DNA of 64,000 nucleotides from Burkholderiales bacterium. GTDB taxonomy: Bacteria > Pseudomonadota > Gammaproteobacteria > Burkholderiales > Burkholderiaceae_C. This document shows positions 1 through 64,000 of this stretch, one piece after another. The stretch is from assembly GCA_947381415.1 (NCBI GenBank), contig CANCVB010000002.1:62001-126000 (forward strand), read 5' to 3'. The translations under genes were made by a program, and so were the position numbers. Within the stretch, counting starts at the first letter, position 1. Each line of letters begins with the position of its first letter. The notes beneath the pieces are model-generated. The model was not told the origin of the DNA. It made no database searches and saw nothing but the letters and a program-made list of their open reading frames with translations.

Positions 1-1
1 G

Positions 2-1561
2 GGTTTTTTGCTGTTCATTTTGACCACTTCCAACCCCTTTGACCGTCTCTTTCCCATGCCTGCGGATGGCCGCGACCTCAACCCTTTGCTGCAAGACCCT
101 GGTCTGGTGATTCACCCACCCATGCTTTACATGGGCTATGTGGGCATGTCGGTGGCGTTTGCATTTGCAATTGCCGCTTTGCTGTCGGGGCGACTCGATG
201 CCGCTTGGGCGCGTTGGTCGCGTCCTTGGACTGTGATTGCATGGGCCTTTCTGACCTTTGGCATTGGCTTGGGCTCTTGGTGGGCTTACTATGAACTGGG
301 CTGGGGTGGTTGGTGGTTTTGGGACCCTGTTGAAAACGCCTCGCTGATGCCTTGGTTGGTGGGTACTGCGCTCATCCACTCTTTGATGGTCACTGAAAAA
401 CGCGGCAGTTTCAAGGCATGGACGGTGCTCTTGGCGATTGCGGCCTTCTCGCTGTCCTTGCTGGGCACGTTTTTGGTTCGATCAGGGGTGTTGACGTCGG
501 TGCATGCCTTTGCATCTGACCCCGCACGGGGAATTTTCATTCTGGCTTTTTTGGCCACGGTTGTCGGTGCGTCACTGACCTTGTTTGCCTGGCGTGCGCC
601 TGCGGTGACATTGGGCGGCACCATGGGCATGGTTTCGCGCGAATCTTTTTTGTTGCTCAACAGCGTGTTACTTGTGGTGGCCACGGGTGCCGTGCTTTTA
701 GGCACTTTGTACCCCCTCATCATCGACGCCTTGAACCTTGGCAAGTTGTCCGTCGGGCCACCGTATTTCAATCTGGTGTTTGCGCCCCTGATGGTGCCAC
801 TGCTCTTTGTATTGGTTCCAGGTACGGTTGCGCATTGGCGTGAGGCCCGCATGGGCGATGTCTTTTGGCGGCTGCGTTTCGTCGGCGCTGCGGCCGTGGT
901 ATTAGCGCTGGTCTTGCCCTTTGTGCTGGGCAGTTGGTCTGCAGGCACCATGCTGGGTATTTTTCTGGGCATGTGGGTGGGCTTGGGCAGCTTGCAGCAT
1001 GTGGTGGAGCGCTTGCGTAAACCGGGTCGCATCGGCGGTTCGTTTTGGGGCATGCATTTGGCGCACTTTGGCATGGCTGTGTTGGTGCTGGGTATCACCG
1101 GTGTGAAGTCCTACGAGGTCGAGCGCGATGTGCGCATGGCAGTGGGCGACACCGTCACCATCGCGCCCTACACCTTTCGTTTGGCTGAAATACAAGACGT
1201 GATGGGACCCAACTACAAAGCGGTGCAAGCCAAAGTCGAGGTTTTGAAAAACGAGCAAGTGACAGAGGTTTTGCGGCCGCAAAAGCGCCGTTATTTTTCC
1301 TCGGCCATGCCCATGACCGAAGCCGCGATTGACTCGGGTGTGATGCGTGATTTGTATGTGTCCTTGGGTGACCCTTTGCCAGGCGCAACACCTTCTTGGA
1401 GCATGCGGGTCTACTACAAACCGTTTGTGCCGTGGCTGTGGGCGGGTGTGTTGATCATGGTGTTGGGTGGCGTATTGGCGGCTTTGGACCGTCGTTACCG
1501 TCGCAACACCAACCAGCAAGCGGTTCAAACAGCGGGTGAGGCTCTGTCAGGTAGCGCATGA
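2..1561 (+). CDS. ccmF: Cytochrome c heme lyase subunit CcmF (5' end outside window)
   Basis: This polytopic inner-membrane protein of System I cytochrome c maturation takes heme from holo-CcmE and, with CcmH/CcmI, attaches it to apocytochrome CXXCH motifs on the periplasmic side. The reading frame is open from the first bases, so the true start lies upstream. About 519 of the usual 640-660 residues are present. The tryptophan-rich heme-handling WWD segment (GWGGWWFWDP) is encoded near nt 298-330, with many hydrophobic segments around it and a soluble periplasmic stretch near nt 1110-1400. The stop overlaps the ccmG start by 4 nt (ATGA), as expected in a ccm operon. Confidence 0.95.
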   Translation, partial: GFLLFILTTSNPFDRLFPMPADGRDLNPLLQDPGLVIHPPMLYMGYVGMSVAFAFAIAALLSGRLDAAWARWSRPWTVIAWAFLTFGIGLGSWWAYYELGWGGWWFWDPVENASLMPWLVGTALIHSLMVTEKRGSFKAWTVLLAIAAFSLSLLGTFLVRSGVLTSVHAFASDPARGIFILAFLATVVGASLTLFAWRAPAVTLGGTMGMVSRESFLLLNSVLLVVATGAVLLGTLYPLIIDALNLGKLSVGPPYFNLVFAPLMVPLLFVLVPGTVAHWREARMGDVFWRLRFVGAAAVVLALVLPFVLGSWSAGTMLGIFLGMWVGLGSLQHVVERLRKPGRIGGSFWGMHLAHFGMAVLVLGITGVKSYEVERDVRMAVGDTVTIAPYTFRLAEIQDVMGPNYKAVQAKVEVLKNEQVTEVLRPQKRRYFSSAMPMTEAAIDSGVMRDLYVSLGDPLPGATPSWSMRVYYKPFVPWLWAGVLIMVLGGVLAALDRRYRRNTNQQAVQTAGEALSGSA

Positions 1562-2142
1562 AGAAGTTTTTACTGCCACTGGTTCTGTTCGCCGCCTTGG
1601 TGGTGTTTTTGGGTGTGGGCTTAAAGCGCGACCCGCATGAAATACCTTCGCCGTTGGTGGGCAAGCCCGCACCCGCCTTCAGCTTACCCACCTTGCAAGG
1701 CGACAAGCCTTTCAGCCCAGCCGACATGCAGGGTCAGGTGTGGATCTTCAATGTATGGGCCACATGGTGTGTGGCTTGTCGAGAAGAACACCCTTTGCTG
1801 GTTCAATTTTCCAAAAGCCAACGCATTCCTATCGTGGGTTTGAGTTACAAAGAAATTCAACCCAACGACCAAGCCAATGGGCCACTCAGCGACGACGTGA
1901 AATTGCAGTTGGCCAGAGACCGAAGCTTGAAGTTTTTGCAAAAGGCGGGCGACCCCTACAAGCTGTCGGTGATGGACTTGGATGGGCGTGTGGGCATTGA
2001 CTACGGCGTCTACGGCGTGCCCGAAACCTACGTCATCGATCAGCAAGGCGTGATCCGTTACAAGCGGGTGGGGCCAGTCACGCCCGAGGTGTTGATTGAA
2101 ACCATTCTTCCTTTGATTCAGCAACTGGACAAGCCCGCATGA
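1558..2142 (+). CDS. ccmG: Thiol:disulfide interchange protein CcmG/DsbE
   Basis: This is a periplasmic thioredoxin-like reductant (194 aa) that keeps the CcmH/apocytochrome cysteines reduced before heme ligation. An N-terminal signal anchor (about residues 4-21) precedes a thioredoxin fold with the active site WCVAC (Cys71, Cys74) and a cis-Pro region in GVPETYVID. Length and motif match the DsbE family. It overlaps ccmF by 4 nt at the start and ccmH by 4 nt at the end, which points to translational coupling inside the ccm operon. Confidence 0.95.
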   Translation: MKKFLLPLVLFAALVVFLGVGLKRDPHEIPSPLVGKPAPAFSLPTLQGDKPFSPADMQGQVWIFNVWATWCVACREEHPLLVQFSKSQRIPIVGLSYKEIQPNDQANGPLSDDVKLQLARDRSLKFLQKAGDPYKLSVMDLDGRVGIDYGVYGVPETYVIDQQGVIRYKRVGPVTPEVLIETILPLIQQLDKPA

Positions 2143-2588
2143 AACACGCATTCCTGGTGGCGTGCTTGTGCGCCATGACTGCCATGGCCCAAGCGGGTGA
2201 GGCCCAGCCCATGGCGCAAGACCCACATGTTGAAGCGCGTTTGGTCGCTATCGCCGAAGAGTTGCGTTGTTTGGTTTGCCAAAACGAGTCTTTGGCATCG
2301 TCACACGCGGAGTTGGCCGAAGACTTGCGTCGCGAGGTGCGCAAACTCATCCGTGAAGACAAAACCGACGCACAGATCAAAACCTATTTGGTTGAACGCT
2401 ATGGCGATTTTGTGCTGTACAAGCCACCCATGAAGCCACTGACTTGGCCTTTGTGGTTTGGCCCTTTTCTGTTGTTAGGACTGGCCTTGCTGGGCCTGTG
2501 GCGCTATTTGCGTCTGCGCAAACAACTCATCCCCCACCACCTGAACGCTTCGGAGCGGGCACAGGCGGAACAACTTTTGAAAGATTGA
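2139..2588 (+). CDS. ccmH: Cytochrome c maturation protein CcmH
   Basis: CcmH is the short, membrane-anchored thiol reductant of the heme-ligation complex. The 149-aa product has a cleavable N-terminal signal (about residues 1-19), the conserved RCLVCQNES motif (Cys44, Cys47), a three-helix domain, then a single C-terminal transmembrane segment (about residues 104-122). This is the short CcmH form, and the TPR half is a separate gene (ccmI) starting directly after it. The start overlaps the ccmG stop as ATGA. Confidence 0.95.
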   Translation: MKHAFLVACLCAMTAMAQAGEAQPMAQDPHVEARLVAIAEELRCLVCQNESLASSHAELAEDLRREVRKLIREDKTDAQIKTYLVERYGDFVLYKPPMKPLTWPLWFGPFLLLGLALLGLWRYLRLRKQLIPHHLNASERAQAEQLLKD

Positions 2589-3893
2589 ATGAACGCGGTT
2601 CAGTGGTTTTTGGTGTGGGCAGCACTCATGTGTGTGGGCGTGGTGGTGATCTTGGCTTGGACTTTGCGCCGTGCGTCGCAAGCGGGTCTGCAAGCCAGCG
2701 AACGAGACAATGTGTTGTCGCAAGTGGCGGTCTACCGCGAGCACTTGGCCGAGTTGCAACACGAACTCGCGCAAGGCACCTTGGACCAAGCAGGCTTTGA
2801 TGCTTCACATGAAGAACTGACCCAGCGTTTGTTGGAAGATGCGCCGCTGCAAGCCGCTTCAGCGCCGACCAATGCGCCGAACTGGCGTGGCTTGGTGGCG
2901 GGTTTGGCATTGGCCATCCCCGTGCTGTCATTTGGTTTGTATTTTGTGGTGGGCACACCGGTGGGCATTGACCCCTTGTTGGCCAACCAAGTCGGTGGGG
3001 ATGAGCAAATCTCCAACGACAAATTGCAGGCCATGGCCGATCAACTCAACCAGCGTCTGGCAGACAACCCCAACAACGCCGAGGGTTGGGTGATGTTGGG
3101 GCGTATCGAGCGTGCTTTGGGTGATTTTGACAAGGCCGATGCCGCCCTCAAAAAGGCCTTGTCCTTGGCCGCCAATGACGATGTGCGTATCGAGCGTGCC
3201 GAGGTGTTGGCGCAAAAAAACCAAGGCCAATTTGATGGCGAACCATGGGACATTATTCGCAGCGTGCTCAAAGGCGACCCCGAGCATGGCAATGCCTTGT
3301 TGTTGGCTGGCAGCGCAGCGTTCTCACAAGGGCAGTTTCAAGACGCGTTGACCTACTGGAACAAGGTGCGTGGCTTGTTACCCGCTTCGTCGCCGGATTT
3401 GCCCGCCTTGATCGAGGCCATCAATAAGGCGCGAGAGCGCTTGAACCTGCCTGCGCTCGACCCGCAGACCGTGGTGGCCCAAGCAGCGCCGCCTGCCGCT
3501 GCACCTGCAGCCAAACCCACACAAGGCAAGACTGCGCCGGGTGCCGAGCGTCTCAGTGGCAGAGTCAGCCTAGACCCCGCTTTGGCTTCGCAAGTCTCGC
3601 CCAGCGACACGGTGTTTATTTACGCCAATGCCGCCGATGGTCCGCGCATGCCATTGGCCATTGTGCGAACCACCGTCGACAAATTGCCTTATGACTTTGT
3701 GCTCGATGACAGCATGGCAATGAACCCCCAAATGAAGCTCTCGCACATCAGCGCGGTCATGGTCAGAGCGCGTATTTCCAGAAGCGGCAACGCGATGGCC
3801 CAGCCTGGTGACTTAGGGGCGAGCGCGGGCCCCATCAAACCGGGCAGTAAAGAAAAAATCCAGTTGGTGATTGCCCAGCCCTTGAGCAAGTAA
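2589..3893 (+). CDS. ccmI: Cytochrome c biogenesis protein CcmI (TPR)
   Basis: CcmI is the apocytochrome c chaperone of System I. Two N-terminal transmembrane segments (about residues 5-24 and 97-117) flank a helical cytoplasmic loop. A periplasmic TPR region follows (about 155-285, with the repeat-like AEGWVMLGRIERALGDFDKA). An Ala/Pro-rich linker then leads to a C-terminal beta-rich domain (about 320-434) typical of the family. It begins immediately after the ccmH stop with no gap and is the last gene of the operon. It converges on a response-regulator gene 27 nt downstream. Confidence 0.92.
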   Translation: MNAVQWFLVWAALMCVGVVVILAWTLRRASQAGLQASERDNVLSQVAVYREHLAELQHELAQGTLDQAGFDASHEELTQRLLEDAPLQAASAPTNAPNWRGLVAGLALAIPVLSFGLYFVVGTPVGIDPLLANQVGGDEQISNDKLQAMADQLNQRLADNPNNAEGWVMLGRIERALGDFDKADAALKKALSLAANDDVRIERAEVLAQKNQGQFDGEPWDIIRSVLKGDPEHGNALLLAGSAAFSQGQFQDALTYWNKVRGLLPASSPDLPALIEAINKARERLNLPALDPQTVVAQAAPPAAAPAAKPTQGKTAPGAERLSGRVSLDPALASQVSPSDTVFIYANAADGPRMPLAIVRTTVDKLPYDFVLDDSMAMNPQMKLSHISAVMVRARISRSGNAMAQPGDLGASAGPIKPGSKEKIQLVIAQPLSK

Positions 3894-3920
3894 GGGCGGG
3901 CGCAAGCCGCACAGGCTGCT

Positions 3921-4523
3921 TCAGCCCATCAACAAGCCATGGGTGCGGGCAAAGTGCAGGGTTTGGGTACGGCTTTTCACACCTAAGCGACGGAAGAGAC
4001 GCCACAGGTGCACTTTGACGGTGTGCTCGCTGATACTGAGTTCAGCGGCGATGTCACGGTTGGACAAGCCACGGTCCAACATCAGAATCAGTTGCTTTTG
4101 ACGCTTAGAGAGTTTGATGTCGCCAATCACCACCACATCGGCGTCTTCATCGACGTCATCAGACTTCATGATGTCTTGGATGGCAGCGGAGATTTCGGCT
4201 GTATCGGTAGACTTTTCAATATAGAGGTCTGCACCCGCTTCCAAGCAAGCATCGCGCGCTTCGCCTGAAGGCATGGCTGAGAGCACCACCAAGGGGATTT
4301 CGGGGTACATTTTTTTCACATCCGAGATGGCGGTTGCCCCTTTGACGCCAGGCAACAGCAGATCGAGCACAAACAACTCGGGTTCTCCGTTTTTAATCAA
4401 TGCGGCCTGTAATTCGCTGAATTTTTCCAATTCGACCACCTTGGAGGCGGGGCGCAGGCGGCGCAGCAACATGCCAATCATTTGGCGAACCATTGGGTGG
4501 TCATCAATGACGTAAAGACTCAT
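3921..4523 (-). CDS. LuxR/NarL-type response regulator
   Basis: This two-domain transcription regulator (200 aa) has an N-terminal receiver domain with acidic pocket Asp7-Asp8, phosphoacceptor Asp54 (in VLDLLLPG) and the conserved Lys in IEKS. Its C-terminal LuxR helix-turn-helix is about residues 133-195 (LSKRQKQLILML, LSNRDIAAELSISEHTVKVHL). Known family members bind DNA as phosphorylated dimers. No sensor kinase gene adjoins it: the neighbour 15 nt upstream on the same strand is trpS, and the convergent neighbour is ccmI. Its partner kinase and targets cannot be read from this window. Confidence 0.88.
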   Translation of the reverse strand: MSLYVIDDHPMVRQMIGMLLRRLRPASKVVELEKFSELQAALIKNGEPELFVLDLLLPGVKGATAISDVKKMYPEIPLVVLSAMPSGEARDACLEAGADLYIEKSTDTAEISAAIQDIMKSDDVDEDADVVVIGDIKLSKRQKQLILMLDRGLSNRDIAAELSISEHTVKVHLWRLFRRLGVKSRTQTLHFARTHGLLMG

Positions 4524-4538
4524 CGTTATTCTCCGTTC

Positions 4539-5735
4539 TTAGTAATTCAGGCCCATGGCCTCGCGCACATCGCGCATGGTTTCTTGCGCCGTGGCTCGTG
4601 CACGCTGCGTTCCAGCGTCAACGATATCACGAACAAGTCGAGGATTAGAAACAAAAGGTTCTGCCCGAGCCAACATGGGCTCTTGCTCGGAAACAATGGC
4701 GTCAATCACGGGTTGCTTGCATTCCAAGCAACCGATGCCGGCGCGTGCGCACTCGGTTTTGACCCAATCGCGGGTGGCAGGCGGGGAGTAGACCAGATGA
4801 AATTGCCACACGGGGCAGCGATCGGGGTTGCCAGGGTCGCTGCGTTTGACACGCGCAGGATCGGTGGGCATGCGTTTGACCTTGGTCTCGATGCTGGCCT
4901 TGTCCTCGCGCATGGCAATCGTGTTGTGGTAACTCTTGCTCATTTTGGCGCCGTCCAAACCAGGCAGCTTGCTGGCTTCGGTCAACAAGGCCTGGGGTTC
5001 GGTCAGCACCGCTTTGCCCGTGCCTTTGAAATAGCCTTCTAAGCGCTCGCGGTCTTTGTCGTCAAGCTCAGGGGCGCTTTTCAGATAACCCAAAGCACCT
5101 TCCATGGCCTTGGTGTCGCCAGTTTCTTGAAACTGTTTGCGCGATTTTTCAAAACGCTTGACGCTGTCCTTAGGAAGCTTGGCCAAACATGCCTGTACCA
5201 AGGCGTCGAAGTTGGGCTCGCGACCATATAAATGGTTGAAACGCCGTGCTGCTTCGCGGGTGAGTTCGACATGGCTGGCTTGGTCTTCGCCCACCGGTAC
5301 CCAACGCGCTTTGTAAATCAGAATATCGGCCGCTTGTAACAAGGGGTAGCCCAAGAAACCGTAGGTGGTGAGGTCTTTGTCTTTGAGCTTTTCTTGCTGG
5401 TCTTTGTAGGTAGGGACGCGTTCGAGCCAACCCAAGGGTGTGCCCATGGCCAAGAGCGTAAAGAGCTCTGCATGTTCAGGGATGCGGCTTTGCAAAAACA
5501 GTGTGCATTGATTGGGGTCTAAACCAGCGGCCAGCCAATCGATGACCATTTCATAGACATTCTTTTCGATGACTTCACGGCTTTCATAGTGCGTGGTCAA
5601 GGCATGCCAATCGGCCACGAAATAAAAGCATTGCATCTCGGATTGAAGACGCACCCAGTTTTTCAAAGCACCGTGGTAGTGACCCAGGTGCAAGGCGCCG
5701 GTAGGACGCATGCCAGAGAGGACGCGATCGGTCAT
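4539..5735 (-). CDS. trpS: Tryptophan-tRNA ligase
   Basis: This class Ic aminoacyl-tRNA synthetase charges tRNA-Trp. The product shows the HIGH-like motif HLGH within GMRPTGALHLGHYHG near the N-terminus and the KMSKS motif (GAKMSKSYHNT) near two-thirds of the length. I place the start at MTDRVLSGMRPTG because an ATG there overlaps the stop of the upstream M50 protease gene by 4 nt; the longer frame upstream lies within that gene. The resulting 398 aa is longer than the roughly 330 aa of E. coli TrpS and fits the extended form seen in Burkholderiales. Confidence 0.95.
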   Translation of the reverse strand: MTDRVLSGMRPTGALHLGHYHGALKNWVRLQSEMQCFYFVADWHALTTHYESREVIEKNVYEMVIDWLAAGLDPNQCTLFLQSRIPEHAELFTLLAMGTPLGWLERVPTYKDQQEKLKDKDLTTYGFLGYPLLQAADILIYKARWVPVGEDQASHVELTREAARRFNHLYGREPNFDALVQACLAKLPKDSVKRFEKSRKQFQETGDTKAMEGALGYLKSAPELDDKDRERLEGYFKGTGKAVLTEPQALLTEASKLPGLDGAKMSKSYHNTIAMREDKASIETKVKRMPTDPARVKRSDPGNPDRCPVWQFHLVYSPPATRDWVKTECARAGIGCLECKQPVIDAIVSEQEPMLARAEPFVSNPRLVRDIVDAGTQRARATAQETMRDVREAMGLNY

Positions 5736-6409
5736 GGGGCCAACTCCAACAAAGAGGCCAAGGGTTGAAGCACCCATTGAATGCCTTCGGTGGTCGCCAT
5801 CATGATGGGACGCATCCACAGGGTATTGATCACGCCCATGAGCACCAAGCCCATGACAATGAAAAAACCATAGCGCTCGATGTGCGAGAAACCAATGGCC
5901 AAGCGCATGGGCAGCAAGCCCATCACTATGCGTCCGCCATCCAGCGGCGGCAAAGGAAACAGGTTGAAGGCAAACATCACCAAATTCACCAGCACACCGG
6001 CTTGCGCCATCTCAAAGAAAAACCGCTCTTCGCTACCCATGCCCGATAGCAGGTAAATCAATACAGCCCATGCCAAAGCTTGCAACAAATTGACCGCAGG
6101 GCCCGCCAAAGCCACCCACACCATGTCGCGTTTAGGGTGGCGAAGGCGTGAAAAGTCCACGGGGACAGGTTTGGCATAACCAAATAAAAACTGCCCTGAG
6201 GTGGCTAAAAACAGGATCAAAGGCATGATGACGGTGCCGACCAAGTCCATGTGGGGAAAAGGATTGAGCGTGACACGTCCCATTTGCCATGCCGTGTCGT
6301 CGCCGAGTTGCTTGGCTGCATAACCATGTGCAGCTTCGTGCAGGGTGATGGCGAGCAATACAGGAATTGCATGGGTAGAAATTGTTTGTACTAATTCATT
6401 GAAATTCAC
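5732..6409 (-). CDS. Site-2 protease family (M50) metallopeptidase
   Basis: This is a membrane-embedded zinc protease of the YwhC/Rip type. It has the HEAAH zinc motif in the first hydrophobic segment (about residue 24), an NPFPHMD loop and a C-terminal LPPLDGGRI motif that supplies the third zinc ligand. The 225 residues form about 5-6 transmembrane segments with no PDZ domain, consistent with the small S2P subfamily. The start codon is GTG at 6409. It sits directly upstream of trpS with a 4-nt overlap, an arrangement common in betaproteobacteria. The substrate is unknown. Confidence 0.9.
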   Translation of the reverse strand: MNFNELVQTISTHAIPVLLAITLHEAAHGYAAKQLGDDTAWQMGRVTLNPFPHMDLVGTVIMPLILFLATSGQFLFGYAKPVPVDFSRLRHPKRDMVWVALAGPAVNLLQALAWAVLIYLLSGMGSEERFFFEMAQAGVLVNLVMFAFNLFPLPPLDGGRIVMGLLPMRLAIGFSHIERYGFFIVMGLVLMGVINTLWMRPIMMATTEGIQWVLQPLASLLELAP

Positions 6410-6523
6410 AAAAGTATTCTCTCACTAAATTTTGTCAATTTATCGGTGAAAAGTATGTGGTAAACCCTTTTTTTAAGCGCTTTAGGATGCGCAAACCCCC
6501 TAAATAGGGCTGATTAACGCTCA

Positions 6524-7159
6524 TCATAAACCTAAAAGTTCTAATTTCCCTAGACCTTGACGTAAAACTTCTGGCTCACCTCCTTCGCCCATGGGTGTGA
6601 GGTCGACCACCGTGGTGGCTTGCAAACTGCAAGCGCCGGCATCGATCACCGCTGCCAGTTGGTGCTCATAGCGTTCACGGATCGATTCAGCGTCGTTCAA
6701 GGGCTCGGTTTCGTTGGGCGGTATCAAGGTGGTGGCCAACAAAGGGGCGCCGTGTATCTCCAGCAAAGCCAGCAAGGTGGTGTGGTCTGGCACCCGCAAC
6801 CCAATGGTTTTGCGTTGCGGATGGGCAACGCGGCGAGGCACTTCTTTGGTGGCTTCCAAAATGAATGTGTAAGCCCCAGGCGTTGCCGTTTTTAACAAAC
6901 GAAATTGGCGGTTGTCGACCTTCGCGTACTGGGCCAGTTCACTCAGATCGCGGCACAGCAAGGTGAGGTGGTGCTTATCGTCAACGCCACGGATGTGACG
7001 CAAACGGTCGATCGCCACCTTGTCATCCAAATGGCAGACCAAGGCATAGCTGGAGTCGGTCGGTACCGCCACCACGCCGCCTTGCGTCAACAAGGCCGCG
7101 GCTTGTTTGAGCAAGCGCGCTTGTGGGTTGTCCGGATGGACTTGAAACAGTTGCGCCAT
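6524..7159 (-). CDS. YciO/Sua5/YrdC family protein
   Basis: This is a YrdC-fold protein of 211 aa. The fold binds threonine, bicarbonate and ATP in the TsaC/Sua5 enzymes that start t6A synthesis. The sequence has the N-terminal GGVVAVPTDSSYALVC strand-loop and the later LRVPDH region, and it is closest to the YciO branch, whose cellular role is less settled than that of TsaC. It is often labelled L-threonylcarbamoyladenylate synthase. It follows the PHP phosphoesterase gene with a 16-nt gap on the same strand, as yciO follows the yciV (rnm) gene in enterobacteria. Confidence 0.88.
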   Translation of the reverse strand: MAQLFQVHPDNPQARLLKQAAALLTQGGVVAVPTDSSYALVCHLDDKVAIDRLRHIRGVDDKHHLTLLCRDLSELAQYAKVDNRQFRLLKTATPGAYTFILEATKEVPRRVAHPQRKTIGLRVPDHTTLLALLEIHGAPLLATTLIPPNETEPLNDAESIRERYEHQLAAVIDAGACSLQATTVVDLTPMGEGGEPEVLRQGLGKLELLGL

Positions 7160-7175
7160 GAGGGGAAAGCTGGTC

Positions 7176-8027
7176 CTATTGGATGCGGTGGGTGAGCAAC
7201 TCCCACACGGGGGTCAGGTCACCAGGCAACCAAGGCAGTGTGCCCAAATCGGTGTGGCTTTCGTCGGGGCTGTGAAAGTCGCTGCCGCGTGAGGCTGCCA
7301 AACCAAATTCACGGGCCATGTCGGCATACTGAATGGCTTCGGCGGCCGAATGGCTACCCGTGACCACTTCAACGGCTTGGCCACCGTGGTTTTTGAACTC
7401 GGTGAACAACGCGAATTCCTCGGTGGGTGTAAAGCCATAGCGGGCAGGATGGGCAATGACGGCAACACCTTGGCATTCGCGTATCCAGCGCACCGCATCC
7501 CCCAAACCAGCCCAGCGGTGTTCCACATAGCCAGGTTTACCGTCGGTGAGAAAGCGGCGAAAAACCTCGTAGGTATCTGCACAAACGCCGGTCTCGACCA
7601 AAAAACGGGCAAAGTGGGTGCGAGAAATCAGGTCAGGGTTTCCCGCAAAACTGAGTGCGCCTTCAAAGCTGCCGTGTATGCCTACTTTGGCCAAGCCAGC
7701 AGCCATGTCCAAAGCGCGTGCGTGGCGGCCGCCACGGGTGGTTCGCAAGCCGTCTTGCATGCGTGGGTCGAGGTGGTCAAAGCCCAACCCCACGATATGC
7801 ACAGTTTTGCCCGCGAACGAGACCGATATTTCGGTGCCTGACAAATAGCCCATGCCCAACGCTTGGGCGGCGGCACAGGCACGGGCTTGACCGCCAATTT
7901 CATCGTGGTCGGTCAGCGACCACAGTTCAACGCCATTGGCATGCGCGCGCGCGGCCAGTGCTTCTGGTGTGAGCGTGCCATCTGAAATCACAGAGTGGCA
8001 ATGCAAATCGGCGTTGAGGATAGACAC
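7176..8027 (-). CDS. PHP-domain phosphoesterase (RNase AM/YciV-like)
   Basis: This 283-aa protein of the PHP superfamily has the metal-binding N-terminus ADLHCHS plus SLTDHDE, and further His/Asp ligands in AHPARYG and SDFHSPDE. Characterised relatives (E. coli YciV/RNase AM, Chromobacterium CV_1693) hydrolyse 3',5'-nucleoside bisphosphates and short RNA 5' ends using Mn/Fe centres. The start is a GTG at 8027, only 3 nt after the recJ stop. The next gene is yciO-like, so recJ, this gene and yciO look co-transcribed. Confidence 0.9.
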   Translation of the reverse strand: MSILNADLHCHSVISDGTLTPEALAARAHANGVELWSLTDHDEIGGQARACAAAQALGMGYLSGTEISVSFAGKTVHIVGLGFDHLDPRMQDGLRTTRGGRHARALDMAAGLAKVGIHGSFEGALSFAGNPDLISRTHFARFLVETGVCADTYEVFRRFLTDGKPGYVEHRWAGLGDAVRWIRECQGVAVIAHPARYGFTPTEEFALFTEFKNHGGQAVEVVTGSHSAAEAIQYADMAREFGLAASRGSDFHSPDESHTDLGTLPWLPGDLTPVWELLTHRIQ

Positions 8028-8030
8028 GGC

Positions 8031-9746
8031 TTAATTGTAGAAGGCTTGCATGGCTTCAATCTGCAATTGCAGCTTCTCCATGCCTTGCCAATGGTTGATA
8101 CCCAAACGGTAGGCCACGGTGGCTTGCACAGGCAAGCTCTCGGTGCGACCAAACCAAATGCCATCCACCAGCTGCCCATGCAATTGCAGCTTGAGCGACA
8201 GGTGTTTCTCGCCAACGATCTTTTGGCTCAGCACATTCACCGTGTCTTGAAATAAAGGCGGCGCAAAGCCTTGTCCCCATACATGCGTATGCAGATGATG
8301 GACCATATCGGGGCGCAGGTATTGCGCAGGCAAACTGCCATCGGTGGCCAAGGTTTGCGCCAATGTTTCGGCGTCTAACCACTGGCTGGCAATGTCTTGC
8401 AAAGCCCACTCAAAGGTGGCCAAATCGTCTTCGAACAAGGTACAGCCTGCAGCCATGGCATGACCGCCAAAGCGCAGCAGCACATTGGGGTGGTGTTTGG
8501 CGATGGCGTCCAAGGCATCGCGCAAATGAAAACCAGGGATGGAGCGCCCCGAACCTTTGAGTACCGCCTGTCCCTGCGATTGACTGCTGGCAAACACAAA
8601 ACACGGTCGGTAGTGCAAGTCTTTCAAACGACCGGCAATGATGCCCACCACGCCTTCGTGAAAATCCTCGTCATAGACGCACAGTGCCGCTGGCGCAAGC
8701 TCCTCGCTGTCCATCAAGGACTCGGCAACCCGTACCGCTTGTTCGCGCATATCACCCTCCATCGTGCGGCGTTCACGGTTGATGGTGTCGAGTTGTTGCG
8801 CCAGTCGCCAAGCCAGTTCGGTGTCGTCGGTGCGCAAGCATTCAATGCCCAAGGTCATGTCGGACAAACGACCCGCGGCATTGATGCGTGGCCCAATCGC
8901 AAACCCCATGTCTTGGCTGCTGGCCAATGCGGTGTCGCGCGCAGCCACCTTGAACAAAGCGGCCAGTCCTGGCGGCATATGCCCTTTGCGTATGCGCAGC
9001 AAGCCTTGCGTGACCAAGCGGCGGTTGTTGGCGTCCAAGGCGACGACATCGGCCACCGTGCCCAAGGCCACCAAGGGCAACAAGGCATCGAGCTTGGGTT
9101 CGGTGTCTTTGCTGAAAACGCCGCGCTGACGCAGCTCGGCGCGCAAGGCCAGCAGCACATAAAACATCACACCCACCCCCGCCATGCTTTTGCTCTCAAA
9201 GGTGCAACCGGGTTGGTTGGGGTTGACCAAGGCGTCGGGCGTGGGTAGTTCTGTGCCGGGCAAATGGTGATCGGTGATCAGCACTTGCAAGCCCAAGCGT
9301 TTGGCTTCTTCAACCCCCGTCACACTGGCGATGCCATTGTCCACAGTGATCAACACGTTGGCGCCGCTTGCATGAACACGTTGAGCGATTTCGGGTGTCA
9401 AGCCATAGCCATCGACCACACGGTCAGGCACGATGAAACTGACATGCTTGGCACCTAACTGGGTAAGCCCTCGCAAGGCGACTGCACAGGCTGTCGCGCC
9501 ATCACAGTCGTAATCAGCCACGATGCACAAAGACCGTTGGTTGTGAATGGCGTCAGCCAATAAATGGGCCGCTGCCTCCATGCCTTTGAGGCCAGTTGGC
9601 GCCAGCAGTTGGCCCAGGCTGGGGTTTATTTGCGCGGCGTCATGCACACCTCGCGCCGCAAACAAACGTGCCAGCAGGGGGTGAATGCCGCTTTGCTCAA
9701 GCGCCCAAACGCTGCGTGGGGGGACATCACGGACCTGAAGTTTCAT
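8031..9746 (-). CDS. recJ: Single-stranded-DNA-specific exonuclease RecJ
   Basis: RecJ is a 5'-3' ssDNA exonuclease used in recombination, mismatch and base-excision repair. The 571-aa product carries DHH-phosphoesterase motif I (VADYDCDGATA), the diagnostic DHH triad (ITDHHLPGTE) and the DHHA1 glycine motif (RFGGHAMAAGCTL), followed by the C-terminal OB-type domain. The start chosen is the ATG at 9746 (MKLQVRDVPPRSVW), because it overlaps the stop of the upstream gene by 4 nt; the 34 extra in-frame codons lie inside that gene. Length matches the family. Confidence 0.95.
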   Translation of the reverse strand: MKLQVRDVPPRSVWALEQSGIHPLLARLFAARGVHDAAQINPSLGQLLAPTGLKGMEAAAHLLADAIHNQRSLCIVADYDCDGATACAVALRGLTQLGAKHVSFIVPDRVVDGYGLTPEIAQRVHASGANVLITVDNGIASVTGVEEAKRLGLQVLITDHHLPGTELPTPDALVNPNQPGCTFESKSMAGVGVMFYVLLALRAELRQRGVFSKDTEPKLDALLPLVALGTVADVVALDANNRRLVTQGLLRIRKGHMPPGLAALFKVAARDTALASSQDMGFAIGPRINAAGRLSDMTLGIECLRTDDTELAWRLAQQLDTINRERRTMEGDMREQAVRVAESLMDSEELAPAALCVYDEDFHEGVVGIIAGRLKDLHYRPCFVFASSQSQGQAVLKGSGRSIPGFHLRDALDAIAKHHPNVLLRFGGHAMAAGCTLFEDDLATFEWALQDIASQWLDAETLAQTLATDGSLPAQYLRPDMVHHLHTHVWGQGFAPPLFQDTVNVLSQKIVGEKHLSLKLQLHGQLVDGIWFGRTESLPVQATVAYRLGINHWQGMEKLQLQIEAMQAFYN

Positions 9747-10705
9747 GACACTAAATCGGAAAGTTTGACGGGGTGTAGCCATGCTTTCACAGCCTGAAGC
9801 CAGCTGTGCGGCTGTGTTTGCAGCAAGACACTCTGCGTGGGGTTGCACAGCAACACCTGTTGGTGTTGCGCAAGTGCCGGTGCAACCGTGTCTTGCAGCA
9901 CGGCTGCGAATGCAGGCACAAACACTTCGGGGTTTTGACTGAGCCAGGCCTCGCGCAAGCCTTGGTGAAGCACGACACGGGTTTGCGAGGTTGGCTGCAC
10001 CGACAAAGGCAATTCACCTGTACCGCTGAACCAAATCGAGTTCAACGCCACGGCGCGAGCATCATTCACCGCGTGGGTGTAGAACAGCATTTGCATCTCA
10101 TTTTGCAGGCGGCGCAACAAGCGTTCCCCCTCGGTTTGGGTGGCCACGCTGCTGGGTTGCAACCATTGGTCAATGCGCTGTCCGTTGACGCGGTCCAAGG
10201 ACACGCTCGGCCAGTGTTTGAAAACGCTGGCGTGTGCCAGCCAACGCCCCGGCAAGCAGGGATGAATATGGATACCGTCTTGCATCAAAAACGGTTGCAT
10301 GGCGGCGCGCAAAGCGTCTGATTCATCCAGTGAGATGGGGGTAGGCACGGTCAAGTTCACCTGCCCTTGGCTGATCTGCCAGTGCACCGCGTCGATGAAA
10401 GCCCAGCCGTGTTCAGGCGGGCAGTGCAAGCCTTGTTGGTGGGCTGTCCATGCCGCCAACGGAACTTGGCCGTCCACCACCTGCCAACCCATGGCTTGCG
10501 CCCAAGCCAGCTCATGGCATGCACTCAAAGCCGTGTCGGGCAAAACAGTGGTTGTCAGTGGTCGAACATGCTGCCATACGCTGGGATCAAGTTGCGCAGC
10601 AGCGTCATCCAAAGCTTGTCGCCAATGCCCGCGCGCGGGATGGTTGGTTGCCATGCCCGCAGGCAAAGCAAACGCCACAATGGTCAAGGCTGAAACGGGT
10701 TGCAT
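9743..10705 (-). CDS. Conserved protein of unknown function, coupled to recJ
   Basis: This 320-aa protein is predicted soluble, with no signal peptide. It is rich in Trp, His and Gln and has a central IHPCLPGRWLA segment and a C-terminal helical segment. I believe it belongs to a betaproteobacterial family that often precedes recJ and is sometimes labelled as a phosphoglycerate-mutase-like protein, but I see no catalytic motif that would justify that name. I choose the ATG at 10705 (MQPVSALTIVAFALPAG), because the ATG at 10741 would overlap the divergent lolC start. The stop overlaps the recJ start by 4 nt. Confidence 0.75.
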   Translation of the reverse strand: MQPVSALTIVAFALPAGMATNHPARGHWRQALDDAAAQLDPSVWQHVRPLTTTVLPDTALSACHELAWAQAMGWQVVDGQVPLAAWTAHQQGLHCPPEHGWAFIDAVHWQISQGQVNLTVPTPISLDESDALRAAMQPFLMQDGIHIHPCLPGRWLAHASVFKHWPSVSLDRVNGQRIDQWLQPSSVATQTEGERLLRRLQNEMQMLFYTHAVNDARAVALNSIWFSGTGELPLSVQPTSQTRVVLHQGLREAWLSQNPEVFVPAFAAVLQDTVAPALAQHQQVLLCNPTQSVLLQTQPHSWLQAVKAWLHPVKLSDLVS

Positions 10706-10739
10706 CGGGTGATTGTGCAAGATGCCACAATCGGTCTGC

Positions 10740-12005
10740 ATGAATCTTTCCAGAATTCCCTTTGAGTTGCGGGTAGGTTGGCGCTACACCCGTGCGGGCC
10801 GCGCGGCGCGGCGTAACCGTTTCATCTCTTTCATTTCCTCGGTGTCTATGTTGGGCATCGCTTTGGGCGTGGCCGCGCTCATCATCGTCTTGAGTGTGAT
10901 GAACGGGTTTCAAAGGGAAGTGCGCGACCGCATGTTGGGCGTGTTGTCGCACATAGAGGTCTTGGCCTACAGCAGTGCCTCGCTGCAAGACCCGCAGGTC
11001 TTGCAGCAGAAACTGTCACAAAACACCCAAGTCATCGCCAGCGCCCCCTTTGTGGTGTCGCAAGCTTTGCTGGCGCAAGGCGAAGACATGCGCGGCGCCA
11101 TGGTGCGTGGCATCGATACAGAACAAGAGGTGCTTGTCACGGACGCGGTGGCGCAACTGCCGCGCGAGGTGTTGAAGCAATTGCAAGCCGGTGGTTTTGG
11201 GGTGGTGTTGGGCGGTGAACTGGCCCGCGCGCTGGGCGTGAAGGTGGGCGAGCACATCACCATGGTGGCACCTGGTGGGCAAGTCACCCCAGCAGGCGTG
11301 GTGCCGAGGTTAAAGCAGCTCACGGTGGTGGGCTTGATCGACTCCGGTCACTATGAGTATGACGCCAGCCTGGCCTTGCTGCAGATAGAAGATGCTCAAC
11401 GGATATTTCGCTTGGACGGGCCCAACGGTATCCGCGTCAAGTTGAAAGACGCACAACTGGCACGCCAAGTGGCGGCCGAACTCTCGCCAGTCTTGGGTGT
11501 TGATGTGCTGGTACGCGACTGGACCCGTGCCAACCGCAGTTGGTTTGCGGCGGTGCAAATTGAAAAACGCATGATGTTCATCATCTTGACCTTGATCGTG
11601 GCGGTTGCCGCTTTCAACCTGGTCAGCACCTTGGTGATGACGGTCACCGACAAGCAGGCTGACATCGCCATTCTGCGCACCTTGGGGGCGAGCCCCGCCA
11701 GCATCATGGGCATTTTTGTGGTGCAAGGTGCCTTGGTGGGCGTGATTGGCACCTTGTCAGGTTTGGGCTTGGGTCTGTTGGTCGCTTTCAATATTGGCAG
11801 CATCGTACCGGCCATTGAAAAAGCCTTGGGTGCGAGTTTTTTACCCAAAGACATTTACCTGATCAGCCGCATGCCCAGCGATCCGCAGTGGGCCGACATT
11901 GGACCGGTGGTCATCATTGCCTTGGTGTTGGCCTTGGTGGCCACCCTCTACCCGAGTTGGCGCGCCAGTCGGGTCGATCCCGCGGAGGCCTTGCGTCATG
12001 AATAA
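10740..12005 (+). CDS. Lipoprotein-releasing ABC permease (LolC/LolE family, LolF-like)
   Basis: This inner-membrane permease of the Lol pathway extracts outer-membrane lipoproteins and passes them to LolA. The 421 aa contain an N-terminal transmembrane helix (about 28-50, with the [17 protein letters not shown] signature), a periplasmic domain and three C-terminal transmembrane helices with a conserved [25 protein letters not shown] loop. A segment [12 protein letters not shown] resembles the LolC hook that recruits LolA. The start at 10740 gives [16 protein letters not shown], typical of the family. lolD follows with an 8-nt overlap, and no second permease gene is adjacent. Confidence 0.92.
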
Positions 12006-12672
12006 GCCCGTTTTGATGGCCCAAGGTTTGGGCAGACGCTTCGTGGAGGGCGTCATCGATGTGACAGTGCTGCAAGGCATAGACCTGCAAGTCCATGCGG
12101 GCGAAACGCTGGCCGTGGTGGGCACTTCGGGTTCGGGCAAAAGTACCTTGTTGCATTTGCTGGGTGGTTTGGACAAACCTACCAGCGGCCATGTGCAGTT
12201 GCTGGGCCACGCATTGGCGGGCTTGGACGCCACGGCCTTGGGTCGCATGCGCAACCAGCACCTGGGCTTCATCTACCAATTTCACCATTTGCTGCCCGAG
12301 TTCACGGCGCTGGACAACGTGGCCATGCCCCTGTGGATTCGCCGCATGCCGCGTGAGCAAGCCGCCGAGCAAGCGCAGGCGATGCTGCGTGCGGTGGGCT
12401 TGGCCGAGCGACTGCACCACACGCCCAGCGAGTTGTCAGGCGGCGAGCGCCAACGGGTGGCGATTGCCCGCGCACTGGTGACCCAACCTGCGTGCGTGCT
12501 GGCCGATGAACCCACGGGCAACCTGGACCGCGCCACCGCCGACGCGGTGTTTGCGCTGATGCTGCAACTGGCCAAACAACAGGGCACTGCCTTTGTGGTG
12601 GTCACCCATGACGAGCGGCTCGCGGCCCAATGCGACAGGCAATTGAGCTTGGTGGCGGGGCGGTTGGTTTAA
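11998..12672 (+). CDS. lolD: Lipoprotein-releasing ABC ATPase LolD
   Basis: This ATPase (224 aa) powers lipoprotein extraction with the permease encoded just upstream. It has Walker [10 protein letters not shown] (about residues 41-49), the LolD-type Q-loop segment [20 protein letters not shown], the signature [15 protein letters not shown] and Walker [12 protein letters not shown]. The ATG at 11998 lies inside the end of the permease gene. The following gene is tatD, 69 nt downstream, not lolE. Confidence 0.95.
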
Positions 12673-12741
12673 CCTTCGTCATTGCCAGCGCAGCGTAGCA
12701 ATCACACGATCTGCATGCACAGCCCATCAGACCATCCGTCT

Positions 12742-13554
12742 ATGACCTGGATCGACAGCCATTGCCACTTGGACGCCCTCGAATTCGCGCCTGACCGCGA
12801 CACTGTGCGCCAAGCGGCGCGGGACATGGGGGTTCACACCTGCGTCATTCCCGCGGTGGAGGTGGGCAACTTCGAGGCCGTGCGCATGCTCGCGCACCAA
12901 CACCAAGATGTGTATGCACTGGGCATCCATCCCCTCTACACGCCGCAAGCTCAGGACACTGACTTGCACACCCTGGACCAAGCTTTGCACGCCCATCACC
13001 AAGACCTGCGGTTGGTGGCCGTGGGCGAAATCGGCTTGGATGGTTTTGTGCCTGGCCTGGACATGGCGCGGCAGCAACTCTTTTACAAAGCGCAGTTGAA
13101 GCTGGCGCGCCAGCACGACTTGCCCGTCATCTTGCATGTGCGGCGCAGCGCTGATTTGCTGCTTCAGGGATTGCGCCAAACGCCTGTGAAGGGTGGCATC
13201 GCCCACGCCTTCAATGGCAGTGTGCAGCAAGCCCAGCAGTTTGTCGCCATGGGCTTCAAACTCGGCTTTGGTGGTGCGCTCACTTTCGAGCGGGCTCAGC
13301 AACTGCGCTTGCTCGCCACCACATTGCCTCTTTCGGCTTTGGTGCTGGAGACCGATGCACCCGACATCCCACCGCATTGGTTGTATGTCACCGCCGAGCA
13401 GCGTGCCAGCGGTGTGCCGCAGGGCCGCAACACGCCCGATCAAATCCCGCGCATCGCGCAGGTGTTGGCCGATTTGCGAGGCATCAGCTTGGAAGAGGTG
13501 CAGCAGGCCACCAGTGCCAATGTGCGGGAGGTGCTGGGAATGAACAAGCCATGA
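12742..13554 (+). CDS. TatD-family hydrolase
   Basis: This TatD-type metal-dependent DNase/hydrolase (270 aa) is a TIM barrel. It shows DSHCHLD at the N-terminus, LGIHPLY, the VGEIGLDGF glutamate, LHVRRSAD, HAFNGS and the C-terminal LETDAPDIPP motif, all typical metal or active-site elements. Family members degrade DNA 3'-5' or remove D-aminoacyl groups. The start at 12742 (MTWIDSHCHLD) is preferred for fit with the family; an ATG at 12715 is possible. The stop overlaps the next start as ATGA. Confidence 0.92.
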   Translation: MTWIDSHCHLDALEFAPDRDTVRQAARDMGVHTCVIPAVEVGNFEAVRMLAHQHQDVYALGIHPLYTPQAQDTDLHTLDQALHAHHQDLRLVAVGEIGLDGFVPGLDMARQQLFYKAQLKLARQHDLPVILHVRRSADLLLQGLRQTPVKGGIAHAFNGSVQQAQQFVAMGFKLGFGGALTFERAQQLRLLATTLPLSALVLETDAPDIPPHWLYVTAEQRASGVPQGRNTPDQIPRIAQVLADLRGISLEEVQQATSANVREVLGMNKP

Positions 13555-14324
13555 CGAGCGGCGACAATCGCCCCATGGCCACCTCTTCTTTACCGCAAGT
13601 CAATATCTCCGAGCACGGCAAGGTGCGCTATTTGCACTTGGGTACCGATTGGGTGCAAGGTTCCATGGACACCAGCAAGCCCTATGCGATCCACCTCGAC
13701 TATGTCCAACGCATGCAAGCTTGGTTGTTGTTTGTTGAAACCCAAGCGGTGCCCGAGTTGCATGCCATGCAACTGGGCTTGGGTGCAGCAGCACTCACCA
13801 AAAACTGTCGCAAAGTGCTGGGCATGCGCACCACGGCCATCGAACTCAACCCGCAGGTGGTGGCCGCCTGTCGCACCTGGTTTAAATTACCCGAAGACGA
13901 TGAGCTGCTCTCGGTGGTATTGGCCGACGCTGCCGAGGTGGTGGCGCACACCTACTGGCGTGGCCACATCGATGTATTGCATGTCGACCTCTACGACCAC
14001 GAGGCGGCTGCGCCGGTGTTAGACGATGCAGACTTTTACGCCCAATGTCGCCAACTCTTGACCGCCCAAGGCTGCATGGTGGTCAACCTGTTTGGGCGCA
14101 CCTCCCGCTATGACAACAGCCTTGCCCATATCGCCCAAGCCTTTGGTTTGGACGCTTTGTGGACCTTCAAACCCACCAAAGAAGGTAACACGGTGGTATT
14201 GGCACAGGCCTCAGCGCAACGTCCTGAACGTGAGGTGCTGCAATCGCGTGCCGATGACATCCAAACGCGGTTTGCCTTGCCTGCACCGCTTTGGCTCAAG
14301 GTTCTCAAGCCGGTAGCGGTTTAG
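13551..14324 (+). CDS. Spermidine-synthase-like class I methyltransferase fold protein
   Basis: This 257-aa protein has a Rossmann-type nucleotide-binding region of the spermidine synthase superfamily (MQLGLGAAALTK, then AIELNPQVVAAC, then LHVDLYDHEA). The polyamine-site motif of true SpeE enzymes is not obvious, so aminopropyl transfer is not supported. A SAM-dependent activity is possible. The ATG at 13551 overlaps the tatD stop by 4 nt. An internal ATG at 13575 is an alternative start. The function is unknown. Confidence 0.8.
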   Translation: MTSGDNRPMATSSLPQVNISEHGKVRYLHLGTDWVQGSMDTSKPYAIHLDYVQRMQAWLLFVETQAVPELHAMQLGLGAAALTKNCRKVLGMRTTAIELNPQVVAACRTWFKLPEDDELLSVVLADAAEVVAHTYWRGHIDVLHVDLYDHEAAAPVLDDADFYAQCRQLLTAQGCMVVNLFGRTSRYDNSLAHIAQAFGLDALWTFKPTKEGNTVVLAQASAQRPEREVLQSRADDIQTRFALPAPLWLKVLKPVAV

Positions 14325-14362
14325 GTGACAATGCCTGTCTTACTGTTGTCGGGGATCGTGTT

Positions 14363-14857
14363 GTGTCGATCAAAAGTGAAAAAGATTTTGCGTCAGGACT
14401 GATGTTCATTGCCACGGGTGGGGGCTTTGCATGGGCCAGCGCTTCCTCGTACACCGTTGGTTCTGCGGTTCAGATGGGGCCAGGTTACTTCCCTATGGTG
14501 CTCGGTCTGTGCTTGGCCCTGTTGGGTGGGCTGATTTTGTTTTTTTCCTTGGTGGTGGAAACACCCGATGGCGGAAAAATTGGCGCGATTGCTTGGCGTC
14601 CCTTGTTGTGTATTTTGGGTGCCAATGGGGCCTTCGGTGCTTTGCTGGGAGGCGTTGAAAGCATTGGCCTGCCTTCGATGGGCTTGGTGGTGGCGATTGT
14701 GGCCTTGACCGTCATCGCCGCCATGGCAGACGAAACCGCTTTTCAGTTGCGCCGCGTGTTGGTGCTCTCCACGATTTTGGCGGCTGGCAGTTACGGCATT
14801 TTCATCGCCTTGCTGGGCTTGACCATGCCAGTCTGGCCAACGTTCTTGACGGCATAG
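14363..14857 (+). CDS. Tripartite tricarboxylate transporter small subunit (TctB family)
   Basis: This is a small membrane subunit of a TTT-type carboxylate importer (164 aa, four predicted transmembrane segments). The first is GLMFIATGGGFAWASAS, and it is followed by the YTVGSAVQMGPGYFPMVLG motif that is characteristic of TctB. I use the GTG at 14363 because a GGGGA ribosome-binding site lies about 6 nt upstream and the longer frame runs into the preceding gene. It precedes tctA with an 11-nt gap. Confidence 0.88.
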   Translation: MSIKSEKDFASGLMFIATGGGFAWASASSYTVGSAVQMGPGYFPMVLGLCLALLGGLILFFSLVVETPDGGKIGAIAWRPLLCILGANGAFGALLGGVESIGLPSMGLVVAIVALTVIAAMADETAFQLRRVLVLSTILAAGSYGIFIALLGLTMPVWPTFLTA

Positions 14858-14868
14858 ATCGGACACCT

Positions 14869-16380
14869 ATGGATTTGCTTGCGCACTTGGCCACTGGTTT
14901 TGGGGTTGCTGCCACACCCATCAATTTGCTTTATGCCTTGGTGGGTTGCTTGCTTGGCACATTGATTGGTGTTTTGCCGGGCATTGGGCCGGTTGCCACC
15001 ATTGCGATGCTGTTGCCCGCGACCTATGCCTTGCCTCCTGTATCCGCCTTGATCATGCTGGCCGGTATTTACTACGGCGCGCAGTATGGCGGTTCGACCA
15101 CAGCGATTTTGGTCAACCTGCCTGGTGAATCGTCCTCGGTGGTGACCACCATCGATGGCTACCAAATGGCCAGACAAGGGCGCGCAGGACCGGCCTTGGC
15201 AGCGGCGGGTTTGGGTTCGTTTTTTGCGGGCTGTGTGGGTACTTTGTTGCTGGCGGCATTTGCAGGGCCCTTGACCGAGATGGCGTTTGCGTTTGGCCCT
15301 GCTGAATACTGTGCGCTGATGGTCTTGGGTTTGGTGGGTGCGGTGGTGTTGGCTTCGGGTTCGCTGCTCAAAGCCATTGCCATGATTTTGTTGGGATTGT
15401 TATTGGGACTGGTCGGTACCGATGTCAATTCAGGCATTGCGCGGTTCAGCATGGATATTCCCGAACTGGCCGATGGCATTGGCTTTGTGGCCGTGGCCAT
15501 GGGTGTGTTTGGCTACGGCGAAATCATCACCAATTTGGCCAAGTCGGGTGAGGACCGTGAGGTCTTTACCGCCAAAGTGCAAGGCCTCATGCCTACCCGT
15601 GAAGATCTTCACCAAATGATGCCAGCGGTTTTGCGTGGCACCACTTTGGGCTCGGTGTTGGGTGTGTTGCCAGGTGGGGGGGCGGTACTTGCCTCATTTG
15701 CGGCTTACACCTTAGAGAAAAAAATCAAGCTCAAAGCTGGGGAGGTGCCTTTAGGCCAGGGCAATATCCGTGGCGTGGCCGCGCCAGAAGCCGCCAATAA
15801 CGCAGGCGCGCAAACCTCGTTCATTCCTTTGCTCACCTTGGGTATTCCACCCAATGCGGTGATGGCGCTCATGGTGGGCGCCATGACGATTCACAACATC
15901 CAACCTGGCCCGCAGGTGATGACGGTCAACCCTGAGTTGTTTTGGGGTTTGATTGCGTCCATGTGGATTGGCAACCTGATGCTGATTGTGTTGAACCTGC
16001 CGATGATCGGTATTTGGATCAAACTGCTAACCGTTCCCTACCACTACCTGTTCCCTGCCATCGTGTTGTTTTGTGCGATCGGGGTCTACACCACCAACAA
16101 TGCCACGTTTGACATTGGCTTGGTGGCGGTTTTTGGTTTGGCAGGGTATGTGTTTCACAAACTCGGTTGTGAACCGGCACCGTTGTTGTTGGGCTTTGTA
16201 TTGGGCCCGATGATGGAGGAGTATTTGAAGCGCGCGCTGAAATTGGCGCGTGGCGACTGGTCGGTGTTCATCACCCGCCCACTGTCTGCGGCTTTGTTGC
16301 TGGCGGCCTTGGTCTTGGTGGTGATGGTTTTGTTGCCTGCGGTGAAGTCCAAACGTGAAGAAGCCTTTGTGGAGGATTGA
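14869..16380 (+). CDS. Tripartite tricarboxylate transporter large permease (TctA family)
   Basis: This is the large membrane subunit of a TTT carboxylate transporter, a proton- or sodium-coupled symporter with a periplasmic binding protein. The 503 aa form about 11-12 transmembrane segments. They include the family motif GVLPGIGPVATIAMLLPATY near residue 37, YYGAQYGGSTTAILVNLPGE, and a second LPGGGAVLASF repeat, which shows the internal duplication of TctA. The usual TctC receptor gene is not next to tctBA here, so the receptor must be encoded elsewhere. Substrate unknown. Confidence 0.92.
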   Translation: MDLLAHLATGFGVAATPINLLYALVGCLLGTLIGVLPGIGPVATIAMLLPATYALPPVSALIMLAGIYYGAQYGGSTTAILVNLPGESSSVVTTIDGYQMARQGRAGPALAAAGLGSFFAGCVGTLLLAAFAGPLTEMAFAFGPAEYCALMVLGLVGAVVLASGSLLKAIAMILLGLLLGLVGTDVNSGIARFSMDIPELADGIGFVAVAMGVFGYGEIITNLAKSGEDREVFTAKVQGLMPTREDLHQMMPAVLRGTTLGSVLGVLPGGGAVLASFAAYTLEKKIKLKAGEVPLGQGNIRGVAAPEAANNAGAQTSFIPLLTLGIPPNAVMALMVGAMTIHNIQPGPQVMTVNPELFWGLIASMWIGNLMLIVLNLPMIGIWIKLLTVPYHYLFPAIVLFCAIGVYTTNNATFDIGLVAVFGLAGYVFHKLGCEPAPLLLGFVLGPMMEEYLKRALKLARGDWSVFITRPLSAALLLAALVLVVMVLLPAVKSKREEAFVED

Positions 16381-16385
16381 CAAGC

Positions 16386-17669
16386 ATGTTGGTTAACGAA
16401 CACCCCTTGCGCCGCGCCTTGCACAACGAGGTGCATGCCCGTCCACCCGAGCCCATGACCGCCCCCTTGGCGATCAGCCATGTGGTGATGCTGGCCGACC
16501 TCGACGCCCGTCAAGCCAGTCGCGCGCATTTGGCGACCTTGTTGCGTGACCACCATTTGCCAGTGCCCGATGAACACGTCAACCATTTGCGGGTGGACAT
16601 GGGTGCATGGCGTTTGCGTTGGGAATTGCATACCGAGTTTGTCACTTGGACCTTCATGGCAGACGCTCCCATGGGTTTGCCCAAAGGCGAAGACTACGAC
16701 CTGGCCTTGCGCAGTTTGCCGCAGGCGTGGTTGAAGGACTTGCCCGGCGAATGCCTGTCGCATATCCAGTTGTGGGCCAAGCTCACCCAAGATTTGTCCG
16801 ACCGCGATGAATTGCACCAGCAATTTCGGGAAGACAGTTTGGTGGTTTGTCAGTTGGCCGAAGGCGCCGCCACCTTGCACACGGATTTTCAAATCAACCC
16901 CAATGGGTGTTCGCGTTTTTTGTTGCGCGTGGGCCAACTCACGCAGCGCCGACTCGGCCGTTTGGTGCAACGCTTACTGGAAATTGAAACCTACCGAATG
17001 ATGGCCTTGTTGGGCTTGCCCATTGCCCGCAGTGCGGTACCAGCTTTGGCTGCGGCCGAGCAAGAGTTGGCCGATTTGGCGCAGGCCATTCGCAGTGCCA
17101 GCCATGAGCAAGAGGCCGAGTTGCTGGACCGCTTGACACGCTTGGCCGGTCAGGTCGAGAGCTTGTATGCCTCTCAGCACTCGCGGTTTTCCGCCAGCAA
17201 GGCCTACTTTGAATTGGTGGACAGGCGCATCAAAGACATCCGTGAAACACGATTGCCTGGCTTTCAATCGATTGGCGAATTCATGGACAGGCGCTTAAGC
17301 CCCGCGCGCAGCACCTGTGACTGGGTTGCCAGACGCCAAACAGCCTTGTCTGAACGTGTCTCGCGCATGAGCAACTTGCTGCGTACACGGGTGGACTTTC
17401 AACAAGAGCAAAGCAGCCAAGCTTTGCTGACTGCCATGAACAAGCGTCAAGGCTTGCAACTCAAATTGCAAACCACGGTCGAGGGTTTGTCGGTGGCGGC
17501 CATCACGTACTACATTGCGGGTTTGGTGCATTACATGGCCGAGGGCTTGCAAGCCAAGGGCTTGGTTGCTGACCCCTCTATCGCAACCGCGGTGGCGGTG
17601 CCCTTTATCGCGTTGGTGATCTGGTGGATCACTCGCCGATTGCATTTCAAATTATTGACAACAGAATAG
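16386..17669 (+). CDS. DUF3422 family membrane-anchored protein
   Basis: This 427-aa protein has a large N-terminal cytoplasmic part starting with LRRALHNEVHARPPE, which is characteristic of DUF3422. A long helical region about residues 200-370 is likely coiled-coil, and two transmembrane helices lie at the C-terminus (about 370-390 and 400-418). The ATG at 16386 has GGAGG about 10 nt upstream. It begins 5 nt after tctA and ends 2 nt before the gamma-glutamyltransferase gene, so it may be co-expressed with both. No biochemical function is established for this family as far as I know. Confidence 0.85.
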   Translation: MLVNEHPLRRALHNEVHARPPEPMTAPLAISHVVMLADLDARQASRAHLATLLRDHHLPVPDEHVNHLRVDMGAWRLRWELHTEFVTWTFMADAPMGLPKGEDYDLALRSLPQAWLKDLPGECLSHIQLWAKLTQDLSDRDELHQQFREDSLVVCQLAEGAATLHTDFQINPNGCSRFLLRVGQLTQRRLGRLVQRLLEIETYRMMALLGLPIARSAVPALAAAEQELADLAQAIRSASHEQEAELLDRLTRLAGQVESLYASQHSRFSASKAYFELVDRRIKDIRETRLPGFQSIGEFMDRRLSPARSTCDWVARRQTALSERVSRMSNLLRTRVDFQQEQSSQALLTAMNKRQGLQLKLQTTVEGLSVAAITYYIAGLVHYMAEGLQAKGLVADPSIATAVAVPFIALVIWWITRRLHFKLLTTE

Positions 17670-17671
17670 AC

Positions 17672-19294
17672 ATGACTTTTAACTTTGCCAATCCCTACCC
17701 CAGCACACGTTTGCCGGTATTTGCCCGCAACATTGTTTCTACTTCTCACCCCTTGGCCGCGCAAGCGGGCTTGCGCATCTTGTGGCGAGGCGGCAATGCG
17801 GTGGATGCTGCCATTGCCGCGGCGGCGGTGCTGACCATTGTGGAGCCCGTCAGTTGTGGTTTGGGTTCGGATGCATTTTGCATTTTGTGGGATGGCAAAG
17901 AACTGCATGGCTTGAACGCTTCGGGGCGTGCGCCCCAAGCCTGGACACCTGACTACTTTCAGCACAAATACGGCCCCGATGCGCTGCAACCCCCTAAGCG
18001 CGGCATCGATTCGGTGACAGTGCCAGGGGCGGTAGCGAGTTGGGTGGCGATGAGCGAGCGTTTTGGCAAACTGCCTTTTGCCGATTTGCTGCAGTCGGCC
18101 ATCGAGATCGCCGAGCGCGGCTATTTACTCAGTGTGGTGGTGCAAGAGAAGTGGGCCGCACCGGTGGAGGAGTTGCGCAGCCAACCCGGATTTACTGAGA
18201 ACTTTTTGCCCTGGGGTCGTGCACCGCAGGTGGGGGAATTGTTCCAATTTCCCGCCGCCGCGCGCGGCTTGCGTGCCATTGCCAACAGCAAAGGCCAAGC
18301 CTTTTACGGTGGTGAAATTGCTGAGGCCTTAGAGAAGTTTTCCAACGCCCACGGTGGCAGTTTGAAGGCCAGTGACTTTGCGGCCTACAAAGCCGATTGG
18401 GTCACACCCATTGCACAAACTTACCGCGGTCACACCTTGCATGAAATACCGCCCAATGGACAAGGCATTGCCGCCCTCATTACCTTGGGTATTTTGGGTA
18501 ACTTTGATTTGGCCGCTTTGGCGCTGGATGGCGTGAACTCTCAGCATTTGCAAATCGAGGCGATGAAATTGGCTTTTGCCGATGTGTACCGCTATGTGGC
18601 GGACGCGTCCAGCATGGAAGTCACTGCCCAACAAATGCTCGACCCCGCTTACCTCAAGCAGCGCGCAGGCCTGATTGACATGAAAAAGGCGCAAGACTTC
18701 AAAGCTGGCAACCCTGCCAAGGGCGGCACGATTTACCTGACCGCCGCCGATGAAAACGGCATGATGGTCAGCTTTATCCAAAGCAACTACATGGGCTTTG
18801 GCTCGGGCTGTGTCGAACCGCAGTTTGGCGTGAGTTTGCAAAACCGCGGCCATGCTTTTGCGGTGCGCGCAGGTGGCTTGAACCCTGCCAATCTGGTGGC
18901 GCCTGGCAAGCGACCTTTTCACACCATCATTCCCGCATTCCTCACCAAAGACGGTCAACCTGTGATGAGTTATGGCGTGATGGGCGCCAATATGCAACCC
19001 CAGGGCCATGTGCAAACCTTGGTGCGCATGCTGGACTACCAGCAAAACCCGCAAACCGCTTGCGATGCGCCGCGTTGGCGCTACAACGAAGGCTTGGTCA
19101 TCAACGTCGAGTCGGCCATGGACCCCCAAACTGTCAAAGGCTTGCAGGCCTTGGGGCACCAAATGGAAGTCATCAACGACAGTTACCAAGACTTTGGCTC
19201 GGGCCAGTTCATTTGGCGCATGGGGGACCCCAAGGTACAAGGTTATGTGGCGGCCAGCGACTCGCGCCGCGATGGGTTGGTCGCAGGCTTTTAA
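17672..19294 (+). CDS. Gamma-glutamyltransferase family protein
   Basis: This N-terminal-nucleophile hydrolase of the gamma-glutamyltranspeptidase family has 540 aa. The N-terminal half begins ARNIVSTSHPLAAQAGLRIL with RGGNAVDAAIA. The predicted autocleavage and catalytic Thr is residue 353 in KGGTIYLTAADENG. The C-terminal half carries FHTIIPAF and a GVMGANMQPQGH segment. There is no clear signal peptide, so it may be cytosolic, unlike periplasmic Ggt. It starts 2 nt after DUF3422 and is followed 3 nt later by a DMT transporter. The substrate (glutathione, gamma-glutamyl compounds or acylases' substrates) cannot be fixed. Confidence 0.9.
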   Translation: MTFNFANPYPSTRLPVFARNIVSTSHPLAAQAGLRILWRGGNAVDAAIAAAAVLTIVEPVSCGLGSDAFCILWDGKELHGLNASGRAPQAWTPDYFQHKYGPDALQPPKRGIDSVTVPGAVASWVAMSERFGKLPFADLLQSAIEIAERGYLLSVVVQEKWAAPVEELRSQPGFTENFLPWGRAPQVGELFQFPAAARGLRAIANSKGQAFYGGEIAEALEKFSNAHGGSLKASDFAAYKADWVTPIAQTYRGHTLHEIPPNGQGIAALITLGILGNFDLAALALDGVNSQHLQIEAMKLAFADVYRYVADASSMEVTAQQMLDPAYLKQRAGLIDMKKAQDFKAGNPAKGGTIYLTAADENGMMVSFIQSNYMGFGSGCVEPQFGVSLQNRGHAFAVRAGGLNPANLVAPGKRPFHTIIPAFLTKDGQPVMSYGVMGANMQPQGHVQTLVRMLDYQQNPQTACDAPRWRYNEGLVINVESAMDPQTVKGLQALGHQMEVINDSYQDFGSGQFIWRMGDPKVQGYVAASDSRRDGLVAGF

Positions 19295-19297
19295 GTT

Positions 19298-20224
19298 TTG
19301 AACACATCTCTTTCGGTGGCGTCCCCCCGCTTGTCGCCGCATGCCAGTGGCGTGCTGTTGGCGCTGGCAGGTGCCATCACTTTCAGTGGCAAAGCCATCA
19401 TCGTCAAGCTGTCTTACCGCTATGGTGTGGACGCGGTCACCGTCATCATGGTGCGCATGCTGTGGTCGCTGCCGATGTTCATGGCGCTGGCCTGGTGGTC
19501 CTCTCGCAGTACTTTTGCACAGCACAACCCTTTGCAATGGCGCGATGCGCCCATCATCATTGCGCTGGGTGTGCTGGGTTATTACTTGGCGAGTTTTTTA
19601 GATTTTTTAGGTTTACAAACCATCACCGCCAGTTTGGAGCGCTTGATTTTGTACTTGAACCCCACCTTGGTTTTGTTGTTGAGTGCCTTGATTTACAAAC
19701 ACCGTATTCGGCCCCTGCGTGCCGTGGCGATGGCCATTAGCTATGCGGGCGTGTTGCTGGTGTTTTGGCATGAGGTGAGTTTGGCCGGTCCTGACGCCGT
19801 GACGGGCGCATTGTTTGTCTTGGCCAGCGCCTTGAGCTATGCCTTGTATTTGATGTTCAGCGGTGAGGTGGTCAAGCGTATCGGCTCCATGCGATTGGTG
19901 GGTTGGGCTTCATCGGTCGCCTGCGTGTGTTGTTTGGCACAATTTGCTGTGTTGCGACCTTTGGATACAGTTGTGCCCATGGCGGTGTGGTGGCTGGGCT
20001 TGCTCAACGCCACGGCTTGTACTGTCGCCCCAGTGTTGATGGTCATGTTGGCGATCGAGCGCATAGGTGCTGCACTCACCGCGCAAACGGGCATGATTGG
20101 ACCGCTCTCAACCTTGGCCTTGGGCGTATGGGTGTTGGGAGAACCTCTGAATGTGTGGATTGGTCTGGGTACTGTTTTGGTGCTCGGTGGTGTGTTTCTG
20201 GCTTCTCGTTATGGAGACAAATAA
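19298..20224 (+). CDS. EamA/DMT-family transporter
   Basis: This ten-helix drug/metabolite transporter (308 aa) consists of two EamA repeats: the first from about residue 18 (GVLLALAGAITFSGKAIIV), the second from about residue 165 (ALFVLASALSYALYLMFSG). Such proteins usually export amino acids, nucleosides or related metabolites. The best start is a TTG at 19298, 3 nt after the gamma-glutamyltransferase stop; there is no in-frame ATG before the first helix. Its TAA overlaps the next ATG (TAATG), suggesting coupled translation with the SDR gene. Confidence 0.88.
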   Translation: MNTSLSVASPRLSPHASGVLLALAGAITFSGKAIIVKLSYRYGVDAVTVIMVRMLWSLPMFMALAWWSSRSTFAQHNPLQWRDAPIIIALGVLGYYLASFLDFLGLQTITASLERLILYLNPTLVLLLSALIYKHRIRPLRAVAMAISYAGVLLVFWHEVSLAGPDAVTGALFVLASALSYALYLMFSGEVVKRIGSMRLVGWASSVACVCCLAQFAVLRPLDTVVPMAVWWLGLLNATACTVAPVLMVMLAIERIGAALTAQTGMIGPLSTLALGVWVLGEPLNVWIGLGTVLVLGGVFLASRYGDK

Positions 20225-21018
20225 TGGATTTAGGTATCAAAGGTAAATGGGCGTTGGTCGGTGGTGCCAGCAAAGGCTTGGGCTTGGGTTGTGCCAGCGC
20301 GCTGGCACAAGCGGGCGTGAATGTGGTGATGGTTTCGCGTGGCGCTCAAGCCTTAGAGGAGGCTGCTGCCAAGTTGCGCACATTGGGTGTGACGGTGTTG
20401 ACCGTTGCCCAAGACATCACCACCGAAGCCGGTCGCGCTGCGATTTGGGCGGTGGCTGGTGGCCCTGGTAAAAACTTCGACATGGTGGTCACCAATGCGG
20501 GTGGACCGCCAGTGGGTGACTTTCGCGAATGGGACCGTGAAGCATGGATCAAAGCCGTGGACGCCAACATGCTCACCCCCATTGAGCTCATCAAAGCCAC
20601 GGTAGACGGCATGGCCTCGCGGGGCTTTGGCCGGGTGGTGAACATCACTTCCAGCGCTGTCAAAGCGCCCATTGATATTTTGGGTTTGTCCAACGGCGCG
20701 CGCAGCGGTTTGACCGGTTTTGTGGCGGGCCTGTCACGCACCACAGCTTTGGCCGGTCGCAATGTCACCATCAACAATCTCTTGCCCGGCGCTTTTGACA
20801 CCGACCGTTTGAAAAATACCCTGGCAGGTGCGGCAAGCAAAACCGGTCAAAGCATTGAAGCGCTGGCTGAAGCGCGCAAAAAATTGGCCCCCGCACAACG
20901 TTTTGGGCATCCCGATGAATTTGGTCAGACCTGCGCTTTTTTGTGCAGTCAGCACGCAGGCTTTATCACGGGTCAAAATATTTTGATCGACGGCGGCGCT
21001 TTCCCAGGTACTCACTGA
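20224..21018 (+). CDS. Atypical short-chain dehydrogenase (BKR-like, divergent catalytic motif)
   Basis: This Rossmann-fold SDR (264 aa) has the cofactor motif GGASKGLGLGCA, NAGGPP, and ITSSAVK, where the catalytic Ser normally sits. The canonical YxxxK motif is missing: the aligned stretch is LSNGARSGLTGF, with Ser and Arg where Tyr and Lys are expected. This matches a known SDR subgroup that resembles beta-ketoacyl-ACP reductases but lacks the full catalytic tetrad. Activity is therefore uncertain. The ATG overlaps the upstream transporter stop, and the 3' end overlaps the convergent histidine kinase gene by 7 nt. Confidence 0.85.
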   Translation: MDLGIKGKWALVGGASKGLGLGCASALAQAGVNVVMVSRGAQALEEAAAKLRTLGVTVLTVAQDITTEAGRAAIWAVAGGPGKNFDMVVTNAGGPPVGDFREWDREAWIKAVDANMLTPIELIKATVDGMASRGFGRVVNITSSAVKAPIDILGLSNGARSGLTGFVAGLSRTTALAGRNVTINNLLPGAFDTDRLKNTLAGAASKTGQSIEALAEARKKLAPAQRFGHPDEFGQTCAFLCSQHAGFITGQNILIDGGAFPGTH

Positions 21019-22853
21019 GACTGCTCCCATTTGGGCATCACATGTTGCTGCAAGGTGATTTGCAGTTCTTGCGGTTGCACCGGTTTGGGAATGAAGGCAT
21101 TCACACCGACCATTGTGGCGTTGTCACGTGCTTCTTTGTAGACGTCAGCGCTGAGAACAATCACCGGGATTTGTGACTTTTCATTGGGTAAAGCACGGAT
21201 GAGTCGAGTCGCGGTCAAGCCATCCATCACCGGCATATGGATATCCATCAGCACCACATCAAAGTCTTGGTGCTGCAAGGCTTGTAAGGCCAATTCGCCG
21301 TTTTCACAAAACGTGGCCACATGACCCAGGCGTTGCAACAAAACCGCCAGAAATTTTTGATTGACTGGATGGTCTTCGGCCACCAGTATGCGAAGACCGA
21401 CAGGCGGGGTTTCGCTGACGTCAGGTGTGACTGCCCTGTTGACGACGGTGTAGGCAGGTGTAAATGGCACCAGAGGCAGTTTGACAACGAACGTGGAACC
21501 TTTGCCCATTTGGCTTTGGACATGAATTTCTCCACCCAGCATGCGTGCCAGACCCATGGAAATTTCCAGGCCCAGTCCCGCCCCAGAGAACTGGCGTGAC
21601 AAGCCCGAATCGACTTGGTAGAAGCGTTGAAACAATTTCCCCAGTGCTTCTTCGTGGATGCCGATGCCAGTGTCTCGAACCACAAATTCAAAGTACGTCT
21701 TACCTGAAGCGTTGGTGCTGGTTTGAAATTGCAGACTGACATGCCCTTGCTTGGTGAACTTGATGGCATTGTTCAAAAGATTCAGCAAGATCTGGCGCAA
21801 GCGAGTGCCGTCGGATTTCACCCAAAAGGACACAGGGGGTGAATCCAAGAGCAAGAAATCCAGTTGTTTTTGCACAGCCAAGGGCAGCATGATGGCGTGT
21901 ACATCCAACATCACCATGCGCAAATCCACTTGTTCGGCTTGAATGCTCATCTTGCCTGCTTCCAAGGCGGACGCGTCCAAAATATCGTTGAGCAAATTCA
22001 AGAAATGCTCAGCGGAATTGTTCACCGTATCGATCAGATCGGCTTGTTGCGGGCTGAGAGGGGTGGTCGCCAGCATACTCAAAATTCCCACAATGCCATT
22101 GAAAGGCGTGCGTAGCTCGTGGCTCATATTGGCCAAGAACAGGCTTTTGCCCCGGCTTGCCGCCTCTGCCGCTTGCTGTGCCACACGCAGTTGCTCGTTC
22201 AAGGTGGTGAGCGCGGCATTTTCCAGTTGCTGCTTACGGTGACGCGATAAGAGTCCCATGGCAGTGGCCATGAGAAAAACCAATTGCGCCAAAGTTAACC
22301 AAGTGATTTGCTGGTTTTGTGCCAGCAGATCTGCGTTTTGTTGCTCCATCAATATCGACGCCATCAAGTCCGCTGAGGTGCCGATGGAATGGCTGTAGGT
22401 TGCGAAGTCGGCCATTTCTTGGCTAAGGAGTCGCAATTCTCTGTTGCGGTTATCTGTTCGGATGAGTTCGTTCTGCGCCCGCAGAACAAACGCATGGATC
22501 TTTTCTACATAGGCAATGTTGTCTGGGTTCTTGAACATAAAAGAAGAACCCGGTGACTCTCTGACAATATCGACCTTGCTAGACAACAAATCCAGATGCA
22601 TTTGCAAAGCCTCTTTGGAGGACGCATCGTTTTTATAAAAATGCAATTCCAATGCTTGTTGAAAACGCAAAAATTCACGGTCCAGTAAAAAAGCAGGTGC
22701 GGTGAGTGAGTCCACTCTGAGGTTGCTTATCTCGAGCAAGGCTTGGCGTTGAAAAAACTCGAAAGCCAACAGCACCACCATCGCCAAAGCAACCAATGCG
22801 GTCACCCCAAACAGCCGGATGCTGTAGGGCCATTGGTTCATTTGCTTCCACAT
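21012..22853 (-). CDS. Hybrid sensor histidine kinase/response regulator
   Basis: This membrane sensor kinase has 613 aa. A first transmembrane helix (about 14-32) and a second (about 184-204) enclose a roughly 150-residue, mainly helical periplasmic sensor region. The cytoplasmic part has HisKA with phosphoacceptor His245 (NMSHELRTPFNG), HATPase_c with N and G boxes (NLLNNAIKF, DTGIGI, GAGLGLEI) and a C-terminal receiver with phosphoacceptor Asp537 (LMDIHMPVMDG). No HPt domain follows, so phosphotransfer must continue to another protein. It is 8 nt downstream of an exported molybdopterin-domain-like protein gene, a probable sensory partner. Confidence 0.92.
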   Translation of the reverse strand: MWKQMNQWPYSIRLFGVTALVALAMVVLLAFEFFQRQALLEISNLRVDSLTAPAFLLDREFLRFQQALELHFYKNDASSKEALQMHLDLLSSKVDIVRESPGSSFMFKNPDNIAYVEKIHAFVLRAQNELIRTDNRNRELRLLSQEMADFATYSHSIGTSADLMASILMEQQNADLLAQNQQITWLTLAQLVFLMATAMGLLSRHRKQQLENAALTTLNEQLRVAQQAAEAASRGKSLFLANMSHELRTPFNGIVGILSMLATTPLSPQQADLIDTVNNSAEHFLNLLNDILDASALEAGKMSIQAEQVDLRMVMLDVHAIMLPLAVQKQLDFLLLDSPPVSFWVKSDGTRLRQILLNLLNNAIKFTKQGHVSLQFQTSTNASGKTYFEFVVRDTGIGIHEEALGKLFQRFYQVDSGLSRQFSGAGLGLEISMGLARMLGGEIHVQSQMGKGSTFVVKLPLVPFTPAYTVVNRAVTPDVSETPPVGLRILVAEDHPVNQKFLAVLLQRLGHVATFCENGELALQALQHQDFDVVLMDIHMPVMDGLTATRLIRALPNEKSQIPVIVLSADVYKEARDNATMVGVNAFIPKPVQPQELQITLQQHVMPKWEQSQ

Positions 22854-22861
22854 GTCGGCGC

Positions 22862-23383
22862 TTATTCAACAATCAATGCTTTGAGTTGCCATACTGACCG
22901 CTGGTAATACAAAACTGTTTGCAACTCTTTTTTGCTGTCATAGGGGTAGACGATGAACAGCGGTCCCTTGTTTTTTGCACTCATTTGCTGGCCGTTGATA
23001 GAGTGCGCCAGAATCACATCGAAATTCGTGGCATCGCTGGCGGGAATTTTGGCCTTGTATTCATCCAAAGCGACCGCCACCAGTTGTTGACCCTTGAGTT
23101 GTGCGCTGGACAGCACATCACGTACCAAGGGGCCAGTGAAAGTCACAGGCTCTTTAAACCAAGGGGTGTGGGTGGTGAAGGTCTGTTGTGGGAGTTTTTT
23201 CAAGGTTTCCAAATCCAACTCTGCCACCAAGCGATTCGAATTGGCCTGGTCGGTTGTTTTTGAAAATAACTTCAGTACTTTGTCCTGTGGCAAGGGCGGC
23301 TTGGACTGCGCCTGCAGCCCCAAGGACATGACCAGTAAGGCCATGGCGAGGCCGAACTTAAAAAATACTCTTTTACGGTACAT
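22862..23383 (-). CDS. Exported molybdopterin-oxidoreductase-domain-like protein (probable kinase partner)
   Basis: This is a 173-aa protein with an N-terminal signal peptide (about residues 1-26, ending near LQAQS). The mature part resembles the sulfite-oxidase/YedY molybdopterin-binding fold in miniature: LKKLPQQTFTTHTPW, FTGPLVRDVLSSA, VALDEYKAKIP, GPLFIVYPYD. The Cys that ligates molybdenum in true enzymes is absent, as mature cysteines are not seen. I infer a ligand- or redox-sensing role rather than catalysis. It precedes the hybrid kinase by 8 nt on the same strand. The upstream spacer is strongly AT-rich. Confidence 0.75.
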   Translation of the reverse strand: MYRKRVFFKFGLAMALLVMSLGLQAQSKPPLPQDKVLKLFSKTTDQANSNRLVAELDLETLKKLPQQTFTTHTPWFKEPVTFTGPLVRDVLSSAQLKGQQLVAVALDEYKAKIPASDATNFDVILAHSINGQQMSAKNKGPLFIVYPYDSKKELQTVLYYQRSVWQLKALIVE

Positions 23384-23471
23384 GACTTACCTTTTTTAGT
23401 TAAAAAATAAATGGATCTCATTTTTTAAGCCATGTTATATCAATAAAATTACTTATATCTACTTTAATAGT

Positions 23472-23506
23472 GTTAAATTTTTAAATTAAATTAAATTAAA
23501 TTTAAC
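23472..23506. repeat. AT-rich inverted repeat with AAATT pentamer reiteration
   Basis: GTTAAATTT at 23472-23480 is the reverse complement of AAATTTAAC at 23498-23506, enclosing four overlapping units of TAAAT/AAATT. It lies in the 183-bp spacer 23384-23566, which is far richer in A and T than the rest of the window. The spacer is upstream of the molybdopterin-like/kinase pair. It could be an operator, a bent-DNA region or a nucleoid-protein silencing site. No convincing promoter hexamers could be assigned. Confidence 0.6.
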
Positions 23507-23566
23507 ATTAAAAGTTTAATTTTATGTTTTGAATGAATACTTAAATATATATCTATTTGACAACAC

Positions 23567-24496
23567 TCAAACGCTTTTTCTTGACGACACCACAATGCCT
23601 CCAGCAATCAGCACAAATGCAGCCGCGTGATACAGATGCGGCGCATCGCCCAACAAAAGGGTAGACATCAGCGCGGCAAACAAAGGTGTGAGGTTGGAGA
23701 AAAACCCTGCGATATTCGGGCCCACCCTTTGTATGCCCAAGCCCCAGCTACGGTAGGCCAACAAGGCGGGGCCCAAGGCCACATAGAGCAGTGCAGCGTA
23801 CAGTGGCCAGCCCCAATCGATGTGCGGGCTCGCGCTCAAGCGCCATTCCAAGGCAGTGCTCAAGCCACACCACAGCAAACCAAACACCATTTGGGCCATC
23901 AAAAAGTTCACCCAGTTACCGCGAATTTCCGGTGGGTCTTTGGGTTGCGACAGCAACCAGCTGTACAGCGCCCAACACAGCACCGCGATCAGGACATACA
24001 CATCGCCAATCACCAATTCGACTCGCAGCAAGGTTTGCCAATCACCGCGCCCAAGCACGCACAGCACACCGGCTATCGACAGGGCTGCACCCAGCAACTG
24101 CCGACGGGTAATGCGTTGTTTGAACCATATCGCACCCATGGCCAACATGAACACAGGCACACTCGAGGCCACTAAGGTGACATTGATGGGGGTAGAGGTG
24201 TGCAATGCCAAATACTGAAAACTGTTGTAGCAGCCCACACCTAAGAGACTGAGCACGGCATAGCGCCGCCAATGAGGCCATAAAGCACTGTTGGGCAGCA
24301 GCAGTCGCCAGCCCCACGGCAAAAGCAACACAAAAGCCAGCAACCAGCGGAAGAAATTCAAAGTAATGGGGGGCACCATGTCAGCCACCACGCGTCCAAG
24401 CACCGAGTTGCCCGCCCACACCAAAGGAGGTAACAGCAACAGCCCGATGGTTGCAGGCGTCAAAAGCGGGGCAGGGGCGGGGGTGTTGTCAGACAT
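23567..24496 (-). CDS. EamA/DMT-family transporter
   Basis: This is a drug/metabolite exporter-type membrane protein of 309 aa with ten predicted helices in two EamA repeats: the first from about residue 14 (TIGLLLLPPLVWAGNSVLGRVV), the second from about residue 158 (VLIAVLCWALYSWLL). It is only distantly similar to the DMT protein encoded at 19.3 kb. It starts at the ATG at 24496 and is divergent from the quinone oxidoreductase gene, with an 86-bp shared upstream region. Substrate unknown. Confidence 0.88.
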   Translation of the reverse strand: MSDNTPAPAPLLTPATIGLLLLPPLVWAGNSVLGRVVADMVPPITLNFFRWLLAFVLLLPWGWRLLLPNSALWPHWRRYAVLSLLGVGCYNSFQYLALHTSTPINVTLVASSVPVFMLAMGAIWFKQRITRRQLLGAALSIAGVLCVLGRGDWQTLLRVELVIGDVYVLIAVLCWALYSWLLSQPKDPPEIRGNWVNFLMAQMVFGLLWCGLSTALEWRLSASPHIDWGWPLYAALLYVALGPALLAYRSWGLGIQRVGPNIAGFFSNLTPLFAALMSTLLLGDAPHLYHAAAFVLIAGGIVVSSRKSV

Positions 24497-24582
24497 GCGG
24501 GTGACACTCTAACCCACAGCCCGTCAAATTCGTGGCAGGATGATGGTTTTCTTTACGCATTTGCAGCACAGGAGATTCAGGC

Positions 24583-25566
24583 ATGAGCAAGGCTATACAC
24601 ATCGCCCAAGTTGGCGGCCCCGAACAACTCAAACTCGTTGATGTCACCGTGGGCGAGCCCGGCGCAGGTGAAATTCGCATCCGGCACAAAGCGGTGGGCT
24701 TGAACTTTATCGACGTCTATCACCGCACCGGTTTATACCCCTTGGAATTGCCGCATGGTTTGGGCATGGAAGGCTCGGGCGTGGTGGAGGCGGTTGGCGA
24801 GGGCGTCACGCATTTGAAAGCAGGCGACCGTGCGGCTTACGCCAGCGCCCCGCCTGGAAGCTATAGCGAAGCGCGGGTCATGCCTGCCAAGAACGTCTGC
24901 AAATTGCCTGACGCCATCGACTTTGACACGGGTGCCGCCATGATGCTCAAAGGTTTGACGGTGCAATACCTGCTCAAGCGCACCTTGCCACAGGCAGGTT
25001 TGCAAGCGGGCGACCCTGTCTTGTTCCATGCCGCCGCTGGTGGTGTCGGCCTGATCGCCTGCCAATGGGCCAAAGCTTTGGGCTACCAACTCATTGGCAC
25101 GGCAGGCAGTGATGAAAAATGCGCTTTGGCCAAGGCCAATGGTGCAGCCCATGTCATCAACTACGCCAAAGAAGATTTTGAAGCCCGTGTCAAAGAGATC
25201 ACAGGCGGCAAAGGGGTTAAGGTGGTGTACGACTCGGTGGGCAAAGACACCTGGGACAAATCACTCAACTGTTTGGCCCCGTTTGGTCTGATGGCAAGTT
25301 TTGGCAATGCTTCCGGACCTGTGGCACCTTTTGCGCCTGGTGTGTTGGGTGCCAAAGGTTCTATCTACGTGACCCGCCAAACCTTGTTCACCCATATTGC
25401 CACCCGCGAGGTGAATCAGCAGATGGCCGATGATTTGTTTGAGGTGGTGGGAAGTGGCAAGGTAAAGATCCATATTGACCAACGCTACCCCTTGGCAGAA
25501 GCCGCCCAGGCGCACCGCGATTTGGAAGCCCGCAAAACCACGGGTTGCACCATCCTCACCGTCTGA
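24583..25566 (+). CDS. qor: NADPH:quinone oxidoreductase (MDR superfamily)
   Basis: This zinc-independent medium-chain dehydrogenase/reductase (327 aa) has an N-terminal GroES-like domain (LNFIDVYHRTGLYP, GMEGSGVVEAVGEGV) and a nucleotide-binding domain with AAAGGVGLIACQWAKALG. This is the pattern of QOR, a one-electron quinone reductase using NADPH. No structural-zinc Cys cluster is visible. The start has AGGAG about 9 nt upstream. It is followed 17 nt later by a small membrane-protein gene. Confidence 0.92.
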   Translation: MSKAIHIAQVGGPEQLKLVDVTVGEPGAGEIRIRHKAVGLNFIDVYHRTGLYPLELPHGLGMEGSGVVEAVGEGVTHLKAGDRAAYASAPPGSYSEARVMPAKNVCKLPDAIDFDTGAAMMLKGLTVQYLLKRTLPQAGLQAGDPVLFHAAAGGVGLIACQWAKALGYQLIGTAGSDEKCALAKANGAAHVINYAKEDFEARVKEITGGKGVKVVYDSVGKDTWDKSLNCLAPFGLMASFGNASGPVAPFAPGVLGAKGSIYVTRQTLFTHIATREVNQQMADDLFEVVGSGKVKIHIDQRYPLAEAAQAHRDLEARKTTGCTILTV

Positions 25567-25583
25567 GCAATCCGGAATTGGCC

Positions 25584-26111
25584 ATGTACCGGCGCAAATC
25601 GATGCTCTTCTTGCTCGCGCTGATACTGGCGTTTCTCACCTCGGCCTTCCAGGCTGCCCGCTATCAATACACGGCCATCCCCTGGGTGTGGTTGGGGTGG
25701 GTGGTGCCGGTGTGGGCCCTGTTGGAACTGGCCAGTTGGAGGGCCCGGCGTGCTGCCTGGGCCGATCCGTTCAGTACTTTTGTGCCCGAAGAGGCTTGGG
25801 TGGATACGATGATCAACCTGGGCTTGGCACTCTTCTTGGGCCTTTGCACCTGGGTGGGATTGTGCTGGGTCAACGGGGCCTATGACCAAGCCCCCGCCAG
25901 CACCGTGAGTGCCACTGTGGTGGACAAGCGCGAAGGCCGAGTCCGTTTCCAGAGCAACAAATTGGTGCTGCGCCACCCCTTGATGCCCAAGGACATGTCC
26001 ATGGGGGTCTCAAAAGCGTTGTTTGAACAAACCGAGGTGAACCAAAGCCTGGAACTGGTGGTACACACCGGCTATTGGGGATGGGTCTGGATCGAGCGTC
26101 CTGGGAGATGA
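25584..26111 (+). CDS. Small membrane protein of unknown function
   Basis: This 175-aa protein has three predicted transmembrane segments in its first half (about residues 6-25, 30-50 and 78-100), then a soluble domain with VSATVVDKREGRVRFQSNKLVLRHPL. I recognise no named family. It starts 17 nt after qor (an ATG giving MYRRKSMLFLL) and its stop is one base away from the end of the convergent lspA gene, so neither gene has room for its own terminator. A role in the envelope is only a guess from the membrane segments. Confidence 0.7.
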   Translation: MYRRKSMLFLLALILAFLTSAFQAARYQYTAIPWVWLGWVVPVWALLELASWRARRAAWADPFSTFVPEEAWVDTMINLGLALFLGLCTWVGLCWVNGAYDQAPASTVSATVVDKREGRVRFQSNKLVLRHPLMPKDMSMGVSKALFEQTEVNQSLELVVHTGYWGWVWIERPGR

Positions 26112-26112
26112 T

Positions 26113-26622
26113 TCAGCCGCCGCGACGCACCCGCAGCAACTCGTCCAACAACAGGCAGACCGTGCCCACGCTGATGGCGCTGTCAGCGAGATTGAAGGCG
26201 GGGAAATGTCCTTCATGAAACAACATGCTGAGCCACTCCCAGTGAAAGTCTAGGAAGTCGATCACATGGCCGTAGAGCAGGCGGTCGATCACATTGCCCA
26301 CCGCGCCACCCAACACCAAGGCCAGGGCAAAGCAAAACAATTTTTGCGTGGGGTGACTGCGCAGCATGTACACGATGAAGACGGTTGCGATCACGCCAAT
26401 GCCAGTGAACAACCAGCGCTGCCAACCGGAGGCGTTTGACAACATAGAAAAAGCAGCGCCGCTGTTGTGCACCCGTACCAGGTTGAAAAACGAAGTGACG
26501 GTTTGGCTGTCGCCCAAAGAGAAACTGCCCACGATCAGCAGTTTGGTGAACTGATCGGCCAGTAACACCACCAAGGCGATGCCCAGCCACAAGCGCAAGG
26601 AGTAGTTGGTTGATGCGGCCAT
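26113..26622 (-). CDS. lspA: Lipoprotein signal peptidase (signal peptidase II)
   Basis: LspA is an inner-membrane aspartyl protease that cleaves prolipoprotein signal peptides after lipidation of the +1 Cys. The 169 aa show four transmembrane segments and the catalytic motifs [15 protein letters not shown] and [11 protein letters not shown], which hold the two aspartates. The LADQFTK and [12 protein letters not shown] segments are also family hallmarks. It follows ileS with a 3-nt gap in the conserved ribF-ileS-lspA order. Confidence 0.97.
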
Positions 26623-26625
26623 GGT

Positions 26626-29511
26626 TCAGGCGAAATGCCGCACTTCACCCGCACCGTGCAAATTGCTGATGCAGCGACCACACAAACTCGGGTGGTCTTG
26701 GTGTTGACCCACGTCGGTGCTGTAGTGCCAGCAGCGGTCGCACTTCGTGGCTTCGCTGGCCTTGACGTCCACAGCCAAAACACTGCCTTTGACCAACTGC
26801 ACTTGGGAGGTGATGAACACAAACTTCAGGTCCTCGCCCAAGGATGCCAAGGTGTCGTACACCGCGCCACCGCAGTGGATGCTCAGCTCGGCTTGCAAGG
26901 AAGCACCGAGTTCACCCGCGCTTCGCTTGGTCTCGATTTCCTTGCAGGCCAGTTCGCGGACCGCTTGAATGTGTGACCATTTCTCAAGCAAGGCGACATC
27001 AACTGCGCCCAAGTCGGAATAGGTTTCCAAGAAGATGGACTTTGAGCTGCCAAACACGGCCCAAGCTTCTTCGGCGGTGAAGCTGAGAAACGGCGCCATC
27101 CAACGCAGCATGGCGTGGGTGATTTGGTGCAAGGCGGTTTGGGCACTGCGACGCGCCAGCGATTTGGGCGCGGTGGTGTAGAGGCGGTCTTTCAACACAT
27201 CCAAATAAAATGCCCCTAGGTCTTCCGAGCAATACAACTGCAACTTGGACACCACGGGGTGGAACTCGTAGGCGCTGAAGTGGCCGCCTTCAAACACACC
27301 TTGGGCATTGCGTGTGCCCAAAATCTCGGCTTGCACTTGGGCGGCGCGTGACAAAGCGTATTTATCGATGTCCAACAAATCGGCAAAGGCCACGCTGTCT
27401 TTGTCAGGGTCAAAGTCGCTCACATTGGCCAGCAAAAAGCGCAGCGTGTTGCGGATGCGGCGGTAAGCGTCCACCACGCGCGCCAAGATTTTGTCGTCGA
27501 TGTTCAAGTCGCCCGAGTAATCGGTGGAGGCCACCCACAGACGCACAATTTCCGCGCCCAATTTGTTGCTCACCTCTTGCGGTGCCACCGTGTTCCCCAG
27601 GCTCTTGCTCATCTTGCGCCCCTGTCCATCGGTGGCGAAACCATGGGTCAAGAGGCCTTTGTAGGGGGCGCGGTCGTACAAGGCACAGCCCAGCAACAAG
27701 GAACTGTGGAACCAGCCACGGTGTTGGTCGTGGCCTTCCAAATACAGGTCAGCCTCGGGACCTTGGTCGTGGAAGGGTGCACGGTCGTAAGCGTCTTTGT
27801 GGCTGCCGCGCAGCACATGTTCGAAAGTGGAGCCCGAGTCGAACCAGACTTCCAAAATGTCCGTGCTCTTGGTGTAGTGCTCGGCCTGATCACCCGCTTG
27901 GTTCAAGATGTCGTCCACTGTCACGCGGCTCCAGGCCTCGATACCGCCTTGTGCAACGATGTCAGCGGCTTGGTCCAAGATGGCCATGGTGCGTGGATGC
28001 AACTCGCCGCTGTCTTTGTGCAAAAAGAAGGGCACTGGCACGCCCCAAGAGCGTTGGCGCGAGATGCACCAATCGGGGCGGTTGGCGATCATGTCGCGCA
28101 AACGGGTTTTGCCGTTCTCGGGGTAAAACTGGGTGTGCTCAATGGCCTGCAAAGCGAGTTGGCGCAAGGTTTGTGGCGCTTTGTCTTTGGTGAACACGCC
28201 AACACCTTCGTCCATGCGAATGAACCACTGCGCGGCGGCGCGGTAAATGACGGGTGTTTTGTGTCGCCAGCAATGGGGGTAGCTATGGGTGATGGTGTGC
28301 GTGGCCATCAATCGCCCTGCCGCTTTCAGCGTTTCCAAAATGACGGGCACAGCTTTCCAGATGTGCAGACCACCAAAGAGCGGGAAGTCGGCGGCGTAAG
28401 TGCCATTGCCTTGCACCGGGTTCAGGATGTCGGTGTACCTCATGCCATGGGCCAAACAACTGTTGTAGTCGTCCAGGCCATACGCAGGGGCACTGTGCAC
28501 GATACCCGTACCATCGTCGGCGGTGGCGTAATCGGCCAGGAACACGGGCGCGGTGCGTTGGTAGCCATCGTCCACCTGCGAGAGTGGGTGGTGGAATTCA
28601 ATCAAGTCGAGCTTGGCGCCCAAGGTGGTGGCCACCACTTGGCCACTGAGTTGCCAGCGTTCCAAGCACTTGTCCACCAAGCTTTCAGCGCACATGAACA
28701 AACCACGTTCGGTGTCCACCAAGGCGTAAGTCAACTCGGGGTTGAGGTTCAAGGCTTGGTTGGCGGGGATGGTCCAAGCGGTGGTGGTCCAAATGACCGC
28801 AAAGGCTGGCTTGTCGAGTTGGGGCAAACCAAAGGCCGTGGCCAGTTTCTCGGGCTGCGCGCACAAAAACGCCACATCCAAGGTCTCGCTTTGCTTGTCG
28901 GCGTATTCAATTTCGAACTCGGCCAAGGATGAGCCGCAATCGAAACACCAGTACACCGGTTTCAATCCGCGGTACACAAAGCCGCGCTCGATCACCCGCT
29001 TGAAGGCGCGTATTTGCCCCGCTTCGTTGGCGGGGTCCATGGTGCGGTAGGGCCGCTCCCAGTCGCCCAGTACACCTAAGCGTTTGAAGTCTTCGCGTTG
29101 TTGTGCAATTTGCTCGGTGGCAAAAGCGCGGCTCTTGGCCTGCATGTCGTCTCTGGAGAGTTTGCGACCATGCAGTTTTTCAATCGCGTTTTCAATCGGC
29201 AAGCCATGGCAGTCCCAGCCAGGGATGTATTGCGCATCAAAGCCAGCCAGTTGCTTGGACTTGACGATCATGTCTTTGAGCACTTTGTTGAGGGCATGGC
29301 CGATGTGCAATTGACCGTTGGCATAGGGCGGACCATCGTGCAGCACAAACAGCGGTTGGCCGTGCCGGGCCACGCGCAGTTGTTTGTACAGACCTTGCTC
29401 GCTCCATTGCTGGGTCCAAGCGGGTTCGCGCTTGGGTAAATCGCCCCGCATCGGGAAGGGCGTGTCCATCATGTTGATGCGGGTATCGGGGGTGTTGGAT
29501 TTATCGTTCAT
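26626..29511 (-). CDS. ileS: Isoleucine-tRNA ligase
   Basis: This class Ia synthetase of 961 aa charges tRNA-Ile and edits misactivated valine. Visible elements are the HIGH motif in [17 protein letters not shown], the editing-domain region in the first half, the KMSKS motif in [11 protein letters not shown], and a C-terminal zinc finger CDRCW...CGRC that is typical of bacterial type IleS. Its start overlaps the ribF stop by 4 nt and lspA follows 3 nt later. Confidence 0.97.
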
Positions 29512-30512
29512 ATTTTTTCAAACCACTGACGTGCGTCCGTGCAGTCTTGGGCGATGCCTTGCTGCAGTGATTCAAGGCTGTCGTAGGTCAATTCGTCGTG
29601 TAATTTGTGCAGCAGTTCTACCCGCACGAGTTTACCGTAGCCCCCTTCGCGCCCCAAGCTGTCTGGCCATTGCAGGCAATGGGTTTCTAGCAGCACCCGA
29701 CCTTGGTTGAGATCGTTGGCGTCCAGTGAGGGGCGAACACCCAAGTTGGCCACCCCTTGCAATGGCTTGTCAGCCAAGCCATGGACCAAGGCCACAAAAA
29801 TCCCGCTTGCGGCGGGGCGTGGGTGAGTAAAGCGCAGGTTCAAGGTGGGGCAGTTGAGTTCTCGGCCCAGCTTGCGGCCATGCACCACATGGCCTGTGAT
29901 GGCATAGGAACGACCCAGCAGCAAGGCGGCGCGTTGCATATGGCCTTGCGCCAGCGCTTGACGAACCGCAGAACTCGATACGCGTTCGCTGGGACTGCCT
30001 GCCTGCGCTTGGCTATGGGTATCTGCTACTTCGTAGCTGTTCATGCGCGCCACTTCAAAGCCGTGTTGTTGACCGCTGTGGGACAGTGACGCGTAATCAC
30101 CGGCGCGTTTGGCACCATAGCAAAAGTCATCGCCCACCAGCACGTAGCGGCTACCCAGCCCTTTGACCAATACCTGTTGTACGAAATCATCGGGTGCCAA
30201 GCCAGACAGCCAAGGGTTGAAAGGCATGATGACACATTGGTCGATACCGCAGGCTTGCAACTCTGCCAGTTTGTCGCGCAGCGTGGCAATGCGCTGGGGC
30301 GCCATCTCGGCTTTGCCCAAACCTTGCGCGAAGAAATCGCGTGGATGCGGCTCGAACGTCATCACACAAGAGGGCAGTGCGCGATGCCGTGCCTCGTTGC
30401 GTAACAAAGCCAACATGGCTTGGTGGCCACGGTGCACACCATCGAAGTTGCCAATCGTCAAGGCGCAGGCCGTGGCTAAACGGGGATGGTGAATACCTCG
30501 AAAAATATGCAT
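29508..30512 (-). CDS. ribF: Bifunctional riboflavin kinase/FAD synthetase
   Basis: RibF makes FMN and FAD from riboflavin. The 334-aa protein has an N-terminal adenylyltransferase domain ([15 protein letters not shown], the HxGH-type nucleotide site, and [11 protein letters not shown]) and a C-terminal riboflavin kinase domain ([27 protein letters not shown]). Gene order ribF-ileS-lspA is the common proteobacterial arrangement. It is divergent from the HNH gene with a 93-bp intergenic region. Confidence 0.96.
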
Positions 30513-30605
30513 AGCGGGTTTAGGCTTGACAAAGTTGTTTCATGAAAACAAGGTATATTGTGTAGGAATCGACGTCAGTGCTCGCTTTGATCTCTGTGGA
30601 GGTGA

Positions 30606-31166
30606 ATGTTGAAGGTGTTGAAGCTGTCAGCCCAAGGGCTGCCGCAGTCTTGGATTTCGCTGGAACAAGCAGTGATTCATTACGCGGCGCAAGAAGTGCG
30701 CTGGGAGGCCGGTGCGCAAATCGCTGTTTTTCGGGGTGGCCACAACGCTGTCACTGGCGAACAATCCATCATCACCGTCAACAGCATCATTGGCACCAAG
30801 GGTGTGCCCGGCATCAACCCGTTTGAACTCAAGCCTGGCTTGACCAATAGCAAGCTGTTTGCCCGTGACCGCAATATTTGCGCTTACTGCGGCGACCTTT
30901 TCCATGAAACCGAATTGACCCGCGAGCACATCATTCCTTTTGGTCAGCAGGGCTTGGACAGCTGGATGAATGTGGTGACCGCTTGCCGTGCCTGTAACCA
31001 CCGCAAAGCCAACCGCACGCCCGAACAGGCCCGCATGCCTTTGCTTTACACGCCTTACATCCCCAGTTTATGGGAGGACTTCATTCTGCGTAACCGCCGC
31101 ATCTTGGCAGACCAGATGGAGTTTTTAACCGCGCATTTGCCGCGTAATTCAAGGCTGGCGGCTTAA
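30606..31166 (+). CDS. HNH-family endonuclease-like protein
   Basis: This 186-aa protein has a central HNH/McrA-type nuclease fold: zinc-binding CAYCG and CRACN pairs enclose LTREHIIPFGQQGLDSWMNVVTAC, with the catalytic His in REHI and the Asn in MNVV. The N-terminal 80 residues form a separate beta-rich region without a motif I recognise. Proteins of this architecture are widespread as single genes in Gram-negative bacteria, without restriction partners; here too no methylase is adjacent. The start has TGGAGG 3-4 nt upstream. The 3' end overlaps purN by 18 nt (convergent). Confidence 0.87.
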   Translation: MLKVLKLSAQGLPQSWISLEQAVIHYAAQEVRWEAGAQIAVFRGGHNAVTGEQSIITVNSIIGTKGVPGINPFELKPGLTNSKLFARDRNICAYCGDLFHETELTREHIIPFGQQGLDSWMNVVTACRACNHRKANRTPEQARMPLLYTPYIPSLWEDFILRNRRILADQMEFLTAHLPRNSRLAA

Positions 31167-31745
31167 CAACTGCGCCAGCACCCTTGGGTAAATCAGGTGC
31201 TCTTGCGTCAGCACCCGTGCTGCCAAGGTGTCTGCCGAATCGTCTGGCAAGACGGGTACCACGGCTTGGGCAAGTATCGGCCCGTCGTCTAAATCCACGG
31301 TCACTTGGTGCACCGTGGCACCTGCAAAGCGACAGCCTGCATCGATGGCTCGCTGATGGGTGTGCAGGCCAGGAAAAGCAGGCAGCAGCGAGGGGTGGAT
31401 ATTGAGCAGGCGACCTTGGTAGTGCACCACAAATCCAGGGGTGAGAATGCGCATAAAACCAGCCAATACCACCCAAGAAGGTTGGTAGACGTCTATCGCT
31501 TGCATCAAAGCCGAGTCAAATGCTTCGCGGGGATGGGAGTGTTTTTGGTACAGCGTGTGGTCAATCAATTGGGTCGTCAAACCCAAATCGGCCGCTTTGG
31601 CCAAACCCGCAGCTTGCGCCCGGTTGCTGATCACACAAGCGATGCGCGCGTCGAAGCGTGCTTGCCATTGTTCACGCTCAGCGGCTTGGGCAATGGCCAC
31701 CATGTTGGAGCCGCCGCCTGAAATCAGAACCACAATATTTTGCAT
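31149..31745 (-). CDS. purN: Phosphoribosylglycinamide formyltransferase
   Basis: PurN transfers the formyl group of 10-formyl-THF to GAR in purine synthesis. The 198 aa include the N-terminal GAR-binding loop VLISGGGSNMVAI, the FMRILTPGFV region, the catalytic NIHPSLLPAFPGLHTH stretch (Asn, His) and the VDDGPI-like LDDGPILAQAVVPV segment with catalytic Asp. Length and motifs agree with the family. It converges on the HNH gene with overlapping ends. Confidence 0.96.
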   Translation of the reverse strand: MQNIVVLISGGGSNMVAIAQAAEREQWQARFDARIACVISNRAQAAGLAKAADLGLTTQLIDHTLYQKHSHPREAFDSALMQAIDVYQPSWVVLAGFMRILTPGFVVHYQGRLLNIHPSLLPAFPGLHTHQRAIDAGCRFAGATVHQVTVDLDDGPILAQAVVPVLPDDSADTLAARVLTQEHLIYPRVLAQLLSRQP

Positions 31746-31834
31746 AGTCTTGGATTATCAGCGGGTAATTCAACCAAGCCTTGAAAAATCGCGCAAAATA
31801 GCACGACCGTTCTAAATTGCCTCGGAGACCTTTG

Positions 31835-33013
31835 ATGGATTTGGCTTTTACCCCTGAAGAACAGGCTTTTCGCGAAGAAGTGCGCTCTTGGGTGCACGCG
31901 CATTTGCCTGCAAAACTCTCGCACAAGGTACACAACGCCTTGCGCCTGACCCGTGAAGACATGCAGTCCTGGGCCCAAATATTAGGTGCCAAGGGGTGGT
32001 TGGGCTACGGCTGGCCCGAGCAGTTTGGTGGCCCGGGCTGGAACGCGGTGCAAAAACATTTGTTCGAGGAAGAGTGCGCCTTGGCCGGCGCGCCGCGTGT
32101 GGTGCCGTTTGGCCCGGTGATGGTGGCACCCGTCATCATGGCCTTTGGCTCGCCCGCGCAACAACAGCGGTTTTTACCGGGCATTGCCAGCGGCGAGGTG
32201 TGGTGGAGCCAAGGCTACAGCGAACCTGGATCGGGTTCGGACTTGGCCTCGCTGAAAACCCGTGCCGAGCGTGTGGGTGACAAATACATCGTCAATGGCC
32301 AAAAAACCTGGACCACCTTGGCCCAGTTTGGCGAGTGGATTTTTTGCTTGGTGCGCACCAGCAATGAGGGCAAGCCGCAAACCGGCATTTCGTTTTTGCT
32401 GATTGACATGAAGTCCAAAGGTGTGAGTGTGCGGCCCATCAAACTGTTGGACGGCGAATGCGAGGTCAACGAGGTCTGGTTTGACAACGTGGAAGTGCCA
32501 GCAGAAAACCTGGTGGGTGAAGAAAACAAAGGTTGGAACTACGCCAAATACCTGTTGGCGCATGAGCGCACCAACATCGCGGATGTGAACCGCGCCAAGC
32601 GTGAGTTGGAGCGTTTGAAGCGCATCGCCAAAGCCGAAGGCGTGTGGGAAGACATGCGTTTCAGGGACGAAATTGCCAAGCTTGAAGTCGACGTCATCGC
32701 CTTGGAGATGATGGTGTTGCGCGTCTTGAGCGCCGAGAAGTCGGGCAAACAGTCGCTGGACATTGCAGGCCTGTTGAAAATTCGGGGCTCAGAAATTCAG
32801 CAGCGTTACAGCGAACTCATGATGTTGGCAGCCGGGCCGTTCAGCCTGCCTTTCATTGAAGAAGCCATGGAAGCAGGCTGGCAAGGTGACCACGTGGGGG
32901 CGGCTCACTGCGCCCCATTGGCCTCGACTTATTTCAACATGCGCAAGACCACCATTTACGGTGGTTCGAATGAAGTGCAGCGCAACATCGTTGCGCAAAC
33001 CGTTTTGGGGTGA
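31835..33013 (+). CDS. Acyl-CoA dehydrogenase, PimC-like large partner
   Basis: This FAD-dependent acyl-CoA dehydrogenase (392 aa) has the N-terminal helical domain MDLAFTPEEQAFREEVRSW, the FAD-binding GYSEPGSGSDLASL and WTTLAQ segments, and the C-terminal IYGGSNEVQRNIVAQ motif. The sequence resembles the pimeloyl-CoA dehydrogenase large subunit of Rhodopseudomonas-type pim operons and may act on dicarboxylyl-CoA or other bulky substrates. It is followed 3 nt later by a smaller homologue, the expected partner. The ATG at 31835 is chosen over an upstream in-frame start for its family-typical N-terminus. Confidence 0.9.
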   Translation: MDLAFTPEEQAFREEVRSWVHAHLPAKLSHKVHNALRLTREDMQSWAQILGAKGWLGYGWPEQFGGPGWNAVQKHLFEEECALAGAPRVVPFGPVMVAPVIMAFGSPAQQQRFLPGIASGEVWWSQGYSEPGSGSDLASLKTRAERVGDKYIVNGQKTWTTLAQFGEWIFCLVRTSNEGKPQTGISFLLIDMKSKGVSVRPIKLLDGECEVNEVWFDNVEVPAENLVGEENKGWNYAKYLLAHERTNIADVNRAKRELERLKRIAKAEGVWEDMRFRDEIAKLEVDVIALEMMVLRVLSAEKSGKQSLDIAGLLKIRGSEIQQRYSELMMLAAGPFSLPFIEEAMEAGWQGDHVGAAHCAPLASTYFNMRKTTIYGGSNEVQRNIVAQTVLG

Positions 33014-33016
33014 ACC

Positions 33017-34132
33017 ATGGACTTTGATTTTTCAGACGACCAAACACAATTGCGCGACGCGGTTCGCAAATGGGTGGACAAGGCCTACAGCTTTGACGAG
33101 CGCCGCAGTGTGGTCGCCGCAGGTGGTTTCTCTGCCAGCGCCTACCAAGCCATGGCCGAATTGGGCCTGTGTGGCTTGTATGTGCAAGACGCTTATGGTG
33201 GCATGAACATGGGGCCTGTCGAGGGCATGGTGGTCATGGAGGAGCTCGGGCGTGGCATGGTCATGGAGCCCTTGGTCCACACCTGGATCAGCACGGCGGT
33301 CTTGCAAGCCCACGGCCCCGAAGACTTGAAAACCGAGTGGTTGCCCCGCTTGGCAGGTGGCGAGGCCTTGCTGGTGTTGGCGCACCACGAACAGGGCGCG
33401 CGTTACAAGCTTGGGAAATGCCAAGCCACCGCGAACCAAGCAGATGGCGTGTGGCACGTGACAGGGCACAAGAGCTTGGTGCCCGCAGGTGACCAGGCGC
33501 ACGGGTTTTTGGTGCCGGCCTTGGTCAAGGGACAGCAGGCGATGTTCTTGGTGCCACGCAGTGCTGCCATTAACACCACGCGGGTGTATGCAGCACAAGA
33601 CGGCAGCCGCATGAGCGAGTTGCTTATGAAAGATGCCCCTGCACAACTCATCACGCTAGAGGGATTGACCGCTTTGCAATTGGCTATCGACGTGGGTGCG
33701 GCATCCTTGTGCGCCGAGGCCGTGGGTTTGATGGAAAAAACCTTGGCGGTCACCGTGGAGTACCTCAATACCCGCAAACAGTTTGGTGTGGCTATTGCCA
33801 GTTTTCAGGCCTTGCGCCACCGCGTGGCTGACATGAAAATGCAGCTCGAGCTGGGTCGCTCGATGAGCTATTACGCTTCGCTCAAACTCAACGCACCCGC
33901 CGCGGAACGCAGCGTCGCGGTATCACGCGCCAAATTTCAGATTGGCCGATCTGCCCGGCATGTGGGTCAAGAAGCGGTGCAATTGCACGGCGGCATTGGC
34001 GTGACCGATGAGTACATCGTGAGCCACTGCTTCAAGCGTTTGACGCAAATTGAACTCAGCCTGGGCGACAGCTTGCACCACCTGGGTGAGGTGTCGACGC
34101 ACATGCAAGAAACCGCTGGCGTGTTTGCCTAA
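33017..34132 (+). CDS. Acyl-CoA dehydrogenase, PimD-like small partner
   Basis: This second acyl-CoA dehydrogenase-fold subunit (371 aa) begins MDFDFSDDQTQLRDAVRKWVDKAY. It has a divergent middle domain: the FAD-binding region of the first protein (EPGSGSD) is replaced by AHHEQGARYKL. It retains VEYLNTRKQFGVAIASFQALRH and the C-terminal VQLHGGIGVTDEY. The pair layout and the divergence fit alpha/beta heteromeric dehydrogenases such as PimC-PimD or steroid-degrading FadE pairs. No ligase, hydratase or thiolase gene is next to it. It is followed by the accessory insert at 34.1 kb. Confidence 0.9.
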   Translation: MDFDFSDDQTQLRDAVRKWVDKAYSFDERRSVVAAGGFSASAYQAMAELGLCGLYVQDAYGGMNMGPVEGMVVMEELGRGMVMEPLVHTWISTAVLQAHGPEDLKTEWLPRLAGGEALLVLAHHEQGARYKLGKCQATANQADGVWHVTGHKSLVPAGDQAHGFLVPALVKGQQAMFLVPRSAAINTTRVYAAQDGSRMSELLMKDAPAQLITLEGLTALQLAIDVGAASLCAEAVGLMEKTLAVTVEYLNTRKQFGVAIASFQALRHRVADMKMQLELGRSMSYYASLKLNAPAAERSVAVSRAKFQIGRSARHVGQEAVQLHGGIGVTDEYIVSHCFKRLTQIELSLGDSLHHLGEVSTHMQETAGVFA

Positions 34133-34267
34133 GAGTAGATATGCGCCAGGTTGAGTGCCAACACATACAAGCTCGGGGGTTATAGAGCACTTGTTGATGT
34201 GGGTTTGGGAGGGTCGTTCGCTCTTTTGTGTCCTTGTTGGCCATGAACGGTTGAGACGCCTTTCTCA

Positions 34268-34547
34268 TCAATACGTCAAAAAAATCTGCACATCCGCTGC
34301 GCCTGCTGCGCGTCCCGCAGCAGCGCTCGGTTCGCCAGCAGTAAAACCTGCAGCGTCCAGCAGCTTTGATGACTGGGATGCAGGTATTCATTTCGTTTTG
34401 ACTGTCCGCAGTCCCAAAACTAAAAGCCTGCCCTCGTGCCCAGCGTTGGTTTTTTGCTTTGTGCAGGTCCTCACCGAATTTGGCCAGCCAATCAGCAATC
34501 GCATCGAACGCTTTTGGAGTAATATTTTTCAATGAATGTTCCACCAT
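34268..34547 (-). pseudogene. Possible decayed open reading frame in a 399-bp spacer
   Basis: The stretch 34133-34531 has no intact gene. On the minus strand, an ATG at 34547 opens a protein-like sequence (MVEHSLKNITPKAFDAIADW, then FGEDLHKAKNQRWARGQAF). It stops looking protein-like near nt 34370, where a one-base change of frame continues as LLDAAGFTAGEP and ends at a TGA at 34268-34270. This could be a frameshifted remnant whose 5' part was overwritten by the acyltransferase gene, which overlaps it by 16 nt. I recognise no family and the call may be chance. Confidence 0.28.
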
Positions 34548-35668
34548 CTCGCCCAGTTCTTGACTCTGATGCAAGTCGCGATGCATGGGTGGATGTTTTG
34601 CGCGGCTTGGTTGCGCTGCTCGTTGTAGCGCACCACACGGCATTGATGTACGGCGCAGTAGGTGCATGGTTTTGGCATGAACGTACACCCGACAATTCAC
34701 TTTCTTCTCTGTTACTGACGTTCTTTTGTACGTTTAATCAGGCCTGGTTCATGGGACTGTTCTTTTTGCTTGCTGGGACCTATGTGCCCGCATCAATGGC
34801 TCGCAAAGGGGTCTTCAGATTTCTTTTTGATCGGTCTCAACGCTTAGGCTTTCCCTTGCTTATCTTTGGGTACTTGCTTGGACCTTTGACGATCGCATTG
34901 GCGTTCACCTCAAGGGGCTTTCCAATGCAGGACACCTTGATTGCACTTTGGAGCCGAGCCCAATTTGAATCCGGTCCACTGTGGTTTGCGGCTGCATTGC
35001 TGGTGATGACCTTCCTCGTGACGCCAATCGTGCCATGGCTCAAGCAGCAAAGTCCATTCCCAACCACCACACGTATGTGGGTTGCAGCGTTGCTCGTGGG
35101 CTTATGCGCATTTCTCATCCGGCTCGTATGGCCTGTTGGCAAAGGCTGGTGGATGGGTTGGCAGCTTGCTTACTTTCCAAGTTACCTTGTACTTTTCGCA
35201 GCAGGCGTCGTGGGTGCCTCGTCGCGTTGGTGGGTTGAAGTGCCGATTCAATCCGCACGTACTTGGGCAAGGGTCATGCGGCGTGTCGTTTGGACTTTTC
35301 CAGTGATTGCATTGGCGGGCAGTCAATTTGAATGGCTGGGTGGGTCTGCGACTGGGGGATGGAATGTGCAGGCCGGCGTGTATGCGTTTTGGGAGCCAAT
35401 GGTGGCGTGGGGAGTCATCTTGACATTGCTGCGCTGGGCGCGGCATCGCTTCGCGCATCCCACACCTTTTTATCAAATGATTGGCCGGAGCGCATTCACT
35501 GTCTACTTCATTCATTCGCCCATCGTGGTTGCCGTGGGGCTTCTGTTGCATGGATGGGAAATACCCGTTCTTTTCAAATTTTTCTTCAGCGCGGCACTGA
35601 GTATGGCGATGAGTTTGATCCTGGCCAAACTGCTTCTTCGCTGGTCATTGTGGCCGTTGAAGAAGTGA
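34532..35668 (+). CDS. Acyltransferase-3 family membrane protein
   Basis: This multi-spanning acyltransferase of the OafA/OpgC superfamily (378 aa) has about ten transmembrane segments. The N-terminal signature DVLRGLVALLVVAHHTALM contains the family His of helix 1, and FCTFNQAWFMGLFFLLAGTYVP follows. Family members acylate sugars, glucans or lipids from acyl-CoA donors. No polysaccharide or glucan genes are nearby, so the acceptor is unknown. Codon use looks less GC-biased than in neighbours. It sits in a poorly conserved-looking interval between acyl-CoA dehydrogenase and core genes. Confidence 0.85.
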   Translation: MNVPPSRPVLDSDASRDAWVDVLRGLVALLVVAHHTALMYGAVGAWFWHERTPDNSLSSLLLTFFCTFNQAWFMGLFFLLAGTYVPASMARKGVFRFLFDRSQRLGFPLLIFGYLLGPLTIALAFTSRGFPMQDTLIALWSRAQFESGPLWFAAALLVMTFLVTPIVPWLKQQSPFPTTTRMWVAALLVGLCAFLIRLVWPVGKGWWMGWQLAYFPSYLVLFAAGVVGASSRWWVEVPIQSARTWARVMRRVVWTFPVIALAGSQFEWLGGSATGGWNVQAGVYAFWEPMVAWGVILTLLRWARHRFAHPTPFYQMIGRSAFTVYFIHSPIVVAVGLLLHGWEIPVLFKFFFSAALSMAMSLILAKLLLRWSLWPLKK

Positions 35669-35714
35669 CTTTGGGGCGATATTGGACACGCGCAGAGAGC
35701 CTGAATGGATTACA

Positions 35715-35954
35715 TCAAGGCTTGGCTAAAGCAAAGCGCGGTTGCTTCACGCCTTCAATCACCACCTCTTCGGTGAACATGGCAAATGGGCGCACCCACA
35801 AACCGCGTTCGCCATACTCGGCGCGATAGAGCACCAAGGGCTCCAGGCTTTCGCTGTGGCGCACCACGCCCAGCACCTCGTAGTGCAGGCCTTTGTAGTG
35901 CATGTAGGGCCCCAGGGGCAGGGTGGGCAGGGGAGGGAGGTCGGTATCGGACAT
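35715..35954 (-). CDS. DUF1653 domain protein
   Basis: This 79-aa soluble protein consists almost entirely of a DUF1653 domain: GPYMHYKGLHYEVLGVVRHS, then LEPLVLYRAEYGERGLWVRP and FTEEV. The family is small, beta-rich and of unknown function; it is sometimes encoded beside repair or RNA genes. Here it is transcribed opposite to the rRNA-methyltransferase-like gene that starts 41 nt away. There is a short gap (46 nt) to the convergent acyltransferase gene. Confidence 0.85.
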   Translation of the reverse strand: MSDTDLPPLPTLPLGPYMHYKGLHYEVLGVVRHSESLEPLVLYRAEYGERGLWVRPFAMFTEEVVIEGVKQPRFALAKP

Positions 35955-35995
35955 GCATCAAGCATAAGGCTTGACGCAAAGCCGATAATCCCTGC

Positions 35996-37315
35996 ATGCA
36001 TCCAAAAGCCCTGTTAGACGCTTGCACCGAACTCACCCGTTTGCTGCTTCGCTTTGACCACCCTGCCGACAGCGTGGTTTCCAAATACTTCCGAGACCAA
36101 CGCAAGCAAATGGCCTTAGGCCCGCGTGAGCGTGGTGTGCTGGCCGAGACGGGCTACAACGTGTTGCGCCAGAAACTGCGTTTTGAGCATCTGGCGAAGT
36201 CTGGCACAGGCGTGAAAGAGCGACGCTTGGCCATTTTGGGTTGGGCTGCTTATTTAGATGCCCAAGCCAAACTGCAGCAGCCCCAGGCCACCCACGGCGA
36301 CCGCGGCTTCATGAAAGCCGCCATGAGCGAGATGGAGTTCAAGTGGTTGGCCGATTGCGACGCCGCCACCGACGACGCATTCCTCGCGCCCCACAAACAT
36401 AACCTGCCGCCCTGGTTGGCCGAAGCCTTGGAAGCCCAATTGGGTGACCAGTTTTGGCCCTTGGTCGATAGCTTGCAGCACACCGCTGGCTTGGATGTGC
36501 GGGTCAACACCATACTGGCCAAACGTGCGGACGTCCAAGCTGAACTTGAAAAGCACAGCATTGCCGTGCAGCCCACGCCTTTTTCACCTTGGGGCTTGCG
36601 CATGAATGCCAAGCCCAACCTGAGCAAGCTCAGCTTGTTTGAAAAGGGCGTGATCGAGGTGCAAGACGAGGGTTCGCAATTGCTGGCGCTGTTGGTGGAC
36701 GCCAAGCGTGGCGAGATGGTGGCCGATTTTTGTGCAGGGGCGGGGGGCAAAACCTTGGCCCTGGGCGCCTCCATGCGCAACACAGGTCGTTTGTATGCGT
36801 TTGACACTTCGGCGCATCGCTTGGAAGCCTTGAAGCCTCGACTGGCACGCAGTGGTTTGTCCAACATCCACCCCGTGGCCATCGCGCATGAACGCGACGA
36901 GCGCATCAAGCGTTTGCGCGGCAAGATGGACCGCGTCTTGGTGGATGCGCCTTGCACGGGGCTGGGCACCTTGCGTCGCAACCCCGACCTCAAGTGGCGT
37001 CAAACCCCGCAGGCGGTGGCTGAACTCTCGGTCAAACAAACGGCCATCTTGGCCAGCGCAGCGCGGCTTCTCAAGCCGGGTGGTCGCTTGGTTTATGCCA
37101 CTTGCAGCTTGCTGCCGGAAGAAAACGAGCAGATCGCCCAAGCGTTCAGCGAGGCGCATCCCCAATTCAAACCACTGTCGGTGCAAGAGGTATTGACCGA
37201 ACTTCAGGTGGATCAGGCGGCCAGTTTGTGCACCGCTGACGGCTTGTATTTGCGCTTGTGGCCGCATCGCCATGGCACCGATGGGTTCTTTGCAGCCGCA
37301 TGGGTCGCGGCATAA
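35996..37315 (+). CDS. RsmB/NOP2-family RNA m5C methyltransferase
   Basis: This SAM-dependent RNA cytosine-5 methyltransferase (439 aa) has an N-terminal NusB-like helical region (about 1-140), a PUA-like/ferredoxin-type insert, and the catalytic domain with the SAM motif VADFCAGAGGKTLALG. It has the two catalytic cysteines, in DAPCTGLGTLRRNP (motif IV) and YATCSLLPEEN (motif VI). It may act on 16S rRNA, as RsmB does at C967, but the sequence does not resolve which position. It is divergent from DUF1653 and followed by a desaturase gene. Confidence 0.9.
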   Translation: MHPKALLDACTELTRLLLRFDHPADSVVSKYFRDQRKQMALGPRERGVLAETGYNVLRQKLRFEHLAKSGTGVKERRLAILGWAAYLDAQAKLQQPQATHGDRGFMKAAMSEMEFKWLADCDAATDDAFLAPHKHNLPPWLAEALEAQLGDQFWPLVDSLQHTAGLDVRVNTILAKRADVQAELEKHSIAVQPTPFSPWGLRMNAKPNLSKLSLFEKGVIEVQDEGSQLLALLVDAKRGEMVADFCAGAGGKTLALGASMRNTGRLYAFDTSAHRLEALKPRLARSGLSNIHPVAIAHERDERIKRLRGKMDRVLVDAPCTGLGTLRRNPDLKWRQTPQAVAELSVKQTAILASAARLLKPGGRLVYATCSLLPEENEQIAQAFSEAHPQFKPLSVQEVLTELQVDQAASLCTADGLYLRLWPHRHGTDGFFAAAWVAA

Positions 37316-37346
37316 AATCTGCTCGCGCACGCTTTTAAGGATGATT

Positions 37347-38561
37347 ATGGTTTTGCCCTCATGGCCTTGGTTGGATACGTTGCTCAATTGGCTGGCTTAT
37401 GGCACCTGGCACTTGAGCGCTTGGCAGTTGGTGTTGTTCACCTTGGCCATGACCCATGTCACCATTGCCGCGGTGACCATTTATTTGCACCGCCATCAGG
37501 CGCATCGTTCCTTGGATCTGCATTGGTTACCTGCGCATTTTTTCCGTTTGTGGTTGTGGTTGACCACGGGCATGACCACCAAAGCATGGGCCTCTATTCA
37601 CCGCAAACACCATGCCAAATGTGAGACTGAAGAGGACCCGCACAGCCCGCAAGTGTTTGGCATCAACAAGGTGTTTTGGCAGGGTGCAGAGCTCTACCGC
37701 CAAGAAGCCGCCAATGCAGAAACCTTGCGTAAGTACGGCCATGGCACACCCGACGATTGGATTGAACGCCATTTGTATTCGCGTTTTTCGTGGCAAGGCT
37801 TGGGCGTGATGATGGTCATCGACTTGGCTTTGTTCGGCGCCATTGGCCTCACAGTGTGGGCAGTGCAAATGTTGTGGATTCCGGTCACCGCAGCAGGTGT
37901 GATCAATGGCATTGGCCACTACTGGGGCTACCGCAATTTCGAAGCGCCGGACGCCAGCACCAATATTTCCCCATGGGGCATATTGATTGGCGGTGAAGAG
38001 TTGCACAACAACCACCACACCTATCCCACCTCGGCCAAGTTATCGGTGAAACCCTATGAATTTGACATTGGCTGGTTGTACATCCGCTTGTTGGAAACCT
38101 TGGGCTTGGCCAGCGTGAAAAAAACCCCGCCCAAGCTGCATTACGCCGATGCCAAACCGGTGGCTGATGAAAAAACCTTAGAGGCCTTGATTGCCAACCG
38201 CTACGAAGTCATGGCCGGTTTTGCCACGCAACTCAAACTGGCCTTGAAGCAAGAGGTGGCCAGTTTGCCCAAACTGCCTACCGATGCCGTGCTCATTGCA
38301 GCGCGCCGTTGGATGCACCGTGATGAGGTTCAGGTCCCTGAGCAATTCCGCGCATTGTTGGCGCAAGCCCGCGCAGTTCTGCCCGATGTCGACACCATGG
38401 TGCGCATGCGCGAAGAGCTGCGTCAATTGTGGCTCAACACCCATGCCAGTCAAGCGCAATTGGCGCTGGACTTGCAAGCCTGGTGCCGCCGTGCCGAGGA
38501 AAGTGGTGTGGCTGCATTGCGCGATTTTTCTCTGCAATTGCGTGCTGTGCGCATGGGATGA
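37347..38561 (+). CDS. Fatty acid desaturase (delta-9 type) with C-terminal helical extension
   Basis: This membrane di-iron desaturase (404 aa) has the three histidine boxes HRHQAH (about residue 50), HRKHH (about 88) and HNNHH (about 225), and four transmembrane segments. It probably introduces a cis double bond in acyl-CoA or phospholipid acyl chains. The usual catalytic core ends near residue 270; about 130 further residues form a helical, charged tail (ending ELRQLWLNTHASQAQ and RAVRMG). I prefer the ATG at 37347 because AAGG lies 6 nt upstream; the ATG at 37341 abuts it. The stop overlaps the next ATG. Confidence 0.9.
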   Translation: MVLPSWPWLDTLLNWLAYGTWHLSAWQLVLFTLAMTHVTIAAVTIYLHRHQAHRSLDLHWLPAHFFRLWLWLTTGMTTKAWASIHRKHHAKCETEEDPHSPQVFGINKVFWQGAELYRQEAANAETLRKYGHGTPDDWIERHLYSRFSWQGLGVMMVIDLALFGAIGLTVWAVQMLWIPVTAAGVINGIGHYWGYRNFEAPDASTNISPWGILIGGEELHNNHHTYPTSAKLSVKPYEFDIGWLYIRLLETLGLASVKKTPPKLHYADAKPVADEKTLEALIANRYEVMAGFATQLKLALKQEVASLPKLPTDAVLIAARRWMHRDEVQVPEQFRALLAQARAVLPDVDTMVRMREELRQLWLNTHASQAQLALDLQAWCRRAEESGVAALRDFSLQLRAVRMG

Positions 38562-40189
38562 GCAGCCCCCATTTTGACTATGTGATTGTGGGTGGAGGCT
38601 CGGCTGGTGCCACCCTCGCCAACCGCTTAAGTGCTGATCCAAGTGTCAGCGTGTGCTTGCTAGAGGCAGGCGGTGATGGCCGTGATGTGCTTATTCGAGC
38701 GCCCATGGCGGCGGCCGTGATGCTGCCGGGAAAGCCTTTAAAAGTAAACAACTGGGCATTTGAAACCACGCCCCAAGTAGGATTGAATGGCCGCCGTGGT
38801 TACCAGCCCAGAGGTAAAGCTTTGGGGGGGTCAAGTGCTGTCAATGCCATGCTGTACCTGCGAGGCCAGCCGCAAGACTATGACGCTTGGCGTGACCTGG
38901 GCTGTCACGGTTGGGGCTTTGGCGATGTGCTGCCATATTTCAAACGGGCTGAAAACAACCAGCGCGGCAACAGCCAATGGCACGGTACGGGCGGTCCTTT
39001 GTCGGTGGCGTTTCAGCAGTCACCAAGGGCTGTGTCAACAGCATGGTTGGAGGCTGCGGCACAGTGCGGCATTCCTTTGAACGACGATTTCAATGGACCT
39101 GCACAAGAAGGGGCCGGCTTGTTCCAGGTCACCCAGTTTTGGGATGACCAGCGTAATGGCGAGCGGTGTTCAGCAGCTGCGGGTTATTTGCACCCCATCA
39201 TGGCCGCGCGACCGAATCTCAGCATCATCACGGGTGCCCATGCCACGGCGTTGCTGTGGACTGACAGACGCATCACGGGTGTGGCATACCGGCGCGGTCA
39301 ACATGCCCTCAAAGTACATGCCAAAGCAGAAGTGTTGCTGTGTGCAGGTGCTTTCCAGTCGCCGCAACTTCTGATGCTCAGCGGCATCGGTCCTGGCGAG
39401 CATTTGCAATCCCTTGGTATTGAGGTCAAGCAAGATTTGCAGGGCGTTGGCGCTAATTTGCAAGACCATCTGGATGTGACCTTGGCCTATCACTCGTTGC
39501 GATCCGATGTGCTTGGCATCGCGCCAGGGGCGGCATGGCAACTTCTGAAGGCCATTCAACAGTGGCGCACCGACGGCACTGGCATGGTGGCAACACCTTT
39601 TGCAGAAGCGGGCGCATTTGTGAAATGTGCGCCACAGGCTGAGCGGCCCGACATTCAATTCCACTTTGTGGTGGCAAGGGTTGAAGACCATGCCCGACGT
39701 TTACATTGGGGATATGGGTATTCATGCCACGTATGCGTGCTCAGACCACATTCGCGCGGCACTGTGCGTTTGCAAAGCCGTGATCCTCTGGACGCTCCTT
39801 TGATAGACCCTGCCTATTTGAGCGACGACAGGGACACTGCTTTGATGGTGGAGGGCGCCAAAAAGTTGCGCACCATCATGCAAGCGCCTGCTCTTGCCTC
39901 TTACAGAGGAAAAGAGATTGGCACCGCAGATATTCAATCTGATGCGCAATGGGCGGCTCATATCCGTGCGCATGCAGACACCATTTACCACCCTGTGGGT
40001 ACCTGCAAAATGGGCGCGTCCCAAGACCCAATGGCGGTCCTTGATACGCAGTTGCGTGTCAATGGGGTGGCGGGTTTGCGGGTGATTGACGCTTCTGTCA
40101 TGCCAACGCTGATCAGCGGAAATACCAATGCCCCAACCATCATGCTGGCTGAAAAAGCCGCAGACTTGGTGCGCATCAACGCCAATTAA
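38558..40189 (+). CDS. GMC-family oxidoreductase (choline dehydrogenase-like)
   Basis: This FAD-dependent alcohol dehydrogenase-type protein (543 aa) has the N-terminal FAD motif VIVGGGSAGATLANRL, the GMC signature GKALGGSSAVNAMLYLRG, a second signature GAFQSPQLLMLSGIGPGEHL and the C-terminal active-site HPVGTCKMG plus VMPTLISGNTNAPTIMLAEKAA. Substrate alcohol unknown. The ATG at 38558 overlaps the desaturase stop by 4 nt, so the two are translationally coupled, which hints at a shared lipid or fatty alcohol pathway (inference). Confidence 0.92.
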   Translation: MSSPHFDYVIVGGGSAGATLANRLSADPSVSVCLLEAGGDGRDVLIRAPMAAAVMLPGKPLKVNNWAFETTPQVGLNGRRGYQPRGKALGGSSAVNAMLYLRGQPQDYDAWRDLGCHGWGFGDVLPYFKRAENNQRGNSQWHGTGGPLSVAFQQSPRAVSTAWLEAAAQCGIPLNDDFNGPAQEGAGLFQVTQFWDDQRNGERCSAAAGYLHPIMAARPNLSIITGAHATALLWTDRRITGVAYRRGQHALKVHAKAEVLLCAGAFQSPQLLMLSGIGPGEHLQSLGIEVKQDLQGVGANLQDHLDVTLAYHSLRSDVLGIAPGAAWQLLKAIQQWRTDGTGMVATPFAEAGAFVKCAPQAERPDIQFHFVVARVEDHARRLHWGYGYSCHVCVLRPHSRGTVRLQSRDPLDAPLIDPAYLSDDRDTALMVEGAKKLRTIMQAPALASYRGKEIGTADIQSDAQWAAHIRAHADTIYHPVGTCKMGASQDPMAVLDTQLRVNGVAGLRVIDASVMPTLISGNTNAPTIMLAEKAADLVRINAN

Positions 40190-40197
40190 AAATATAG

Positions 40198-40229
40198 GTT
40201 GACCAAAATAAATGTTTATTTAGGTCAAC
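40198..40229. repeat. 32-bp near-perfect palindrome downstream of the GMC gene
   Basis: GTTGACCAAAATAAA (40198-40212) is matched by the reverse complement of TTTATTTAGGTCAAC (40215-40229), with one mismatch and a 2-nt TG centre. It starts 8 nt after the GMC oxidoreductase stop and lies about 75 nt upstream of the small exported protein gene. It lacks a T-run, so it is a poor terminator; an operator for a dimeric regulator or a cruciform-type element is more likely. Confidence 0.7.
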
Positions 40230-40304
40230 ATGCGCCGCAGAGGTGGCGTTGTAGATGCACTCCAATATCTTGGAGGTTTCTTCAACCAAACCAAAGGAAG
40301 TCAA

Positions 40305-40517
40305 ATGAAAAAAGTTCTCGCCACCCTGATTGCCGGTTTCATTGCTGCCAGCGCTTTTGCTGCTTCGCCAACGGCCACACCCGCAGCCAGTACGCCTGCT
40401 GCGACTGCTGAAGTTGCCAAGCCAGTCGCTGTAACCAAGAAGCACAAAGCAGCTAAAGAAGGTAAGAAAAAAATCTCTCCTGCTGCCCATGCGCCTGCAT
40501 CTGCTGTCGTGAAATAA
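40305..40517 (+). CDS. Small exported Ala/Pro/Lys-rich protein
   Basis: This 70-aa product begins with a clear signal peptide (MKKVLATLIAGFIAASAFAA). The short mature part is low-complexity, first Ala/Pro/Thr-rich (TATPAASTPAATAEVAKPVA) and then Lys-rich (KKHKAAKEGKKK), with no cysteine. The ATG at 40305 is fixed by AAAGGAAG just upstream and by the signal peptide. Similar small basic secreted proteins are common in Comamonadaceae, some named acid-shock-like, but the function is unknown. It is flanked on both sides by inverted repeats. Confidence 0.75.
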   Translation: MKKVLATLIAGFIAASAFAASPTATPAASTPAATAEVAKPVAVTKKHKAAKEGKKKISPAAHAPASAVVK

Positions 40518-40526
40518 GCGCGCAGA

Positions 40527-40594
40527 CTGTTTGGGCCTGATTTTCAGGGCTTGCTAAAAGGCACATTCATCCTGAAAATCAGCGCCACAAACAG
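40527..40594. repeat. Long imperfect hairpin between two exported-protein genes
   Basis: CTGATTTTCAGG (40537-40548) is an exact reverse complement of CCTGAAAATCAG (40571-40582), extended by CTGTTTG (40527-40533) and CAAACAG (40588-40594) across a short internal loop. The apical loop is 22 nt. As RNA it would form a stable stem of about 19 bp with no U-tract after it. It starts 10 nt after the small exported-protein gene and ends 14 nt before the next gene, so it could be a 3' stabiliser, an attenuator or the remnant of a small mobile repeat. Confidence 0.75.
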
Positions 40595-40608
40595 ATGTTT
40601 TACCTGAT

Positions 40609-41043
40609 ATGCACACATTGCCTTTTCTTCGTTGCTTGATTGTTGCTTGGGGTTTGAGTGTTGCGGCAGCCTCGGCGCAGGAGCAAGCCAAAGTTCTCTC
40701 CAGTACCCCGACGCTATTGCCTTCCAGCACGGTCAATAGCAATGGTCAGGTGGTCATGTACACCGTATTTAATGTGGTTTACGAATACGCAGGCAAACAA
40801 TACACCGTGCAAATGCCCAACGACCCTGGCCCTTACGTCATGCTGCAAGTCACGCCCGCTTACTCAGCTTCCACGCCTGTGCCACCTTTGCCACCTGCGC
40901 CGCAAGTCATTTACGTCCAACCTCCGCCACAGGTGTTAACCAACCCTGTTTATGTCATGCCTTATTCACCGCCTTATTACTATGGCAACCCACTGCCCTT
41001 TACTTTCAATTTTGGCTTGGGATACTACCGCTGGCGACATTAG
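40609..41043 (+). CDS. Exported protein with Pro/Tyr-rich tail, unknown function
   Basis: This 144-aa protein has an N-terminal signal peptide (about residues 1-23, ending SAAASAQ). A conserved-looking core follows (VVYEYAGKQYTVQMPNDPGPYVMLQVTP), and then a proline-rich region and a Tyr-rich C-terminus (SPPYYYGNPL, GLGYYRWRH). I recognise no catalytic motif. It may be a small surface or periplasmic structural protein. It follows a long hairpin after the small exported protein gene, and ends 11 nt before a bidirectional terminator. Confidence 0.7.
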   Translation: MHTLPFLRCLIVAWGLSVAAASAQEQAKVLSSTPTLLPSSTVNSNGQVVMYTVFNVVYEYAGKQYTVQMPNDPGPYVMLQVTPAYSASTPVPPLPPAPQVIYVQPPPQVLTNPVYVMPYSPPYYYGNPLPFTFNFGLGYYRWRH

Positions 41044-41054
41044 CTTCAGACATT

Positions 41055-41080
41055 AAAAAACCCGCCTAGGCGGGTTTTTT
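41055..41080. terminator. Bidirectional intrinsic terminator
   Basis: A-run AAAAAA, stem CCCGCC...GGCGGG (41061-41066 and 41069-41074) with a very tight loop, then TTTTTT. The symmetric A and T tracts make it work for both the exported protein gene (plus strand) and rpmG (minus strand), which converge here. Confidence 0.9.
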
Positions 41081-41095
41081 CGATCGGAGTCTGAA

Positions 41096-41266
41096 TTACT
41101 TCAGCTTGATTTCTTTGTATTCGACATGCTTGCGTGCCTTAGGGTCGAATTTCATGATCGACATTTTTTCGGGCATGGTTTTCTTGTTTTTGCTGGTGGT
41201 GTAGAAGTGACCGGTGCCAGCAGTTGATTCCAGCTTGATTTTTTCGCGTCCGCCTTTGGAAGCCAT
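41096..41266 (-). CDS. rpmG: 50S ribosomal protein L33
   Basis: This is the 56-aa ribosomal protein L33, beginning [20 protein letters not shown] and containing the YTTSKNK and [18 protein letters not shown] segments typical of the cysteine-free (zinc-independent) form. It is encoded 29 nt downstream of rpmB on the same strand, the usual rpmB-rpmG pair, and is followed by an intrinsic terminator. The stop codon is TTA (complement) at 41096-41098. Confidence 0.97.
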
Positions 41267-41295
41267 GATGAAGTCCTTTCGAAGTCGGTGAAAAA

Positions 41296-41529
41296 TTAAG
41301 CTTGGCCGCGAGCGCGCATGTCTGCGAGCACGACGTCAATGCCTTTTTTGTCGATCAAGCGCAATGCAGCACTGGAGACGCGCAAACGCACCCAACGGTT
41401 CTCGGTTTCCACCCAGAAACGGCGGTACTGCAGATTGGGCATGAAACGACGCTTGGTTTTGTTGTTGGCGTGGGAAACATTATTCCCAACCATGGGGCCT
41501 TTGCCCGTGACTTCACATACGCGTGCCAT
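41296..41529 (-). CDS. rpmB: 50S ribosomal protein L28
   Basis: L28 is a large-subunit rRNA-binding protein. The 77-aa sequence has the family opening [20 protein letters not shown] and the [21 protein letters not shown] core. It heads the rpmB-rpmG operon, with an AAGGAG ribosome-binding site on the minus strand just upstream. No zinc-binding Cys quartet is present. Confidence 0.97.
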
Positions 41530-41665
41530 TCAGACACTCCTTCTAAAAACAGCTTGCAAACAAGTTGCTAAAGCTTGACCTCGCCAAATGGGGGGCGGTA
41601 TCCCCTGGATCGAATCCACAGAGCCAAATATTGTAGCCTGATTCCAATTGCCGCCCTAAAAGGGC

Positions 41666-42655
<990 letters not shown>

Positions 42656-42729
42656 TCACGAGAAAGTGGTAATTTTAGGGCTTGCCATCAATGTTTGCCG
42701 AGGAGCTCCTGTTAAGCTTATGTTCTGTC

Positions 42730-45063
42730 ATGACTTATTCGTTAAACACACTCAATAACACGCGTGAAAAACCGCCTGAGATGACAGGTTGGCAGCGTTT
42801 TATTCAAGAAATTGCTTTGGCGGTCGGTTTCGTGGTGCTGCTATTTTGGCTTTTGGCCATTCTGAGCCACTCAGCGCTAGACCCGGCTTGGACAACCTCA
42901 GGTTCTAACCCCGCTATTCGAAATTGGGGAGGGCGCATAGGCGCAGCCATCAGCGATTTATCCTTTTTCTTATTGGGCTATTCGGTGTTTTGGTGTTATT
43001 TGGCTGGCCTTGTCGGTTGGCTGTCGGCCTTGGCCAACCGTTTACGCAGCGAGGAAGATGTGGTTGTCAGCGACCCAGACATTTGGCGTTTGACACGTTG
43101 GGCGTTTTGGAGTGGTTTGGTCATGTTGCTGTTGTCGAGCTCGGGCTTGGAATTCACGCGCCTGTACCGTTTTGAAAGTCAATTGCCGGGTCACCATGCA
43201 GGCGGGGTGGTTGGTTATTTGGTGGGCAGTACGGCCAATAAATGGCTGGGCTTTAACGGATCAGGTTTGGTATTTATCGTTTTTCTGGTGATCGGTTTGT
43301 CGTGGGTGTTTCGTTTCTCATGGATCCAGGTTGCTGAAAAAATGGGAGCAGCTATTGATGGCTTCATTGCGCAGCAACGCGAGAAACGTGAAATTGCCCA
43401 AGACGTCGCACTGGGTGAGGCAGCAGCCCGCGCTCGTGAAAATGACATGGTGTGGGAGCGTGATGAAAATGCCGACATTCCTGCTCACCCCGTACGCATC
43501 GTGGTTGAACCCGAGCCAGCGCCGCCCAAAAGTGAGCGGGTGGCGCGCGAACGGCAAAAGCCCTTGTTCAATGATTTGCCCGATTCACGACTGCCGCAGG
43601 TGGAGTTGCTTGACGCTTCCCAGCTCAAGCACGATCCTGTGGACGCGGAAACGATCGAGTTCACCAGCCGTTTGATCGAGAAAAAATTGCGCGACTTTGG
43701 CGTCGAGGTCAAGGTGTTGGCAGCCGCTCCAGGACCCGTGGTGACACGCTACGAAATCGAACCTGCAACGGGCGTCAAAGGCTCGCAAGTGGTGAATTTG
43801 GCCAAGGACTTGGCGCGTTCATTAAGCATGGTCTCTATTCGTGTGGTGGAAACCATTCCAGGGAAAAACTTCATGGCGCTGGAGCTACCCAACAGCAAGC
43901 GCCAAACCATACGCTTGAGCGAAATCTTGGGGTCTTCGGTTTACAACGAGGCCAAATCCATGCTCACCATGGGGCTGGGCAAAGACATTGGTGGCAATCC
44001 TGTGGTGGCCGATTTGGCCAAGATGCCGCATGTGTTGGTGGCAGGGACGACCGGCTCTGGTAAGTCGGTAGGTATCAACGCCATGATTTTGTCGCTGCTC
44101 TACAAGGCTGAGGCGCGTGACGTGCGCATGTTGATGATTGACCCCAAGATGCTTGAGATGTCGGTGTATGAAGGCATTCCACATCTGTTGGCGCCGGTGG
44201 TTACCGACATGAAGCAAGCAGCCCATGGCTTGAATTGGTGTGTCGGTGAAATGGAGCGACGCTACAAACTCATGAGCAAGCTCGGTGTTCGCAATTTGGC
44301 GGGCTACAACCACAAGTTGGATGAGGCGCGTGAGGCGGGGCAGTCCTTGACCAACCCCTTTAGTCTCACCCCCGACGACCCTGAACCCCTGGACCGTTTG
44401 CCGCACATTGTGGTGGTCATCGATGAATTGGCTGACCTGATGATGGTGGTGGGCAAAAAAATCGAAGAGCTCATCGCACGCTTGGCGCAAAAAGCGCGTG
44501 CAGCAGGCATTCATTTGATATTGGCGACCCAGCGACCCAGTGTGGATGTCATCACCGGTTTGATCAAAGCCAATATTCCTACCCGCATAGCGTTTCAGGT
44601 GAGCAGCAAAATTGACAGTCGCACCATCCTCGATCAAATGGGTGCGGAAGCCTTGCTCGGCATGGGCGATATGTTGTATTTACCCAGCGGTACCGGTTTT
44701 CCTGTCCGTGTGCATGGTGCTTTCGTCAGTGATGATGAAGTGCATCGGGTGGTCAGTTATTTGAAAACCCAAGGCGAGCCAAATTACATTGAAGGTGTGC
44801 TCGAAGGCGGTACGGTTGAAGGTGGCTCTGAAGGCCCCGATTTGTTTGGAGAAATCACCAGCGAAAAAGACCCGCTTTACGACCAAGCCGTGGAAGTGGT
44901 TTTGAAGAACCGCAAAGCCAGTATTTCGTTGGTGCAACGCCATTTGAAAATTGGCTACAACCGAGCTGCCCGTTTGGTGGAAGACATGGAAAAGGCAGGC
45001 ATGGTCAGTGCCATGAGCACCAACGGCCAGCGTGAGATTTTGGTTCCCTTGCGTTCAGAATGA
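42730..45063 (+). CDS. ftsK: DNA translocase FtsK
   Basis: FtsK is the septum-located dsDNA translocase that completes chromosome segregation and activates XerCD. The 777-aa protein has four N-terminal transmembrane segments (about residues 25-190), a short linker of about 130 residues, the RecA-like motor with Walker [12 protein letters not shown] and Walker [13 protein letters not shown], and the C-terminal winged-helix gamma domain that reads KOPS sites ([19 protein letters not shown]). The linker is short compared with E. coli FtsK. The start is [17 protein letters not shown] at 42730. The stop overlaps lolA by 4 nt. Confidence 0.95.
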
Positions 45064-45716
45064 AACGCTTAACTCGTCAAACCCTGATGTTTTGTTTGTG
45101 TTGGGGCATGGTTGCAGCCTATGCCGACAGCCTGGAAGTTTTGGCGCAATTTTTAAAATCCACACGCAGTTGGCGCGCAGATTTTGTGCAAGTGGTGACC
45201 GCGCCTGCCAAAGAAGGACGCCCTGCCAAGCCCAAAACGGCTTTGGGTGTGTTTGCCTTTATTCGCCCCAGTGTTTTTCGTTTTGATTACAGCAAACCCT
45301 ATGTTCAAAACATCGTCGCCGATGGTCAACATTTGTGGCTGTTTGACGCCGATTTAAACCAGGTCACCGTGCGCAACCAAGCACAGACCTTGGGCAGCAC
45401 GCCTGCCGCGTTGATTGCCTCTGCCAACGATATTGCCAGCCTGACCAAAGATTTTTCTTTGAAAGCCATGACCGCAGAAGAGGGATTGGAATGGGTCATG
45501 GCCACACCCAAAGTCAAAGATTCAGGCTTGCAAAGTGTGCGCATTGGCTTACGTACAGAAGCGGGTCAAGCGGTATTGAGCCAAATCGACATCTTGGATG
45601 CATTTGGTAACCGATCTCAGATTCGTTTTGACCGTATGGAAGTCAACCCTGTGAATCTGACCATAGGGCATTTCACTTTCGTGCCGCCCAAAGGGGCGGA
45701 TGTGGTGAAACCTTGA
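45060..45716 (+). CDS. lolA: Outer-membrane lipoprotein carrier protein LolA
   Basis: LolA is the periplasmic chaperone that carries lipoproteins from the inner membrane to the outer-membrane receptor. The 218-aa protein has a signal peptide (about 1-22) and the LolA-fold signatures [30 protein letters not shown] and [19 protein letters not shown]. It overlaps ftsK by 4 nt and rarA by 4 nt, giving the conserved ftsK-lolA-rarA order. Confidence 0.95.
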
Positions 45717-46999
45717 GCCACACGCCCTTGGCTGAACGCCTGCGCCCACGCAGCTTGGGCGAGGTGATTGGCCAGCAGCAGGTGTTGGGCGAGGGCATGG
45801 CCCTGCGGGTGGCGTTTGAATCGGGACAACCGCACAGCTGCATTTTGTGGGGCCCGCCAGGGGTGGGCAAAACCACCATTGCGCGTTTGATGGCGGATGC
45901 CTTTGATGCGCAGTTCTTGGCCATCAGCGCCGTATTGGGGGGCGTCAAAGAAATCCGTGAAGCGGTGGACAAGGCGCTGGCCGCGCGCGATGGCTTAGAC
46001 CCGCAGCGCACGATTGTGTTTGTGGACGAGGTGCACCGCTTCAACAAAAGCCAACAAGATGCTTTTTTGCCGCACGTCGAGTCGGGGCTGTTCACCTTCA
46101 TTGGTGCGACCACCGAAAACCCCTCGTTTGAAGTGAACTCGGCGCTGTTGTCGCGGGCGGCGGTGTATGTCTTACAGCCCTTGTCTGAGGATGACTTGGC
46201 CCACATCATCGACAAAGCACGCGCGATCAACGCCGTACCAGAACTCGACGAGGCCGCGCACAACCGTTTGATTGCCTATGCCGATGGCGATGCACGTCGC
46301 TTGCTCAATACCTTGGAAACCTTGGCGGTGGCGGCGCAGCATGAAAAGCTGTCGCAGGTCACTGATGCCTGGCTGATGAAGGTGCTGGGCGAGCGCTTGC
46401 GCCGCTATGACAAAGGCGGCGAGCAGTTTTACGACACCATCAGCGCACTGCACAAATCGGTGCGGGGCTCTGACCCTGATGCTGCGTTGTACTGGTTGGT
46501 GCGCATGCTCGATGGCGGGGCCGAGCCCAAGTACATGGCGCGACGCATGATCCGCATGGCCGCTGAAGACATTGGCCTGGCCGACCCCCGCGCCCTGCGA
46601 TTGGCCTTGGATGCCGCCGAGGTTTATGAGCGACTAGGTTCACCCGAGGGGGAGTTGGCCTTGGCCGAGTGCATTGTCTATTTGGCGATCGCACCCAAAT
46701 CGAATGCGGTTTACAAAGCCTATAACAGCGTGAGAAAACTCATCAAGGCCGATGGCTCCCGACCTGTGCCGCTGCATTTGCGCAATGCCCCCACCGCCCT
46801 GATGAAAGACCTGGACTACGGCAAGGCCTACCGATACGCGCACGATGAACCCAATGCCTTTGCCGCGGGTGAAAACTATTGGCCCGATGGCATGGCGCCG
46901 CCCGTCCTGTACGAACCGGTGGAGCGTGGGTTGGAAATCAAGATTGCAGAAAAAATGCGTGGACTGCGAGAGAAAAACGCGCAGGCACGCAAGACTTAA
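45713..46999 (+). CDS. rarA: Replication-associated recombination protein A
   Basis: RarA is a AAA+ clamp-loader-like ATPase (428 aa) that acts at stalled replication forks. It has the N-terminal LAERLRPRSLGEVIGQQQVLG, Walker A GPPGVGKTTIA, Walker B FVDEVHRFN, the sensor motif GATTENPSFEVN and a C-terminal tetramerisation domain with PKSNAVYKAY. The start is a TTG at 45713, inside the end of lolA (TTGA overlap). It converges on the ferredoxin-reductase-like gene with a 4-nt overlap. Confidence 0.93.
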   Translation: MSHTPLAERLRPRSLGEVIGQQQVLGEGMALRVAFESGQPHSCILWGPPGVGKTTIARLMADAFDAQFLAISAVLGGVKEIREAVDKALAARDGLDPQRTIVFVDEVHRFNKSQQDAFLPHVESGLFTFIGATTENPSFEVNSALLSRAAVYVLQPLSEDDLAHIIDKARAINAVPELDEAAHNRLIAYADGDARRLLNTLETLAVAAQHEKLSQVTDAWLMKVLGERLRRYDKGGEQFYDTISALHKSVRGSDPDAALYWLVRMLDGGAEPKYMARRMIRMAAEDIGLADPRALRLALDAAEVYERLGSPEGELALAECIVYLAIAPKSNAVYKAYNSVRKLIKADGSRPVPLHLRNAPTALMKDLDYGKAYRYAHDEPNAFAAGENYWPDGMAPPVLYEPVERGLEIKIAEKMRGLREKNAQARKT

Positions 47000-48033
47000 A
47001 CAGTGGCTTTGTCTGCTTCGCTGGTAAAAGAATCCGCAAAGAACGACTCTTCTGGCAATCCACTGGCGATGTAGTCTCGTTTGGCCGACTCCACCACGAT
47101 CGGCGCACCGCAGGCATAGACCTGATAGCCAGCCAAACTGGGCGTGTCTTGCAACACGGCTGCATGGACAAAGCCGGTTCGACCTGTCCAAGCATCTTCT
47201 GGCAAGGCATCGGACACCACGGGGATGTATTGCAAATTTGGCATCAACGGCAGTTGCGCCAACACCCAGTCGTTCATGTACAGGTCGGCGGGTCGACGTC
47301 CGCCCCAGTACAAACGCGTGGGTCGTGAAATGCCTTTGTGTTGCATGTGCTCTATCAAAGCTTTGATGGGTGCAAAGCCCGTGCCCGATGCCAGCAACAC
47401 CATGGGTGCATCACTGTCTTCGCGCAAATAAAAACTGCCGTGCGGCCCTTCGACGCGTTGAATGTCTTTTTCTTTCATGGCGCCAAACACATGGTCCGTG
47501 AATTTGCCCCCAGGCATGTGGCGGATGTGCAGTTCGATTTTGGGGGCATCTGCGGCCAAGGTATGCGGTGCATTGGCCATAGAGTAAGCCCGACGAGAAC
47601 CATCACGCAGTAAAAACTCAACATATTGCCCCGCATGAAATTGCATGACTTCTGCGGCTGGAAGTTGCAAGAAAATGCGCATCACATCACTGGATACTTT
47701 CTCCATGGTGGCAATGCGAACTGGCATCTTCTTGATGGGAAAAGCGTCCGCAGAGGTCACTTGTTTGGACTCCAACACCACGTCAGACAAGGCCGTGGCA
47801 CAACATGTCAACACCAAACCTTGGGCACGTTCCTCGTCGCTTAAGGCTTTGGTTTGGTAGGTGCCCAGTTGTACTTCGCCACTGATTTTTTTACATTTGC
47901 ATGAGCCACACGCACCATCCTTGCAACCATAAGGCATGTTTAAACCTTGGCGAATGCCAGCTGCCAGCAACGTTTCGTTGTCATCCACAGTGAAACTGCG
48001 TCCGCTGGGTTGCACCACAATCTGAAAAGCCAT
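46996..48033 (-). CDS. 2Fe-2S ferredoxin-NAD(P)H reductase (CDP-6-deoxy-glucoseen reductase-like)
   Basis: This three-domain electron-transfer protein (345 aa) has an N-terminal plant-type 2Fe-2S domain with CKDGACGSCKCKK and a fourth Cys in LTCC, an FAD-binding domain with RRAYSMANAPH, and an NAD(P)-binding domain with LLASGTGFAPIKALIEHM. Burkholderiales homologues are labelled CDP-6-deoxy-delta-3,4-glucoseen reductase although no deoxysugar cluster is present; here too none is seen. The acceptor is therefore unknown. It converges on rarA with a 4-nt overlap. Confidence 0.9.
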   Translation of the reverse strand: MAFQIVVQPSGRSFTVDDNETLLAAGIRQGLNMPYGCKDGACGSCKCKKISGEVQLGTYQTKALSDEERAQGLVLTCCATALSDVVLESKQVTSADAFPIKKMPVRIATMEKVSSDVMRIFLQLPAAEVMQFHAGQYVEFLLRDGSRRAYSMANAPHTLAADAPKIELHIRHMPGGKFTDHVFGAMKEKDIQRVEGPHGSFYLREDSDAPMVLLASGTGFAPIKALIEHMQHKGISRPTRLYWGGRRPADLYMNDWVLAQLPLMPNLQYIPVVSDALPEDAWTGRTGFVHAAVLQDTPSLAGYQVYACGAPIVVESAKRDYIASGLPEESFFADSFTSEADKATV

Positions 48034-48072
48034 GCTTGTTATCCTTGGAAAACCTGTTTGCTACCGAAAGCC

Positions 48073-49005
48073 TTGATTTTGCCTTCAATTCAAAGTCCCC
48101 TTGGTGCCTTGCCTGCAAGGTTTCGTCGCCCACGTGTATTGATCGTTGGCTGTGGTGATGTGGGTTTACGTGTCGCGGGTTTGCTCAAACCCTCCTCCCG
48201 CGTAATGGCTTTGACGAGTTCAGCTGAACGCAGGGGTGTTATGCAGGCAAGCGGTATCACGCCCTTGCTGGGCAATTTGGATAAACCGCAAACCCTCATG
48301 CGCTTGGCTGGGGTGGCCACGCATGTGGTGCACATGGCACCGCCGCCGCTGGAAGGTCGCACCGACCCACGTACGCGCGCGTTGCTACTTGCCTTGCGTC
48401 TGCGCAGTGAGCCTGCCGTGTTGGTTTATGGATCAACCACCGGTGTATACGGCGATTGCGCAGGGGCGTGGATCGATGAAACCCGCCCACTTCAACCCCA
48501 AACCGCCAGAGCGCAACGGCGTGTTGACGCACAAGACTGGGTGCATTATTTCGGCAAGAGGGGCTACCCCAGAGTTCAGGTGTTGCGCATACCGGGTATC
48601 TATGCCTTGGATCGAGAAGGTGGAACCCCGCGTGAGCGTTTGCTGCGCGGCACGCCCGTTCTAAATGCCAATGAGGATGTGTATACCAACCATATTCATG
48701 CCGATGATTTGGCCCGCGCCACTGTATTGGCGCTGTGGCGCGGTAAGCCTTTGCGCGCCATCAATGTCTGTGATGGCACCGACATGAAAATGGGTGACTA
48801 CATGGACAGCGTCGCGGCCATGTGGAACTTGCCCTTGCCTGCGCGTATCACCCGCGAGCAGGCACAGTCGCAACTCTCGCCGATGGTGATGAGTTTTTTG
48901 AATGAATCCAGGCGCATACGCGCACAGCGCTTGACCCACGAGTTGGGCTTGCGCCTGCGCTACCCCACCGTGATGGATGGCTTAAGCGAGCGCAGCAAGT
49001 CTTAG
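48073..49005 (+). CDS. NAD(P)-dependent epimerase/SDR-like protein (start uncertain)
   Basis: This extended-SDR/YeeZ-like protein of about 310 aa has VLIVGCGDVGLRVAGLL as its nucleotide-binding motif, LVYGSTTGVYGDCAG, RVQVLRIPGIYALDREG and NVCDGTDMKMGDYM. A catalytic YxxxK is not clear. There is no ATG; a TTG at 48073 (or 48079) is my best start, because upstream codons would overlap the divergent flavoprotein gene that starts at 48033. The ends overlap the convergent Old Yellow Enzyme gene by 4 nt. Confidence 0.78.
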   Translation: MILPSIQSPLGALPARFRRPRVLIVGCGDVGLRVAGLLKPSSRVMALTSSAERRGVMQASGITPLLGNLDKPQTLMRLAGVATHVVHMAPPPLEGRTDPRTRALLLALRLRSEPAVLVYGSTTGVYGDCAGAWIDETRPLQPQTARAQRRVDAQDWVHYFGKRGYPRVQVLRIPGIYALDREGGTPRERLLRGTPVLNANEDVYTNHIHADDLARATVLALWRGKPLRAINVCDGTDMKMGDYMDSVAAMWNLPLPARITREQAQSQLSPMVMSFLNESRRIRAQRLTHELGLRLRYPTVMDGLSERSKS

Positions 49006-50126
49006 CGCATGCCAATTTTGGCGTCACCAAAGATGCCATTGGCTTCTTTGGGCAAGCTGCGCCAGTACTGTTGGGTCGCCGTTACCTGTCCGCCAAGCGC
49101 AGCCGCTGCTTCCCAGCCCCAACGGGGTTTGTACAAAAAGCTCCGGCCTAAAGCCACCAAATCGGCCTCCCCTTTGACCAAGATGTCTTCGGCTTGTTGG
49201 GCCTGGGTGATGAGGCCTACCGCGATGGTGGGCATCTGTGTTTTTTGGCGTACGTGGTGGGCAAAGGGTACTTGGTAGCCGGGACCGATAGCGATTTTTT
49301 GCTGGGGTGCAATACCACCTGAAGAGATGTGTATGTAGTCTGCCCCGGCTTGCTTGAGCATCAAGGAAAAGTCAGCGGTTTCTTCCAAAGTCCAGCCACC
49401 TTCTATCCAATCGGTAGCGGACAAACGCACCCCTAAAACCCCGTGAAAAACCTTGCGCACCGCTTGGAAGACCTGCATAGGAAAGCGGGTACGTCCAGCA
49501 AAATTGCCACCATAACTGTCGCTGCGTTGGTTGGCGATGGGAGACAAAAATTCATGCAGTAAATAACCATGTGCGCTGTGTAATTCCACCATCTCTAAGC
49601 CCATGTCTTGCGCATATCGTGCGGTTTTCACAAAGGCGTCTTCGATGGCTTGCAAGCCAGCAGCATCAATTTCGTGCGGCGGGGCCTCACCTTCAAGCAG
49701 ATGAATCGCTGAAGGCGCAACCGTCTCCCAGCCACCTTGGTGGGGCGCAATCAACATACCGCCCTGCCACGGTTGGGCGCTAGAACCTTTGCGCCCTGCA
49801 TGGGCAATTTGCACGCAAACAGGCACAGGCGGAGCCAAGCGGCGCGCTCTGGCCAAGGTGTCTTCAAATGCACTGGCAGTGGCGTCATCCCACATCCCTA
49901 GGCAGTTGGGTGTGATACGGCCTTGAGGGGTCACAGCGGTAGCTTCAACCATGAATAAGCCCGCGCCGCTGTTGAGCAAATTGCCCCAGTGCATCAAATG
50001 CCAGTCGTTGGCCTGCCCATTCAGATCGCAGGCATATTGGCACATGGGGGCGACCACAATTCGGTTGGCGAGGCTCAGAGGACCGCGAGGTGACCCCAAT
50101 TGGAAGGGAGAAAAAAGTTGGCTCAT
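49002..50126 (-). CDS. NADH:flavin oxidoreductase (Old Yellow Enzyme family, YqjM-like)
   Basis: This FMN-dependent ene-reductase TIM barrel (374 aa) has VAPMCQYACDLNGQANDWHLMHWGN, which includes the Cys common in the thermophilic-like/YqjM branch. It also has VELHSAHGYLLHEFLSPIANQRSD, with the catalytic His pair and Tyr region, and VGLITQAQQAEDILVKGEADLVALGR. It likely reduces activated alkenes with NAD(P)H. The start is ATG at 50126 (MSQLFSPFQLGSPR). Confidence 0.93.
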   Translation of the reverse strand: MSQLFSPFQLGSPRGPLSLANRIVVAPMCQYACDLNGQANDWHLMHWGNLLNSGAGLFMVEATAVTPQGRITPNCLGMWDDATASAFEDTLARARRLAPPVPVCVQIAHAGRKGSSAQPWQGGMLIAPHQGGWETVAPSAIHLLEGEAPPHEIDAAGLQAIEDAFVKTARYAQDMGLEMVELHSAHGYLLHEFLSPIANQRSDSYGGNFAGRTRFPMQVFQAVRKVFHGVLGVRLSATDWIEGGWTLEETADFSLMLKQAGADYIHISSGGIAPQQKIAIGPGYQVPFAHHVRQKTQMPTIAVGLITQAQQAEDILVKGEADLVALGRSFLYKPRWGWEAAAALGGQVTATQQYWRSLPKEANGIFGDAKIGMR

Positions 50127-50220
50127 GGTGTTAGTCGCTGAGAAATGGCTACACATGGCATCTTAAAGCCCTTGAGGGATTCAAGTTTCACCGCTGTCAT
50201 GCCGATACCCAGAGGAATCA

Positions 50221-52341
50221 ATGTGTTTTATGGTGTTCATGCGCTGGCTTGTCTTTGTTTACTGTCTGCTCTCCTTGATCCTCACCGCCTGTGGCGGGGG
50301 CGGCGGTGGCGGCTCGTCCACGGGCTCCGTGAGCAGCGCAAGTTTGTCCACCGGTTATTTCATCGACAGCGCGGTCGAGGGCGTGACTTACACCGTGACC
50401 ACCAAGGATGGCCAAATCATCACGGGTGTCACGGATGCTTCAGGCACTTTCAAATATGTGGATGGCGAAAATGTCGTGTTCTCGATTGGCGACATTGTGT
50501 TTCCAGCAACCATGGGAGACACCACCATCACGCCTGTGACCATGGCGCAAGGGGGAACAGGGTCAGTTGCAACCAATGTGGCTTTTTTGTTGCAGTCTTT
50601 GGACTATGACCTAGACCCTTCCAACGGCATCACCATCAATTCCCAGGTCGCGAAACTCAAAGCCATGGCTGACTTTGGAACCAGCAAGATTGATTGGACC
50701 CAAGATTCAGCGACTTTTGCCAGCAACACCATGGTGACAGCACTGATTACACAAGCCAAGGTATTGAATCCTGACAACAGTGATCCCACTGTTCCAGCCA
50801 AACCTCCTATCACACCCGATTCGGCAAATCAGCATTTGACCGAAACCTTGTTTGGATCATTGGATACCCAAACTGTTCAGGCTGAGGGTTGCTCAGACAG
50901 CAGTGGCTTGAACAGCCCCACCTTGACAGAGTTGTCTACCAATCTTTGGGCTGATTTGATGGCAAAACCCAAAACACCGGTGTATCCAGGTTGGATTTTT
51001 GACGGTGACATTTCACCAGCTTCCGCGTTGAATGCGCCTGGTGGTGCTATGCGCGTTTACAAACCCACAGCAGGTTCGCCTGAAGTCAAAGTAGCGATGC
51101 AATCTGTCGATTGGGTGTCATTGGATGCAGACATTTGGCTGAAGCACCAAGACAACCCCAATGTGATTTTGCGTATCGCTGGCAAGCAGCGCTTGGGTGG
51201 CGAATCAGTGTATTACCCCAAGCTCAGCGGTTCAGCCATTTATTTGCATTACACCGGTTCGGCCGATACTGCGTTGGAATTTCAGTTTGCGAATGGCAAA
51301 GAATCGACGGCATTTTTTAGCTTCATAGGTAACAGCACTGACACCTATTACCGAGGTACCGCGGGTAAGGACGGCGTCATGGCTCAAGGCGGTGACGATG
51401 GCTGGAATGCGTGGACGCAAGACCGAGGCGATGACTGGTTCCGCCATCAACCAGCCAAGGCCAGTAAATCGGCCGATGCCAATTTCCCTCCTAATTTGCA
51501 TAAAGGCGGCACCACACCTGTGGGTCGCGTTTTGGGTGCCGTTTTATGTACCCTGAAGTCAGGTGGGTCGGTTTTGCTTTGGCGCAAACCCAATAACAAC
51601 AGTGATTTATTTTTCAGCCCTGTTGCTCAGCGCAACAGCGTGGGTGTACTGGCTCCTGTATACAGCGACGCCAGTGGCTATCAAGGCAATGCCGGCATTC
51701 GCACTGGCGTCAAGGTTTTGCAGGTCTTGAAAGCGTCACAAACCCCTGTCGTGCAAGTATTTAACCCGGCAGATGCTTTCAAGAGAGCGGCTATCAGCGG
51801 CTATACCAAAAAATTGACCCTCAGCGGGGATTGCACAGGCTTGGGCACTTTCACCTGGTCAGCACTTAAAAAAGATGTCCTTGCTTCAAATCCAGCCGCG
51901 CTTTTTTCCTTGGTAGAGACCATGGTCGCTACATCGTCGGATTGCCCAGATTTCGTAGGCACGGACACCGATACTGCTTATCTCAATGTCAATTACCAAC
52001 AAGTCGCAACGCTTGGGACTGACTATATTGAAAAACACACTCCAGCGAAGGCCTACCCCACGTCTGTCAAAGTGGGCGACCAAGGCACTTGGAGTACATG
52101 GGTTGAGTCGTCACTGGATTTAAAGACGGTATTTTTGAATGGGACCCTGACATATACCGTTGAAGCAGATGGCACATCCACAAACTCAGTGGTACTGGTT
52201 ATCAACGCTAAGGCATACAAACCCGACAAAACACTGTCGGAATCTAGGCAGTTGCGTTACAGAATCAAGCCAGCCAGTGCGGCCGAACTGGTGTCCATAG
52301 ATTTGCACACCCCAAGTGACAAACATGTGATTGCCAAGTGA
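50221..52341 (+). CDS. Large predicted lipoprotein of unknown function
   Basis: This 706-aa exported protein has a lipoprotein signal peptide: a hydrophobic run ends in LILTAC, followed by a run of glycines. The N-terminal segment (about residues 40-120: TGYFIDSAVEGVTYTVTT, GVTDASGTFKYVDGENVVFSIG) resembles a beta-sandwich module found at the start of many proteobacterial surface lipoproteins. The remaining 550 residues have no motif I recognise and are rich in Ser, Thr, Asp and Lys. It sits alone between the Old Yellow Enzyme gene and a tRNA, and ends before an intrinsic terminator. The start has AGAGGA 7 nt upstream. Confidence 0.8.
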   Translation: MCFMVFMRWLVFVYCLLSLILTACGGGGGGGSSTGSVSSASLSTGYFIDSAVEGVTYTVTTKDGQIITGVTDASGTFKYVDGENVVFSIGDIVFPATMGDTTITPVTMAQGGTGSVATNVAFLLQSLDYDLDPSNGITINSQVAKLKAMADFGTSKIDWTQDSATFASNTMVTALITQAKVLNPDNSDPTVPAKPPITPDSANQHLTETLFGSLDTQTVQAEGCSDSSGLNSPTLTELSTNLWADLMAKPKTPVYPGWIFDGDISPASALNAPGGAMRVYKPTAGSPEVKVAMQSVDWVSLDADIWLKHQDNPNVILRIAGKQRLGGESVYYPKLSGSAIYLHYTGSADTALEFQFANGKESTAFFSFIGNSTDTYYRGTAGKDGVMAQGGDDGWNAWTQDRGDDWFRHQPAKASKSADANFPPNLHKGGTTPVGRVLGAVLCTLKSGGSVLLWRKPNNNSDLFFSPVAQRNSVGVLAPVYSDASGYQGNAGIRTGVKVLQVLKASQTPVVQVFNPADAFKRAAISGYTKKLTLSGDCTGLGTFTWSALKKDVLASNPAALFSLVETMVATSSDCPDFVGTDTDTAYLNVNYQQVATLGTDYIEKHTPAKAYPTSVKVGDQGTWSTWVESSLDLKTVFLNGTLTYTVEADGTSTNSVVLVINAKAYKPDKTLSESRQLRYRIKPASAAELVSIDLHTPSDKHVIAK

Positions 52342-52358
52342 AGCGCACCAAGAAAAAA

Positions 52359-52384
52359 CCCGCACTGTCGTGGAACAGTGCGGG
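52359..52384. terminator. Intrinsic terminator between lipoprotein gene and tRNA-Leu
   Basis: A perfect 9-bp stem CCCGCACTG (52359-52367) / CAGTGCGGG (52376-52384), with an 8-nt loop, is preceded by AAAAAA (52353-52358) and followed by CTTTTA. It serves the plus-strand lipoprotein gene and probably also the minus-strand tRNA transcript that converges here. Confidence 0.85.
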
Positions 52385-52392
52385 CTTTTAGG

Positions 52393-52480
52393 TGGTGCCG
52401 AAAGCCGGAATCGAACCGGCACGGTGTTTTGCACCGGCAGATTTTGAATCTGCTGCGTCTACCAATTTCGCCACTTCGGC
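52393..52480 (-). tRNA. tRNA-Leu (CAA anticodon)
   Basis: On the minus strand, an 88-nt tRNA starts GCCGAAG and ends CTTTCGGC-ACCA, with a matched acceptor stem. The anticodon loop TTCAAAA gives anticodon CAA. The long variable arm and GGTTCGATTCC T-arm are typical of class II tRNA-Leu. The 3' CCA is encoded. It decodes UUG. It is divergent from cysM, and no integrase is adjacent to suggest use as an attachment site. Confidence 0.96.
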
Positions 52481-52515
52481 AGAAGAGGAGAAACGAATTA
52501 TGGCACAGTGTGGGG

Positions 52516-53418
52516 ATGAACTATCCAACCATCGAATCTGCCATTGGAAACACCCCAATTGCCGCCTTGCAACGCATTGGCGCTGCTGACAATCAACTTC
52601 GTGGCAACGTCATCTTGGGCAAGTTGGAGGGCAACAATCCTGCTGGTTCCGTGAAAGATCGACCTGCTTTGTCCATGATTCAGCGGGCCGAAGAGCGCGG
52701 CGATATTCGCCCAGGTGACACCCTGATTGAAGCCACATCGGGCAACACCGGCATTGCTTTGGCGATGGCTGCGGCCATCAAGGGCTACCGCATGGTGCTC
52801 ATCATGCCCGAGGACTTGTCCATCGAGCGCGCGCAAACCATGAAGGCATTTGGCGCTGAACTCATCCTCACATCCAAAACCACAGGCATGGAGGGCGCTC
52901 GGGACTTGGCGGACCAAATGCAAGCCCAAGGCAAGGGTTTGGTGCTGGATCAGTTTGCCAATGCGGACAACCCTCGCATTCATTACGAAACCACCGGCCC
53001 TGAAATTTGGCAGCAAACCCATGGGCAGGTGACACACTTTGTGAGCGCCATGGGCACCACCGGCACCATCACCGGTGTGTCGCGGTACTTGAAAGAACAA
53101 AACCCCCAAGTGCACATCATCGGTGCCCAACCCAGCGAAGGCTCGCGTATTCCGGGCATTCGCAAATGGTCGCCCGAGTACTTGCCCAAAATTTACGACG
53201 ACACGAATGTCGACGAGTTGGTCTATGTGAGCCAACGCGATGCCGAAGACATGTGCCGTCGCATGGCGCGAGAAGAAGGCATTTTTGCAGGCATTTCAGC
53301 CGCAGGCGCTTGTTGGGTGGCCTTGGACATCGCCAAGCGTGTGGAGAACGCCACCATCGTTTTCATTGTGTGCGATCGAGGTGACCGCTATTTGTCCACG
53401 GGGGTGTTTCCCGCATGA
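52516..53418 (+). CDS. cysM: Cysteine synthase B (O-acetylserine sulfhydrylase)
   Basis: This PLP-dependent beta-replacement enzyme (300 aa) makes cysteine from O-acetylserine and sulfide or thiosulfate. The Schiff-base Lys is in NNPAGSVKDRPA; EATSGNTGIALAM is the substrate loop; and VSAMGTTGTITGVSRYL binds the PLP phosphate. Its length and ISAAGA C-terminal region fit the CysM type. It starts at 52516, 36 bp past the 5' end of the divergent tRNA, and its stop overlaps the NUDIX gene as ATGA. Confidence 0.94.
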   Translation: MNYPTIESAIGNTPIAALQRIGAADNQLRGNVILGKLEGNNPAGSVKDRPALSMIQRAEERGDIRPGDTLIEATSGNTGIALAMAAAIKGYRMVLIMPEDLSIERAQTMKAFGAELILTSKTTGMEGARDLADQMQAQGKGLVLDQFANADNPRIHYETTGPEIWQQTHGQVTHFVSAMGTTGTITGVSRYLKEQNPQVHIIGAQPSEGSRIPGIRKWSPEYLPKIYDDTNVDELVYVSQRDAEDMCRRMAREEGIFAGISAAGACWVALDIAKRVENATIVFIVCDRGDRYLSTGVFPA

Positions 53419-53957
53419 GTCACTTTCAATACTGCCCCATGTGCGCCACCGAGTTGCAACTCATCACCCAAGATGAAGACGGTGGTCCCAAAGCACGCAT
53501 GCGCTGTGTGGTGTGCAACTGGACGCATTGGAACAACCCCACGCCCGTGCTGGCGGCCATTGTTCAATATGGTGATCAAATTTTGCTGGCGCGCAATGCC
53601 GCATGGCCTGGACGTCGGTTTGCCCTGATCACCGGTTTCATGGAGGCCGGTGAGACCCCTGAAGAAGGCATTTCAAGAGAGGTGGCTGAGGAAACCAATC
53701 TGAACGTGACAAGCCTGAAGTTGGTGGGGGTCTACGACTTTCAGCGCATGAACCAGGTCATCATTGCTTACCATGCGGTGGCCGAAGGTGACATTCGCTT
53801 GTCCCCAGAGTTGGCCGAGTACAAATTGTTCAACTACCCAGACATCATCTGCTGGCCTGCTGGCACGGGTTATGCCATGGGTGACTGGTTGCGCACCCAG
53901 GGCATAGAGCCGCGCTTCATGAGCTGGGAAGAGCGAGCCGCGCAAAATTTAGAATGA
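53415..53957 (+). CDS. NUDIX hydrolase with N-terminal zinc ribbon
   Basis: This 180-aa protein has an N-terminal zinc ribbon of two CxxC pairs (CPMC and CVVC) and a NUDIX domain. The box is GFMEAGETPEEGISREVAEETNL, which matches GX5EX7REUXEEXGU except for the final residues. Such proteins hydrolyse nucleoside diphosphate derivatives, including NADH-type (NudC-like) substrates. It is shorter than NudC. It overlaps cysM and the tusA-like gene by 4 nt each, so the three are one operon. Confidence 0.9.
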   Translation: MSHFQYCPMCATELQLITQDEDGGPKARMRCVVCNWTHWNNPTPVLAAIVQYGDQILLARNAAWPGRRFALITGFMEAGETPEEGISREVAEETNLNVTSLKLVGVYDFQRMNQVIIAYHAVAEGDIRLSPELAEYKLFNYPDIICWPAGTGYAMGDWLRTQGIEPRFMSWEERAAQNLE

Positions 53958-54190
53958 CCGCAATGCAGATCGATCAAGAATTAGACACACGCGGCTTGAA
54001 TTGCCCTTTGCCCATTTTGAAAGCCAAAAAAGCACTGACCGCCATGCAAAGCGGTCAATTGCTCAAAGTGGTGTCCACCGACAAAGGCTCCTTGCGCGAC
54101 TTCGCTGCTTTCTCCAAGCAGACAGGCAATGAGTTGATGTCGCAAGAAACAGTGGGCGACGACTTCATCCACGTCTTGAAAAGACGCTGA
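53954..54190 (+). CDS. TusA-family sulfur-carrier protein
   Basis: This is a small sulfurtransferase of 78 aa with the TusA signature LDTRGLNCPLPILKAKKAL, where the Cys in CPxP carries persulfide sulfur. Its fold is compact and soluble. It lies in an operon after cysM and a NUDIX gene, suggesting a link to cysteine or thiosulfate-derived sulfur trafficking; use in tRNA 2-thiouridylation, as in E. coli TusA, is possible. The ATG at 53954 overlaps the NUDIX stop; an internal ATG three codons later is an alternative. Confidence 0.9.
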   Translation: MTAMQIDQELDTRGLNCPLPILKAKKALTAMQSGQLLKVVSTDKGSLRDFAAFSKQTGNELMSQETVGDDFIHVLKRR

Positions 54191-54193
54191 CGT

Positions 54194-54970
54194 TTACTTC
54201 AAGTTGCCCGATAAAAACTGGGCCAGTCGCTCGCTCTTGGGCGAACCCAGCACCTCTGCTGGAACACCTTGCTCCTCGATCTTGCCTTGGTGCAAAAAAA
54301 TCAATTGGTTGGCCACTTCTCTGGCAAAACCCATTTCATGCGTCACCACCAACATGGTGCGACCTTCTTTGGCCAAGCCTGTCATGACACGCAGCACTTC
54401 AGTGACCAGCTCAGGGTCCAGGGCGCTGGTGGGCTCGTCAAACAACATCACCTCAGGCTCCACCGCCAAGGCGCGGGCGATGGCCACACGTTGTTGTTGA
54501 CCACCACTCAAGTGCAGCGGGTAGCGGTCTTCAACGCCAGCCAAATCGACTTGTTGCAAATAATGACGCGCTGTTTGAATGGCTTGTTCTCGCGCCACAC
54601 CCAACACATGCACAGGTGCTTCAATGATGTTTTCCAACACCGTCATGTGAGCCCATAAATTGAAATGCTGGAACACCATGGCCAGCTTGGTACGCATGCG
54701 TTGCAGTTGTTGGGCATTTTGTGCGGTGAGTTGACCCTGCTTGTCTTTCACCAACACCATTTCTTCACCAGCAACTTCAATGCTGCCTTGATGCGGCCTC
54801 TCCAGTAAATTGATGCAGCGCAAGAGGGTGCTTTTGCCAGAACCCGAACTGCCAATGAGTGCGATCACATCTCCTGCACTTGCTTGCAAGGAAACACCTT
54901 TGAGCACCTCGTTGTCGCCATAACGCTTGTGCAAATGGGTGATTTTTAATTTGTGTTCGGAAGAATTCAT
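54194..54970 (-). CDS. Basic-amino-acid ABC transporter ATPase (HisP-like)
   Basis: This ATP-binding subunit (258 aa) of a polar-amino-acid ABC importer has Walker [15 protein letters not shown]-loop MVFQHFNLW, signature [15 protein letters not shown], Walker B VMLFDEPTSALDPE and the H-loop VTHEMGF. Similarity to HisP and ArgT-type ATPases is clear. It is the last gene of a four-gene minus-strand operon (binding protein, two permeases, ATPase) and its end faces the tusA-like gene 3 nt away. Confidence 0.93.
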   Translation of the reverse strand: MNSSEHKLKITHLHKRYGDNEVLKGVSLQASAGDVIALIGSSGSGKSTLLRCINLLERPHQGSIEVAGEEMVLVKDKQGQLTAQNAQQLQRMRTKLAMVFQHFNLWAHMTVLENIIEAPVHVLGVAREQAIQTARHYLQQVDLAGVEDRYPLHLSGGQQQRVAIARALAVEPEVMLFDEPTSALDPELVTEVLRVMTGLAKEGRTMLVVTHEMGFAREVANQLIFLHQGKIEEQGVPAEVLGSPKSERLAQFLSGNLK

Positions 54971-54993
54971 GGGGTGGCGAACTTAATCAACTA

Positions 54994-55713
54994 TCAAACG
55001 TTGGATGAACGTGGTGCCAGGAAGGCCAAATACCGTCGCTCTATCAACTTGAAAATGCCAGACAAGGTGAAGGTCATCAAGAGGTAGATCAAGCCGGCAA
55101 ACAAATAAGCTTCAAAGGGCAAATAAAACTTGGAATACACACGACTTGCCGCTGAGGTGAGGTCTATCAAACTGGGCACTGCGCTGGCCAAGCTGGTGGT
55201 TTGCAACATCATGACCACTTCGTTGCCATAGGCGGGCAAGGTGCGTCGAAATGCACTGGGCAAGGTCACGCTCCACATGATTTGCCAGTGGTTCATGCCA
55301 AAAGCTTGTGCAGCTTCAATTTCACCTGGATTGGTCTCACGAATGGCGCCTGCCAACATTTCGGCGGTGTAGGCTGCTGTGTTCAAACTCAAGGCCAGCA
55401 CCGCGCAAAATGCGGGATCTTTGAAATGGGTCCAAGGCCAGACATCATCCCAGCGGGCTTGAATCCATTCAAGCTGACCCAAGCCGTAATAAATCAGGTA
55501 GACCTGTATCAACAGAGGTGTGCCGCGAAACACATAGGTGTATGCGCCCACCAGCAAGCGCAGCCACTTCCAACGCTCTGTGAGGGCAATGGCCATGAAC
55601 AAAGCCAGCACGCCACCCACCAGCAAGCTTGAACACAGCAAACCCAAGGTGGTGACAATGCCCTCCCCATAAAGCGCCAGGTTCTCAGCTTGGAAGATGA
55701 CGTCCCACTTCAC
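54994..55713 (-). CDS. Basic-amino-acid ABC transporter permease (HisM-like)
   Basis: This inner-membrane permease (239 aa, about five transmembrane segments) has the EAA-type cytoplasmic loop EIEAAQAFGMNHWQIMWSVTLPSAFRRTLPAYGNEVV. The segment FRGTPLLIQVYLIYYG is characteristic of the HisM/ArtM branch. Its start overlaps the other permease gene by 4 nt, so both are likely made in equal amounts for the heterodimer. It precedes the ATPase gene by 23 nt. Confidence 0.92.
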   Translation of the reverse strand: MKWDVIFQAENLALYGEGIVTTLGLLCSSLLVGGVLALFMAIALTERWKWLRLLVGAYTYVFRGTPLLIQVYLIYYGLGQLEWIQARWDDVWPWTHFKDPAFCAVLALSLNTAAYTAEMLAGAIRETNPGEIEAAQAFGMNHWQIMWSVTLPSAFRRTLPAYGNEVVMMLQTTSLASAVPSLIDLTSAASRVYSKFYLPFEAYLFAGLIYLLMTFTLSGIFKLIERRYLAFLAPRSSNV

Positions 55714-56399
55714 AGCAACACCACCTGTCGGGTACCTAAACTGTATTTATCGTTCAGCTTGCGCAAGCCCCACAAAGACAGGCTGGTGAACACCAAAAAC
55801 AACAAACCCGTGAACAACAAAAACACAAAGGGCTGACGTGTGGCTGCACTGGCTTGTTTGGCCAAATAAGTCATGTCGTGCAAGCCAATCAAACTGACCA
55901 GCGCCGTGGCTTTGATGAGAACCAACCAGTTGTTGCTGAATCCTGGCAAGGCGTAGCGCACCATCTGGGGCAGGATGATGCGAAAAAAAATCTGTCTGCG
56001 GCTCATGCCAAATGCTTGTGCAGCCTCGGCTTGTCCTGCGGGAATGGCCAAGATGGCGCCGCGAAACGTTTCGCTCATGTAGGCGCCGTAAATCACGCCG
56101 AGTGTGAGTACACCTGCAAAAAAGGGGTTGATGTCAACCGAGGTGCTGCTGCCCAACATGCGCAGCAATTGGTTCAAACCCATGGTGCCGCCGTAAAACA
56201 CCAGCAGCATCAAGACCAATTCAGGGATGCCACGCATGACGGTGGCGTACGCTGTGGCGAGGTAAACCGACGTGCGGTTTTTAGACAACCGGGCGGCGGC
56301 TGTGAGCAGGCCCAATGCAACAGCAATGGCAAGGGAGGTCAGCGCCACAGCGGCGCTGATCAGGGACCCTTGCAAGATGCTGAAGTAATAGCCGCTCAC
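55710..56399 (-). CDS. Basic-amino-acid ABC transporter permease (HisQ-like)
   Basis: This inner-membrane permease (229 aa, about five transmembrane segments) has the EAA loop AGQAEAAQAFGMSRRQIFFRIILPQMVRYALPGFSNNW and the N-terminal segment VMRGIPELVLMLLVFYGG. It pairs with the HisM-like subunit encoded immediately downstream, overlapping it by 4 nt. It follows the binding-protein gene by 32 nt. Confidence 0.92.
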   Translation of the reverse strand: MSGYYFSILQGSLISAAVALTSLAIAVALGLLTAAARLSKNRTSVYLATAYATVMRGIPELVLMLLVFYGGTMGLNQLLRMLGSSTSVDINPFFAGVLTLGVIYGAYMSETFRGAILAIPAGQAEAAQAFGMSRRQIFFRIILPQMVRYALPGFSNNWLVLIKATALVSLIGLHDMTYLAKQASAATRQPFVFLLFTGLLFLVFTSLSLWGLRKLNDKYSLGTRQVVLL

Positions 56400-56431
56400 G
56401 GGCTCAATACCTGTTGAATGACGGGTGCGAA

Positions 56432-57265
56432 TTACTCGCCATACACATCGATGTTGTACTTGGCGAAGTATTTGTCATTCATGGCTTTGTAACTGCCATT
56501 GGCGCGAATGGTTTTGATGGCGGTATTGATGTCCGCTTTCAAAGCGTCTTGACCTTTGCGCATGGCCACACCAATGCCATAACCGTAGTATTTGGAGTCA
56601 CGCAGTTCAGGGCCCATCAATGCGAAAGCAGCACCTTCAGGCTTGCTCAAAAAACCACCAGAGACTTCGAGGTAATCGGCCACAGTGCCGTCAATGCGAC
56701 CGGCTTTGAGGTCGAGGTAAACCTGGTCTTGGGCTTCATAGGAGTTCACCACCACGCCAGCTGTCTTGAGTTCACCCAAGGCATAGGCTTCTTGTGTCGA
56801 GCCTTTCAGCACGCCAATTTTCTTGCCTTTGATGGAGGCTGGGTCGGTGAATTTCACGGTTTTCTTCAACACGATGCGGCTGGGCGTGTTGTAGTACTTG
56901 TCTGAGAAATCCACTTCTTTCATGCGGTCATCGGTGATGGACATGGAGCTGATGATGACGTCGTATTTTTGAGCGGTCAGGCCTGGAATCATGCTGTCCC
57001 AGACTTGTTCCACAAACACACATTTGCGTTTGACTTGTTCGCAAATGGCATTGGCCATGTCGACATCAAAACCGGTGGGTTGGCCATCCGCAGTTTTGAA
57101 AGTGAAGGGTTCATAAGTGGGGTCGATCGCCACTTTGAGCTCGGCAGGCGCCGCAGCAGGCGCGGGTGTGGCCACAGCAGGCTGGGCGGCTTCTTTTTTC
57201 GAGCAAGCGGCCAATGCAAGCAGCAGAACGGGTAACAACAGCAGGGGTTTGAACGTGGTTTTCAC
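56432..57265 (-). CDS. Basic-amino-acid ABC substrate-binding lipoprotein (HisJ/ArgT-like)
   Basis: This periplasmic binding protein (277 aa) has a lipoprotein signal ending LLALAAC, so it is anchored rather than soluble as E. coli HisJ is. The mature domain has IDPTYEPFTFKTADGQPTGF, VWDSMIPGLTAQKYDVIISSMSITDDR and the later VLKGSTQEAYALGEL, all typical of lysine/arginine/ornithine/histidine receptors. It is the first gene of the importer operon and lies 39 nt after valS on the same strand. Confidence 0.93.
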   Translation of the reverse strand: MKTTFKPLLLLPVLLLALAACSKKEAAQPAVATPAPAAAPAELKVAIDPTYEPFTFKTADGQPTGFDVDMANAICEQVKRKCVFVEQVWDSMIPGLTAQKYDVIISSMSITDDRMKEVDFSDKYYNTPSRIVLKKTVKFTDPASIKGKKIGVLKGSTQEAYALGELKTAGVVVNSYEAQDQVYLDLKAGRIDGTVADYLEVSGGFLSKPEGAAFALMGPELRDSKYYGYGIGVAMRKGQDALKADINTAIKTIRANGSYKAMNDKYFAKYNIDVYGE

Positions 57266-57304
57266 AGGGGTTTCCTTTGGGGTTGATGAGCAGGGACAAA
57301 AAAA

Positions 57305-60202
57305 TCAATTCAATCGTTTCAATTGGTCTTCAATCTTATTCAATGTGGCTTCAAAGTCTGCCACACGTTGACGCTCTTGGGCGATGACAGCAGGCGGTGC
57401 TTTGGCCACAAAAGCTTCGTTGCCCAGTTTGCCATTGGCTTTGGCGATTTCATTTTGCAGCCTGGCCACTTCTTTGCCCAGGCGAATCTTTTCAGCCGCC
57501 ACGTCCACTTCCATGAACAAGCACAAACGGGTTTCACCGACCACCGCCACGGGCGCGGCTTGGGCCGCAGTTTGCCATGCAACTTGGTCGTCAAACACCT
57601 TGACGTCGCTGAGCTTGGCCAGTGCTTGCAACACGGGTGCGTTGGCACGCATGAACTCGGCATTGCCCAAAGCAAACATGGGCATGCGGGTGGAGGGGGA
57701 GACGTTCATCTCACCGCGCAAATTTCGGCAGGCATCGACCAATGATTTCAACTGGTTCACATTGGCGATGGCTTGTTCATCGACCTTGTTCATCTGCGCT
57801 TCGGGGTAGCGGGCAATGCTCACGGACTCGCCAGCCAAACCCGCCACGGGCGCGACTTTTTGCCAGAGTTCTTCGGTGATGAACGGGATGATGGGGTGTG
57901 CCAAACGCAAAATGGCTTCCAAGGTGCGAATCAGTGTGCGGCGGGTGGCGCGCTGTTCTGCAGGACCGCCGGTTTGGATTTGCACCTTGGCAATTTCCAA
58001 ATACCAATCGCAATACTCGTTCCACACAAATTCATAGATCGAGGTGGCCACATTGTCCAAGCGGTATTCTTCAAAGCCCTTGGCCACATCGGCTTCCACC
58101 TGTTGCAACACAGACGAAATCCAGCGGTCGGCCTGGCTGAAATGCATATAGCCATGGGCTTTGCCGCCGGGTGCGCAATCGGCCTTGGTGTGGTCCATCA
58201 GGCCACAGTCTTGGCCTTCGCAGTTCATCAGCACAAAGCGGGTGGCGTTCCACAGCTTGTTACAAAAATTGCGATAACCCTCGCAGCGTTTGCTGTCAAA
58301 GTTGATGCTGCGCCCCAAACTGGCCAAGGCCGCAAAGGTGAAGCGCAAGGCATCTGCACCATAGGCGGGAATGCCCTCGGGAAATTCTTTTTGTGTGTTC
58401 TTGAGCACCTGGGGAGCTGTTTCGGGTTTGCGCAGGCCTTGTGAGCGTTTCTCCAGCAGGGGTTCGAGTGCGATGCCATCGATCAAGTCGACCGGGTCCA
58501 GCACATTGCCCTCGCTTTTGCTCATCTTTTTACCCTGGGCATCGCGCACCAAGCCATGGATGTACACATGCTTGAAAGGCACCTTGCCTGTGAAATGCGT
58601 GGTCATCATGATCATGCGGGCCACCCAGAAGAAGATGATGTCGTAGCCCGTCACCAACACGCTGGAGGGCAGGTACAAATCTTTGTCTTCCGGGCTCAAG
58701 GTGCTGAACGGCACCAAGGCACTGGAATACCAGGTGTCCAACACGTCTTCATCGCGCCTGAGCGTTTTGCCAGGGGCTTGGGCTTGCGCATCGGCTTCGT
58801 TGTGGGCCACGTACACATGGCCTTCTTCGTCATACCAAGCCGGAATTTGATGGCCCCACCACAGTTGACGTGAAATGCACCAATCGGTGATGTTGTTCAT
58901 CCACTGGTTGTAGGTGTTGACCCAGTTCTCGGGCACAAACTTCACCTCGCCTGACTGCACCGCATCGATGGCTTTTTGCGCAATGCTTTTGCCGGTGGGG
59001 TCTTGGTCGCTGACTTTGTTCATGGCCACAAACCATTGGTCGGTCAGCATGGGTTCCACCACTTGGCCGGTGCGGGCGCAAATGGGCAGCATCATCTTGT
59101 GGGGTTTGATCTCTTGCAAAAAGCCCTGTGCATCCAAGTCCGAGAGCAAGGCTTTGCGCGCTTCAAAGCGGTCCATGCCTTGGTAGGCGGCAGGGCCGTT
59201 CTCATTCACCTTGGCATCCAAGGTGAAGATGGTGATAAGGGGCAAGTTGTGGCGCTGGGCACAGGCGTAGTCGTTGAAATCGTGTGCACCTGTGATCTTC
59301 ACGCAACCAGACCCAAACTCGCGGTCCACAAAGTCGTCGGCAATGATGGGAATTTGCCGATCACACAAAGGCAGGTCCACCATCTGGCCCAGCACATGTT
59401 TGTAGCGTTCGTCTTCGGGGTGAACCGCCAATGCACCATCGGCCATCATGGTCTCAGGGCGTGTGGTGGCAATCACCATGCCTTTTTGCATCACGCCATC
59501 GATCATCTGTGGACCTTTGGCAAAGGGGTAGCAGATGTAGTGCATCTTGCCTTCGGACTCGGTGGCTTCCACTTCCAAGTCAGATACCGCACTCATGAGC
59601 ACCGGGTCCCAGTTCACCAAGCGCTTGCCTCGGTAAATCAAACCTTGTTGGTAGAGCTTGACGAAAGTGTCTGTGACCACGGGCGACAGTTTGTCGTCCA
59701 TGGTGAAGTACTCGCGGCTCCAGTCCACACTGTCGCCCATGCGGCGCATTTGTTGGGTGATGGTGTTGCCGGATTGTTCTTTCCACTCCCATACCTTGCT
59801 GATGAAGTTTTTGCGAGCGTCCACAGGGGTGGGACCCATGTCGTGGCGGCTGATGCCCTGACCTTGAAGCTGGCGTTCCACCACAATTTGCGTGGCGATG
59901 CCCGCATGGTCGGTGCCAGGAATCCACACGGTGTTGAAGCCGCGCATACGGTGGTAACGCGTCAGGCTGTCCATGATGGTTTGGTTGAACGCATGACCCA
60001 TGTGCAAAGTACCCGTCACGTTGGGCGGCGGCAACTGGATGGCAAAGGCCGGTTGTTCTGCTTGGGGCTGGCCCGTACCTCTGTAGCCTGCGACGCCGTA
60101 GCCGCGCTTTTCCCACTCAGGGCCCCAATGGGCCTCCAGGGCTGCGGGTTCAAAAGATTTGGACAGGCTGTCTAAGCCGGGCTGAGAAGGTGTAGGGGAC
60201 AT
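57305..60202 (-). CDS. valS: Valine-tRNA ligase
   Basis: This class Ia synthetase (965 aa) charges tRNA-Val. It has the HIGH motif in [17 protein letters not shown], an editing domain, KMSKS in [14 protein letters not shown], and the C-terminal ValS-type coiled-coil arm ([20 protein letters not shown]). I take the ATG at 60202 ([19 protein letters not shown]) over the in-frame start 13 codons upstream, as the N-terminus then matches the family. It is divergent from the riboswitch-controlled DadA gene. Confidence 0.95.
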
Positions 60203-60275
60203 GCTTTGCAGACGTAAGGGAGAGTCAAAAGGGAATAGCACAAATATGCCGAGATTCTAGTGTTCTGCGCCAAGC

Positions 60276-60281
60276 TATACT
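60276..60281 (+). promoter_or_regulatory. Probable -10 element for the glycine riboswitch transcript
   Basis: TATACT at 60276-60281 would put the transcription start about 7-10 nt downstream, right at the beginning of the first glycine aptamer (60291). No good -35 hexamer is found at 16-18 nt upstream (the nearest is GATTCT), so an activator or an extended contact may be needed. Confidence 0.5.
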
Positions 60282-60290
60282 GATCACACG

Positions 60291-60470
60291 TCACCGGGAG
60301 AGTGTGTTCAACAGCACCGCCGAAGGAGCAACCGCCCCGGAATCTCTCAGGCCCCAGGACCGGTGACATGTCAGAACTCTGAAGAGTTGCGGAACTTTGT
60401 CAATCCGCACACCGAAGGAGCAAGCCATCGCTTTGCGCGATGCGTGAATCTCTCAGGTCCAGCACAGAGG
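60291..60470 (+). promoter_or_regulatory. Tandem glycine riboswitch (gcvT class)
   Basis: Two similar aptamers follow each other. The first is closed by TCACCGG (60291-60297) and CCGGTGA (60360-60366). The second is closed by CTCTG (about 60377-60381) and CAGAG (60465-60469). Both contain CCGAAGGAGCAA and, later, GAATCTCTCAGG, the hallmark repeated core of glycine aptamers. The expression platform, about 60 nt, includes a potential AAGGTG/CACCTT hairpin (60485-60505) before the DadA-like gene. It occupies the 327-nt gap between valS and that gene. Confidence 0.93.
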
Positions 60471-60529
60471 GGGTGATGCGCCGTAAGGTGCGGTGCATCC
60501 ACCTTTCACTGACTTTTGGGGCTTGCTTC

Positions 60530-61798
60530 ATGAAACACATCGCCGTTATTGGTGGTGGCATCACAGGTGTCACCACAGCTTATGCCTTGGCTCAACAAGG
60601 TTTTTCAGTCACTCTGTTTGAACGCCACCGCTACGCTGGCATGGAAACGTCTTACGCCAACGGTGGGCAGCTTTCAGCCTCTAATGCGGAGGTTTGGAAC
60701 CACTGGTCTACCTTGGTGAAAGGGTTGAAATGGATGGCTCGTCGTGATGCGCCATTGTTGTTTCACCCCCAAGCCAGTTGGCACCAGTGGTCATGGCTGA
60801 CAGAATTTGTGGCGCAGTTACCGCACTATGAAGCCAATACCATCTACACAGCGCAATTGGCCATCGCTGCGCGCGCGTATTTATTCGAGTGGGCACAGCA
60901 AGAACAGATCGATTTCGACTTGAAACGCGAAGGCATTTTGCATATTTACCGCGACCGATCCAGTTTTAACCATGCAGCCAAGGTCAGTGCTTTGCTACAC
61001 AAAGGAGGACTGGAGAGGCGAGCCGTCACCCCCCTCGAAATGCGTCATATTGAACCCACTTTGCAAGGGGATTTTTATGGTGGGTTTTTCACAGAAAGTG
61101 ACAGCACAGGCGATATACATAAATTTACCTTTGGTCTGTCCAAAGCACTTCTGCGCATGGGGGTCAATACGGTTTATGACGCCCAAGTCACAGACATTCA
61201 AACCAATGGTGAACAGGTGCAATTACAGGTGCAAAGAGAAAACTCCAACGATCGCCAAACAGCAGACGCGGTTGTGATTTGCTGTGGCACCAGCAGTCGC
61301 GCTTTGGCAGCGCAGGTGGGCGATCGGGTGAATGTGTATCCCGTCAAGGGCTACTCCATCACGGTGCATCTCGACGACGCGGCCAGTCAAGCCAGTGCAC
61401 CGCAGGTGAGTTTGTTGGATGACGCCACCAAATTGGTGACCAGTCGCTTGGGCGTGGACAGATTTCGGGTAGCCGGAACCGCCGAGTTCAATGGCTTTAA
61501 CAAAGATATTCGTGCTGACCGCATTCAACCCTTGGTCGACTGGGTGGCGCAATGTTTTCCTGGCGTGAGCACAAGGCAATTCACGCCTTGGGCGGGCTTG
61601 CGCCCCATGATGCCGAACATGCTGCCCAAAGTTGGGCGGGGTAAGGCTGCGAACGTGTTCTACAACACGGGGCATGGGCATCTGGGCTGGACCTTGTCGG
61701 CAGCCACAGCTGTTGCAGTGGCCAACAGTGTTGCAGACGCAAGAAATGCCAGGGTTCCCCAAAACCACCTCAACAAGCCAGTGGCAGAACCGGCTTAG
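60530..61798 (+). CDS. D-amino-acid dehydrogenase / glycine-oxidase-like flavoprotein (DadA family)
   Basis: This FAD-dependent amine oxidase-fold protein (422 aa) has an N-terminal VIGGGITGVTTAYALAQQG dinucleotide site, the DadA-type GMETSYANGGQLSASNAEVW and a C-terminal FAD-contact GHGHLGWTLSAATA. DadA members oxidise D-amino acids (such as D-alanine) and pass electrons to the quinone pool; glycine is used by some relatives. The ATG at 60530 lies 60 nt after a tandem glycine riboswitch, which suggests that glycine, or a metabolite made from it, is the physiological substrate. The Shine-Dalgarno region (GGGG) is weak. Confidence 0.92.
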   Translation: MKHIAVIGGGITGVTTAYALAQQGFSVTLFERHRYAGMETSYANGGQLSASNAEVWNHWSTLVKGLKWMARRDAPLLFHPQASWHQWSWLTEFVAQLPHYEANTIYTAQLAIAARAYLFEWAQQEQIDFDLKREGILHIYRDRSSFNHAAKVSALLHKGGLERRAVTPLEMRHIEPTLQGDFYGGFFTESDSTGDIHKFTFGLSKALLRMGVNTVYDAQVTDIQTNGEQVQLQVQRENSNDRQTADAVVICCGTSSRALAAQVGDRVNVYPVKGYSITVHLDDAASQASAPQVSLLDDATKLVTSRLGVDRFRVAGTAEFNGFNKDIRADRIQPLVDWVAQCFPGVSTRQFTPWAGLRPMMPNMLPKVGRGKAANVFYNTGHGHLGWTLSAATAVAVANSVADARNARVPQNHLNKPVAEPA

Positions 61799-61803
61799 TC
61801 CGA

Positions 61804-62460
61804 TCAGACTTGCGCTGCAATATCGCGCAAGGCCTGCACAAACACATGGGCCGGCTGGCCACCAGAAATCAGGTGGCGGTCGTTGATGATGATGGCGGGT
61901 ACCGAGTGAATGCCTGCACTGGTGTAAAAGTTTTCTTTGGCACGCACTTCCTCTGCATAGGTATCGCTTTGCAGCACCGCTTTGGCTGCCTCGGTGTCCA
62001 TGCCAATGCCTTGCACAATAGACAACAAAACAGCGTGGGATTCAATGACCGCAGCTTGTCCTTGGTAGGCTTGCAGAAACGCTTTTTTCAAACGAAGCTG
62101 ATCCCCTTCCTGACCTTCAAGCTCCGCCCAATGCAGCAAGCGATGCGCGTCAAAGGTGTTGAAGATGCGCCCGCGACCAGTGGGGTGAAAAGCAAAGCCC
62201 ACTTCAGCACCGCGGGCCTTGATGGTTTGGTACATCTGTGCTTGTTGCTCGGCTGTCGAGCCGTACTTTTTTCCCAAATGTTCGACCAAGTCTTCACCAC
62301 CCGGGGGCATTTGTGGGTTCAGTTCAAAAGGCTGGAAATGGATGTTTGCACTGACCTCAGTCTGCAATTCATGCAGCGCTTGCTCTAGCGCACCCAAGCC
62401 CACTGCACACCATGGGCAGGCAATATCAGACACAAAATCAATTTTCATCATTGCGGTCAT
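61804..62460 (-). CDS. DsbA-family oxidoreductase (FrnE-like)
   Basis: This cytoplasmic DsbA-fold protein (218 aa) has an active site CPWC (in DFVSDIACPWCAVG), a helical insertion, and a conserved C-terminal SVPAIIINDRHLISGGQPAHVF, where the cis-Pro loop lies. FrnE relatives act in oxidative stress or thiol-disulfide exchange and also appear as polyketide-associated isomerases. The start at 62460 has AAGGAG 8 nt upstream. It lies 29 nt downstream of the hydroxylase gene on the same strand and converges on the DadA-like gene. Confidence 0.88.
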   Translation of the reverse strand: MTAMMKIDFVSDIACPWCAVGLGALEQALHELQTEVSANIHFQPFELNPQMPPGGEDLVEHLGKKYGSTAEQQAQMYQTIKARGAEVGFAFHPTGRGRIFNTFDAHRLLHWAELEGQEGDQLRLKKAFLQAYQGQAAVIESHAVLLSIVQGIGMDTEAAKAVLQSDTYAEEVRAKENFYTSAGIHSVPAIIINDRHLISGGQPAHVFVQALRDIAAQV

Positions 62461-62489
62461 TTCCAGCACTCCTTAAGGCAAGACAAATG

Positions 62490-64000
62490 TTAAGCGAGTG
62501 CATAGCCTTTGGCCACAGCTTGCACCACACGCCCATTCAATGCATCTCCACGGCCAACCAAATAGGCATCGGGTCTGAGCAAGGCCCATCGGGTATGTAC
62601 ATCCCCACAAGCTTGTGGCAACAGTTGACCTACATCTGTCACATGTTCAATGGCTTGAAACTGCTGCGCTTTTCGCAGCACCTGCACCACCCGTACGCCG
62701 CTGCTTGCACTGAGTTCTTGCAGTTGTTTGCACTCACGCGATGACAACACACCGAAAACCAACAGCAGCAAATTGCTCTGTACCCACACCAGCAAATCAC
62801 CCAGGCAACCAGAATGCGTCGCGGTGAATTGAAAGCCCGTGTTTTGCACCAAAAAACCGCCCTCAGCTTGGCATGCAGAGGGGAACTTGTAGCGGTTCGC
62901 CTCTGCCATGCGACCCGTGTTGATGAGTGGCCTGGCAAACCCATGGCGTTTGGCCAAACCAATGGTGGCTCGCCGAAACAGCCGCTCTATACCCTCGGGT
63001 GCACGCAAATAGCGTGCGGTGCGGTTGGTGACTTGCACATTGCGTTGTGCGGCTTGCAAGCGTTCTTGGTTGTAACTGTCGAGCAATACCGCCGGGGCTT
63101 GTTGGCGCATCACTGCTGCAAGTTTCCATGCCATATTGTCGGCATCCGCAATGCCAGTGTTGCCACCTCTGGCGCCAAAGGGGCTGACCACTTTGGCGGT
63201 GTCACCCAAGAAGAACACATGACCGTGGCGCAGGTTGTGCAGGCATTGCGATTTGTAGGCGTAAGGCCCTACCCAGACCAGTTCACAAGCCACATCAGGA
63301 CCAAACTGCTTGCGCAAGCGTTCGCGCACCACATCGTCACGACTGACGTAGGCGGGGTCTGCATCGGGCGCCATCTGGTAGTCGATGCGCCACACATCAT
63401 CACCCATCAGGTGTTGCCACACCGCACGGTTGTCATTGAAAGGCGCTTCAATCCAAGTGTGGCGCTCTGTGGGTGGTGTGTCTTTGAAACGAACATCGGC
63501 AATGCACCAACGGTCATCGCCGCGTTTGCTGTCCATGCTTGCACCCACCCATGTATGAAAAGGTGTGTGAGAGCCACTGGCATCCATCACATGGTCGGCG
63601 GTGAGGTTGTAGTCACCTTGGGGTGTGCTGACTGTCAGCGCAGCATGCGCTGAGTTTTGCTCAAAAGCGATAACCTTGGAGGACCAACGGATGTCGATCG
63701 ACGCCCCTTGTTGGTTCAGTTCGTGGATGCGCTCCACCAAATACATCTCGATATAAAACTGCTGGATATTGATGAAAGGAGGTTGTTGGCTAAAGGAAAA
63801 CTGACTTTTTTCACGCAAGTCAAACGAAAACACCTCGTCATGGCCGGCAAAGGTTCGACCAATCTGCCATGCAACGCCTTTGTCAGCAATGCGCTCGTAA
63901 ATGCCTAGGCGTTGAAAAATTTCCAATGACTGTTGGGTATAGCAAATGCCTCTGGAGGATGCGCCTTTGACACCGACGGTGTTGTCTTCATCCAATAGAA
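62490..64000 (-). CDS. FAD-dependent aromatic monooxygenase (MhpA-like), 5' part outside window
   Basis: This flavoprotein hydroxylase of the PHBH/MhpA superfamily has more than 500 residues. The reading frame is open to the window edge, so the N-terminal GxGxxG region and start codon lie beyond nt 64000. Visible motifs are the segment after the second strand (GVKGASSRGICYTQ), the DG-type AADHVMDASGSHTPF region and the second FAD motif FFLGDTAKVVSPFGARGGNTGIADADNMAWKL. Substrates are usually phenolic acids. Its C-terminal thioredoxin-like domain is present in the last 150 residues. Confidence 0.88.
   Translation of the reverse strand, partial: LLDEDNTVGVKGASSRGICYTQQSLEIFQRLGIYERIADKGVAWQIGRTFAGHDEVFSFDLREKSQFSFSQQPPFINIQQFYIEMYLVERIHELNQQGASIDIRWSSKVIAFEQNSAHAALTVSTPQGDYNLTADHVMDASGSHTPFHTWVGASMDSKRGDDRWCIADVRFKDTPPTERHTWIEAPFNDNRAVWQHLMGDDVWRIDYQMAPDADPAYVSRDDVVRERLRKQFGPDVACELVWVGPYAYKSQCLHNLRHGHVFFLGDTAKVVSPFGARGGNTGIADADNMAWKLAAVMRQQAPAVLLDSYNQERLQAAQRNVQVTNRTARYLRAPEGIERLFRRATIGLAKRHGFARPLINTGRMAEANRYKFPSACQAEGGFLVQNTGFQFTATHSGCLGDLLVWVQSNLLLLVFGVLSSRECKQLQELSASSGVRVVQVLRKAQQFQAIEHVTDVGQLLPQACGDVHTRWALLRPDAYLVGRGDALNGRVVQAVAKGYALA

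Follow-up and report, generated by a model that had tools for sequence, protein, structure and literature searches.

Among the closest described systems is the tandem glycine riboswitch of gcv operons, reportedly described by Mandal and colleagues in 2004. Further targets of glycine riboswitches described in PMC2211319 and PMC3766115 include malate synthase, serC, sdaA and transporters, and the former places the malate synthase gene glcB under such a switch in Pelagibacter-like metagenome fragments. ON logic is expected of a glycine riboswitch controlling glycine-degrading genes, according to PMC6944388. No account of a D-amino-acid dehydrogenase under glycine-riboswitch control was found in a search of the open-access literature, though gene tables belonging to PMC3766115 (Additional file 5) and to PMC2211319 may contain one.

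We have analyzed a window of 64,000 nt (C2:62001–126000) from a 2,513,546-base, 40-contig, 99.9%-complete, Comamonadaceae-like genome, whose named relatives closest by the gene considered here are Comamonadaceae MAGs (82–86% identity). In this window, a tandem glycine riboswitch precedes a flavoprotein gene, and the pairing points to an alternative route for glycine use or detoxification.

Tandem Glycine Riboswitch and Locus Layout

Two RF00504 glycine aptamers have been identified on the forward strand, at 60285–60372 (66.6 bits, E 1.2e-11) and 60369–60477 (C2:122369–122477; 50.9 bits, E 1.5e-9), both scoring above the 32-bit cut-off of the covariance model. After them, in the order characteristic of the tandem type, comes one predicted hairpin and then the gene (60530–61798, +), the end of aptamer 2 lying 52 nt from the ATG of this 422-aa open reading frame. 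Aptamer 1 alone is reported by cmscan, aptamer 2 coming from the genome-wide search; the omission is probably due to the collapsing of overlapping same-clan matches, as the two aptamers overlap by a few bases. The genome-wide search yielded no glycine aptamer besides these two, and this is the sole glycine-riboswitch locus found in the genome. The riboswitch appears to be of the ordinary glycine kind, with glycine as the likely ligand.

The predicted expression platform is comprised of the 3′ flank of aptamer 2 (60456–60464, +), assigned by folding to the 5′ arm of a hairpin trapping the ribosome site, with the equivalent arm covarying in relatives; an inner hairpin (60475–60499, +); and the 3′ arm of the trap (60510–60523, +), which includes a weak Shine-Dalgarno GGGG (60518–60521) located 8 nt from the ATG at 60530. 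The upstream gene, with valyl-tRNA-synthetase domains, is divergent (57305–60241), and the downstream one, with a DSBA domain (61804–62469, –; PF01323, 105.4 bits), is convergent and bounds the transcript, which is thus most simply monocistronic. A sequence-only reading of this DNA had proposed a tandem glycine aptamer ahead of a DadA-type gene, a weak Shine-Dalgarno site, and a monocistronic transcript owing to the convergent neighbor, all of which agree with these results, the aptamers being recovered with Infernal. It had also placed a –10 hexamer before the first aptamer: TATACT, read from the sequence, is indeed present at 60276–60281 (+), but the sigma-70 scan of the locus retrieved no site with both hexamers, so a promoter at this position is plausible only. 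The terminator scan of the locus found none, and transcriptional control of the flavoprotein gene was rejected on this ground. Elsewhere in the window, a tRNA gene (56.1 bits) is found at 52396–52480 (–).

The Flavoprotein Belongs to the NF009074 Family

The 422-aa product, an FAD-dependent oxidoreductase, matches the DAO domain PF01266 (227 bits) and passes the NF009074/PRK12409 equivalog model over residues 1–404 (710.4 bits, cut-off 494); “D-amino acid dehydrogenase” is the annotation name of this family. It falls below the cut-offs of both the subfamily model NF001933 for DadA proper (PRK00711; 337.9 bits, cut-off 383) and the model of glycine oxidase ThiO (TIGR02352; 140.9 bits, cut-off 250.8), and a separate gene at C25 of the genome scores 252.8 bits with the latter.

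A structure model (mean pLDDT 85.2) was built from alignment A1 of 30 sequences out of 81 available. The closest solved structures, both by sequence and by fold, are glycine oxidases (4ysh: Z 37.6, rmsd 2.3, 339 aligned residues). L-proline dehydrogenase (Z 36.2) and sarcosine oxidase (Z 35.9) lie within 2 Z units of the best match, so the substrate is not fixed by the fold, and dimethylglycine dehydrogenase (33.0), iminodiacetate oxidase (32.3) and D-arginine dehydrogenase (31.6) follow. Both alignments have an invariant R358 in the GLRP motif; we take this arginine to be an active-site residue, equivalent to the one that binds the carboxylate in glycine oxidase. This arginine and a K-L-V-x-S-R stretch are common to the window protein and two PRK00711-type DadA proteins.

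Conservation of the Pairing Among Relatives

Among the best 80 of 274 relatives, which were retained for the analysis, a short pattern for the aptamer core matched ahead of the gene in 78, and Infernal added L073, giving 79 of 80. In the remaining locus, L062, no aptamer was found upstream of the gene by either the pattern or Infernal; upstream of position 3980 of this locus the aptamers are gone and the ribosome-site arm CUUGUUUGGAG is still there. The relatives include Limnohabitans, Polaromonas, Rhodoferax, Polynucleobacter and Janthinobacterium, as well as Stutzerimonas, Marinobacter, Halomonas and Vreelandella.

Of 200 genomes sampled from the window’s family, 33 carry between them 34 NF009074 genes scoring over the cut-off, and 31 of these genes have a glycine aptamer at most 450 nt upstream (the riboswitch state of G506, G386 and G396 having been checked on individual loci). 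The three genes lacking the switch are the second copy in G518 and those of G032 and G413, both from the window’s own genus. The latter two genomes lack GcvP and keep the gene behind an unrelated short leader with no riboswitch detected (L125, L126), so the switch is dispensable. The gene is rare in the class sample, being over the cut-off in 7 of 274 genomes; among the matches listed outside the window’s family, G222, G231 and G318 have the switch, while G236 (517.9 bits) and G091 (432.7 bits, below the cut-off) do not. More distant homologs in genomes of 0.9 and 1.2 Mb (L134, L135) are located behind an IspH-like gene, identified by eye, with no riboswitch detected.

An Infernal scan of 28 named genomes placed a switch at the gene, by coordinates, in 27 (the exception being L062). 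In 15 of the 28, including the three closest relatives of the window, this is the sole glycine riboswitch found, and at least one further glycine riboswitch is present in 12; for the gammaproteobacterial genomes, the gene’s riboswitch is the only one found in 10 out of 12. Both aptamers are retained in L032–L034. The riboswitch–flavoprotein arrangement thus recurs widely, and rather than an oddity it is a second, conserved branch of the glycine regulon.

A Predicted Ribosome-Site Trap

Folding of the relatives’ leaders pairs 10 bases past the core of aptamer 2 (e.g., UCCAGAAC) with a stretch at the ribosome site (GUUCUGGA), the resulting trap helix enclosing a variable inner hairpin. In a rule-based survey of 80 leaders (79 relatives and the window), a helix of at least 6 pairs without interruption is seen in 53, overlapping the ribosome site in 45 of these, and is lacking in 27. 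The arms covary, as in CCAAAC/GUUUGG, CCAAGAC/GUCUUGG, UCCAAAAC/GUUUUGGA and UUUCAAAC/GUUUGAGA. The duplex between a leader’s own arm and ribosome site has a mean energy of –8.16 kcal/mol vs. –6.49 (sd 0.23) for permuted pairs, and none of 500 shuffles of the 61 distinct combinations was as good as the own pairs; nor was any of 2000 shuffles with one representative for each of the 18 distinct arms, a test less inflated by relatedness than that on 61 combinations. Moreover, by eye, CCAAGGACAG faces CUGUCCUUGG over the ribosome site in the DadA leader of L128.

The covariation of the arms in relatives thus predicts a ribosome-site trap acting as a translational ON switch. In the window’s clade the candidate trap helices are among the weakest, with –4.5 kcal/mol and at most 5 uninterrupted base pairs in the window itself, –3.9 and 3 in L032, –4.0 and 4 in L033, and –2.3 and 3 in L034; outside the clade, L056 has –2.2 kcal/mol. 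For the window leader, the minimum free energy structure still has GGUCC paired to GGGCU across a portion of the ribosome site. A 7-bp match in the window, GCAAGCC (60420)/GGCTTGC (60520), was considered as the switch helix and rejected, since it is not kept in the L032–L034 leaders. The earlier proposal that glycine turns the gene on therefore gains support from the relatives, while the window’s own weak helix tells against it.

Glycine and Glyoxylate Enzymes in the Genome

A GcvP search of the window genome gave no matches, the same search being positive in 10 of 14 control genomes. The only GcvT-domain match, scanned as a fragment, scores 42.5 bits with YgfZ (cut-off 219) and 29.3 with GcvT (cut-off 300), and seems closer to YgfZ than to a true GcvT. 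The genome thus has no riboswitch-controlled glycine cleavage operon identifiable by GcvP and GcvT genes. Malate synthase G is encoded (1246.9 bits, cut-off 565), and glyoxylate formed from glycine would therefore have a known sink. The search for glyoxylate carboligase gave no match over the cut-off of 711, the best one having 330 bits, and the gene concerned passes an acetolactate synthase model.

With neither GcvP nor a true GcvT, the sequence-only view that the riboswitch controls a DadA-type gene instead of gcv holds for this genome. The arrangement is no one-off: it recurs widely, often as an additional switch next to that of gcv. The suggested check for gcvTHP with its own riboswitch elsewhere in the genome came out negative, with no GcvP match and no second glycine-riboswitch locus.

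Association With gcv Genes and Other Neighbors

The gene order gcvT–gcvH–gcvP–riboswitch–gene is observed in G409, G420 and G396 (GcvP identified by PF02347 in all three; GcvT and GcvH by Pfam in G409 and by eye in G420 and G396). A further riboswitch is present ahead of gcvT in G409, G396 and L. radicicola, and in L111 GcvP is directly upstream of the NF009074 gene. The 29 distinct riboswitch loci of 61 relatives comprise 16 before a GcvT homolog, eight before an NF009074 gene, three before a PRK00711-type DadA, one before a GcvP homolog and one at a contig end. The gene is not a general stand-in for gcv, being present in 5 of 27 GcvP-lacking vs. 28 of 173 GcvP-carrying genomes of the family; for two of the five GcvP-lacking carriers, G476 and G519, this status follows from their absence among the GcvP positives.

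No conserved operon partner was seen, as the neighboring genes vary (M20 peptidase with a TctC receptor, AidB-like, LysR with DctP, GlnD, GcvP). The neighbor survey left out 13 of the 80 loci, and nine neighbors were scanned by Pfam, one giving no match; no racemase and no sarcosine or betaine enzyme was found among these nine. An M20-family amidohydrolase homolog is directly upstream in L035, L037, L038, L044, L046, L048, L062, L078 and L108, and in all of these except L046 it stands behind a TctC-receptor homolog (the Pfam test covering the pair in L048). It is conceivable that this amidohydrolase is a glycine-releasing hydrolase.

A second subfamily, PRK00711-type DadA, is found under a glycine riboswitch in L011, L023, L026, L127 (618–726) and L128 (623–734), loci that come from further genomes of the family and from additional families within the order. 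The L127 and L128 proteins pass the PRK00711 model (498 and 487 bits, respectively); their leaders look tandem by eye, with a seemingly degenerate first aptamer, and Infernal reports one aptamer in each. In L132 (902–994) and L133 (2428–2521, –), a strong glycine aptamer precedes a gene for a periplasmic binding protein (PF13458); the source genomes, G340 and G485, have six and eight aptamer matches, respectively.

Proposed Role and Alternative Explanations

From the computed features, that is, the aptamers, the gene family, the negative GcvP and true GcvT searches, the conservation and the arm covariation in relatives, we infer glycine binding, the ON direction, the electron acceptor, the substrate and the physiological role in the following scheme. 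In the absence of glycine, the ribosome-binding site would be sequestered by pairing to the 3′ flank of aptamer 2; glycine binding would engage this flank in P1 and the aptamer core, so that the ribosome site is released and translation can proceed. The enzyme would most likely convert glycine, or a close analog, to glyoxylate and ammonia, presumably passing electrons to the respiratory chain, and malate synthase G could then convert glyoxylate to malate. With slightly more confidence than doubt, we favor glycine-induced translation of a flavoprotein that oxidizes glycine or a close analog to glyoxylate, constituting a catabolic or detoxification branch independent of the cleavage system; glycine itself as the substrate is the simplest inference. 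Against this explanation we have counted the fold neighbors with other substrates, the low ThiO score, the weak trap of the window, the 27 leaders lacking a 6-pair helix, the leaders of G032 and G413, and the separate ThiO gene.

It is rather unlikely, though deserving of serious weight, that the switch senses glycine while the enzyme acts on D-amino acids, mainly D-alanine, with D-amino-acid turnover adjusted when excess glycine disturbs the use of D-alanine in the cell wall. The family name and the GLRP arginine and K-L-V-x-S-R stretch common to two PRK00711-type DadA proteins fit such a role, and peptidoglycan and D-amino acids are the subject of glycine-toxicity papers in the reference lists of PMC6944388 and PMC5666159. 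However, several genomes have the gene immediately after gcvP and under a glycine switch of its own, the regulon is united by glycine catabolism, and a racemase is absent among the nine scanned neighbors. The neighbor scan is equally devoid of sarcosine and betaine enzymes, which argues against oxidation of an N-substituted glycine (sarcosine, iminodiacetate) that would release glycine or glyoxylate, with glycine acting as the product or pathway signal. Sarcosine oxidase, dimethylglycine dehydrogenase and iminodiacetate oxidase are fold neighbors (see above), but induction by a product would be unusual, and glycine as the substrate explains the adjacency to gcvTHP equally well; we consider this alternative improbable.

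More improbable still is an OFF switch, or a switch defunct in the window’s lineage and retained as a decaying relic. The weak trap helices in the window and L032–L034, the replacement of the leader in G032 and G413 of the same genus, and the loss of aptamers in L062 are what it would lead one to expect, but the window aptamers score well, both are kept in L032–L034, and a portion of the ribosome site is still paired in the minimum free energy fold.

The riboswitch that governs a gene is a good guide to what its enzyme does, and a glycine switch conserved before two “D-amino acid dehydrogenase” subfamilies in dozens of genomes suggests that the annotation hides a glycine-oxidizing enzyme. Such a role would explain how a bacterium without the glycine cleavage system handles excess glycine, and these loci also provide a glycine switch that is a candidate for translational ON control and whose expression platform covaries. 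A broader proposal, in our view a little more prone to fail than to hold, is that the name D-amino acid dehydrogenase is wrong for NF009074 and riboswitch-linked PRK00711-type proteins, which would be respiratory glycine dehydrogenases forming a glycine-induced, cleavage-system-independent pathway from glycine through glyoxylate to malate in beta- and gammaproteobacteria, and wholly replacing the glycine cleavage system in the window’s lineage.

Comparison With Known Systems

The window protein resembles DadA (PRK00711) as a PF01266-type flavoprotein with the GLRP arginine, and is 39% identical to the two riboswitch-linked examples compared, but it passes the sister model NF009074 and not that of DadA. 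ThiO glycine oxidase is the closest solved fold, while the protein is far below the ThiO model cut-off, and the ThiO-type gene of the genome is a separate one, at C25. As with the glcB riboswitch of the Pelagibacter-like fragments described in PMC2211319, the locus places one step of a possible glycine–glyoxylate–malate route under glycine-switch control; there the regulated enzyme consumes glyoxylate, whereas here it is a candidate producer. The switch itself has the two aptamers and one expression platform of the gcv-operon tandem riboswitch (RF00504), and is set apart from it by a platform resembling a ribosome-site trap, with no terminator found, and by its target, a single FAD amine dehydrogenase gene in place of gcvTHP.
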